From the NCBI GenBank assembly GCA_028287345.1, contig JAQBPV010000370.1, forward strand, positions 1 to 39,463: DNA of 39,463 nucleotides, given 5' to 3'. Shown here piece by piece: positions 1-39,463 of this stretch (position 1 is the first letter of the stretch; every line of letters starts with the position of its first letter). Made by a program: the position numbers and the translations under genes. The stretch is from Gemmatimonadota bacterium (lineage in GTDB: Bacteria; Gemmatimonadota; Gemmatimonadetes; Gemmatimonadales; Gemmatimonadaceae). The notes under the pieces are model-generated. The model saw nothing but the letters and a program-made list of their open reading frames with translations. It did no database searches and was not told the DNA's origin.

Positions 1-3000
1 GCAGCACGTAGCCCGTTCCGCCGAAGTCGATCGCCGCCGATGGGAACGTCGCGACGCCATTGACAAACGTGATCGGTCCCGGGCCGGCGAGCGTTGCGCC
101 CGTCGTTCCCGTTCCCGGTGCGATCGAGAGCGTCACCGTATTCGTGTTGTTGCTCGTGACCGTGTTGCTCTGCGCGTCCACCAGCCGCACCGTCACGGCC
201 GGCGAGAACGCAACACCGCCGGTGCCGCCTGCCGGCGACGCCGAGAAGGCGATGCCCACTGCCGGTCCCGCCGCCTGGGTGATTGGCGATGACGATACAG
301 GCGTGAGTGAACCGGACTGGAACTGCAACGTGAACGTCCCCGATCCGTTGATGGTGAGCGCGCTGAACGTTGCGACACCACCAGCGCCGATCGTGGCCGT
401 CGCGTTGTTGAGCGTCCCTGTACCCGACGTGATGACCGCCGTGACCGTACCTGTCGCTGCGGTCGCGTTACCGAACGCGTCGCGCACCTGAATGACCGGC
501 TGCGGCGACAACGGCGCGCCGCTCGCCGAGTTCGCCGGCGGCTGGGTGGTGAAGCTGAGTGCTGCCGGCGGCGCGGCGACACCTGTCGCGTTGAATGTCG
601 TGGACAGCGCACCGATCGTGGCGGAGAGCGAATTGGCGCCGGCGATATTGCCGAGCTGCCACGAGCCAACTGTTGCGACGCCCGACGCATTCGTCGTCGC
701 CGGCGTTCCAGTGACGAGGCCACTTCCTGAAGTCACGGTGAACGTCACCTGCACGCTCTGCACCGGATTACCCGACCCGTCCGTCACCCTAACACTCGGT
801 GCCGTCGCGACGTTCGTTCCCACAGTCGCCGTCTGATTGTTACCAGCCGAGATAGCGATGGCTGACGGGCCGCCGGCGCTCACGGTGATCGCGGACGACG
901 CGATGTGCGTCACGTTGGGCGCCGTGAAGTCGAGCGTCACTCCGCCAGCTGGTCCCGTTATGGTAAGGCCACTGAACGTCGCGAGACCGCCGGTCGTCGT
1001 CGTCGCGGTGGTGTTCGTCAGCGCTCCGCTGCCGCTCAAGACCGACGCAGTGACCTGCACACCGCCGCTGGACACTGGATTGCCGAAGTTGTCCTGCAGC
1101 TGCACCGACGGCTGCGGGTTCAGCGCGATGCCGCTCGCCGCCGTCGGCGGCGGAGGCGTGATGAACGCGAGCCGCGCCGCAGGTCCGGCGACGGCCGTTG
1201 CAGTGAACGTCGCGCTGAGCGCGCCCACTGACGCCGAGAGGTTATTTGTACCGACACTGGTGCCGAGCTGCCAACCACCGGACGTCGCAACACCAGAGGA
1301 GTTCGTCAACACGCTGCCGGGCGGTGTGCTTCCACCGCCAAGTGTCGGAGCGAACGTCACCGCGACGCCAGCGAGCGGCGTGCCCGATCCGTCCGTCACC
1401 CGCACGCTCGGCGCAACAGCCACCGAAGTGCCCGCGGCGGCAACCTGTTGGTCACCAGCGACGATCGTGATCGCCGACGGCCCGCCAGTGCCGAGCGTGA
1501 TGTTGTTCGACACGACCGCCGTGAGTCCGCTTGCCGCAAAGCGCAGCGTGAACGAACCCGGAGCGCCGCTCAGCGCGAGATTGCTGTACGTGGCCAGGCC
1601 ACTGGCGTTCGTCGCGATGGTCGTCGTTCCGCCGAGTGTGCCCGCGCCGCTCGCGATCGTCGCCAGGACGTTGGTCGTCGCGTTGACCGGGTTGGATCCA
1701 ACGTCGTTCACCTGCACAGCCGGCTGCGGTGTGAAGGCGACGCCGTTCGCAGCGCTCGCCGGAGGCTGTGTCGTGACGAGCAACTTGTTCGGCGCGCCAG
1801 CGAGCACCGTGATGCCCGACGTGACGAGCGTATTGATGCTCGGCGCCGAGAGGATGAACGTCATCGTGCCGATCTTGCCGATGTACGGCTGCACGTTGAA
1901 CGTTGCGACGCCATTGCTCGCGGTCGTTGCATTCAGCCCGAACGAGGTGTTGCTCGGCTGCACGTTCACGGTTGCCGTGATCACCGTGTTGCTCTGCGCC
2001 ACGTTGTTGCCGTTGCCGTCGACGAGCTGCACCTGCACCGCCGGGAAGGGCAGGCCCACGGTGATCGATGCAGGCATGGCCTGCAGCAACTTCATGTCCG
2101 CGGCTGGGCCGGGCGTGCCGGTCGCCGTGAACGTCAGCGGGCTATTCGCGAGGCCTGTCGCGCTTGCCGTGAGCGTGTTCGTGCCCGCGGTCGTGCTCAC
2201 TTGCCAGAAGAACTGCGCCGCCGCGATGCCCTGCGCATTCGTCTGGATCGTCTTCGATGTCACGTCGTCGATGTACGAGTTCGGCGTGACTGCCGTGAAC
2301 AGCACGTTGACGCCGGCTACCGGATTGCCTCCGGCGTCTTTCACGAGGACTGCCGGCAGGATCGGAACGGAACTGCCCGCCGGAACCGTCTGGTTGTTTC
2401 CGGCGTCGATCGTCATCGATGCTGCCGGACCGGCCGTGAGGTTGATGACCGTCGAGACCGCGGGACTGAGTGACGGATTGTAGAACTGCAGGCTGGTGGC
2501 GCCCACGGGACCTGCGACGAACAGGTCGGTGAAAACGGCCTGGCCACTCGCATTGGTGTTGATCGTCGTCGTGCCGCCGACGGTCGCACCTGTGGCGTTC
2601 ACATTGATCGGAATACCGGCCGTCGACACCGGATTGTTACCGTCGTCCACGACGCGCACGACGGGCTGCGGCGAGAGCAGTACACCGCTCCGTGCCGTTG
2701 CCGGCGGCTGCGTCGTGACGCGTATCGTCGAAGCCGCGCCGGCCACGACCGGAATTGCCGGCGACGTAACCGTCGTGAATCCGGTTGCGGCGATAGTGAT
2801 GATCTCGTTGCCGATCTGACCGACGTACGGCGACAGAGTCAGGTTGATGATACCTTGCGCGTTCGTCTGCAGCGTGAAGTTGAAGTTGAACCCACCCGGC
2901 TGAACGTTGCCGTTGAAGTTCACGCTCACATTCCCCTGCTGCACGGGATTGTTGTTCGCGTCGGCGATTTGAATGTTGATCGGCGGATGCGGCGCGCCCA

Positions 3001-5941
3001 CGACGATCTGCGTCGGGAACGGCGACAACAGGATGAACTTCGATGCACCGGCTGCAGTCGCATTCGCCGTGAACGTCACTGGCGATCCGTTCGGTACGGT
3101 CGCACTGGCCGTGACCGTGTGCGGACCGGCCGTCGGGCTCATCGTCCACGCCGTGAGCTGCGCGTTGCCGAACGAGTTCGTCGTCACGGTGACGGTCGTG
3201 CCCGTCGTCGTTCCATCCGACACCGTCGATCCGGAGTTCACGGCGGTGAACGTGACGACCACACCCGGCACACCATTGCCCTGTGCGTCGATCACCTTGG
3301 CGATCGGCGGCACACCGACCGGCGTGCTGATCGGCGCGTTCTGGCCATTTCCCCCGAAGAGCAAGAGCGTGTTGGCCGGGCCCGCGCCATTGGTGATCGT
3401 GTTCGACACCGCCGCCGTGGCCCCAAGATTGGACGAGAAGCTCAGCCGGTACACGCCGAACGGACCATTGATGCTCATGCCGGCGAACGTCGCCTGACCG
3501 CTGGCGTTGGTCGTCGCCGTCGCGTTGCTCAGTACCGGCGTCGGAGTGGTCGGTCCGCTCGCGAACGTGGCCGTCACCACCACACCAGCGGTGTTGACGG
3601 GATTGCCGTTCGCGTCGGCGAGTTGCACGACCGGCTGCTGCGGGAATGGCGCCTGGTTGACGACCGTCGCCGACGGCTGCGTCGTGATCACGAACATGGA
3701 CGCCGCTCCGGCCACGATCGGAATCGCCTGCGTCTGCAAACCCGTCACGCCGGGGGCCGAGATATCGAACGAAACTGTTCCGGGCGGACCGTTGTACGTC
3801 GGTACGCTGAACGTCGCGGTACCCGTATTGTCCGTGCTCGCCGTGAGCGTGGGGAAGTTGGGGCCTGGCGACGCATTGCCCGCTAGCGTGACGACGAGCC
3901 CAGACTGACGGACAGGATTGTTCTGGCCGTCGAACAGCTGCACCGAAACTGTCACGGGAGGCGCGCCAATCACGAACGGGGACGGCGGACCTTGGGCCAT
4001 CACGAGATGGTTTGGCCCGGCGGGCGTCGTACCCGTCGCCGTGAACGTCACGCTCAGCGTGCCGGACGTCGCCGTCAACCTGTTCGCTCCCGGCGTGGCG
4101 CCGAGCGTCCACGAGCCGACGGTCGCGACGCCAAAGCTGTTCGTCGTCGTGGTTCCGCCCGTGATCGAGCCGCCACCACTCGCCACTGCAAAGATCACCG
4201 GCGCATTCGCGATTGGATTCCCCAATCCATCCTTTAACACCACACCCGGTGCGAGTGCCACCGCCGTTCCCGCCAGTGCACTCTGCTGATCGCCGGCGAG
4301 GATGGAGAAGGTGTTGCCTCCCACCGTAGTCAGCGTCGTCGTCGCCGTGACCGTGCCGACCGTTGCCGTGACGGTCGTCGTACCCGCGTTGGCGCCGAGC
4401 GCTGCGACCGTCGATGCCTGACCGGTTGGATCGGTGAGCGACGAGACTGGATTGAACGACGCACCCGCGCCGGTCGCGCTCCACGTGACCGTCGCCCCGG
4501 CGATCGGATTGTTCTGGGCATCCGACACGCGCGCCACGAGTGGCGTGGGCAGCGTGGTGTTCGGCAGGCCTGTCTGGTTGCCGCCCGAGACGATTGCGAT
4601 CGTGGCCGGGCCGCGACTCACGGATTTCGTCGAGAACAACACGCTGTTCGGCACGCCCGCGACGCTGGCGCGAATGGTGTCGTTGCTCGCTGTCGTGCCG
4701 AGGCTGTACGTAATGCTGGTGGTTCCGTTGGCTCCGGTCGAGGTGCTCGTCGCACCGAGAAGTCCGTTGCCCGCGACGGTCGTCCAGGTCACCGTCGCAC
4801 CGCCTACCGCGCCCCCAAACTGGTCGGTGACCTTCACGACGAATGGCAGCGGCAATGTCTTGCCGACGGTATCGACCTGCGCATCACCCGAGACGATGGC
4901 GATTGCTGCGGCCGGAGCCGGGGTCGCCGTGGCGCTCACGCTCACCGGCGTCAGTGCGCCGGAACCTGCCTCGAAGACGTACGCGCCTGGAATTGGACCA
5001 AGCGTCAGCGTCGTCGATGCTCGACCACTCGCGTCGGCGAACACCGTAGCCTGCTGCACGCTGCCTCCGGCCGTCACCGCGCGGAACGTCACGACCGCAT
5101 TGGGCACTGGAAGATTGTCCGTCGCCTGCACTTCGACGACCAACGGCTGCGTGAGGGTCCTGCCGGCAATGCCGGTCTGCCCGCTGCCGCTGATCACGAC
5201 GATACGTGCGGCCGGCGGAACGAAGGTGATGCGCGAGGAGCCGGTGACGCCGAGCGGCGTGATCGCACTCACGATTGCCGCGCCGCGCTTGCCCAAGCCG
5301 CTGAGCGTGCCCGTCGCGTCGCCCGTCGATGTCGCGACGGCCAACGTGGCGTCGCTCACCGCGAACCGCACGAGCAGGTTGGTCACAGGGAGACCCGCCG
5401 AATCCACAGCGGTTGCCTTCATGGCGACGGTGGCCGCGCCGGCGATCGTGGTGTCAGGTGGAGAGAGCGACACCGTCTTGGTCCCCTTTCCGGGGCCGGT
5501 GTAGCTGATGACAACGAGCGGCGGCGTTTGCGCCGGCAGGTTCGCCGCGCGCGCGATGACCGTCTGGTGCCCCGAGAAGAGGACCACGTGTTGGTCATTG
5601 CGCAGCTCGACCAGCGCGTCGAATGACTGATCGGTCCCACTCGCGGGCACCGGGATCTCGATGGTGATCTGACCCTGGTTCACCGGGAATGCGATGACCG
5701 TGTCCTTCTTGCTGCCATCCGGTCCGGTGAGGAGGACGTGAACTTCCGTCACCTCCAGTCCGAACGCGGCGAGCCCACTATAGATGCGGGCCGCTTCTGC
5801 AGAGAACGACGGTGACATCCGGACGTTGGCGACGCCGGATGGCACGGGCTTGATCTTGGTGGGGCTCGTCGGCGCATCCGTGCAGGTAATTGCCACGATG
5901 GCGAGTGCGACGAGTCCGACAGCGCGGAGGCGTTGACGCAT
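1..5941 (-). CDS. Giant Ig-like repeat lipoprotein (C-terminus beyond left edge)
   Basis: The frame is open from ATG at 5941 to the window edge, over 1,975 codons, and has no stop in the long stretches I translated. The N-terminus is a lipoprotein-like signal (MRQRLRAVGLVALAIVAITC, Cys20; the lipobox is not ideal). A domain of about 100 residues follows that is shared with the neighbour at 6216-8936, then about 18 bacterial Ig-like (Big_1/invasin-type) domains of 90-110 residues. From the fifth domain on, two subtypes alternate as A-B-B. A domains carry AGDQQ/AGNNQ motifs (near 4300, 3360, 2405, 1460 and 850). B domains carry TTQPPA..G.....PQPVVQ motifs. Such proteins are usually surface adhesins or stalk-like spacers; the ligand is unknown. 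The gene is probably monocistronic. No C-terminal anchor or sorting domain is visible because the end is cut off. Confidence 0.93.
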   Translation of the reverse strand, partial: MRQRLRAVGLVALAIVAITCTDAPTSPTKIKPVPSGVANVRMSPSFSAEAARIYSGLAAFGLEVTEVHVLLTGPDGSKKDTVIAFPVNQGQITIEIPVPASGTDQSFDALVELRNDQHVVLFSGHQTVIARAANLPAQTPPLVVISYTGPGKGTKTVSLSPPDTTIAGAATVAMKATAVDSAGLPVTNLLVRFAVSDATLAVATSTGDATGTLSGLGKRGAAIVSAITPLGVTGSSRITFVPPAARIVVISGSGQTGIAGRTLTQPLVVEVQATDNLPVPNAVVTFRAVTAGGSVQQATVFADASGRASTTLTLGPIPGAYVFEAGSGALTPVSVSATATPAPAAAIAIVSGDAQVDTVGKTLPLPFVVKVTDQFGGAVGGATVTWTTVAGNGLLGATSTSTGANGTTSITYSLGTTASNDTIRASVAGVPNSVLFSTKSVSRGPATIAIVSGGNQTGLPNTTLPTPLVARVSDAQNNPIAGATVTWSATGAGASFNPVSSLTDPTGQASTVAALGANAGTTTVTATVGTVTATTTLTTVGGNTFSILAGDQQSALAGTAVALAPGVVLKDGLGNPIANAPVIFAVASGGGSITGGTTTTNSFGVATVGSWTLGATPGANRLTATSGTLSVTFTATGTTPAGPNHLVMAQGPPSPFVIGAPPVTVSVQLFDGQNNPVRQSGLVVTLAGNASPGPNFPTLTASTDNTGTATFSVPTYNGPPGTVSFDISAPGVTGLQTQAIPIVAGAASMFVITTQPSATVVNQAPFPQQPVVQLADANGNPVNTAGVVVTATFASGPTTPTPVLSNATATTNASGQATFAGMSINGPFGVYRLSFSSNLGATAAVSNTITNGAGPANTLLLFGGNGQNAPISTPVGVPPIAKVIDAQGNGVPGVVVTFTAVNSGSTVSDGTTTGTTVTVTTNSFGNAQLTAWTMSPTAGPHTVTASATVPNGSPVTFTANATAAGASKFILLSPFPTQIVVGAPHPPINIQIADANNNPVQQGNVSVNFNGNVQPGGFNFNFTLQTNAQGIINLTLSPYVGQIGNEIITIAATGFTTVTSPAIPVVAGAASTIRVTTQPPATARSGVLLSPQPVVRVVDDGNNPVSTAGIPINVNATGATVGGTTTINTNASGQAVFTDLFVAGPVGATSLQFYNPSLSPAVSTVINLTAGPAASMTIDAGNNQTVPAGSSVPILPAVLVKDAGGNPVAGVNVLFTAVTPNSYIDDVTSKTIQTNAQGIAAAQFFWQVSTTAGTNTLTASATGLANSPLTFTATGTPGPAADMKLLQAMPASITVGLPFPAVQVQLVDGNGNNVAQSNTVITATVNVQPSNTSFGLNATTASNGVATFNVQPYIGKIGTMTFILSAPSINTLVTSGITVLAGAPNKLLVTTQPPASAANGVAFTPQPAVQVNDVGSNPVNATTNVLATIASGAGTLGGTTTIATNASGLATYSNLALSGAPGSFTLRFAASGLTAVVSNNITLGTGGPSAITIVAGDQQVAAAGTSVAVAPSVRVTDGSGTPLAGVAVTFAPTLGGGSTPPGSVLTNSSGVATSGGWQLGTSVGTNNLSASVGALSATFTATAVAGPAARLAFITPPPPTAASGIALNPQPSVQLQDNFGNPVSSGGVQVTASVLSGSGALTNTTATTTTGGLATFSGLTITGPAGGVTLDFTAPNVTHIASSAITVSAGGPSAIAISAGNNQTATVGTNVATAPSVRVTDGSGNPVQSVQVTFTVTSGSGLVTGTPATTNASGVATVGSWQLGNIAGANSLSATIGALSTTFNATGVAAPPAALSFTTQPPANSASGAPLSPQPVIQVRDAFGNATAATGTVTAVITSGTGTLNNATATIGAGGVATFSALTINGSGTFTLQFQSGSLTPVSSSPITQAAGPAVGIAFSASPAGGTGGVAFSPAVTVRLVDAQSNTVTSNNTNTVTLSIAPGTGTTGATLAGPGPITFVNGVATFPSAAIDFGGTGYVL

Positions 5942-6003
5942 GGTTCCGGAAACTCGGGGGGGCAACGCCAGCCCTCATCGGCAACGTCGCTAAATGTCGA
6001 GCA

Positions 6004-6039
6004 ACGAGCTTCGGCTGTTTGCGCTCACCCGTCAATGAC
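6004..6039 (-). promoter_or_regulatory. Upstream element shared by the two Ig-like lipoprotein genes (copy 1)
   Basis: On the minus strand it reads GTCATTGACG-N13-AGCCGA-N2-CTCGT, ending 63 bases before the ATG at 5941. The same blocks with identical spacing occur at 8994-9029. TTGACG resembles a -35 box, but 17 bases downstream there is GAAGCT, not a sigma-70 -10 box. It may be an alternative-sigma promoter or an activator site. Function is inferred from conservation only. Confidence 0.5.
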
Positions 6040-6170
6040 AACTTTCCCATAAGGATCGCGCGCGAGAGCAGTTCCTCGATCACGCCGTCGGGTGAACAAC
6101 ATGCAAGCCGTTGTACTGAAACGTTTTAAACGGGTCGAGACTACTTTGTATCCAGCCTGGAGCGGTGCGA

Positions 6171-6201
6171 CGACGGGCCGGCGTTTCTCGCCGGCCCGTC
6201 G
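6171..6201 (-). terminator. Hairpin terminator behind the DUF2135 lipoprotein gene
   Basis: A perfect 12-bp GC-rich stem (CGACGGGCCGGC / GCCGGCCCGTCG) with a 7-base loop starts 15 bases past the stop codon at 6216. No U-tract follows, so it may need a factor or serve as a 3' mRNA stabiliser. Confidence 0.55.
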
Positions 6202-6215
6202 CCACTCCTTCGTCG

Positions 6216-8936
6216 TCAGCGCGGCGCGGCGCTGCGCTTGGGGTGCGTCCTTCTCGCTTCGGTGATCACATCGACGTCGTCGTGCACTCCCGAACTCGGA
6301 ATCCGAGACGCGGAGATGCCGCCGGTGGGAATCCTCGAGGTAACCGGGCCATTGCCGATGCTGTTGATCGACGTGATCGTCGTGCCGTCCAACTCGAAGA
6401 CGGTCCAGTAACGGCCACTGCCTTGCGGCACCGAGAACGACCGCGCGAGCGCGTTGTTGATGTAGACGTCCACGCGTGCGCCCGAAACGTCGATGTTCGG
6501 CGATCCGGAGTAGTTGTGGACTGTGTACCGGTACGTTCCCGGCACCTGCTGCGTGATGGTGACGGTCTCCGGTCCGTTACCGTCCGTGTCATCCACATCG
6601 AGGCAGGCGAACGGTGTCGAACTGCAATTGCCCGGCGACCCGTAGAAGACGTGGAACCGGCTGCCGGTCGTGCCAGGTCCCGTGAGATGCGAATCGAGAT
6701 CGTAGGGCAGCTGGAGCCACGTGAGCACGATGCGCACGTTGCCCGCAACACCGACTGGGGCGAGGATGACGTCCTGCCCGGTCCTCGCCGATCCGCCGAC
6801 CGAGATGCCGGTCCTCGTGCCGTCGGCATAGCCGGCCGCCTTCGCCACGATCGTGTACGTGCCCGCGGAGACATTCGCGAACGCGTACGACGACTGGGTG
6901 GTCGTCACCGTCTGCAGCGGCGTGCCCGTCGTGCTGTTGATGCCGGCGCGCAGCTCGAGCGTCACCGTCCCGCTCACGGGTCGCGTGGTGGTCGCATCGA
7001 ACACCGTGCCGGAGATGCCGCCGGACTGTGTGCTTTGCGGAACGAGCGGAGCCGCCGGCGCCTGCGTGTTGCCGTTGAGCGTGACGGTCGAAATGTTCAC
7101 GGTCGTGTAGTTGGTCGCCGTGATCGTCACGCTGTAGGTGCCGGCAGGCAGCGGCGCGGTAGTGAAGTTGCCGCCACCGTTCGTCGCGACCGTGGCGACA
7201 GTCTGGTTTCCGTTCAACACGGTAACGGACGCACCCGAGATTCCGGCGTTGGTGACGGCATCGTACACGAAGCCGCTCAGTGTACCCGGCGCCGTCGGCG
7301 CGGAGCTCACATCGGCCGTCTCCGGATAGTTCTGGAGCATTGCCCCCGCAGTGGCCGTAATCACCAGCGCACCGGGTTGATTGCCGAGCGTGACGAGGGT
7401 CGACGCGCGACCCCCGACGTCCGTGGTGGAGATCGACGGCGTCATCGTCGCGGAGCCAACGCTCCCCGTCGCAACCGCCCAGACGACCTTGTATCCGGCA
7501 ATGGGATTTCCGTACTGGTCCGCGATGATGGTGCCCAACGGGCTCGCCAATGCGCTACCGGCGGGAGCGTGCTGGCCGGCGCCGGAACCACTGATCGTGG
7601 CGGGGATGTCGGCCAACGCAGTAAAGGAGAAGTTGACCTCACCGTCTGGTGCAGCAACGCCCGTCAGCGACGCCGTAAGGAACTGGATCTGCGCATGGGT
7701 GCCGAGCTTGTACGTCGTGGTCGTGGTACCGTCGGCGGCCGTCGTCGAGGATGCGGTCGCTGGCGTTCCACCGCCCGCCGCGGTCGTCCACTTGACCACC
7801 GCACCACCGACTGGCGCACCGAAGGCGTTCGTCACCCTGACCGTGACCGGCTGCGCCAGGTTGGTTCCGACGACTCCCGTCTGGTTGTTGCCTCCGAGGA
7901 ACGAGATCCTCGCGGCCGGCGCCGGCGTCGCGGTCGCGTTCACCGTTGCCGGTGTGGCCGTGCCGGACGTTGCTTCGAATTGATACACGCCGGCATCCGG
8001 ACCGAGCATCAACGTGGTGCTGGCGCGTCCACTCGCATCCGTTGTAGCGGCGACGCTCGAAACGGCTCCGCCCGTGGAGCTCGCCCGGAACGTCACCGGC
8101 ACACCCGCAAGCGCCGCGTTGTCGGCAGCCTGCAGCTCCACGGTGAACGGCTGCGCCAGCGGCGAGCCGGCGATGCCGGTCTGCCCACCACCACTGATCA
8201 CGAGGATCTTGGCCGGAACGGGAATGATGGTCAGCGCCATCGCTCCGGTGAGGCCTAACGGTGTGATTGCACTGACGGTGACCGCACCGCGTTTGCCGGT
8301 GCTCGTCACGTTCGCGCTGGCGAAACCGGTCGAGGTGACGGTGGCGATTGTGGCGTCGCTCGTCGTCCAACGCACGAGCAGGTTGGAAATCGAACCACCG
8401 CTGGCGTCCTGCGCGGCGGCGGAAACGGCCAGCGATCCACCCAACGGAAGTGAGGGGCCGGCGGCCGACACGGTCACCGTCTTCGCGGTGGCGCCAGGTC
8501 CCGTGTAGTTGATCTGTACCGACGCGGGCGTGCCGTCATCGAGTCCGTTGGCCACCTGTGCGACCACCTGTTGCGAACCGCTGAACAACACGACGCCATC
8601 GGAGTTGAGCAGCTCGAGATCGGCGCGGAACGTCTGCCCCGCCGTGCGGATCGGGACCGACAATTCAACGTGCAACTCGTTCATCCCCACCGGGAAGGCG
8701 ATCGACGTGTCCCGCATTGACCCGTCGGGGGCGACGAGGCGCACGTGCACGCTCGTGACTTCGACGCCAAACGCTGCGAGTTGCTGGAAAGCCGCTACTG
8801 CCGATGGCGAAAAGGTGGGCGCGAGTCCGATCCTTCCTCGCGCCGTCACTGTTGGATCCGAGCCGGTTGGAACGTCGGAACACGATGTCGCCATCAGGGC
8901 GACGGCGAACAGTGCGGCGAGGCGAGGGCTACGCAT
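6216..8936 (-). CDS. Ig-like lipoprotein with DUF2135/YfaP-like C-terminus
   Basis: A protein of 906 residues. I chose ATG 8936 over the in-frame TTG at 8960 because it gives a clean lipoprotein signal (MRSPRLAALFAVALMATSC, Cys19). Residues about 25-400 closely parallel the N-terminus of the protein at 1-5941, including shared GKRGA.TVSAITPLG and GQTGIAG blocks. Ig-like domains continue to about residue 550. Two beta-sandwich regulatory domains of the carboxypeptidase-D type follow (SGFVYDAVTNAGISGASVTV and GISGTVFDATTTRPVSGTV). The last 140 residues hold LTWLQLPYDLDSHLTGPG and LDVDDTDGNGPETVTI, hallmarks of the DUF2135/YfaP-like fold with an acidic, possibly Ca-binding loop. It is likely an outer-membrane or surface lipoprotein. 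The pair looks like a gene duplication followed by divergent C-terminal fusion. Confidence 0.9.
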   Translation of the reverse strand: MRSPRLAALFAVALMATSCSDVPTGSDPTVTARGRIGLAPTFSPSAVAAFQQLAAFGVEVTSVHVRLVAPDGSMRDTSIAFPVGMNELHVELSVPIRTAGQTFRADLELLNSDGVVLFSGSQQVVAQVANGLDDGTPASVQINYTGPGATAKTVTVSAAGPSLPLGGSLAVSAAAQDASGGSISNLLVRWTTSDATIATVTSTGFASANVTSTGKRGAVTVSAITPLGLTGAMALTIIPVPAKILVISGGGQTGIAGSPLAQPFTVELQAADNAALAGVPVTFRASSTGGAVSSVAATTDASGRASTTLMLGPDAGVYQFEATSGTATPATVNATATPAPAARISFLGGNNQTGVVGTNLAQPVTVRVTNAFGAPVGGAVVKWTTAAGGGTPATASSTTAADGTTTTTYKLGTHAQIQFLTASLTGVAAPDGEVNFSFTALADIPATISGSGAGQHAPAGSALASPLGTIIADQYGNPIAGYKVVWAVATGSVGSATMTPSISTTDVGGRASTLVTLGNQPGALVITATAGAMLQNYPETADVSSAPTAPGTLSGFVYDAVTNAGISGASVTVLNGNQTVATVATNGGGNFTTAPLPAGTYSVTITATNYTTVNISTVTLNGNTQAPAAPLVPQSTQSGGISGTVFDATTTRPVSGTVTLELRAGINSTTGTPLQTVTTTQSSYAFANVSAGTYTIVAKAAGYADGTRTGISVGGSARTGQDVILAPVGVAGNVRIVLTWLQLPYDLDSHLTGPGTTGSRFHVFYGSPGNCSSTPFACLDVDDTDGNGPETVTITQQVPGTYRYTVHNYSGSPNIDVSGARVDVYINNALARSFSVPQGSGRYWTVFELDGTTITSINSIGNGPVTSRIPTGGISASRIPSSGVHDDVDVITEARRTHPKRSAAPR

Positions 8937-8993
8937 TGGGGGGGACGCAAGGGTACGCAACCGACGTCGTTGCCGGCTACGTCACACGACACC

Positions 8994-9029
8994 ACGAGAC
9001 TCGGCTACTTCACACGATGCGTCAATGAC
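8994..9029 (-). promoter_or_regulatory. Upstream element shared by the two Ig-like lipoprotein genes (copy 2)
   Basis: Minus-strand GTCATTGACG-N13-AGCCGA-N2-CTCGT, ending 58 bases before the ATG at 8936. Block order and spacing match the copy at 6004-6039, while most of the spacer differs, as expected for a conserved binding site. Confidence 0.5.
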
Positions 9030-9094
9030 GAATTCACGGGGTGTGAACCGCTTGGCGCAGTTGGGCAACGAACGTTACGTAAACAGATGAACGA

Positions 9095-9115
9095 CCGCAA
9101 GCGTTTTCTTTGCGG
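9095..9115 (-). terminator. Weak hairpin downstream of the E1 gene
   Basis: A 6-bp stem (CCGCAA / TTGCGG) with a 9-base loop lies 28 bases past the stop at 9144. There is no clear U-tract, so it is only a possible terminator. Confidence 0.25.
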
Positions 9116-9143
9116 GCCGGCCCCCCGGCGACCCACGCTACTA

Positions 9144-11255
9144 CTAATAACTCACGAGGTCCGAAATCGCCTGCTTGAACGTCTCCACCTGCGGAAGGAT
9201 CGCATCCTCGAGCTGCGGCGCATAGCCCACGAACGTGTCGGCGCTCGCCACTCGCTTCACCGGCGCGTCCAGCCAGGCGAAGCAGTCGTCGGCGATGCGC
9301 GCGGCGATCTCCGCACCGTAGCCCCACGACATCGAATCCTCGTACCCAACGATCACTCGGCTCGTCTTTTTCACGCTCTCATAGACACGCTCCTGATCCC
9401 ACGGCGACAGGGAGCGAAGGTCGATCACCTCGGCGCTGATGCCGTGCTCCTCCTGCATCTGGTTCGCTGCGGCGAACGCGCGCTGCACGGTGGCGCCGTA
9501 TGTCACGATGGTGACGTCCGTCCCCTCACGAACGACGCGCGCCTTGCCGAACGGAATCATGAAGTTCGGGCCCGGATACGCCGCCTTGTTGTACGTCTGC
9601 CGGTAGAGATGCTTGTGCTCGAGGAAGATCACCGGATCTTCGCAGCGGATGGCCGTGCGCAGCAGGCCGTTCGCGTCGAGCGCGTTGGACGGACAGATGA
9701 CCCGCAGACCCGGGCAGTGCGTGAACAGCGATGCGCCGGTCTGCGAGTGATAGATCGCGCCGCGGATGTAGCCACCGTAGGTGACGCGCACCACCACCGG
9801 CGAGGCGAAGGCATTGTTCGAGCGCCAACGCATCGTCGCGAGCTCGTCGCGCAGCTGCATGTACGCCGGCCAGATGTAGTCGAAGAACTGGATCTCGACG
9901 ACGGGCTTGAAGCCGCGCAGCGCCAACCCGATCGCGCGTCCGGCAATTGTCGCCTCAGCCAACGGTGTGTTGAACACACGCGCGCCGCCGAATTCCTTCT
10001 GCAGCCCCCATGTCACCTTGAAGACGCCACCCTTGCCCTTGACCTTGCCCAGGTGCTGCTCGCGTGAGACGTCGGCGACGTCCTGGCCGAAGATCAGCAT
10101 CTTCGGATTGCGCCGCATCTCGTCCTTCATGCACGCGTTGAGCAGGTCCACCATCGTCGTCTCGTTCCCCGAGAACTGCGGATCGTCCTCGGTGTCGAAC
10201 TGCTCGCTCGTGGGATCGACGTCGGGCGAATACACGTAATCGTAGATCGTCTCGGGTCCCGGCTGCGGCTGCGCCAGCGCATCGTCGGTGGCCTCCAACA
10301 CGATCGCGTCCACCTCTTCGACGATCGACGCGATATCGCCCTCGGTCGCATGCCCTTCGGCCACGAGCCACTTCGGATACTGCACGATGGGATCGCGCAG
10401 CGCGTCGGCCTCACGCTCCTCGGCGGGGCGATACAACACCTCGTCGTCCGAGAGCGAATGTGAGTAGGGACGAATCACCTTTGCGTGCACGAGCGCGGGA
10501 CCTTTCCGCTGGCGCGCGTAGTCCACCGCCTTCTGCATCACCTCGTGGCTGGCAATCAGGTCGCAGCCGTCCACTTCCTGGATGTACAGCCCCGGGAACG
10601 AGGACACGAGCTTCGAGATCGAGCCGCCGGCGGTATTCACTTCGACCGGAACGGAGATGGCGTACCCGTTGTCCTCGACGAGATAGACGATGGGCAGCTT
10701 GAGATTCGCGGCAGAGTTGAGCGACTCCCAGAACTCGCCTTCGGAGGTAGTGCCGTCGCCCGTCGTGACGACCACCACTTCATCACCATGAAATCCTTCG
10801 GTGATCTCGAGGAGCTTCGCACGCAGCGACGCCTCGCCGCTGCCGACCGCCTGGAGGAACTGCGTCCCCGTCGGTGACGACGTGGAGACGATGTTGAGGT
10901 CCTTGTGCCCCCAGTGGCTCGGCATCTGACGTCCGCCAGAGCTCGGATCCGCTGCAGCGCCGACCGCCTCGTACAGCATCTCCTTCGCCGTCATGCCGAG
11001 CTGCAGGCAGAGGGCGCGATCACGGTAGTACAGGTAGAACCAGTCGTAGGCCGGCTTGAGGACCAACCCGGCAGCCGTCAGAATCGCTTCATGGCCCGCG
11101 CCGGAGATCTGGAAGAAGATTTTGTTCTGGCGCTTGAGCTGGATTTCCTTGTCGTCGATTCGGCGCGACAGGAGCATCGTGCGAAACGCGCCCACGAGCT
11201 GGTCGCGATTGAGCCCGGCGGCGCCCTTACGCTCGGCGCGAGTCTGAGTGGCCAT
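9144..11255 (-). CDS. 2-oxoacid dehydrogenase E1, fused alpha and beta subunits
   Basis: A protein of 703 residues. It is the thiamine-diphosphate E1 component that decarboxylates a 2-oxoacid and acylates the lipoyl group of E2. The alpha-like half (about 15-320) has the ThDP/Mg motif [10 protein letters not shown] at about 166, ending in the conserved Asn of [10 protein letters not shown]. The beta-like half (about 355-700) starts at [15 protein letters not shown] and contains [25 protein letters not shown] and [12 protein letters not shown], typical of branched-chain or pyruvate E1-beta. In most bacteria these are two genes; here they are one polypeptide. Substrate (branched-chain 2-oxoacid or pyruvate) cannot be fixed by eye; branched-chain is my first guess. 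No E2 or E3 gene is adjacent. ATG 11255 has no good Shine-Dalgarno sequence. The gene is divergent from the HIT gene. Confidence 0.93.
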
Positions 11256-11417
11256 GCAGGAAAACGGTCTCGGGTACGAAAGCGATGTGCGGCAGGATGA
11301 TAAGATAACCGGCAGTCACGGGCCAGAAAGACAGCTGTCCAAACAGACTCACCGAAGGCATGCTCATCTGGCATTGCGTGTGCACTTCGCCCGCGCTGCA
11401 CCTACCCGAGAGGATCC

Positions 11418-11915
11418 ATGCCGCAAGCATCGCAGCCCAATTGCTCCTTCTGTGATCTCATTCACGGAGCGGGTGAAGTCTCGATGTGCTACGAGGACGC
11501 GGATGTCGTCGCGTTCATGGACGTCCAGCCGGTGAACGCCGGCCACGCGCTGGTCGTGCCACGCGAGCACTACGAGTCGCTGGTCGACATTCCCCATGCG
11601 TTGGCCATGCACATCTTCGAGGTGGCCATGGAACTGGCCCCGGTCGTCCGGCAGGTATCAGGCGCGGATGGGCTCAACATCGTCGTGAACAGCGGCGCCG
11701 CGGCTGGCCAGGATGTCTTTCACTATCACGTGCATGTGATCCCGCGTCGCCAGGGCGATGGCTTCGACATCCCGCTGCCGTTCCCCGGTTCTGAGATGCC
11801 GGATCGCACCGTGCTGGATGTTCATGCCGCGCGCATCATTGCAGCGTTTCGTGATCCGGTGGCGTCGAAGAAGCGGCAGGAGCGGCGGACCGGTGAACGC
11901 CGAACTGGAGAATGA
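11418..11915 (+). CDS. HIT-family nucleotide hydrolase
   Basis: A protein of 165 residues, a little longer than the usual 110-140. The signature HYHVHVIPR places the catalytic triad of histidines at about 102, 104 and 106. An N-terminal CSFC (Cys9, Cys12) is the zinc site of the HinT/Fhit-like branch, and the core follows with DVVAFMDVQPVNAGHALVVP. Such proteins hydrolyse AMP-linked or dinucleoside polyphosphate substrates. The extra C-terminus is basic and contains the repeat ERRTGERRTGE. GAGAGG four bases before ATG is the ribosome site. It is divergent from the E1 gene across a 162-base gap and followed by a long intergenic region, so it is probably a single-gene unit. Confidence 0.93.
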   Translation: MPQASQPNCSFCDLIHGAGEVSMCYEDADVVAFMDVQPVNAGHALVVPREHYESLVDIPHALAMHIFEVAMELAPVVRQVSGADGLNIVVNSGAAAGQDVFHYHVHVIPRRQGDGFDIPLPFPGSEMPDRTVLDVHAARIIAAFRDPVASKKRQERRTGERRTGE

Positions 11916-11957
11916 CAGCAGGACAGCACCTGTGAAACTACGAACTGCTACAGGCGC

Positions 11958-12167
11958 ACGCGGATGGACAGGGAAAACAGCAACTGCCGCGGATGAACTG
12001 CCGCGGACAGTGCGTCGGGCTGGCTCTGGAACACGGAGCCAGCCCTTCGAGTAAGAAAAAAAAGTTCAGCTTTCCTGGTGAGTGTGAGCAGTGGTGAGTT
12101 TGTCGCCTGCCCGAGGCAGTCTCCGTGTAAATCCGCGGCGGTTGTTGATCTTCGCGTCCATCCGCGT
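11958..12167. repeat. Imperfect inverted-repeat intergenic element (element 1)
   Basis: Two 37-base arms, 11958-11994 and 12131-12167, are reverse complements at 30 of 37 positions. Both arms begin ACGCGGATGGAC and end GCCGCGGAT. The interior holds a perfect 10-bp hairpin (12017-12045) followed by a run of nine A residues. There is no ORF between the arms. Its architecture is like that of the element at 14701-14833. The rest of the gap 11916-12293 shows only a 6-bp hairpin (GGCGGA/TCCGCC, 12252-12270) and no recognisable RNA gene. Confidence 0.6.
12017..12045. other. Hairpin inside inverted-repeat element 1
   Basis: A perfect 10-bp stem GGGCTGGCTC / GAGCCAGCCC with a 9-base loop. On the plus strand it is followed by an A-run rather than a T-run, so it is not a standard terminator. 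Confidence 0.5.
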
Positions 12168-12293
12168 CGAGCATTTGCGCTTTCCGCGTTTTCGGAACTA
12201 TGGGCTATTTTCCCTCTTGCGCGATCGCGAATTCCATCCCACTAATACCGCGGCGGAGTAAACGTCCGCCACAATCGACGCACCCGGAGGCCG

Positions 12294-12443
12294 ATGAGCA
12301 CCTCGACCCGACATCCGATGATGCTTGCGATGCGATCGCGCGGCGCGCGACGCATTGGCTGGCCCACCGGTGCGACGCCGACCACGATCTGCGACACCCC
12401 GCAACAGGAAGCTCCTTCCTGTGCGGGGTGTCGTCTTTTCTAG
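12294..12443 (+). CDS. Possible 49-residue small protein or leader peptide
   Basis: ATG is preceded by GGAGG at a tight 3-base spacing. The 49 codons end with TAG nine bases before the HNH gene. The product is basic in the middle (RSRGARR) and has three cysteines near the end (TICDTP, SCAGC). I do not recognise it. Its last 17 codons are also the terminator hairpin at 12392-12440, which is unusual for a real protein and suggests either a leader peptide or a chance ORF. The tight spacing to the next gene, whose ribosome site begins right after this stop codon, is the main argument in favour. Confidence 0.35.
   Translation: MSTSTRHPMMLAMRSRGARRIGWPTGATPTTICDTPQQEAPSCAGCRLF
12392..12440 (+). 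terminator. Strong intrinsic terminator or attenuator ahead of the HNH gene
   Basis: The stem is CGACACCCCGC plus ACAGGAAG with one bulged A, paired to CTTCCTGT plus GCGGGGTGTCG: 19 pairs with a 3-base loop. TCTTTTC follows on the plus strand. No firm plus-strand gene ends just upstream; the HIT gene ends 476 bases earlier. It could terminate an unseen small RNA or act as an attenuator for 12453-13277. Confidence 0.75.
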
Positions 12444-12452
12444 CGAGGTGCA

Positions 12453-12866
12453 ATGCCCGCTCGACACGGTCACCGCGTTCATCTTTCACGTGCGTCACGC
12501 GGCGTCATGCGCCGCGTTCGTCGCATCCTCCCCGCTGAGCAGAAGCGGGCGATCAAGCTGGCCGCCATGCGCGATTGCGGGCGACGCTGCGTGTACTGCG
12601 CAGCGCAACTCGACTACGCCGGCGCGACGCTCGATCACGTACATCCACTCGCCAAGGGTGGAGCGCACGATCAGGGCAACGTCGTCGCGGCGTGCCCGCC
12701 ATGCAATCGGCTCAAGGCGGACATGCTCCCCGTCGATTTCTTCATGCGCTATCCATGGGCCGGCAGCAACTTCATCCACCACGCCCGTGCTGTGCATCGC
12801 GCGCTCAAGCGTCAGGCTCGACGCGCGGTAAGTCTCGCCTTCGCCGGAGTCCAGGCCGCCGCCTGA
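12453..12866 (+). CDS. HNH endonuclease
   Basis: A protein of 137 residues. The core has paired zinc cysteines CVYC (about 46, 49) and CPPC (about 81, 84). Between them lies the HNH fold: DHVHPLAKGG with His62 and His64, and Asn76 in DQGNVV. This matches the McrA/5-methylcytosine-type HNH_5 group of stand-alone nucleases. The start is supported by GAGG five bases before ATG 12453; the internal ATG at 12507 has no ribosome site. It lies downstream of a strong terminator and the 49-codon ORF, and 15 bases before the RidA-like gene, with which it is probably co-transcribed. No methylase or homing context is visible, so its target is unknown. Confidence 0.9.
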   Translation: MPARHGHRVHLSRASRGVMRRVRRILPAEQKRAIKLAAMRDCGRRCVYCAAQLDYAGATLDHVHPLAKGGAHDQGNVVAACPPCNRLKADMLPVDFFMRYPWAGSNFIHHARAVHRALKRQARRAVSLAFAGVQAAA

Positions 12867-12881
12867 GCGCCCCACACGCGC

Positions 12882-13277
12882 ATGCGGAAGAACATTTCAA
12901 CGGGTACAACCTGGGAGCCGATCGTCGGCTACTCACGCGCCGTGCGCGTCGGCAACGTCGTCCACGTCTCGGGCACGACGGCAACCGGCGCCGACGGGAA
13001 GGTCGTCGGCGTCGGAGACATGGGAGCGCAGGCGCGTCAGGCGCTGGAGAACGTGCGCCGAGCGCTCGAGCAATGTGGCGCTCGGCTCGAAGACGTGGTG
13101 CGCACGCGCATGTATGTGACGGACATCGCCCGCTGGGAAGCGGTGGGGCGAGTGCATGGTGAATACTTCGGCGCAATTCGCCCCGCGACATCGATGGTCG
13201 AGGTGAACAAACTCATCGACCCTGACATGCTGGTGGAGATCGAAGCAGAAGCGATCATCCCGGACGAGCCGGGATGA
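12882..13277 (+). CDS. RidA-like (YjgF/YER057c/UK114) family protein without the catalytic arginine
   Basis: A protein of 131 residues, normal family length. Family landmarks are [49 protein letters not shown] and the C-terminal [10 protein letters not shown]. In true RidA the segment PARSxVEV carries the arginine that binds the imine or enamine carboxylate. Here the segment is PATSMVEV, with Thr in place of Arg. That points to one of the non-canonical Rid subfamilies, whose activity may differ from 2-aminoacrylate deamination. It follows the HNH gene by 15 bases and converges on the lipoprotein gene 10 bases beyond its end. Confidence 0.9.
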
Positions 13278-13287
13278 TCCAAAGCCG

Positions 13288-13779
13288 TTACGGATTGATG
13301 GGGAACGGCGCGTTGCGGATGATCTGACCAGGAGTGCGCCATCCGCCAGGGGGCTCACGTTGCGTAGAAGGACGCGGTGCTTCGGGGCGACCGGCGCGTG
13401 ACGGAATCGGCTCGGGCTCGGGCGGCGCCTGCTTCACCTCGACGGGCGCTGCCTCCTCCGCGCGAACCGTCGGCTCTGCCGGTGCCGGCGTCTCATGCTT
13501 GACGCTCTTCACCACAGCCTTGGTTCCACGCGACGGACTCGGCGCACGAGATACAGCCGGAGCTTTGGGCGACGGCGTGGGACTCTTGGTCCGCTCGGTG
13601 GCGCTGACGAACTCGAGCTTCGGCATGGCACTGCCCGCCAGCTGAACGTCGCCGCCACCTGCCTTCACCAGATCCTGCTTGAGGTCGTCGCTCAACGCGG
13701 GCTGCTCAGCAGAATGCGAGCACGCAGCCAAGGCAGCGAGCGCGAACGTTCCGAACGAGAGACGCAGTGAGTTTCGCAT
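13288..13779 (-). CDS. Small proline/alanine-rich lipoprotein
   Basis: A protein of 163 residues from ATG 13779. The longer ORF start at 13815 would add 12 residues ahead of the signal peptide and is rejected. The signal peptide ends in the lipobox LAAC (MRNSLRLSFGTFALAALAAC). The rest is low-complexity: a short ordered part (LSDDLKQDLVKAGGGDVQLA) followed by Pro/Ala/Lys/Glu-rich sequence. Such composition suggests a periplasmic spacer or peptidoglycan-spanning linker; I recognise no catalytic domain. It is probably transcribed with the phosphoesterase gene, which ends 70 bases upstream. Confidence 0.8.
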   Translation of the reverse strand: MRNSLRLSFGTFALAALAACSHSAEQPALSDDLKQDLVKAGGGDVQLAGSAMPKLEFVSATERTKSPTPSPKAPAVSRAPSPSRGTKAVVKSVKHETPAPAEPTVRAEEAAPVEVKQAPPEPEPIPSRAGRPEAPRPSTQREPPGGWRTPGQIIRNAPFPINP

Positions 13780-13849
13780 GGAGTAGCATACCCCGGGTTG
13801 CCGCCAAGGTGCCACAAAAGTTACATCAGCTACGGCTCCGCTCGCTCTG

Positions 13850-14611
13850 TCAGCTACGGTTCGAATGCCACACGCGGCGACCTGTCGCGATCTGGTCCAT
13901 CGTCCGCTCCGTCACCACCGACGTGACCTCCGTTTCGGTGATGTCTTTCTTGCGGTCGGCGCATTCATCGTCGTGCTTGATCAACAACCACTGCGGCCGC
14001 CCGGGACGCTTCATTCGAATGAGGGCCCAGGAGCCACACAGTCGCTTGCCATGCATTACGAACTTGAGGTCGCCGCGACGATAGCCTTCGCGCAACGACT
14101 CAGCGCCGCCGCCGTCTTCGGCTTCGTACGTACCGCGATCCCAGAGCATCACCGTGCCGCCACCGTATTCACCCTCGGGAATCGTTCCCTCGAAGGTGTT
14201 GTACGAGATTGGATGGTCCTCGACTTCCATCGCCAGCCGCTTCACCGACGGATCGAGACTCGGTCCCTTCGGTACGGCCCACGACTTCATCACGCCGTCG
14301 AGCTCGAGACGCCAGTCGTAGTGCAGATGACTCGCTGCGTGCTTCTGGATGACGAAGTGCAGCGCCTTGCCTTTCGTCTTCGGCACCTTGCCCGCCGGTT
14401 CTCGCGTGCGCGTGAAGTCGCGCTTGGCGTTGTACGCGGCGAGAGGTGCTGACTGCGTGGCAGAACTACTTGGTGAAACCTTTCGCTTGGCGGCGCTCGA
14501 CTTCCTTGCCGCCTTTTTTACTGCTTTCTTCGCCGGTGCCTTCGCGGCGGCTTTGGCTGCTTTCTTTGCCGGTGCCTTCACGGCGCGCTTGGTTGCTTTC
14601 TTGGTCGCCAT
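13850..14611 (-). CDS. Stand-alone LigD-type DNA 3'-phosphoesterase with histone-H1-like tail
   Basis: A protein of 253 residues from ATG 14611 (the GTG at 14617 adds only two residues). Residues 1-45 are Lys/Ala/Pro-rich tandem AKKA/APAKKA repeats like bacterial H1-type DNA-binding tails. The rest is the phosphoesterase (PE) domain of DNA ligase D: FVIQKHAASHLHYDWRLELD with its metal-binding His and catalytic Arg region, VPKGPSLDP, EDHPISYNTFEGTIPEGEYG, WALIRMK and WLLIKHDD. PE domains trim 3'-phosphate or 3'-ribonucleotide ends during non-homologous end joining. No ligase, polymerase or Ku gene is in the window, so this is a detached PE protein. The tail probably supplies nonspecific DNA binding. 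Confidence 0.92.
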   Translation of the reverse strand: MATKKATKRAVKAPAKKAAKAAAKAPAKKAVKKAARKSSAAKRKVSPSSSATQSAPLAAYNAKRDFTRTREPAGKVPKTKGKALHFVIQKHAASHLHYDWRLELDGVMKSWAVPKGPSLDPSVKRLAMEVEDHPISYNTFEGTIPEGEYGGGTVMLWDRGTYEAEDGGGAESLREGYRRGDLKFVMHGKRLCGSWALIRMKRPGRPQWLLIKHDDECADRKKDITETEVTSVVTERTMDQIATGRRVWHSNRS

Positions 14612-14700
14612 GTGCACGGCGCGTTGCTAAGACCGTGCCCGGGCTCTGTGTCGGTGCGATCAGAATTGGCTCTTCCAGGCGCAGGCAACTTCACTTTCAC

Positions 14701-14833
14701 CGCAGAGGTCGCAGAGCAGCGGAGGATCGCGGAGAAGTCCTAAATCATCAATCAGAAGTTGATCGGTTGTCGTCATGACATCGGGCTCGGTTTTGCTTTT
14801 CTCTGCGTCCTCTGCTCCTTCGCGTACTCTGCG
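14701..14833. repeat. Imperfect inverted-repeat intergenic element (element 2)
   Basis: Arms at 14701-14736 and 14799-14833 are imperfect reverse complements built from CGCAGAG-type blocks. The left arm reads CGCAGAGGTCGCAGAG...; the right arm contains TTCTCTGCGTCCTCTGC and ends CTCTGCG. The right arm is followed by TAAATCCG, as also happens beside the right arm of element 1 (TAAATCCGCGG near 12128). It fills most of the gap between the phosphoesterase and NAD synthetase genes. No ORF is credible inside. Confidence 0.6.
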
Positions 14834-14878
14834 TAAATCCGTCGTCACCACCGAGCACGCCGCATCCCGCTTGCGCAG

Positions 14879-16720
14879 CTAGTAGTCCACCGGTCGCAGA
14901 TAGCTCTCGCCGATGGCACTCGAGCTGAGCATCGCGACCGTTGGCAAGCGACGCTTCCAATGCGTGCTCGACAACCGCTTCCTCACGACGGCCACTTCCG
15001 CGGCGTCGAAGCCGCGCGCGACGAGATCCGCTTCGCTGTAGCCGCTCAGCATCCAGTTGAGAATCTCGTCGGCCTTCGGGTAGCTGATCCCGAAGTCGCC
15101 TTCGTCCGTTTGCCCCACGACCAGATCCGCCGAGGGCGCCTTGCCGACGATAACCTCCGGCACACCGAGGTGGCGGGCCAACGCCCACACCTGCGTCTTG
15201 AACAGGTCACCGAGCGGATTGATCGGCGGCGAGTCGTCGGCATGCCAGGTGAAATAGCCGAACAGTCGCTCGGTCTTGTTGCCGGTGCCGAGTGGAATCG
15301 CGCGATGCTTCGCCGACAGGTCGAACAGTGCGATCATGCGCATGCGCGCCATCACGTTCCCTCGGCGCGCACCATCGGCGTCCGGTTCGTTGGCGAGGTA
15401 GCCGTCCACTGCGGCGCTGATGTCCACGGTGCGCGACTCGATCCCGAGCGCGTCGATCATGAGTTGCGCGTGCTCGAGACTTTCCGGGCTGGACGTGCGA
15501 TAAGGCATCCTCACGCCGATCACGTTCGCAGCGCCGAGTGCACGCGCTGCGAGGTACGCCGTGACGGCAGAATCGACGCCGCCGGAGACGCCGACGACTG
15601 CCTTCTCGAAGCGCCGACGCTGCATCTCGTCGCGCAGAAAGCGCACGAGCCATTCCTCGACGAGCGCTGCGTCGATCTCGAGTGGCGCTGGCCCGCTGAG
15701 CGTATGCTCCTGGATCACGCGAACCTCTGCAGCCTTCGCCGACCCGCCGTTCTTCTTCCGTCGTTTCGCTGGCGGTGCTTCACTCGCCGACGCCGCGATC
15801 TCCTCCATGCCGTCGAAGTTCAACAGATGCGGCGCGGCAGTCTGCACTTTCATCATCGCTTCGCCGAGATGCGGCACCATGGTCTCGAGGTCGGCGATGA
15901 GCGGCATGTCGGCGCGCGCGCGTGTCACGTCACCGAGATCGACCTGCGCGATGACCAGCGCCTCTTCCCATAGCGGCCCACGAGTGCGCACGTCGCCCTT
16001 GGGCCCAGCCAGCAGCGCCGCGCCGGGAAATTGCTTTCCCCCTTCGCTGCCGACGAGATGGACGAGCGCTACGTAGATCCCGTGCTCGTCGGCCATGTCG
16101 CGCGCGAGTCGCTCCCATCGCGACACGCTCGACGGCCCCGGAATGCCATCCTCCTTCGGCCACGCGCCGCGCGCGGGCGGCGCGGTTGGCACGATGATGA
16201 TCTGCGCGCCATCGAGCGCCGCGATCGTTCCCGTCATCGAGTGCCACACGTCCTCGCACACGAGCAATGCAGCGCGTCCCCACGGCGTGTCGAAGGCGCG
16301 AATCTCGAGCCCGCGTTCGACGAATCGCTCTTCGTCGAAAAGTCCGTATGTGGGGAGGAAGACCTTCCGATGAACGTGCCGCACGAGCGGAATCGTCTCG
16401 CCGAGGGAGACGTACATCGCGCTGTTGTACAGCTTGTTGCGCCATACCTCATAGAAGCCGACGCAGACGTCGACCGAAGGTCCGTCGCCGTAGGCGCGAT
16501 GGAGGTCCGCCGCCAGCTTGCCAGCGGTAACCGCGAGCTCGCGTACCCCGCCCTCGAGAAAGTATCCGCTCAGTGCGGTCTCGGGAAAGCAGACCAGCTG
16601 CGGACGCGGCTCGACAGTCGCCGCCTGGGCAAGCATCGCCGCGATGCGTGCGAGATTTCCCGCGTAGTCGCCCTTGCGAGGCTGAAACTGCGCGAGGGCG
16701 ATGGTCACGAAGTCGCTCAT
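14879..16720 (-). CDS. nadE: Glutamine-dependent NAD+ synthetase
   Basis: A protein of 613 residues from ATG 16720. The longer ORF to 16837 adds 39 residues of repeat-encoded sequence and is rejected. It amidates deamido-NAD using glutamine and ATP in the last step of NAD synthesis. The N-terminal nitrilase-type glutaminase has the triad Glu47 (CFPETALSGY), Lys119 (HRKVFLPTYG) and Cys155 (LLVCEDVWH). A basic linker (PPAKRRKKNG, about 317-326) joins it to the synthetase, which has the ATP-PPase loop SGGVDS at 379-384 and the later motifs GTGNKTERLFGYFTWHADD and KAPSADL. Two-domain NadE is standard in aerobes. The gene is divergent from the PBP gene across a tandem-repeat region. Confidence 0.95.
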   Translation of the reverse strand: MSDFVTIALAQFQPRKGDYAGNLARIAAMLAQAATVEPRPQLVCFPETALSGYFLEGGVRELAVTAGKLAADLHRAYGDGPSVDVCVGFYEVWRNKLYNSAMYVSLGETIPLVRHVHRKVFLPTYGLFDEERFVERGLEIRAFDTPWGRAALLVCEDVWHSMTGTIAALDGAQIIIVPTAPPARGAWPKEDGIPGPSSVSRWERLARDMADEHGIYVALVHLVGSEGGKQFPGAALLAGPKGDVRTRGPLWEEALVIAQVDLGDVTRARADMPLIADLETMVPHLGEAMMKVQTAAPHLLNFDGMEEIAASASEAPPAKRRKKNGGSAKAAEVRVIQEHTLSGPAPLEIDAALVEEWLVRFLRDEMQRRRFEKAVVGVSGGVDSAVTAYLAARALGAANVIGVRMPYRTSSPESLEHAQLMIDALGIESRTVDISAAVDGYLANEPDADGARRGNVMARMRMIALFDLSAKHRAIPLGTGNKTERLFGYFTWHADDSPPINPLGDLFKTQVWALARHLGVPEVIVGKAPSADLVVGQTDEGDFGISYPKADEILNWMLSGYSEADLVARGFDAAEVAVVRKRLSSTHWKRRLPTVAMLSSSAIGESYLRPVDY

Positions 16721-16782
16721 GCGGTTGAAGATAAGGGGCGAGTCGCGGATGCGCCGCGACCCTAATCCTTGAACGCGGGTAG

Positions 16783-16843
16783 CCATAAGCGAGCCGGCAG
16801 GCGAGCGTCCTGTAAGCGAGCAGCGCGAGCGCCCCATAAGCGA
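16783..16843. repeat. Short tandem repeat, about 26-bp unit, 2.6 copies
   Basis: Units begin at 16783, 16809 and 16834 with CC(A/TG)TAAGCGA and continue with GCGAGC-rich sequence. It lies between the divergent nadE and PBP starts and inflates both longest ORFs, which is why later starts were chosen. Confidence 0.6.
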
Positions 16844-16864
16844 AGCGCCCCGTTACTTTTGTCC

Positions 16865-18877
16865 ATGATTCGACCACTCCTTCTTTCGATCCTCTTCGGG
16901 GCCACGGAAATGCTTGCGCAGGCCCCCAGCACTGGCGAGGTCTGGCAGATAGTCCCGCAAAAACAGTCGTCGCTCGTGTTTGCTCGCGACGGCGCGTACA
17001 TCGGCGAGATCGGGCCCGAGTCGCGAACCACCGTCTCCATTCGGACGCTGCCAAGGTATGTGGGGCAGGCATTCGTCGCCGTCGAGGATCATCGCTTCTA
17101 CCAGCACGATGGCGTCGACCTCATCGGCGTCGCCGGTGCGCTCAAGGGCAAGCTCTTCGAGAAGATCACGGGCGATCGCCGCGGCGGTGCGAGCACCATC
17201 ACGCAGCAGCTGGTGGGCAACATGCATCCGGACCTGATCGACCGGCGCGACATGAGCCCCATGCGCAAAGTGCGCGAGCAGTTGGCGGCGCGAGAGATGG
17301 AGAAGCACTACTCGAAGGAGCAGATCCTCGAGGGCTACATCAATCAGATCAACTTCGGGCACGGTTGGTACGGCATCGAGTCGGCCGCGCGACACTACTT
17401 CGGCAAGGGCGCGAATCGACTCACGCTCGCCGAAGCGGCAACGCTTGCTGCACTGCCGAAGTCACCGGTGGGCTATGATCCGGCGCGCTTTCCCGACAAG
17501 GCGAAAGGGCGTCGCGACCTTATCCTGGGAATGATGGCGGAGCAGGGGCTCGTCACCGCGGCAGAGGCTGAGCGTGCGCATGCGGAGCCGGTTGTCACGG
17601 CGCCGAACAACGGAGCGGCGGCGCCGTCACAGTACTTCGTGGATGCGGCGCGGCAGGCCGCTGAGCGGGCGGGGGTGAGCGTCGCCGCCGGCGGATATCG
17701 CGTCTATACGACGGCCGATCCCGCACTGCAGCGCGCCGCAGTCGAAGCACTTGCTGAAGGCACCGAAACCGTCGAAACGCGGAAGGACTTCAAGCACCCG
17801 ACCTGGGCGTCGGCGAAAGGGGTCGGCGACCTCCTCGAGGGCGCTGTCGTCGCGATGGATCCCTCGACCGGCGACGTGCGCGCACTCGTGGGAGGGCGCA
17901 ACTACGCGATGGCGCCATTCAATCGCGCCACCCGTGCGGCGCGGCAGCCCGGCAGTTCCTTCAAGCCTTTCGTGTACGCGAAGGCACTCGAGGACAGTCT
18001 CAGCGCGGCCACGATCGTTCCCGATACGGCGCTCGCGATCACGATGCCCAACGGCGCCATCTATAGTCCCGACAACTCCGACAACAAGTTCCTCGGGCCG
18101 ATCACGATGCGCGAGGCATTGATCCACTCGCGCAATCCAGTCGCCGTTCAACTTGCGATGCGCGTCGGCTTCGACTCGATGGCGGCAATCGCCCACCGCG
18201 CCGGCATCTCGACGCCAATCGCCGAGGTGCCGGCAAGCGCACTCGGCGCCTCCGTCGTCCGGCCGCTCGACTACGTGGCGGCCTACGCGGTATGGGCCAA
18301 CCTCGGCAACGCGGTCGAACCGCGCATCGTGACGCGCATCGAGGACGCGTCTGGTCGTATCCTGTATCAACAACCTCCCTCGATGCCGCAGCCGGTCATC
18401 GATCCCCGCATCGCGTACATCGTGCGCGACATGATGCGCGACGCCGCCGAGCGAGGCACCGGGACGCCAGCGCGAAAGCTGGTGCCGGCCGGCATTCCCG
18501 TCGCCGGCAAGACCGGCACGACGAACGACAACGTGGACGTTTGGTTCATGGGGATGACCCCCGACCTCGTCGCGGGCGTGTGGCTCGGCTTCGACCGTCC
18601 GAAGACGATCACCCCGGGCGCTGCCGGCGGTTCGCTCGCTGCGCCAATCTGGGGGGCCATGATGGCGCGCTATTACGCCGGCCGGGCTGCTCCGGCGCCA
18701 TGGACTCCTCCGCTCGGACTCGTGACCGCGGAGCTCGATCGGCTTAGCGGACAGCTCGCGGACGCTTCCACGCCTCCAGAACGCCGCTACACGGAATACT
18801 TCATACCCGGCACCGAGCCCGAGCCACTGCGCAGCATTCCATGGAAGGCGGCAGCGTTCGGCGCGCTGATACCCTAG
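16865..18877 (+). CDS. Class A penicillin-binding protein (bifunctional PBP1-type)
   Basis: A protein of 670 residues from ATG 16865, where the signal-anchor-like MIRPLLLSILFGATEM begins; the ORF extends upstream only through repeat DNA. The glycosyltransferase domain (about 60-230) has EDHRFYQHDG with catalytic Glu74, GASTITQQLVGN and EGYINQINFG. The transpeptidase domain (about 320-640) has SSFK with nucleophile Ser364, SRN at 422-424 and KTGTT at 549-553. It polymerises and cross-links peptidoglycan on the outer face of the inner membrane. The membrane anchor is short and has little cytoplasmic sequence. A perfect 18-bp terminator follows. Confidence 0.95.
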   Translation: MIRPLLLSILFGATEMLAQAPSTGEVWQIVPQKQSSLVFARDGAYIGEIGPESRTTVSIRTLPRYVGQAFVAVEDHRFYQHDGVDLIGVAGALKGKLFEKITGDRRGGASTITQQLVGNMHPDLIDRRDMSPMRKVREQLAAREMEKHYSKEQILEGYINQINFGHGWYGIESAARHYFGKGANRLTLAEAATLAALPKSPVGYDPARFPDKAKGRRDLILGMMAEQGLVTAAEAERAHAEPVVTAPNNGAAAPSQYFVDAARQAAERAGVSVAAGGYRVYTTADPALQRAAVEALAEGTETVETRKDFKHPTWASAKGVGDLLEGAVVAMDPSTGDVRALVGGRNYAMAPFNRATRAARQPGSSFKPFVYAKALEDSLSAATIVPDTALAITMPNGAIYSPDNSDNKFLGPITMREALIHSRNPVAVQLAMRVGFDSMAAIAHRAGISTPIAEVPASALGASVVRPLDYVAAYAVWANLGNAVEPRIVTRIEDASGRILYQQPPSMPQPVIDPRIAYIVRDMMRDAAERGTGTPARKLVPAGIPVAGKTGTTNDNVDVWFMGMTPDLVAGVWLGFDRPKTITPGAAGGSLAAPIWGAMMARYYAGRAAPAPWTPPLGLVTAELDRLSGQLADASTPPERRYTEYFIPGTEPEPLRSIPWKAAAFGALIP

Positions 18878-18882
18878 AAATC

Positions 18883-18922
18883 GGAAGCGCCCCGTTCTCA
18901 TTGCTGAGAACGGGGCGCTTCC
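18883..18922. terminator. Bidirectional intrinsic terminator between PBP and cold-shock genes
   Basis: A perfect 18-bp stem (GGAAGCGCCCCGTTCTCA and its complement) with loop TTGC. It starts five bases past the PBP stop and is followed by TGATTTTC on the plus strand and GATTTC on the minus strand. It serves the two convergent genes. Confidence 0.85.
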
Positions 18923-18981
18923 TGATTTTCGAGAGGACTAGTTCAGCTCGTCAGTGACGACCAGCCAGTCCGACTCGCCGT

Positions 18982-19194
18982 TTAGCGGCCGAGCTTGACG
19001 ACGGTCTCAGCGGCCGGGCCCTTCGCGCCCTGGACCTCGTCGAACTCAACAGCCTCACCCTCTGCGAGGGACTTGAAGCCATGACCCTGAATGGCGGAGT
19101 GATGCACGAAGCAATCCTTCTCGCCGTTCGCGGGGGTAATGAAGCCAAAGCCCTTCGTGTCGTTGAACCACTTCACGGTGCCGGTCGTACGCAT
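18982..19194 (-). CDS. Cold-shock domain protein (CspA family)
   Basis: A protein of 70 residues, exactly family size, from ATG 19194; GAGGAG sits eight bases upstream. The longer ORF to 19245 is leader sequence. It is a single cold-shock domain: [16 protein letters not shown] carries RNP1 (KGFGFI) and DCFVHHSAI is RNP2; the C-terminal half has the conserved [18 protein letters not shown]. It binds single-stranded RNA and DNA as an RNA chaperone. The mRNA probably has a leader of about 220 bases (19195-19417), as is typical for genes under cold-shock leader control. Confidence 0.96.
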
Positions 19195-19417
19195 AGCTGA
19201 ACTCCTCAATGATGTTTGTAGCCGGGGACACGACTTCTGTCGCACTACCCGCCTACATGTTGAACGTGAACGGCACCCTCACGCGGGGGCTCACCCTACA
19301 GACACGGCACTGTGCCGCATAAGCAGCGACGCGGGTGAAAAAAAAGGGACCCGCGAAGAGCAGGCCCCAAATCCGTCGGAACTAGGTCCCCGAACCGAAG
19401 CACGGGGTGCGTCGCTG
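19195..19417 (-). promoter_or_regulatory. Long 5' leader of the cold-shock gene
   Basis: If transcription begins at the promoter near 19424-19452, about 220 untranslated bases precede the start codon. The leader contains a 7-bp hairpin (CGCGGGT/ACCCGCG, 19330-19355) whose loop includes a run of eight U residues. No known riboswitch is recognised. A role in temperature-dependent expression is inferred by analogy with cspA. Confidence 0.4.
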
Positions 19418-19423
19418 AAACCA

Positions 19424-19452
19424 ATAGTAACACTACTTAGGGATAAGAGCAA
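19424..19452 (-). promoter_or_regulatory. Candidate sigma-70-type promoter of the cold-shock gene
   Basis: Minus strand: TTGCTC (19452-19447), 17-base spacer, TACTAT (19429-19424). It lies in an AT-rich stretch unusual for this window. Predicted start site is near 19417. Confidence 0.45.
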
Positions 19453-19513
19453 CAGACACAATAAACGACGCTGTCATCCCTACGCTCGAGCCTGCGTCAG
19501 AACCCGCACGGAC

Positions 19514-19556
19514 GCGAAACTGCCGCACCAGAAGGCACTCGGTGCGGCAGCTTCGC
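19514..19556 (-). terminator. Hairpin terminator behind lon
   Basis: A 10-bp perfect stem CTGCCGCACC / GGTGCGGCAG with an 11-base loop is extended after one mismatch by GCGAA/TTCGC. It begins 22 bases after the lon stop. No long U-tract follows. Confidence 0.6.
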
Positions 19557-19577
19557 GCTCGATCCACGAGTGGAGAA

Positions 19578-22166
19578 TTACACCCCCACGGCTGCGGCCT
19601 CCGCCTCTTCCATCATGGTCGGATTCGCCGGCGCCATCCCATTCGGTGCCGGCAGCAGCGCGATCGCGAATGCTTCATCGAGCGTACTGACCGGGTGGAA
19701 GGTGAGCTGGTTGCGCACCTCCTCCGGAATGTCCTCCATGTCCGCCTCGTTGTCCTTCGGCAGGATGATGGTCGTGATACCGGCGCGGTGAGCGCCGAGC
19801 ACCTTCTCCTTCAACCCACCGATCGGCAGCACTCGGCCACGGAGGGTCGATTCTCCGGTCATGGCGACTTCCTTCCGCACTGGCCGCCCCGACATCGCAC
19901 TCACCAGCGCGGTCGAGATGGCGACACCGGCGCTCGGCCCATCCTTCGGGATCGCGCCCGCGGGTACGTGCACGTGCACCTCGATCGATCCGAGGCGATC
20001 CTCGGGAATCTTCAGCGCCGAGGCATGCGTCGCGGCGTAGGTGAGCGCCGCCCGCGCGCTCTCCTTCATCACGTCGCCCAGCTGACCCGTGAGGATGAGT
20101 GAGACGTTGCCCCACCCGCTCACCTGCACCTTCTGGTCATCGCTGTCCGACGAACGCTGCGCGCCATGCAACCGGCGGATCGCGGCTTCGACGAACATGA
20201 TGTCGCCACCCATCGGCGTGTAGTACATGCCCGCCGCCACGCCGACTTCGTTCTCCTCGTTGGCCTGCTCCGGATGGACGCGCGGACGCCCGAGCAGCTC
20301 ACGCACGTCTTCGGGCGTGATCGTGAGATCGTCCGTACCGCCTGTGGCGAGCTTGCGCGCGACCTTGCGGCCCACCGCTCCCACCTGGCGCTCGAGCTGA
20401 CGCACACCGCTCTCGCGCGTGTACTTGCTCACGATGGTCATCACTGCGTCGTCGGTGAAGACGATGTTCTTGCTCTTCAGTCCCGAGTCCTCGAGCTGGC
20501 GGGGGATCAGGTACTTCTTCGCGATCTCCGCCTTCTCGCGCTCGGTGTAACCAGCGAACTCCACCGCTTCCATGCGGTCGAAGAGCGGTCCGGGAATATT
20601 CTGGACGAAGTTGGCGGTCGCGATGAACAGCACTTCGCTCAGGTCGAACGGAATACCGAGATAGTGATCGGTGAACGAATCATTCTGCGCAGGATCGAGC
20701 ACCTCGAGCAGCGCGCTCGCTGGATCGCCCTGGAAGCCCTGTCCGAGCTTGTCCACTTCGTCGAGCAGGAAGACGGGATTGCGCGTCTTCGCCTGCTTGA
20801 GTCCCTGGATGATGCGGCCCGGCATCGCACCGACATACGTGCGACGGTGGCCGCGGATGTCGGCTTCATCGCGCACGCCGCCAAGTGACACGCGCACGTA
20901 CTCGCGCCCGAGCGAGCGCGCGATCGACTTGGCGATTGAAGTCTTGCCGACGCCAGGTGGACCGGAGAAGAGAAGGATCGGACCCTTCGCCATGGCGCGG
21001 GCCTTCACCTCCTTCTTGTCCGTGACCGCGCGATGTTCGTCGGTGATGGAGAGGTTCGGGGTGGCGTCGTTGCGATCGATGTGGAATGCCGCGACGGGAA
21101 TCTCGCCCGCCTGCTCGACTTCGTTCGCCATCTCCTGCGCGCGAAGCTGCCTGACGGCGAGGAATTCGAGCACGCGATCCTTCACGTCCGGAAGCCCGTA
21201 ATGATCCTCATCGAGCACCTGCTGTGCACGAGTGAGGTCGAGGCTGTCGTCCGAGCGCGTGTTCCACGGCAACTCGGCGATCCACTCGAGATAGGTGCGG
21301 ATGACCTGCGCTTCCATGGACTCGCGTCCGGCGCGCTCGAGACGTCCAAGCTCGCGCTCCACTTCTGTCTTGGCGGTCGGCGGCAGCTCGAGCTTCTCCA
21401 GCTTCTCGCGGAGCTCGCTGATCTCCTTGCTCTGATCGTCGTCGCCAAGCTCCTTCTGGATCGCCTTCATCTGCTCGCGCAGGTACATCTCGCGCTGGCG
21501 TTCACCCAGCTCTTCCTGCACCTGAGACTTGATCTCCTCCTGCATTTCGATCATGCCGATCTGCCGCTGCACGTGCACGAGGACGCGGCGCAACCGGTCT
21601 TCCACGTTCAGGTTTTCGAGCAGCCCCTGTCGTTCGGCGACGGGCAACTCGATGTAGCCGGCGACGAGGTCCGCAAAGCGGCCCGCATCGGTGACGGCAT
21701 CGAGCACCTGGTGCACGACCTCTTCGGGGAGCCCGCGACGTTCGCCCAACTCGGCCGCGCGCTCGCGGATTTCCTTATAGAGCGCGACGAACGCGGGGTC
21801 ATTCTCATCGACCGGCTTCTGCTCATCGACCGGTGTGACGACGGCGCTGAGATAGTTGTCGGCGGGATTGTTGACGTATTGGATGGCGGTGGCGCGCTGC
21901 TCACCTTGGAGCAGGAGCTGCACGCCGCCGAGGCCACGCTGGATCTGCCCGATGCGCGCGATGACGCCCATCGAGTAGAGGATGTCGGGAGTGGGCTCGT
22001 CCGTGTTGTCGCGCTGAGCGACGGCGAACACGAGCCGATCGCCCTTGAGCGCAGATTCGATCGCGCGGAGGGTGCCCGGTCGGCCCGCGGCAATCGGCGC
22101 CGTGAGCCCAGGGAAGATCACCGTCCCCCGGAGGGGGAGAACGGGGAGCGTTTGACGCTGACCCAT
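19578..22166 (-). CDS. lon: ATP-dependent Lon protease
   Basis: A protein of 862 residues from ATG 22166; CAGGAACGACTAATG gives a ribosome site (the ORF runs on to 22262 without support). It degrades misfolded and regulatory proteins in the cytoplasm. The LAN substrate-binding domain starts at [15 protein letters not shown], with coiled coil to about 300. The AAA+ module has Walker [10 protein letters not shown] (about 400) and Walker [11 protein letters not shown]. The protease domain has the Ser-Lys dyad in [11 protein letters not shown] (about 744) and [12 protein letters not shown] (about 787). A segment of about 48 residues is inserted between LEFLAVRQL and [12 protein letters not shown], where family members normally have 5-10 residues. 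It ends with a short Glu/Ala-rich tail. Confidence 0.96.
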
Positions 22167-22202
22167 TAGTCGTTCCTGTAAAAAGAGAAGGGGCTCCCGA
22201 AA

Positions 22203-22230
22203 CCGGATATTGCGTGCCGCAATGTCCCGG
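22203..22230. promoter_or_regulatory. Inverted repeat (possible operator) upstream of lon
   Basis: CCGGATATTGCG - TGC - CGCAATGTCCCGG: 12-13-base arms with one mismatch and one extra base, 37-64 bases before the lon ATG. It is not the CIRCE sequence or the HspR box. It may be an operator or a 5' mRNA hairpin. Confidence 0.4.
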
Positions 22231-22348
22231 AAGCCAAGACATGGGTGAAAGGCACACTCCATTCCAGCGTCAGTGCGACAGCGCGGCAGCGTTTGACACT
22301 TCTCACGGCCATCATGACGTAGTGTCCCTGCCGCTGTGGCGGTTCTCC

Positions 22349-22377
22349 TTTCCAGCGCCCGTCCGCTGTGCTACAAT
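22349..22377 (+). promoter_or_regulatory. Candidate promoter overlapping the first kinase start
   Basis: TTTCCA (22349-22354), 17 bases, TACAAT (22372-22377). The -10 box overlaps the ATG at 22376. If it is active there, translation must start further in, for example at TTG 22415, or the true promoter is elsewhere. Confidence 0.3.
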
Positions 22378-24487
22378 GTCCTTTGCCAGCCTCACCCTGC
22401 CTACCCGTCGTCGCTTGCCCGACCCGCTCGCCACTGCCGCGGATGACGAGCTACGCGCTCACGTCGAGCGTGCGCTTACCGCCCACTACGAGCTCGACTG
22501 CGAGATCGGACGGGGAGGCATGGGCATTGTGTACCGTGCCAAGGACCGGCGCCTCAAGCGCCAGGTCGCCATCAAGCTGCTCCCGCCCGAGCTCGCGTTT
22601 CGAAGCGAGATCAAGTCGCGCTTTCTTCGTGAAGCGGAGACGGCAGCGCAGCTCTCGCATCCGAACATCGTTCCGATCTACACCGTCGACGAGCAGGCCG
22701 GCCTGGTCTTCTTCGTCATGGCGTACATCAGCGGCGACAACCTCGCCAAGCGTCTCCACGAGCGCGGTGTCCTGACCGTCGACGAAACGCGCAAGATCAT
22801 GCGCGAAGTCGCGGACGCACTCGCCTACGCACATGATCGCGGTGTCGTGCATCGCGACATCAAGCCGGACAACATCCTGCTCGACGCCGTCACCGGACGT
22901 CCGATGGTCACGGACTTCGGTATCGCGCGCGCCATGGACAGTGGCGGCGACAGCCGGCTCACGGCGACAGGCATGGCCATCGGTACTCCGGCCTACATGT
23001 CGCCCGAACAGGCGGCGGGCGAGCGCGAGCTCGACGGACGGAGCGACTTGTACTCGCTCGGCATCCTCGGCTATCAGATGCTCACCGGCGAGCCGCCGTT
23101 CACGGCAGGCAGCACACCGGCCATGCTCGTGAAGCACATCTCGGAGCGACCGATACCGGTGCAGCAGCGGCGCAGCGACGTCCCCACCGATCTCGCGCGG
23201 TCGGTGATGATGCTGCTCGAAAAGGATCCCGCGAATCGCTTTCTCACCGCTTCGTCACTCGTGGCGGCGCTCGACTCTCGCGAGACCCCGCCGTCGCGCG
23301 CACCGGAACCGCCGCCTCAGTCGGCCCAGACGGCTGGCTCGCGCTCGAGCTATCCGTCGCTCGACCGGCCGTCGTACACAGCACCCGATCGCCCGTCATA
23401 CGCGGTGAATGATCGTCCGTCATATGGTGTAGCCGACCGGCAGTCCTATCCGCCCGTTGGGTTCTCGCAGCAGGGCGACCGCTCGATGCAACAGCATCCC
23501 ACGCCGGAGGAGTTGCGTCGGTGGGAAGCGCCGCCCGTCCAGGCGTTCCGTCGCAAGATCGCGCCGTACCTGTTCGTCAACGGCGTCATCCTCGTGTTCG
23601 CACTCTTCGGACAGAGCGCGCTGCCGGTCACGGTACTCTGGAGCATCTACATCGCGTTCAAGTACGCGAAACTGTGGTCGGAGGGCTACGATTGGCGCGA
23701 CGTCTTCCGCCAGCCGCGCGATCGCGAAGTGATGGAGGTCATCGAGGAGGCGGGCGAGTGGCTTCGCGCCGTCTTCGATCCTGGCGCACGCGCACGCCTG
23801 CGTGCCAACCGCGAGCAGCGGAAGATGGTTGCGCGCATGTCCCCTCCGCTCATCGGCGCCAGCGGGTTCGACGCATCGCCTCGCAGCAGCGGTGGCTCGG
23901 CTTATCCGTCGGCGCTGATGGACAGCGCACTTGCGGATCGTGTACGTCAGGCGTTCTCCGATCGCGACGAGATCTTTCAGCGGCTGCAGTCGCTCGGCGG
24001 TGCACTTCCCAGCTCACAGCGCGAAGAGGTTTCGCGTTCCGCCATGGCGCTTGCCGACAAGGTGCAGTCGCTCGCAATGGCGATGGACGAGTCGTCGCGC
24101 ATGGACATCACGTCCGCGCGCGAACAGCTCGAAGCCGAGATCAGCACACTCGAGAATGCCGCCAATCCACTCGAGCGCGGCAGCGAGGATCGCGTGCGTC
24201 GGCTCGCCTATCTCAAGCGGCAGCGGCGCGCGCTCGTCGATGCGGACACGCGGCGGAAGTCGCTCGCGTCGAAGCTCGAGACGTGTGCACTCGCGCTCCA
24301 GAACATGCGCTTCGATCTCATGCGCCTGGGCGCGAGCCCTCAGATGCATCAGCACATCACGGGACTCGCGAACCAGGCGATGAGTCTCGCCGAGAACGTG
24401 GATGAGGCGCTGTTCGTCGCCGATGAGATGGGCCGCATCGGCGGACGTTCGACGCCCAATTCGCGGCGGTCGTCGGAGCGAGGGTGA
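22376..24487 (+). CDS. Membrane Ser/Thr protein kinase (Hanks type) with coiled-coil C-terminus
   Basis: A protein of 703 residues. The start is the first Met (22376) upstream of conserved sequence; the ORF opens at 22214 but the added part overlaps the lon upstream region. No clear Shine-Dalgarno sequence is seen. Kinase domain about 40-305: glycine loop GRGGMGIVYRA (45), Lys67 in VAIKLL, HRDIKPDN (159), DFG (180) and MSPEQ (208). A Pro/Ser linker holds four imperfect DRPSY repeats. Two hydrophobic segments (PYLFVNGVILVFALFG and LPVTVLWSIYIAFKYA) form a membrane hairpin of the 2TM type. The remainder is Arg/Glu-rich, predicted coiled coil. The kinase faces the cytoplasm. The stop overlaps the next kinase's GTG by four bases (GTGA), so the two are translationally coupled. 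Confidence 0.92.
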   Translation: MSFASLTLPTRRRLPDPLATAADDELRAHVERALTAHYELDCEIGRGGMGIVYRAKDRRLKRQVAIKLLPPELAFRSEIKSRFLREAETAAQLSHPNIVPIYTVDEQAGLVFFVMAYISGDNLAKRLHERGVLTVDETRKIMREVADALAYAHDRGVVHRDIKPDNILLDAVTGRPMVTDFGIARAMDSGGDSRLTATGMAIGTPAYMSPEQAAGERELDGRSDLYSLGILGYQMLTGEPPFTAGSTPAMLVKHISERPIPVQQRRSDVPTDLARSVMMLLEKDPANRFLTASSLVAALDSRETPPSRAPEPPPQSAQTAGSRSSYPSLDRPSYTAPDRPSYAVNDRPSYGVADRQSYPPVGFSQQGDRSMQQHPTPEELRRWEAPPVQAFRRKIAPYLFVNGVILVFALFGQSALPVTVLWSIYIAFKYAKLWSEGYDWRDVFRQPRDREVMEVIEEAGEWLRAVFDPGARARLRANREQRKMVARMSPPLIGASGFDASPRSSGGSAYPSALMDSALADRVRQAFSDRDEIFQRLQSLGGALPSSQREEVSRSAMALADKVQSLAMAMDESSRMDITSAREQLEAEISTLENAANPLERGSEDRVRRLAYLKRQRRALVDADTRRKSLASKLETCALALQNMRFDLMRLGASPQMHQHITGLANQAMSLAENVDEALFVADEMGRIGGRSTPNSRRSSERG

Positions 24488-26517
24488 ACGACCCACTGCT
24501 CGACCGCCTCGTCGTTGCGGTCGGGACGCAGTATCTAGTCGACGCGGAGATCGGGCGGGGCGGGATGGCGGTCGTCTATCGCGCGACCGACCTGCGCCTC
24601 CACCGTCGCGTCGCCATCAAGGTGCTCCCACCGGAACTGGCCTTCAATGCCGACGTGCGCGAGCGCTTCCTGCGCGAAGCGCAGACATCGGCGCGTCTCG
24701 CGCATCCGAGCATCGTCCCCATCTACACGGTGGATGAGCGCGAGGGAATCGTCTACTTCGTCATGGCACTCGTCGACGGCGAGAGCCTCGCACAGCGCCT
24801 CGTGCGGGAGCCGCGCCTCCCGATCGCGGAAGCGCGGACGCTGCTCGCGGGCGTCGCGGATGCGCTCTCGTACGCGCATTCGCAGGGGGTCGTTCACCGC
24901 GACGTGAAGCCGGACAACATCATGCTCGACATGTCGACGGGCCGCCCGATGGTCACCGACTTCGGCATCGCGCGCGCGGCGCAGGGCGACACGCGGCTCA
25001 CGGTCACTGGCGTCGCCATCGGGACGCCGGCGTACATGTCACCGGAGCAGGCGCTCGGCGAGCGCGAGCTCGATGGCCGCAGCGACATCTACTCGCTCGG
25101 CATCATTGGCTATCAACTCCTCGCTGGCGAGACGCCATTCAAGGCGTCGAACACGCCGGCGATGCTCGTGAAGCACGTGTCCGAGTCGCCTCGGCCGCTC
25201 TCGCAACTGCGTCCGGATGTGCCGCCAGCGCTCGGTCACGCAATCGCACGCGCGCTCGCGAAGAAACCGGACGACCGATGGGCCGACGCTGCAGCGTTTC
25301 GCGATGCACTTCTCGACACGCGCGACCTGCCGCAGCAGACGCCAGCGTGGCCCACGTCGCAGCCGCCAGAGCATCGCTTCACGGAGCAGGCGCCACAGCG
25401 TCCGGATCAGCGCTATCGCGAATCGGCGCCACTGCCGCCGGATCAGCGTTATCGCGACTCAGCGCCCCTGCCGCCGCGGTTGATGCCCGACCCTCGGTTC
25501 ATCGACCCGCAGCGTGTGCCGGGTATCGACTGGATGAACAACGCGCCGCTCATGCCGCCGATGCCTGCGGCACCTGTATGGGGGAGCAAGGCGGATTGGC
25601 GCGAATGGAAGAGGGCGAGAAAGCGTTGGGAGTTGGAACAGCGGCGCCGCAGTCGCGCCATGGGCCGGTCGAACGAAGATGAGGAATACGCTGGACTAAC
25701 TGTCGACGAGCAACTCGTCCGCTTTCGGCGCAAGGCCATCGGCAGCGTCGCGACCATTGGCTCGCTGGCGGCCGTCAACCTCCTCACGTCGCCGCACTTC
25801 CTGTGGTTCCTGTTTCCGACCGCGGCCATCTCGCTCGGCATGATGTCGCGCGCGGGAAAGCTGTGGGCGGATGGTGTCCCTCTGCGCAAGATCTTCACGC
25901 GCGGCACGACCGCGGTGAGCGGTGTGAAGCAGCCAAAGTTGCCGCCGAGAATGTCGATCACCGAAGCGGCGCAGCGGATTGCGCCGATCGAGATTCTCGA
26001 CGGGCACTACGGCGAGATCGTTCGTCGCGCTGCGGCTGATCATATCGCCGTTCGTGACACACTCGCTCGACTGCCCGATTCCGAGCGCGACATGATTCCG
26101 GACGTGGCGCCGACGGTGGATGCATTGGCCGAGCGCGTCGGAGCGCTTGCAACGACGCTGCATCGTCTCGACGCCGACGTGGGCGGCGCGTCGCCACAGA
26201 TGCTCGATGCACGGTTGCAGGCCTTGCGCGCCGAGACACGTGGGTCGCCGACGCCGGAGCAGGAGCGGCGTATTGCGCTGTTGGAGCGGCAGCGCGCGTC
26301 CATCGGCGAGCTGTCCGAGCGACGCGCCGTGCTGGCGTCGCAACTCGAAAGTGCCGCGCTGGCGCTCCAGAACTTGCGACTCGACCTGCTGAAGCTGCGC
26401 TCGTCGGGCCTCGAAAGCGCAATGTCGGACGTCGCGAGTGCGACGCAGGAAGCACGTGCGCTGTCGCGCGAGATCGGCAATGCGGTGGACGCCGTACGCG
26501 AAGTTCGCGGGCTCTGA
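24484..26517 (+). CDS. Second membrane Ser/Thr protein kinase, paralogue of the first
   Basis: A protein of 677 residues starting with GTG 24484 inside the previous stop (GTGA). Kinase domain about 18-280: GRGGMAVVYRA (24), Lys46 in VAIKVL, HRDVKPDN (138), DFG (159) and MSPEQ. The linker is Pro/Gln-rich with repeats of PDQRYR(E/D)SAPLPP. Later come a basic stretch, then a membrane hairpin (GSVATIGSLAAVNLLTSPHF and FLWFLFPTAAISLGMMS), then a coiled-coil C-terminus. The layout is identical to the upstream kinase, so the pair arose by tandem duplication, with different linker repeats. It may act as a heteromeric signalling unit; the signal and substrates are unknown. The next gene begins 34 bases downstream and is probably in the operon. 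Confidence 0.92.
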   Translation: MNDPLLDRLVVAVGTQYLVDAEIGRGGMAVVYRATDLRLHRRVAIKVLPPELAFNADVRERFLREAQTSARLAHPSIVPIYTVDEREGIVYFVMALVDGESLAQRLVREPRLPIAEARTLLAGVADALSYAHSQGVVHRDVKPDNIMLDMSTGRPMVTDFGIARAAQGDTRLTVTGVAIGTPAYMSPEQALGERELDGRSDIYSLGIIGYQLLAGETPFKASNTPAMLVKHVSESPRPLSQLRPDVPPALGHAIARALAKKPDDRWADAAAFRDALLDTRDLPQQTPAWPTSQPPEHRFTEQAPQRPDQRYRESAPLPPDQRYRDSAPLPPRLMPDPRFIDPQRVPGIDWMNNAPLMPPMPAAPVWGSKADWREWKRARKRWELEQRRRSRAMGRSNEDEEYAGLTVDEQLVRFRRKAIGSVATIGSLAAVNLLTSPHFLWFLFPTAAISLGMMSRAGKLWADGVPLRKIFTRGTTAVSGVKQPKLPPRMSITEAAQRIAPIEILDGHYGEIVRRAAADHIAVRDTLARLPDSERDMIPDVAPTVDALAERVGALATTLHRLDADVGGASPQMLDARLQALRAETRGSPTPEQERRIALLERQRASIGELSERRAVLASQLESAALALQNLRLDLLKLRSSGLESAMSDVASATQEARALSREIGNAVDAVREVRGL

Positions 26518-26551
26518 CGAGCCGCGCTCCACGGCAGCATCATCCGTCATC

Positions 26552-27706
26552 ATGAGATTCATCCGTCACTGCTGTGGCGTGCTCGTCGCGCTCGCCGGCC
26601 TGACCGCATCTGGAGCCGTGCACCAGGCAAAGGCGCAGGTCGCCGCTGACTCGCTGAGAAGGGCCGCGCCGTTGCTTACGCGTCCGGAAGTAGTGCGAGG
26701 CCTCTACGTGAATCGTTGGGCGGTGTTGGGACAGCGGATCTGGGAGCTGATTGCCGTCGCTAAGCGCACCGAGGTCAACGCGCTGGTGCTCGACGTAAAG
26801 GACGACCGGGGCTACGTGCTCTATCGCTCCACCGTTCCGCTGGCAAAGGAGGTCGGCGCCGACAGCACCATGCCCGTGCCCGCGAGCCGGATGCGTGCAA
26901 TCCTCGATACCATGCGAGCCAATGGCATCTTTCCGATTGCGCGCATCGTGGTGGCGAAGGATCCGGTGCTCGCCAATGCGAAGCGCGAGTGGGCCATTCA
27001 ACGGCGCTCTGATGGAAAGCCATGGCTCGACAGCGAGGGCAACCCATGGCTCGATCCACATCAGCGCGCGGTGTGGACCTACGCCGCAGATCTCGCCGCC
27101 GAGGCGGTGCGGCTGGGGTTCAGCGAAGTGCAATTCGACTATGTGAGATTTCCCGACGAGCCGAGGCTCATGCGCGAGGCGCGGTTCCCGCTCGCGAAGG
27201 GTCGCGTGCGCGCGATGGTGATCCGCGACCAACTCGGCTACCTGAAGGAACGCGTCGCACTACTCAAGGTGCCGATGGCAATCGACGTCTTCGGGCTCAC
27301 CACGACCGATTCGACTGACATGGGCATCGGACAGCGATGGGAGCAATTCGCCGATCGGGCGGACGTCGTGCTGCCGATGACGTATCCGTCACACTATACG
27401 CGAGGCATGTATGGAATCTCGAACCCCAATGCTTCGCCGTACGCGACGATCGATCACGCGATGAAGGATGCGAAAGTACGCAACGCCAGTATTTCTCCCG
27501 CGCCGATGATCGTGCCGTGGTATCAGGATTTCACGATGGGCGCGCCGCGCTACGGCGCCAAGCAAGTGCGCGCTCAGATGCAGGCCGGCTATGACAACGG
27601 TGTGCGCAGTTGGATTCTCTGGAATTCAGGGAGCAGGTACACGATCAGTGCGCTGCGTCCCGAGATTCAACCGGAAGAAGAGGAGAGGCGCGCGAACAAG
27701 CCTTAG
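26552..27706 (+). CDS. Exported putative glycoside hydrolase (DUF4015/GHL-type TIM barrel)
   Basis: A protein of 384 residues from ATG 26552, which begins a signal peptide (MRFIRHCCGVLVALAGLTAS...QAKAQ); the ORF extends into the kinase gene only out of context. Motifs of the DUF4015 family are visible: VRGLYVNRWAV, NALVLDVKDDRGYVLYRS, IFPIARIVVAKDP, WLDPHQRAVW, GFSEVQFDYVRFPD and DVVLPMTYPSHY. The conserved Asp/Glu residues of FDYVRFP fit a retaining-type active site, but the substrate is unknown; a polysaccharide or cell-wall glycan is likely given the secretion signal. It lies 34 bases after the kinase pair. The last four bases overlap the convergent hydrolase gene's stop. Confidence 0.88.
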   Translation: MRFIRHCCGVLVALAGLTASGAVHQAKAQVAADSLRRAAPLLTRPEVVRGLYVNRWAVLGQRIWELIAVAKRTEVNALVLDVKDDRGYVLYRSTVPLAKEVGADSTMPVPASRMRAILDTMRANGIFPIARIVVAKDPVLANAKREWAIQRRSDGKPWLDSEGNPWLDPHQRAVWTYAADLAAEAVRLGFSEVQFDYVRFPDEPRLMREARFPLAKGRVRAMVIRDQLGYLKERVALLKVPMAIDVFGLTTTDSTDMGIGQRWEQFADRADVVLPMTYPSHYTRGMYGISNPNASPYATIDHAMKDAKVRNASISPAPMIVPWYQDFTMGAPRYGAKQVRAQMQAGYDNGVRSWILWNSGSRYTISALRPEIQPEEEERRANKP

Positions 27707-28533
27707 CGAGTCGCGCTCGACAGCAGCGCGCCGACGATCTGCGCGATTTCGCGTGGCGAGTCTTCCGGCGTAAAGTGATACGCATCGTCGATCACGTGAA
27801 AGCTCGCACCGCGAATCGCCTCGGCGAGACGGCGTCCCAGGGCCATCGGAAGATACGGATCGTTAGGGCCCCATACGACTGCCGTGGGCACGCGAATTTC
27901 GGCGAGCCGGGCTCCGAGGGATTGTGTCTCTTTCGGGTCGAGTGCGGCGAGATGCTGCAGAAAGACCTTTCTGCCCTCGTCGCTGTTGAAGGGTCGCTGA
28001 AACTTGTCGATGGAATGGACCGCGCGCGCGGCGTCGTAGTATCCGCGCTCGAGGTCGGCGCGCACGATGGGCAGGAGCCAATTGGTGGGCAGTCGTCGAA
28101 CGAGTGGCATCAGCGCCTTCGCGATGCGGACGTTGCGTGTTGGCCAGCCGTTGAACGCGACGCTGTTCACGAGTGCGAGCTGCGACACCCGCTCCGGCCA
28201 GTCGAGGGCGAGCGACTGCGCTACGCCTCCACCGAGATCGTGTCCGACGACGCATGCGCTCGTGATCTGCAGTGCGTCGAGCAGTCCGACCACGCGCTCC
28301 GCGTGCGTTCGCAGCGTCAGCGCGCGAGCGCCCGGCGGATCGCTGCGTCCGTAGCCGAGCAGGTCGGCGACGACGATGCGATGTCCGGCGGGCATCTGGG
28401 CGACGACGTCGCCCCAGAGGTGACCGGAGGTGGGAAAGCCGTGGAGGAAGACGACCGGCGCTCCCGCACCGCGTGTGCCGGCTGCGTAGTAGTAGAGCCG
28501 TGCACCACCGACATCGACGAACTCACCGCGCAC
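27703..28533 (-). CDS. Alpha/beta hydrolase with Asp nucleophile (epoxide hydrolase/haloalkane dehalogenase-like)
   Basis: A protein of 276 residues starting at GTG 28533; an in-frame stop lies 12 codons upstream and no ATG intervenes. The oxyanion motif is FLHGFPTSGHLW. The nucleophile elbow is VVGHDLGGGVAQ with Asp99, as in epoxide hydrolases and haloalkane dehalogenases rather than Ser esterases. The acid is probably in WGPNDPYLP and the base is the His of DDAYHFTPED. It is cytoplasmic (no signal peptide). The stop codon overlaps the glycoside hydrolase stop on the other strand (TTAG, 27703-27706). Substrate unknown. Confidence 0.88.
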   Translation of the reverse strand: MRGEFVDVGGARLYYYAAGTRGAGAPVVFLHGFPTSGHLWGDVVAQMPAGHRIVVADLLGYGRSDPPGARALTLRTHAERVVGLLDALQITSACVVGHDLGGGVAQSLALDWPERVSQLALVNSVAFNGWPTRNVRIAKALMPLVRRLPTNWLLPIVRADLERGYYDAARAVHSIDKFQRPFNSDEGRKVFLQHLAALDPKETQSLGARLAEIRVPTAVVWGPNDPYLPMALGRRLAEAIRGASFHVIDDAYHFTPEDSPREIAQIVGALLSSATR

Positions 28534-28605
28534 GAGTGCGCGGTCGAGATGGAACGGAGTTGGTGGTCATGCGCGCAAGATGCGTTTGCGCACCGCGTTG
28601 CGACA

Positions 28606-28644
28606 AGCAAAAAGAAAAAGAGTGGCGGCGCCGAGCGCCGCCAC
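28606..28644 (-). terminator. Intrinsic terminator of the Spy-like gene
   Basis: A perfect 10-bp stem GTGGCGGCGC / GCGCCGCCAC with a 3-base loop (28622-28644). On the minus strand it is followed by TCTTTTTCTTTTTG, a strong U-tract. Confidence 0.9.
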
Positions 28645-28672
28645 CCTTTTCGCCATCAGAAAACGCGAACCG

Positions 28673-29068
28673 TTACAGCGCCGGTGGCGGCTGCTTCGCC
28701 ATCGCGTCCATGCGGGCCTTCATGTCGGCGGTGTTCTTGTCGTAGATCGCCTGCTGCTCAGCGGTCAGGACGGCGCGGATCTCGGGGGAGATTTTCGCGC
28801 GCAGGTCATTCATCTTCTTCATGCCTTCGGCGCGATCGCCACCACCCTGCATTGCCTCGCGAATGACAGCCATCTCGGGCGAGTACTTCTTGTTGATCTC
28901 GTCGATCTTGGCCTGCTGCTCGGACGTGAGGGAGATATCCTTGAGCCGCTGGTCCGGGCGCGCGGCGCGATTGGCACCCTGCTGCTGCGGAGCGGCCTGT
29001 GCACTGGCGACGACTGCGGTGCCAGCAACGAGCGCGAGTCCGAGCGCCGCAATGCGAAATACCTTCAT
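28673..29068 (-). CDS. LTXXQ/Spy-like periplasmic protein
   Basis: A protein of 131 residues. It has a clear signal peptide (MKVFRIAALGLALVAGTAVVASAQA, cleavage after Ala-Gln-Ala). The mature part is helical and charged, with two LTxEQQ-type repeats (ISLTSEQQAKIDEINKKY and AVLTAEQQAIYDKNTADM), typical of small Spy/CpxP-like chaperone or metal-resistance proteins. A Gln/Pro-rich spacer lies after the signal. The ribosome site GGTAGGAATC lies before ATG. It has its own terminator, so it is a single-gene unit, divergent from the gene at 29250. Confidence 0.8.
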   Translation of the reverse strand: MKVFRIAALGLALVAGTAVVASAQAAPQQQGANRAARPDQRLKDISLTSEQQAKIDEINKKYSPEMAVIREAMQGGGDRAEGMKKMNDLRAKISPEIRAVLTAEQQAIYDKNTADMKARMDAMAKQPPPAL

Positions 29069-29156
29069 GATTCCTACCCCTGTGAGTAAAATGATGGACG
29101 TGCCGTGTTTCCTAAGTCATTCAGGGCTTGTAACTTGCATTTTCCCCTCTAGCGGG

Positions 29157-29185
29157 GGCGGGTGAATCTGCTATGCTTACCCGCC
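29157..29185. promoter_or_regulatory. Inverted repeat around a candidate extended -10 box
   Basis: GGCGGGT-N15-ACCCGCC; the spacer contains TGCTATGCT, an extended -10-like sequence (29170-29177). It lies in the divergent region between the Spy-like and toroid-like genes and would place an operator directly on the promoter of 29250. Confidence 0.35.
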
Positions 29186-29249
29186 GTTCCCGAGGGCGTT
29201 CCGCCCGGCGCCGCCACTCTGGTCTGACTGCTAGCTCCGCGAGCCACAC

Positions 29250-30434
29250 GTGACCCTGCCGTCGCCTCCCAGCAGCACCCCGACCGCCACACCCGCTACA
29301 TCGTCGCCGGCTGTCGCCGCGTCTCACGCGCCGGCCGCATTCGTGCCTGCAACAAGCCCGGTCCGCTTTCCCCTGGACTGGCTCCTTGCCCACGCGTCTC
29401 CGCCAATTCGCTTTCGCGCCCTGACCGAAGTGGCGCGACTCAATGCGACAGATGGGGAGAAGGTGGCAGCCCTACCATTTACGCATCGACCCGCCTTGCT
29501 GTTGGCAATGCTGCAACAGCCCGAGGGTACGTGGGGGGGAGGGATGCTCACCATTCCCTCATCTCGCGCTGAGCACTTCGAAGGGATCGGGACCATTCCT
29601 GCCGTCCGGCGGCTCATCGAGTACGGGTGGCACAAGGACACACCACCGCTCGTGCATGCACGTCGAGTGCTGTTCCGCCTGCTCGCAGAAGACGACGATC
29701 CATCGTTCCTGTTCGAGCTTGGCGGTAAGCACGCGCCAGACGAGGAATCCGTGAAGCGGGGCCGCGCACTGCTCAGGGAAGCCGCGGCGGCGACGCTCGC
29801 GCAGGCTGGCTACGAGGGCGACCCACGGCTCCGCGGCGCCGCACGTCGCATCCTCAATCGAATGGCGGACTACCTGCGCTCGCCGCTGGCGCAGAAGCCG
29901 TTCATTCGTCAGGGCAACCAGCACATGCTGGCGGCGGAAGCATGCCCGCCTTCGATATACGCGGTCACCATGCTCGCGTATATGCCGCTGTTCCGTGCCG
30001 AGCATCACCGTGAGATGGATGCGCTGTACGTCCATCTCATTCAACCGCAACCACGACAGGAAGCAGTGCAGCTCTGCGGGAAGCAGGTGCTGCCGGTGCC
30101 GCATCTTCTCCTTGGAGACAACCTGCCGCATCGCAATGCCGCCGACGCCGACGTTCCTTTCGCCCTGTACTGGCTGGAGCTCATGGCGCGGCTGGGCTTC
30201 CTCAAGCGCAACGAGAACTGGCTCAAGCTGTTCGAACGCTTTCTCGAGGACCGCGATCGTGAAGGGGTATGGCACCCGCACAAGGGAATGGCAGTGGCGA
30301 AGAGTGCCAGCTCCTATGTGTGGCCTGCCTATCCACTCGAAGACCAGATGGCAGGTGAGGAGCGGTGGACGGACATCACCTTCCGCCTCGGGTTGATCGC
30401 GCGCCTCGTAGGGCGCCCGATCGAGATCGTCTGA
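29250..30434 (+). CDS. Unknown protein with terpenoid-cyclase-like (alpha/alpha toroid) motif
   Basis: A protein of 394 residues with GTG start 29250; the first 35 residues are Pro/Ser/Thr/Ala-rich and could be untranslated or linker, so the start is uncertain. The block FPLDWLLAHASPPIRFRALTEVARL, then MLQQPEGTWGGGML, resembles the WLLEGDP.IR / QDPDGQWGGG pattern of a squalene-cyclase-like repeat family. Other features are CPPSIYAVTMLAYMPLF and a C-terminal aromatic-rich end (SSYVWPAYPLEDQM). I see no DxDD or other cyclase catalytic motif, so I do not assign an enzymatic function. It is likely cytoplasmic, and the following hydrolase starts 56 bases downstream. Confidence 0.75.
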   Translation: MTLPSPPSSTPTATPATSSPAVAASHAPAAFVPATSPVRFPLDWLLAHASPPIRFRALTEVARLNATDGEKVAALPFTHRPALLLAMLQQPEGTWGGGMLTIPSSRAEHFEGIGTIPAVRRLIEYGWHKDTPPLVHARRVLFRLLAEDDDPSFLFELGGKHAPDEESVKRGRALLREAAAATLAQAGYEGDPRLRGAARRILNRMADYLRSPLAQKPFIRQGNQHMLAAEACPPSIYAVTMLAYMPLFRAEHHREMDALYVHLIQPQPRQEAVQLCGKQVLPVPHLLLGDNLPHRNAADADVPFALYWLELMARLGFLKRNENWLKLFERFLEDRDREGVWHPHKGMAVAKSASSYVWPAYPLEDQMAGEERWTDITFRLGLIARLVGRPIEIV

Positions 30435-30490
30435 CAGAGCCGAAGGCCCGCGAGGGGAGGCGCCTCGCGGGACGACTCGAACCGGCGGAG

Positions 30491-31372
30491 ATGTTTCCCG
30501 CCGGCGTCTCGTCCATTCGCGCGCGCGACGTCACGCTCGAGAGCGGGCTGGTGCTCCATATCGCCGAGTCGGGAGAGCGGGGAAGCGCGCCCGTTCTGCT
30601 CGTGCACGGCTGGGGCGCTTCGATCTTCATGTGGCGCGGCTGGTTCGCGCCCCTCGCCGCGGCGGGACGCCACGTCATTGCCGTCGATCTTCCAGGCCAC
30701 GGCCTGTCAGAGAAGCCGGTCGAGCCCTCGGCCTATCGACTCGCGTCGCTCGTGAGCGCAGTGCGCGAACTGATAGAGCTCGAGCAGCTCGCGCCGGTCG
30801 ATGTGGTGGCGCAGTCCATGGGAGGTACGGTTGCATTGGCGCTGGCGACGGCCGCCAACAGTCCAGTGCGGCGCCTGGTGCTGGTGAATCCTGCGGCGTT
30901 CGGACGAGTGCGTCTGCAGCGGCTCGCGAGGTTGGTGAGTCCGTCGCGCGTGGATTCGGTGCTGCCTCATCTGGTCCCGCGATGGATCGTGGCCCGTGCG
31001 CATCGGATGGTCTACGGCGATCCGTCGCGCATCACGTCGCACGACGTCGACGAGTACTGGGCGCCATCGCAGTTTCCCGATTTCGCGCGCGCCATGCGCA
31101 TGCTGGTGCACGAGTTCTCCTGGGCGCGACTGCCGGTGGACGAAATGGCGAAGCGGATCGGTCCCCTGGCTACGCGGATGATGCTGGTGCTGGGCACACG
31201 AGACCGGCTGGTGCGAGATGCGGCGCCGTATGCCGAGGCGCTGCGGGCAGCGGGTACTCCACTGGAGGTGAAGATCATCGCGGGCGGAGGCCATGCGGTG
31301 AACGAGGAGCGTGCGGACGAGGTCGTGCGGCTCACCCTCGATTTTCTCGACGGGCGGCTCGGCGACACGTAG
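30491..31372 (+). CDS. Alpha/beta hydrolase with Ser nucleophile
   Basis: A protein of 293 residues from ATG 30491; the longest ORF begins at 30365 inside the previous gene and is not supported. The oxyanion motif is LLVHGWGAS. The nucleophile elbow is VVAQSMGGTVAL with Ser109. The acid is in LGTRDRLV and the base in GGGHAVNEE. It is probably an esterase or lipase-like enzyme. It lies 56 bases after the gene at 29250 and is probably co-transcribed. Unlike the hydrolase at 27703-28533 it has the usual Ser nucleophile, so the two are not functional duplicates. Confidence 0.88.
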   Translation: MFPAGVSSIRARDVTLESGLVLHIAESGERGSAPVLLVHGWGASIFMWRGWFAPLAAAGRHVIAVDLPGHGLSEKPVEPSAYRLASLVSAVRELIELEQLAPVDVVAQSMGGTVALALATAANSPVRRLVLVNPAAFGRVRLQRLARLVSPSRVDSVLPHLVPRWIVARAHRMVYGDPSRITSHDVDEYWAPSQFPDFARAMRMLVHEFSWARLPVDEMAKRIGPLATRMMLVLGTRDRLVRDAAPYAEALRAAGTPLEVKIIAGGGHAVNEERADEVVRLTLDFLDGRLGDT

Positions 31373-31392
31373 CCGTCAGCTTCAGAACTAGT

Positions 31393-31639
31393 TACAATTC
31401 ATATCGTTAGAATGAAATGGTGAAGGTCGCGCGCATACGGCGCGCGAGGCTGCGGAAGCCTTCACGACCGTTCGGCATTGGGCCGGACGACACATTCTGT
31501 GCGCGGTTGCCCTTTGCGGCCGCACTCCTTTTTTCACCGCATCGGTCGACGCCGCGGCAAGAACCCGCGCAACTGTCCGATGCATGCGCCGGTCCCGGAA
31601 GTTCCGGGATCGCGGCCCCGGCGCGACGCATCAGGACGC
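31393..31639 (+). promoter_or_regulatory. Structured 5' leader of the DEAD-box helicase gene
   Basis: AT-rich start (TACAAT at 31393, TAGAAT at 31408), then three structures. First, GTGAAGG...CCTTCAC (31420-31465) encloses the stem TCGCGCGC/GCGCGCGA and the small stem GGCT/AGCC. Second, a weak GTGCG/CGCAC hairpin (31499-31525) is followed by TCCTTTTTTC, resembling an attenuator. Third, a nested hairpin has outer stem GCGCCGG/CCGGCGC and inner stem TCCCGG/CCGGGA (31586-31624), ending 15 bases before the ATG. Autoregulation or cold control is inferred. Confidence 0.45.
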
Positions 31640-32842
31640 ATGACCGACAATCAGCAGACAATCGCGACCATCGCGCCGGCCGACGAGCCGGTCGCGGAAA
31701 GCACGCTCACATTCGCGGACCTGAATCTCCACCCGGAGATCCTGTCCGCGATCAGCGACGCGGGCTACACCACCCCGACTCCCATTCAGCGCGACGCGAT
31801 TCCACTCGCGCTCAAGGGACGGGACATCATGGGCCTGGCCCAGACCGGCACGGGAAAAACCGCCGCGTTCACTCTTCCCATCATCGATCGCCTCATCGAC
31901 GGGCCGCGCCGCACGCGAGCGCTCATCCTCACCCCGACGCGCGAGCTCTGCGTGCAGGTTGAGGAGAGCTTCCGGAAGTATGCATTGCATGCGGAGATCG
32001 CCGTTGTCGCCGTGTATGGCGGCGTGCCGCTGGAGCCGCAGGAGAAAAAGCTTCGTGCGGGAGTCGACGTCGTCGTCGCCACACCGGGCCGGCTCATCGA
32101 TCACCTCGATCGGCAGAACGTGGTGTTCGACGATCTCGAGGTGCTCGTGCTCGACGAGGCGGACCGCATGCTCGACATGGGATTCGCGCCGCAGATCAAC
32201 AAGATCGTCGACCAGATTCCCGCGTACCGGCAGACGCTGCTCTTCAGCGCGACAATGCCGCCCGAAGTCGAAGCGCTGGCGCGCAAGTATCTGCGGAAGC
32301 CGGTCGTCGTGCAGGTGGGCGTCCGCTCAGCCGCGGCGAGCACGGTGACGCACGCAGTCTATCCGGTGCCGCGAGAGAAAAAGAACGCGCTGCTCGTCGA
32401 GCTGCTCACGGGCAAGGTGCACGACTCGGTGCTGATCTTCTCACGCACCAAGCACGGCGCCGACCGCATCGTCCGCGATCTCGAGAAGGCCGGCGTCAGC
32501 GCCACCGCGATGCACGCCGACAAGACGCAGGCGCAGCGCACTCGTGCCCTGCAGGATTTCAAGGACGGCACGACGAGCGTGCTCGTCGCAACCGACATCG
32601 CACAGCGCGGGCTCGACATCTCCGGCATCACGCACGTCATCAACTACGACGTGCCGCAGCAGGCCGAAGACTACGTGCATCGCATCGGCCGTACGGGTCG
32701 GGCGGCGAAGGAGGGTGATGCATACACGTTCATGTCGCCCGACGAGATTGGCATGGTGCGCACGATCGAACGCATGATCGGCAAGCCGATCCCGCGCGTG
32801 TCGGTGCCGGGCTATGACTTCGGTACGGTTGCGGCAGACTAG
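31640..32842 (+). CDS. DEAD-box RNA helicase (RhlE-like)
   Basis: A protein of 400 residues from ATG 31640, with AGGA five bases before it; the longer ORF to 31478 covers the leader and is rejected. All core motifs are present: Q motif TTPTPIQRDAIP, motif I AQTGTGKT (67-74), PTRELCVQ, TPGRLIDHL, DEAD (about 170), SAT, and motif VI HRIGRTGR (about 345). There is almost no C-terminal extension, so it is the minimal RhlE form acting in RNA remodelling, ribosome assembly or mRNA decay. No plausible U-tract terminator follows; a 10-bp GC hairpin at 32921-32946 is the nearest candidate. Confidence 0.95.
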   Translation: MTDNQQTIATIAPADEPVAESTLTFADLNLHPEILSAISDAGYTTPTPIQRDAIPLALKGRDIMGLAQTGTGKTAAFTLPIIDRLIDGPRRTRALILTPTRELCVQVEESFRKYALHAEIAVVAVYGGVPLEPQEKKLRAGVDVVVATPGRLIDHLDRQNVVFDDLEVLVLDEADRMLDMGFAPQINKIVDQIPAYRQTLLFSATMPPEVEALARKYLRKPVVVQVGVRSAAASTVTHAVYPVPREKKNALLVELLTGKVHDSVLIFSRTKHGADRIVRDLEKAGVSATAMHADKTQAQRTRALQDFKDGTTSVLVATDIAQRGLDISGITHVINYDVPQQAEDYVHRIGRTGRAAKEGDAYTFMSPDEIGMVRTIERMIGKPIPRVSVPGYDFGTVAAD

Positions 32843-32920
32843 TAAGTGCGGGCGTTGAAGCGGAGCGGTCGGTCGCGCGCATTCCTTCCGACGGCCACTT
32901 AGCACGTAGGTCGTTCCCGG

Positions 32921-32946
32921 CTGGCACCGGGAACGAGCGCGCTCAG
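32921..32946 (+). terminator. Hairpin after the DEAD-box helicase gene
   Basis: A perfect 10-bp stem TCGTTCCCGG / CCGGGAACGA with loop CTGGCA, 79 bases beyond the helicase stop. No U-tract follows, so it is a probable but unconventional terminator. Confidence 0.5.
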
Positions 32947-33084
32947 AAGCCGTCTCCAGGAACGCGCACTCCCTCCCTCGCGTCGTCCGTCGCTTACGCG
33001 CACCGCTCCCTCTCTGTCGATGGCCTCACGTGCCTGTGGAGTCTTCTCATTCGATTCTCTCTCAACAGCACCAGGAGTTCTCTC

Positions 33085-34632
33085 GTGCGATCTGTGATTC
33101 GCCTCGCTCTTCCGCTGCTCCTGGTTGCAGCTCTGCCACTCGCAGCGCAGGAGAAGGTCAACTCCGCCGCGATGGACAAGATTCGTAACGAGGGACTCTA
33201 CAAGTCGCAGGTCATGGACGTCGTCAGCTACCTCACCGACGTCTACGGCGCTCGCCTCACCGGATCGCCGACGACGAAAGCCGCGGGACAGTGGGCGGCC
33301 GAGTGGCTCACGAAGAACGGCGCGCAGAACGTGAAGATGGAAAGCTGGGGCCCGTTCGGACGCGGATGGACGAACGATCGCTTCTCGGCCAACGTCATTT
33401 CGCCGACGCGCTATTCGATCATCGCGTATCCGGGCGCGTGGTCGGTTGGGACGAACGGCCCTGTGACGGGCGACGTGGTGATGGCGCCGCTCGACAGCGA
33501 ATCCGACATGGCGAAGTTCAAGGGGACACTGCGAGGCAAGTGGGTGATGATGACGCCGACACAGGATCTCCCGGCGAACTTCAACGCGTTCGCCAGTCGC
33601 TACACGGATGGCTTTCTCGATTCGCTTGCTGCACCGGTACCCGTATCGCAGGGAAATCCCGCGACGCTGTTCAGTACGGCCAACCGTGTTGCTGCGCAGA
33701 TGCTCGCCCTCAAACGTTCGCAGTTCCTCGTGAATGAAGGCGTCGCGGGCGTGCTGCAGTATGGGCGCGGAGACGAGGGAACCGTGTTCGCCGCGAGCAC
33801 TGGATCGCGCGATCCCAATGCGTCAGCAAGTGTGCCGACGATCATTGTTGCCTCCGAGCACTACGGCCGCATGGCGCGCACGATCGCCAAGGGCATTCCC
33901 GTGAAACTCGAGATCGACGCGAAGAACACGTTCTACGATCAGGACCTGAACTCGTTCAACATCATCGGCGAGCTCCCGGGCACGGACAAGAAAGACGAAG
34001 TCGTGATGCTCGGTGCGCATTTCGACTCGTGGCAGACCGGTACGGGTGCGACGGACAACGCCGCAGGCTCCGCCGTGATGATGGAGGCGATGCGCATTCT
34101 CAAGGCGAGCGGGCTGCCGATGCGCCGCACCGTACGCATCGCACTCTGGACCGGCGAAGAGCAGGGTCTCCTCGGCTCACGGGCCTATGTGAAGGAGCAC
34201 TTCGGCGACCCGGCGACCATGCAGTCGACGACGCAGCAGTCGAAGGTGTCGGCCTACTTCAACGTGGACAACGGCACGGGCGCGATTCGCGGCATCTACC
34301 AGCAGGGCAATGCGGGCGTGGGTCCGATCTTCGAGCAATGGATGCAGCCGTTCGCCGACCTCGGTATGCATGCGAAGACGATGCGCAACACCACAGGTAC
34401 GGATCACCTGTCGTTCGACGCGGTGGGCATACCGGGCTTCCAGTTCATCCAGGATCCGATCGAGTACGGCACGCGCACGCACCACAGCAACCAGGACGTC
34501 TACGAGCGCGTTCAGGCGAACGACATGATGAAGAATGCCGTCATCGTCGCCGCGTTCGTGTACAACGCCGCGAACCGCGATGAGCTGCTTCCGCGCAAGG
34601 AATTGCCGAAGCCACGGCCGGCGGCGTTCTAG
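33085..34632 (+). CDS. Exported M28-family metallopeptidase (aminopeptidase)
   Basis: A protein of 515 residues starting with GTG 33085; CAGGAG lies eight bases upstream. It has a signal peptide (MRSVIRLALPLLLVAALPLAAQ). A PA-like inserted domain lies at about 95-290. The two-zinc M28 core at 290-500 shows GAHFDSW (His, Asp), GATDNAAG (Asp), TGEEQGLLG (Glu pair), YFNVDNGTG (Asp) and THHSNQDVYE (His). All five metal ligands appear intact. It probably removes N-terminal residues from peptides in the periplasm or outside. It ends in CTAG, where its TAG overlaps the TAG of the convergent pseudopilin gene. Confidence 0.94.
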   Translation: MRSVIRLALPLLLVAALPLAAQEKVNSAAMDKIRNEGLYKSQVMDVVSYLTDVYGARLTGSPTTKAAGQWAAEWLTKNGAQNVKMESWGPFGRGWTNDRFSANVISPTRYSIIAYPGAWSVGTNGPVTGDVVMAPLDSESDMAKFKGTLRGKWVMMTPTQDLPANFNAFASRYTDGFLDSLAAPVPVSQGNPATLFSTANRVAAQMLALKRSQFLVNEGVAGVLQYGRGDEGTVFAASTGSRDPNASASVPTIIVASEHYGRMARTIAKGIPVKLEIDAKNTFYDQDLNSFNIIGELPGTDKKDEVVMLGAHFDSWQTGTGATDNAAGSAVMMEAMRILKASGLPMRRTVRIALWTGEEQGLLGSRAYVKEHFGDPATMQSTTQQSKVSAYFNVDNGTGAIRGIYQQGNAGVGPIFEQWMQPFADLGMHAKTMRNTTGTDHLSFDAVGIPGFQFIQDPIEYGTRTHHSNQDVYERVQANDMMKNAVIVAAFVYNAANRDELLPRKELPKPRPAAF

Positions 34633-35063
34633 TATCGGACACGACCGAGTCGCGAGACGACCAGCGAGTCGGTCGCTCGCCCTCGTCGTGCGACGAGCGT
34701 GAGGTTCGCGGCCCCGTAGCCGAGTCCGCGGACGTCGAACGTGATGGAGTCGCGGGTGGTGGAGATGGCGACTCCGTGCAGGGCACCGAGGTCCGTGGTG
34801 CCCAGTGACAGGCCGCGCGACAGGAGCGCGAGCGTGCGTGCGGCGGTGTCGATCTTCACGCTGACTGGGGAGTGCAGGGCCACCGCTTCATCGCGCGCTC
34901 GTTCGACGACATGGCCAGCGGCGCGCACGGCGTCTCGCGCGGCGATGCGATCGAGGTAGAAGCTGAGCTGGCGGACTCCCATGAGGGCCGTGAGCCCGAT
35001 GATCACCAGGACGAGAATCAATTCGGCGAGCGTGAGCCCGTTGCGACCAGTGGGAGTGCGCAT
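34629..35063 (-). CDS. Type IV pilin-like / GspH-type pseudopilin
   Basis: A protein of 144 residues from ATG 35063; the ORF start at 35114 adds 17 residues before the prepilin leader. A short basic leader (MRTPTGRNG) is cut before LTLAE, followed by the hydrophobic helix LILVLVIIGLTALMG. In most pseudopilins the first mature residue is Phe; here it is Leu. Glu5 is present. The C-terminal half is beta-rich and fits the GspH family (minor pseudopilin). No other secretion or pilus gene is near, so it is solitary in this window. Its stop shares CTAG with the M28 peptidase. Confidence 0.82.
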   Translation of the reverse strand: MRTPTGRNGLTLAELILVLVIIGLTALMGVRQLSFYLDRIAARDAVRAAGHVVERARDEAVALHSPVSVKIDTAARTLALLSRGLSLGTTDLGALHGVAISTTRDSITFDVRGLGYGAANLTLVARRGRATDSLVVSRLGRVRY

Positions 35064-35217
35064 GGGAGCAATGTGCGTCTCTCGCCTCGGGACGACGTCA
35101 CCGAACGATTGCACGCTGAACCGCCAAACTGCCGGTCGGGCGCTGGCCGATGGCTCATCGGAGGGGCATCTTGTCGGGCACGGAGGCCGATGTCCCCCTA
35201 ACCTCGCTCACTTGGTC

Positions 35218-35469
35218 ATGCGCTCCCTTCCACTTCGCCGAATCGCACTCGTCTGGGCCCTCGTCTTCGCGGCCAGCTGTCGCAACCCGCAGGCGGATGC
35301 CCTGATCGCCGAGCAGATGCGGGAGATCGGGGACGAATTGAACAATGCGCGACAGGAGACCTCCGGCCTGCACGAGCAGATTGATTCGTTGCGCATGGTG
35401 GTGGCGCGGCAGGACACGCTCCTCCGTCAGCTTGCGGGTATGGCGGGAGTACCAGTACCGCCGCGTTAG
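35218..35469 (+). CDS. Small coiled-coil lipoprotein
   Basis: A protein of 83 residues from ATG 35218. The signal peptide ends in lipobox AASC (LALVWALVFAASC-like region: RRIALVWALVFAASC). The mature part is a single predicted coiled coil (IAEQMREIGDELNNARQETS, HEQIDSLRMVVARQD). This size and design resemble Lpp-type or envelope spacer lipoproteins. I cannot name a function. It is probably transcribed with the secreted protein gene starting 34 bases downstream. Confidence 0.75.
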   Translation: MRSLPLRRIALVWALVFAASCRNPQADALIAEQMREIGDELNNARQETSGLHEQIDSLRMVVARQDTLLRQLAGMAGVPVPPR

Positions 35470-35503
35470 GTACCTCCGGCCTTCAATCGAGGAGCGATTC
35501 CAG

Positions 35504-36058
35504 GTGCAACGCACAGAGAAGTTGCAGTCTCTCGGCCTGATGGTGCTGATGGCAGTGACGGCGATGACCGGCACGGCATCGGCCCAAGGCGGCGCGGCGC
35601 GCGTCGGTCCGTTCGACCCGCGAGCTGGCAGGTTCGGCAGCGTCATCGCGCCTGAGCCGGCGCGCGCACCAGACACCGTCAGCGTGTCGAGTGACAAGGT
35701 GTGGGCCGCGTTGATCCAGGTGTATGCCGACCTTGGCATTCCGCTCACTGTCGCAGATACGCAGAATCATGTCATCGGCGCGCTCCGCGTGACGCAGCAC
35801 AAGCCGGTTGGTGGCCAGCCGCTCTCGCGGCTGCTCGAGTGCGGAATGAGCTCGTTTGGTCAGAATGCCGACCGCTACACGGTGCAGCTCACTGCGCTCA
35901 GCAGCGTGCAGCCGGTGGGTGAGAGGCTCACCGTCATCGACACGCGCGTGTCGGGCAGTGCGTCGCCCAACGGTATCAATTCCACCGTGGCGTGTGCGTC
36001 GAGCGGCGCGCTCGAGGAGAAGATGACGTCAATGGTGCGGAAGGCGCTGGGACAGTGA
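35504..36058 (+). CDS. Secreted protein of unknown function
   Basis: A protein of 184 residues starting at GTG 35504, chosen because GAGGAG lies about ten bases upstream and a signal peptide begins there (LQSLGLMVLMAVTAMTGTASAQ). The ORF opens further left at 35345 but that part overlaps the coiled-coil gene. The mature part has an ordered domain of about 110 residues with VWAALIQVYADLGIPLTVAD and a conserved-looking pair of cysteines (LLECGMSSFG, TVACASSG). I do not recognise the family. It is likely periplasmic and belongs to the same operon as the upstream lipoprotein gene. Confidence 0.75.
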   Translation: MQRTEKLQSLGLMVLMAVTAMTGTASAQGGAARVGPFDPRAGRFGSVIAPEPARAPDTVSVSSDKVWAALIQVYADLGIPLTVADTQNHVIGALRVTQHKPVGGQPLSRLLECGMSSFGQNADRYTVQLTALSSVQPVGERLTVIDTRVSGSASPNGINSTVACASSGALEEKMTSMVRKALGQ

Positions 36059-36087
36059 CGGGGTCTCCGCCGGGGGGACTGACGCGC

Positions 36088-36093
36088 TATATT
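36088..36093 (+). promoter_or_regulatory. Candidate -10 box before the selenoprotein gene
   Basis: TATATT, five of six matches to TATAAT, 27 bases before the ATG at 36120. No good -35 box stands at the usual spacing, so the call is weak. Confidence 0.25.
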
Positions 36094-36119
36094 CCGACCT
36101 GTCCAGCACCACGAGCGCA

Positions 36120-36347
36120 ATGAAGATCACGATCGAATACTGCACCGTTTGAAGCTACGAGCCGAGGGCCTCCAGTTTGGCGGCCGAGATTTCCCGAGAG
36201 TTTTCGGGCGCGCAGATTACGCTCGTTCCGAGCTCGGGCGGTCGTTTCGAAGTGCTTCAGGATGGAATACCCATCTACGAGAAGTCGAAGCTTGGGCGGC
36301 ACGCCGCGAAGGGCGAAATCGTCGCGCTGCTGCGTTCGTCCACCTGA
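36120..36347 (+). CDS. SelW/Rdx-family selenoprotein (TGA codon 11 read as selenocysteine)
   Basis: A protein of 75 residues if TGA at 36150-36152 is selenocysteine (U). It begins MKITIEYCTV-U-SYEPR and continues to LVPSSGGRFEV, a core of the SelT/SelW/SelH (Rdx) family, then GIPIYEKSKLGRHAAKGEIV. Bacterial members have MKV.IEYC..C at the same place, so CxxC is CxxU here (Cys8, U11). The frame stays open for 64 more codons to TGA 36345, and the downstream residues are strongly family-like, which argues against a pseudogene. A SECIS-like stem-loop follows. These proteins are small thioredoxin-fold redox proteins, probably thiol-peroxidase or glutathione-linked. RBS is weak. A conventional gene caller breaks it at codon 11. 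Confidence 0.85.
36167..36185 (+). promoter_or_regulatory. Bacterial SECIS-like stem-loop
   Basis: Stem GGCC / GGCC, a U-C internal mismatch, stem CC / GG, and loop AGUUU (36174-36178). The loop starts 21 bases after the TGA, within the 16-37 base range of bacterial SECIS elements, and has G as its second base. It lies within the coding sequence, as expected. It is short; a second hairpin (CCCGA/TCGGG, 36193-36208) lies beyond that range. Confidence 0.55.
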
Positions 36348-36369
36348 TGTCACCGTGTGGTGACGACAC

Positions 36370-36404
36370 CTGGGCCGGGGCGTCTTTCGAGCGCGCCGGC
36401 CCAG
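36370..36404 (+). terminator. Hairpin terminator after the selenoprotein gene
   Basis: A 9-bp perfect stem CTGGGCCGG / CCGGCCCAG, then TCTTTTC about ten bases downstream. A smaller 6-bp hairpin (GTCACC/GGTGAC, 36349-36364) precedes it. Together they probably separate this gene from pfkA. Confidence 0.5.
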
Positions 36405-36447
36405 CGTGCGTCAGTCTTTTCACCCCTGTTTCCGGCAGCTGAACTCG

Positions 36448-37527
36448 ATGCGCATCGCCATCTCGACGGGCGGCGGCGACGCCCCTGGTCTGAACGCAGT
36501 CATTCGCGCCGCCGTGCTCACCGCGATCAACCGTGGCTGGGATGTCGTCGGCATCAAACGCGGGTTCGCCGGCCTCCTCGGCGAAGATGAAGTGGTGCCG
36601 CTGACCAAGCAGTCCGTGCGCGGCATTGCGCATCTTGGCGGAACGATCCTCCGCGCGACGAACCGCGGCAATCCGTTCTGCTATCCGCGGAAGCAGCCCG
36701 ACGGCAGCTACATCCCCGAGGACCGCTCGGACGAGTTGATGGAGAATGCGCGGAAGATGGGCATCGACGCCGTGATCTCCATCGGTGGCGACGGTTCGCT
36801 CGAAATCGCGCTGCAGCTCTGCAACAAGGGAATGAAGGTCATCGGGGTGCCGAAGACGATCGACAACGACGTGAGCGGCACGGTGACGACGTTCGGCTTC
36901 GACACCGCCGTCAACACGGCGATCGAGGCAATCGACAAGCTGCACACGACGGCTGAAAGTCATGATCGCGTGATCGTGATGGAGGTCATGGGGCGCGACG
37001 CGGGGTTCATCGCGCTGCACTCCGGCGTCGCGGGAACGGCCGACGTCATTCTCCTGCCGGAGATCCCGTACGACATCAATCGCGTATGCGACAAGATCAT
37101 CGCGCGCGATGCGGCGGGCCGTCACTTCTCCATCGTCGTGGTCGCAGAAGGTGCATTTCCCATCGGCGGCGAGGTGCACACGCTGGGTGAGTCGATGCCA
37201 GGACAGGCGCGGCGAGTCGGCGGTGTCGCGGATCTCGTGGCGAAGGAGATTCAGGTCATCACCGGGAAGGAGACACGGTCACTGGTGCTCGGACACCTGC
37301 AGCGCGGCGGCATGCCGACTGGCTATGACCGTCTCCTGGCGACGCGGTTCGGCGGTGCAGCGGTGCGGGCGGTGGCGGAGGAGAAGTGGGGGCACATGGT
37401 GGCGCTCCAGACTCCACATATCGTGACGATTCCCATCGAGGAAGCGCTGAGTGAGCGGAAGCGGGTGGACATCACGCACGATCTGGTGCAGACGGCTCGG
37501 GAGTCGGGGATCAGCTTCGGGGACTAG
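36448..37527 (+). CDS. pfkA: 6-phosphofructokinase
   Basis: A protein of 359 residues from ATG 36448 (the ORF opens at 36406 through non-family sequence). It phosphorylates fructose 6-phosphate in glycolysis. N-terminal STGGGDAPGLN binds phosphate; the nucleotide motif is GGDGS (113-117) and the catalytic loop PKTIDND (135-141, Asp139). Gly116 at the phosphoryl-donor site is the ATP-type residue. Lys136, in place of Gly of PGTIDND, is the pyrophosphate-type residue. The combination is known from group III ATP-dependent actinobacterial enzymes. Substrate motifs MEVMGRDAGFIA and HLQRGGMPTGYDR are intact. The likely donor is ATP; pyrophosphate is less likely. Confidence 0.94.
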   Translation: MRIAISTGGGDAPGLNAVIRAAVLTAINRGWDVVGIKRGFAGLLGEDEVVPLTKQSVRGIAHLGGTILRATNRGNPFCYPRKQPDGSYIPEDRSDELMENARKMGIDAVISIGGDGSLEIALQLCNKGMKVIGVPKTIDNDVSGTVTTFGFDTAVNTAIEAIDKLHTTAESHDRVIVMEVMGRDAGFIALHSGVAGTADVILLPEIPYDINRVCDKIIARDAAGRHFSIVVVAEGAFPIGGEVHTLGESMPGQARRVGGVADLVAKEIQVITGKETRSLVLGHLQRGGMPTGYDRLLATRFGGAAVRAVAEEKWGHMVALQTPHIVTIPIEEALSERKRVDITHDLVQTARESGISFGD

Positions 37528-37721
37528 GGGTAGCAGGGTGGCACGCGGAGGTTCTCTCTCGACAGTTTGAGGACAGGTTGTCTCGTGCGGGGGACACATC
37601 CGTTTGCATACAGTCGCAACTGCTCGTGTGGTGACTCGCTAAGCCGTTGTGAGTGCCATGCTTAGCTTTCGTTGAACGAATACCCCGGATGTGGCATCCG
37701 GCCTGCCTTGAGAGACAGTGA

Positions 37722-37738
37722 CGCGCGGTGTTCGCGCG
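37722..37738 (+). other. Hairpin before the small exported protein gene
   Basis: CGCGCG-GTGTT-CGCGCG, 17 bases upstream of the ATG at 37756. A second hairpin, CCGGATG-TGG-CATCCGG, lies at 37685-37701. Between them and pfkA (37528-37684) I see no gene. They may be leader structures or the end of the pfkA transcript. Confidence 0.35.
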
Positions 37739-37755
37739 ACGCTGGAGATGACTAG

Positions 37756-38094
37756 ATGAAGCTTCGTTCCGCTCTTTTGATGCTCGCCATTTCGGCCATG
37801 CCGGCCGTGGTGGCGCGCGCCCAACAGCCTCAGCCGTCCCAGGCGCAGCCGCAGCAAGGCAGCGACGACGTGCCGAAGGCATCCCGCCCGCCGGCGGGAA
37901 TGTGCCGCATTTGGCTCGACAGGGTGCCTGCGAAGCAGCAGCCGGCACCGACCGATTGCCCGACCGCAGTGAAGAACAAGCCAGCCAACGCCAAGGTGCT
38001 CTTCGGTGATGATTACGTCGAAAAAAGCAAGAAGACCGAAGAGAAGGAGCTTCCCTTCCTCAAGAAGTTCACGGACGACCGGCGGAAGCCCTGA
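37756..38094 (+). CDS. Small exported protein of unknown function
   Basis: A protein of 112 residues with GGAG eight bases before ATG. It has a signal peptide (MKLRSALLMLAISAMPAVVARAQ), a Pro/Gln-rich spacer, then the segment MCRIWLDRVPAKQQPAPTDC with two cysteines 17 residues apart, and a basic, charged C-terminus. I cannot assign a known family. The two cysteines could form a disulfide outside the cytoplasm. A tiny ORF (ATG ACT AGA TGA) overlaps the start at 37748, possibly by chance. It is a single gene ahead of the helicase. Confidence 0.8.
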   Translation: MKLRSALLMLAISAMPAVVARAQQPQPSQAQPQQGSDDVPKASRPPAGMCRIWLDRVPAKQQPAPTDCPTAVKNKPANAKVLFGDDYVEKSKKTEEKELPFLKKFTDDRRKP

Positions 38095-38142
38095 TTTCGG
38101 CATTCCGCTGAGTCGCGCACGAATCTCGCTTCGCGCGGCGGC

Positions 38143-39463
38143 ATGCGCGACGTAAGAGACCAGTACCTCCCTCCCGACCACGACGCATTCGTCGGAGCGG
38201 AGCCGCCCACGGGGCGAGTGATCGTGATCGCGCCCACGCGCGCGGCATGTGAGACGATCGAGCTCGCGGTGGGACTTCACATCGAGACATACCTCGAGAA
38301 GCACTTCGGCCAGCGCGTGCGCGATCTCGCACGCGGTCGCCGCGGCTTCGGCATCGTCGCGGGCACAGGCTCGGGCAAGACCTTGGCGATTCGGCCGATT
38401 GCCGAAGAGCTGCTCGGCACCACGGATCTGCGCGTCGGCGTGATCAACCGCGAGCGCGAGGCGACACCAGAGACGCCGAACTGGAACGTCATCATCGTGA
38501 CGACCGGCATCGCGCGGCGCTGGTTCCAGGATGGCGACATCCTTTCGGGTGACACGCTCATCGTCGACGAGATTCACCAGACGTCGGCCGAGTTGGAGCT
38601 GTGCCTCGCGTTAGGGAAGCGCGTGGGATGCCGGTTCATCTGGCTGTCCGCCACTGTCGATCCGACGTTCTATCGTAAATACCTCGAGAGTGCGGACGTC
38701 CTCGAGGTCTACGCGTTCGATCCGGAGAAGGCGGCGAAGGTCGAAGTGGTGAGCAAGGACGTCGGCGAGTTTCTCGACGACAAGTTCCTGCAGCGCGTCT
38801 ACAAGGAGAAGCGCGGCGTCGCGATCTTCGTCCCGACGCGCAAAGGCGTGGAGCAGGCGGCGGAGAACGTCCGCATGCGCGCACCGCGCATCAATACCGC
38901 GCACTATCACGGCGGCGAACCGATCCGCGTGTTGCGTCCCTTTCTCGAGGGACAGGAGCACAAGCCGTACTTCCTTGCGATGACCGCCGCGGGGCAGAGC
39001 GCCCTCAACGTGCAGGGACTCGACACGGTCGTCATCGACGACACGCGATTCACGTCGATCGTCGAGCGCGGGAAGAACGTGCTCACCAAGCTGCATCTCG
39101 GCGCGAACGAGATCCTGCAGATGGCGGGACGCGTGCACGGCCGTGTGGCGGGTGGACGCGTCTTCATCCTCAGCGATCGCGACATCGACTTCGCGTCGCT
39201 CAAGCCGACGGCGCCGGAGTTTCAGCTCGCCGGTGACTCGGAGCGCGTAGCCATTACCTGCGCAGATCTGGGTGTGGCGGCGGACGATCTCGAGTTGCCG
39301 GTGCCGCTCGACAAGACCTCGTATCGTCGTGCAATTCAGTTTCTCGAGGGCCGCGGCATCATCGAGAAGGGACGGCTGACGCGCTACGGACGCGCCGTGG
39401 AAGCGATGCCGGTAGAGCGCGAGTGGGCGGAGCTGCTCGTCAACGCCGACGATGCGATGGTGC
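38143..39463 (+). CDS. DEAH/DExH-box helicase, C-terminus beyond right edge
   Basis: It is open from ATG 38143 to the edge, 440 codons. Motif I is AGTGSGKT (73-80), motif II is DEIH (142-145), then LSATVDPTF (motif III) and the C-terminal RecA motifs FVPTRKGVEQ and QMAGRVHGR, the last a variant of QRxGRxGR. The layout resembles the DEAH/Ski2-type helicases. The first 70 residues contain VIVIAPTRAACETIE, a motif-Ia-like phrase placed before motif I, which is unusual. A winged-helix-like part begins near the edge (FLEGRGIIEKGRLTRYGRAV). Function could be RNA or DNA remodelling; the visible part does not decide. Confidence 0.88.
   Translation, partial: MRDVRDQYLPPDHDAFVGAEPPTGRVIVIAPTRAACETIELAVGLHIETYLEKHFGQRVRDLARGRRGFGIVAGTGSGKTLAIRPIAEELLGTTDLRVGVINREREATPETPNWNVIIVTTGIARRWFQDGDILSGDTLIVDEIHQTSAELELCLALGKRVGCRFIWLSATVDPTFYRKYLESADVLEVYAFDPEKAAKVEVVSKDVGEFLDDKFLQRVYKEKRGVAIFVPTRKGVEQAAENVRMRAPRINTAHYHGGEPIRVLRPFLEGQEHKPYFLAMTAAGQSALNVQGLDTVVIDDTRFTSIVERGKNVLTKLHLGANEILQMAGRVHGRVAGGRVFILSDRDIDFASLKPTAPEFQLAGDSERVAITCADLGVAADDLELPVPLDKTSYRRAIQFLEGRGIIEKGRLTRYGRAVEAMPVEREWAELLVNADDAMV

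Follow-up and report, generated by a model that had tools for sequence, protein, structure and literature searches.

The window, the whole 39,463-nucleotide stretch that was analysed, carries on its forward strand a short gene interrupted by an in-frame TGA and, downstream of it, a predicted pfkA (Table 1). The short gene starts with the ATG at 36120 and ends with the TGA at 36345-36347, and its predicted product, with U at residue 11, is MKITIEYCTVUSYEPRASSLAAEISREFSGAQITLVPSSGGRFEVLQDGIPIYEKSKLGRHAAKGEIVALLRSST. An earlier note on this DNA had described the gene as a SelW-like selenoprotein, and its coordinates, its 75 codons and the translation it quoted all match the sequence. The same note held that no conventional open reading frame covers the gene, which would therefore be absent from an automatic annotation. 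It is true that none spans the whole gene, but a conventional in-frame reading frame of 56 amino acids with a TTG start (36177-36347) spans the greater share of the codons that follow the TGA, and a gene caller might therefore report a truncated piece; moreover, since NCBIfam models made for the (seleno)protein form exist, the gene is not necessarily overlooked. Elsewhere in the window, the reverse strand encodes two long proteins (2-5965 and 6216-8960), both rich in repeats that look Ig-like; one of the two is open at the window edge.

Table 1. Features of the SelW-like locus, in window coordinates
Feature	Position	Strand	Basis
SelW-like (Rdx family) predicted selenoprotein gene	36120..36347	+	75 codons; PF10262, NF041051 and TIGR02174 all above cut-off
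CxxU redox motif, Cys8-Thr-Val-Sec11 (predicted)	36141..36152	+	alignment with homologues and solved Rdx chains
UGA, predicted to be read as selenocysteine	36150..36152	+	TGA in 131/133 homologue-bearing genomes; same codon in 68 aligned TGA loci
bSECIS hairpin (predicted)	36167..36185	+	stem 36167-36173 / 36179-36185; apical loop AGUUU 36174-36178; family-level stem/loop conservation, covariation
6-phosphofructokinase (pfkA, predicted)	36448..37527	+	named from its sequence; conserved neighbour in Gemmatimonadaceae

With the TGA translated as a residue, the product scores above the curated cut-off of Pfam Rdx (PF10262: 64.3 bits, E=1.2e-17, cut-off 22.6) and above those of two NCBIfam SelT/W/H models, TIGR02174 (47.7 bits, cut-off 34.2) and NF041051 (SelTWH_Campy, SelT/SelW/SelH family (seleno)protein: 89.6 bits, cut-off 88), the latter barely exceeded and named for Campylobacter; these scores support the Rdx/SelW assignment that had been proposed. 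C8 and residue 11 are without variation in a 48-sequence alignment, the rows of which were selected as TGA forms. Homology to the Cys-containing Rdx proteins Atu0228 (PDB 2fa8) and PDB 2obk, which are longer (~103-105 aa), extends over 57-66 residues and places residue 11 opposite the second Cys of their CTQC motif near the N-terminus. The earlier note had read the motif as CxxU in place of CxxC, with U11 expected opposite a Sec or Cys of Rdx proteins, and the alignment bears this out: the solved proteins have CxxC at the same place, with Cys instead of Sec. By homology to these chains, the SelW-like protein is predicted to have a thioredoxin-like fold.

The TGA itself is highly conserved. A survey of 295 genomes of the class found a homologue in 133, of which 131 have TGA; the exceptions, G203 and G029, have by alignment TGC at this codon. 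All 68 other Gemmatimonadota loci compared base by base have TGA at exactly the same codon, and the protein sequence is conserved before as well as after it. A stop within the next 60 codons occurs in only 1/68 of these homologues in the frame of the gene, as against 60/68 and 47/68 in the two other forward frames, in keeping with the earlier description of the frame as family-like after the TGA. Substitutions after the TGA number 1073, 804 and 1461 at codon positions 1, 2 and 3, position 3 being the commonest. With the TGA at the same codon in 68/68 loci and almost no further stops in frame, the comparison excludes a chance origin of the frame. The 71 named loci found in GTDB genomes, which span Gemmatimonadaceae, Desulfobulbaceae, Verrucomicrobia, Planctomycetes, Krumholzibacteriota, Acidobacteria and others, comprise 69 with TGA, one with TGC (Thermodesulfovibrio) and one that is not resolvable. 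We note that the homologue of a genome of the same genus (L068 in G057) is apparently frameshifted after ...VLKDGVP, through either sequencing error or early decay.

Downstream of the TGA, the bases at offsets 17-23 pair with those at 29-35 around a five-base loop, mostly AGUUU, GGUCU or AGUCU; the apical loop of the Escherichia coli fdhF SECIS also contains GGUCU. In 66 distinct sequences, 93.5% of cells are paired, 31 cells show double changes compared to 7.5 in shuffles (0/500), and covariation is 0.266 compared to 0.133 in shuffles (0/500). Sliding the partners by 1-3 columns reduces pairing to 17-59%. The pairs 17-35 and 20-32 connect third codon positions, and compensatory changes there are therefore largely synonymous. 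When the codons of each column were shuffled solely between sequences that share the encoded amino acid, the observed pairing was reached in 0/1000 shuffles, both for the Gemmatimonadota and for a second set made up of the named GTDB loci, some Gemmatimonadota included. The Ser of the loop codon is AGT in 36/36 genes, compared to 7/249 Ser codons elsewhere in those genes, and the loop codon is thus under the same selection as the stem. The copy in the window has one U.C mismatch (36171/36181). The minimum-energy fold of its 48 nt is a different one, and its stability does not exceed that of shuffled sequences (z=+0.5); the case for its SECIS thus rests on the family. A search of the window with Rfam gave no match, so the element had to come from comparison. 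Throughout the family, a bSECIS hairpin with a conserved apical-loop G lies just downstream of the UGA, the weakly folding window copy included, and the alignments show that its conservation extends through the Gemmatimonadota and into other phyla.

The assembly that contains the window is a metagenome-assembled genome (MAG) of 6.08 Mb in 543 contigs, 91.8% complete and 5.6% contaminated. It encodes, on contigs other than that of the window, SelA (518.5 bits), SelB (349 bits summed), SelD (369 bits) and a tRNA-Sec with a TCA anticodon; selD has no internal stop, and its N-terminal motif, read by eye, has Cys, not Sec. Two tRNA-Sec matches lie at contig ends whose first ~127 bases (C441 and C487) are by eye reverse complements, and owing to this overlap they are probably a single gene, adjoining selD. 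A third match above the cut-off in the same genome is a tRNA-Ser, and in genomes negative for tRNA-Sec the four weak matches that were inspected proved to be tRNA-Ser or tRNA-Leu. The earlier note had counted a lack of sel genes against selenocysteine, and selA, selB, selD and tRNA-Sec have now all been found. Its reluctance to assume selenocysteine use in this lineage was too cautious: tRNA-Sec is present in 221/295 genomes of the class. The contamination of the MAG and the location of its sel genes on other contigs count against assigning them to the host of the window, but the same-genus relatives G136 and G057 also have both tRNA-Sec and selA. The TGA form of the Rdx gene and tRNA-Sec occur together in 122 genomes, TGA alone in 9, tRNA-Sec alone in 99 and neither in 65 (Fisher p=2e-11, relatedness uncorrected). 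Eight of the nine TGA genomes that have no tRNA-Sec at the cut-off used do have selA; missing contigs or assembly gaps are therefore the likely reason for most of them. Among the nine, G040 is a single contig with the TGA gene and selA in which no recognisable tRNA-Sec was found, and in G087 the TGA gene was found with neither tRNA-Sec nor selA; these two might be explained by a tRNA-Sec that has diverged, by decay or by incompleteness. Taken over the class, the SelW-like gene and the machinery for selenocysteine insertion are widespread.

The two TGC genomes show the reverse. In both G203 and G029, selA and tRNA-Sec are absent. G203, which has kept the pfkA neighbour, shares its genus with several TGA genomes, one of which (G008) has kept the TGA, selA and tRNA-Sec, and the loop motif is gone from the Cys versions of G203 and Thermodesulfovibrio. 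This amounts to a natural experiment within one genus, in which the change from Sec to Cys goes together with the disappearance of the SECIS loop, of selA and of tRNA-Sec.

We conclude that the gene most probably (about 96%) encodes a SelW-like selenoprotein in which the UGA is decoded as selenocysteine; we infer the insertion of selenocysteine, the redox chemistry and the physiological role from sequence comparison. The sel genes, the tRNA-Sec, the conserved TGA, the hairpin and the further likely selenoproteins of the assembly all support the decoding that the earlier note had taken the TGA to imply. In E. coli, SelB bound to the SECIS hairpin delivers Sec-tRNA. By analogy with that biochemistry, SelA and SelD would make selenocysteine on tRNA-Sec(UCA), and SelB, bound to the mRNA hairpin, would bring the Sec-tRNA to the ribosome. 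The product would be an Rdx-family redox protein of ~8 kDa in which Cys8 and Sec11 could form a reversible selenenylsulfide, and we suggest that it acts as a thiol-dependent oxidoreductase.

An alternative is that the TGA is a true stop, in which case the frame would be a pseudogene or expression would be confined to the TTG reading frame downstream. That reading frame does exist, and the apparently frameshifted copy in G057, with its lesion near the end of the gene, would fit decay. Nevertheless, the codons on both sides of the TGA are conserved in more than 130 genomes, the codon is TGA and not TAA or TAG, the RNA hairpin that follows it is under selection and the full sel machinery is present; we therefore regard a true stop as very improbable. 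Other bacteria exist in which TGA encodes Trp, and so a reassigned code, or near-cognate readthrough, could in principle place Trp or Cys at residue 11. Against this, TGA is used as a normal stop within the window, among other places at the end of the gene itself, residue 11 lies opposite a redox Cys and not a Trp, and tRNA-Sec, SelA and SelB are present here whereas selA and tRNA-Sec are absent from both TGC genomes. We consider Trp or Cys at this codon as improbable as a true stop. The locus comes from a single MAG, which could suggest a sequencing or assembly error for TGC or TGT, but the same TGA recurs in independent genomes (131 of the class, and 69 of the 70 named loci that could be resolved, which are spread over many phyla). 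An error, which the earlier note had raised itself, is thereby ruled out, its probability being negligible.

A tblastn search with the PfkA of the window gave matches at 56/140 homologue loci, and among the matches listed pfkA is nearly always downstream of the SelW-like gene and on the same strand. The assignment of the host to Gemmatimonadaceae was based on its closest named relatives; the window PfkA is 90% identical to that of L097. The adjacency may be simple operon inheritance. The conserved order could also be taken to indicate a functional link, in which the selenoprotein, or the efficiency of UGA recoding and hence the selenium supply, would control or redox-regulate phosphofructokinase and through it glycolytic flux; we think this improbable.

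Knowledge of bacterial SelW-like selenoproteins with CxxU goes back to about 2006 (Zhang et al. 2006, PMC1794560), and a SELENOW-like Rdx-family protein with CxxU is tabulated among bacterial selenoproteins (PMC9312934). The present protein shares with them the family (pfam10262), the motif, the UGA codon and a bacterial-type selenocysteine machinery. In organisms that contain Sec, Cys homologues of SelW-like proteins are very rare or absent (PMC1794560), and they are likewise very few in the Gemmatimonadota set. This kind of protein is thus already known; what is new is the host lineage, Gemmatimonadaceae and the wider class, where the gene has in addition a conserved placement upstream of pfkA. 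Our full-text search for Gemmatimonadetes or Gemmatimonadota together with selenoprotein or selenocysteine, the coverage of which was incomplete, found no paper that appeared to report the trait for this phylum. Within this large class, most of which is uncultured, selenocysteine decoding would be a common trait that the literature searched does not report, and the short selenoprotein genes of the class are easily truncated or missed, as in this soil-type Gemmatimonadaceae bacterium.

We also looked for other selenoproteins in the assembly. Formate dehydrogenase was considered and set aside, as no member scored above the cut-off. An AhpC/TSA peroxiredoxin (L173, contig C332:45300-46500) has the sequence ...RTKG-U-TIQMEAYRD followed by a GGCGUAC/GUACGCC hairpin; its TGA falls at what we take to be the usual peroxidatic Cys position of peroxiredoxins, and it is likely to be a Sec peroxiredoxin. 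A thioredoxin-like protein with UxxC (L174, contig C223:34900-36100; ...WTYG-U-INCIH) has a perfect CUCCCGC/GCGGGAG hairpin with an AGUU loop after its TGA, and an AhpD-like protein of the CMD family with CxxU (L175, contig C48:6900-7521; ...NQCLF-U-IGSHAA) has a hairpin with a GGUC loop. In both, the TGA is at a site that is presumably a redox Cys in most members of the family, and the three candidates are likely to be further selenoproteins of the same assembly.
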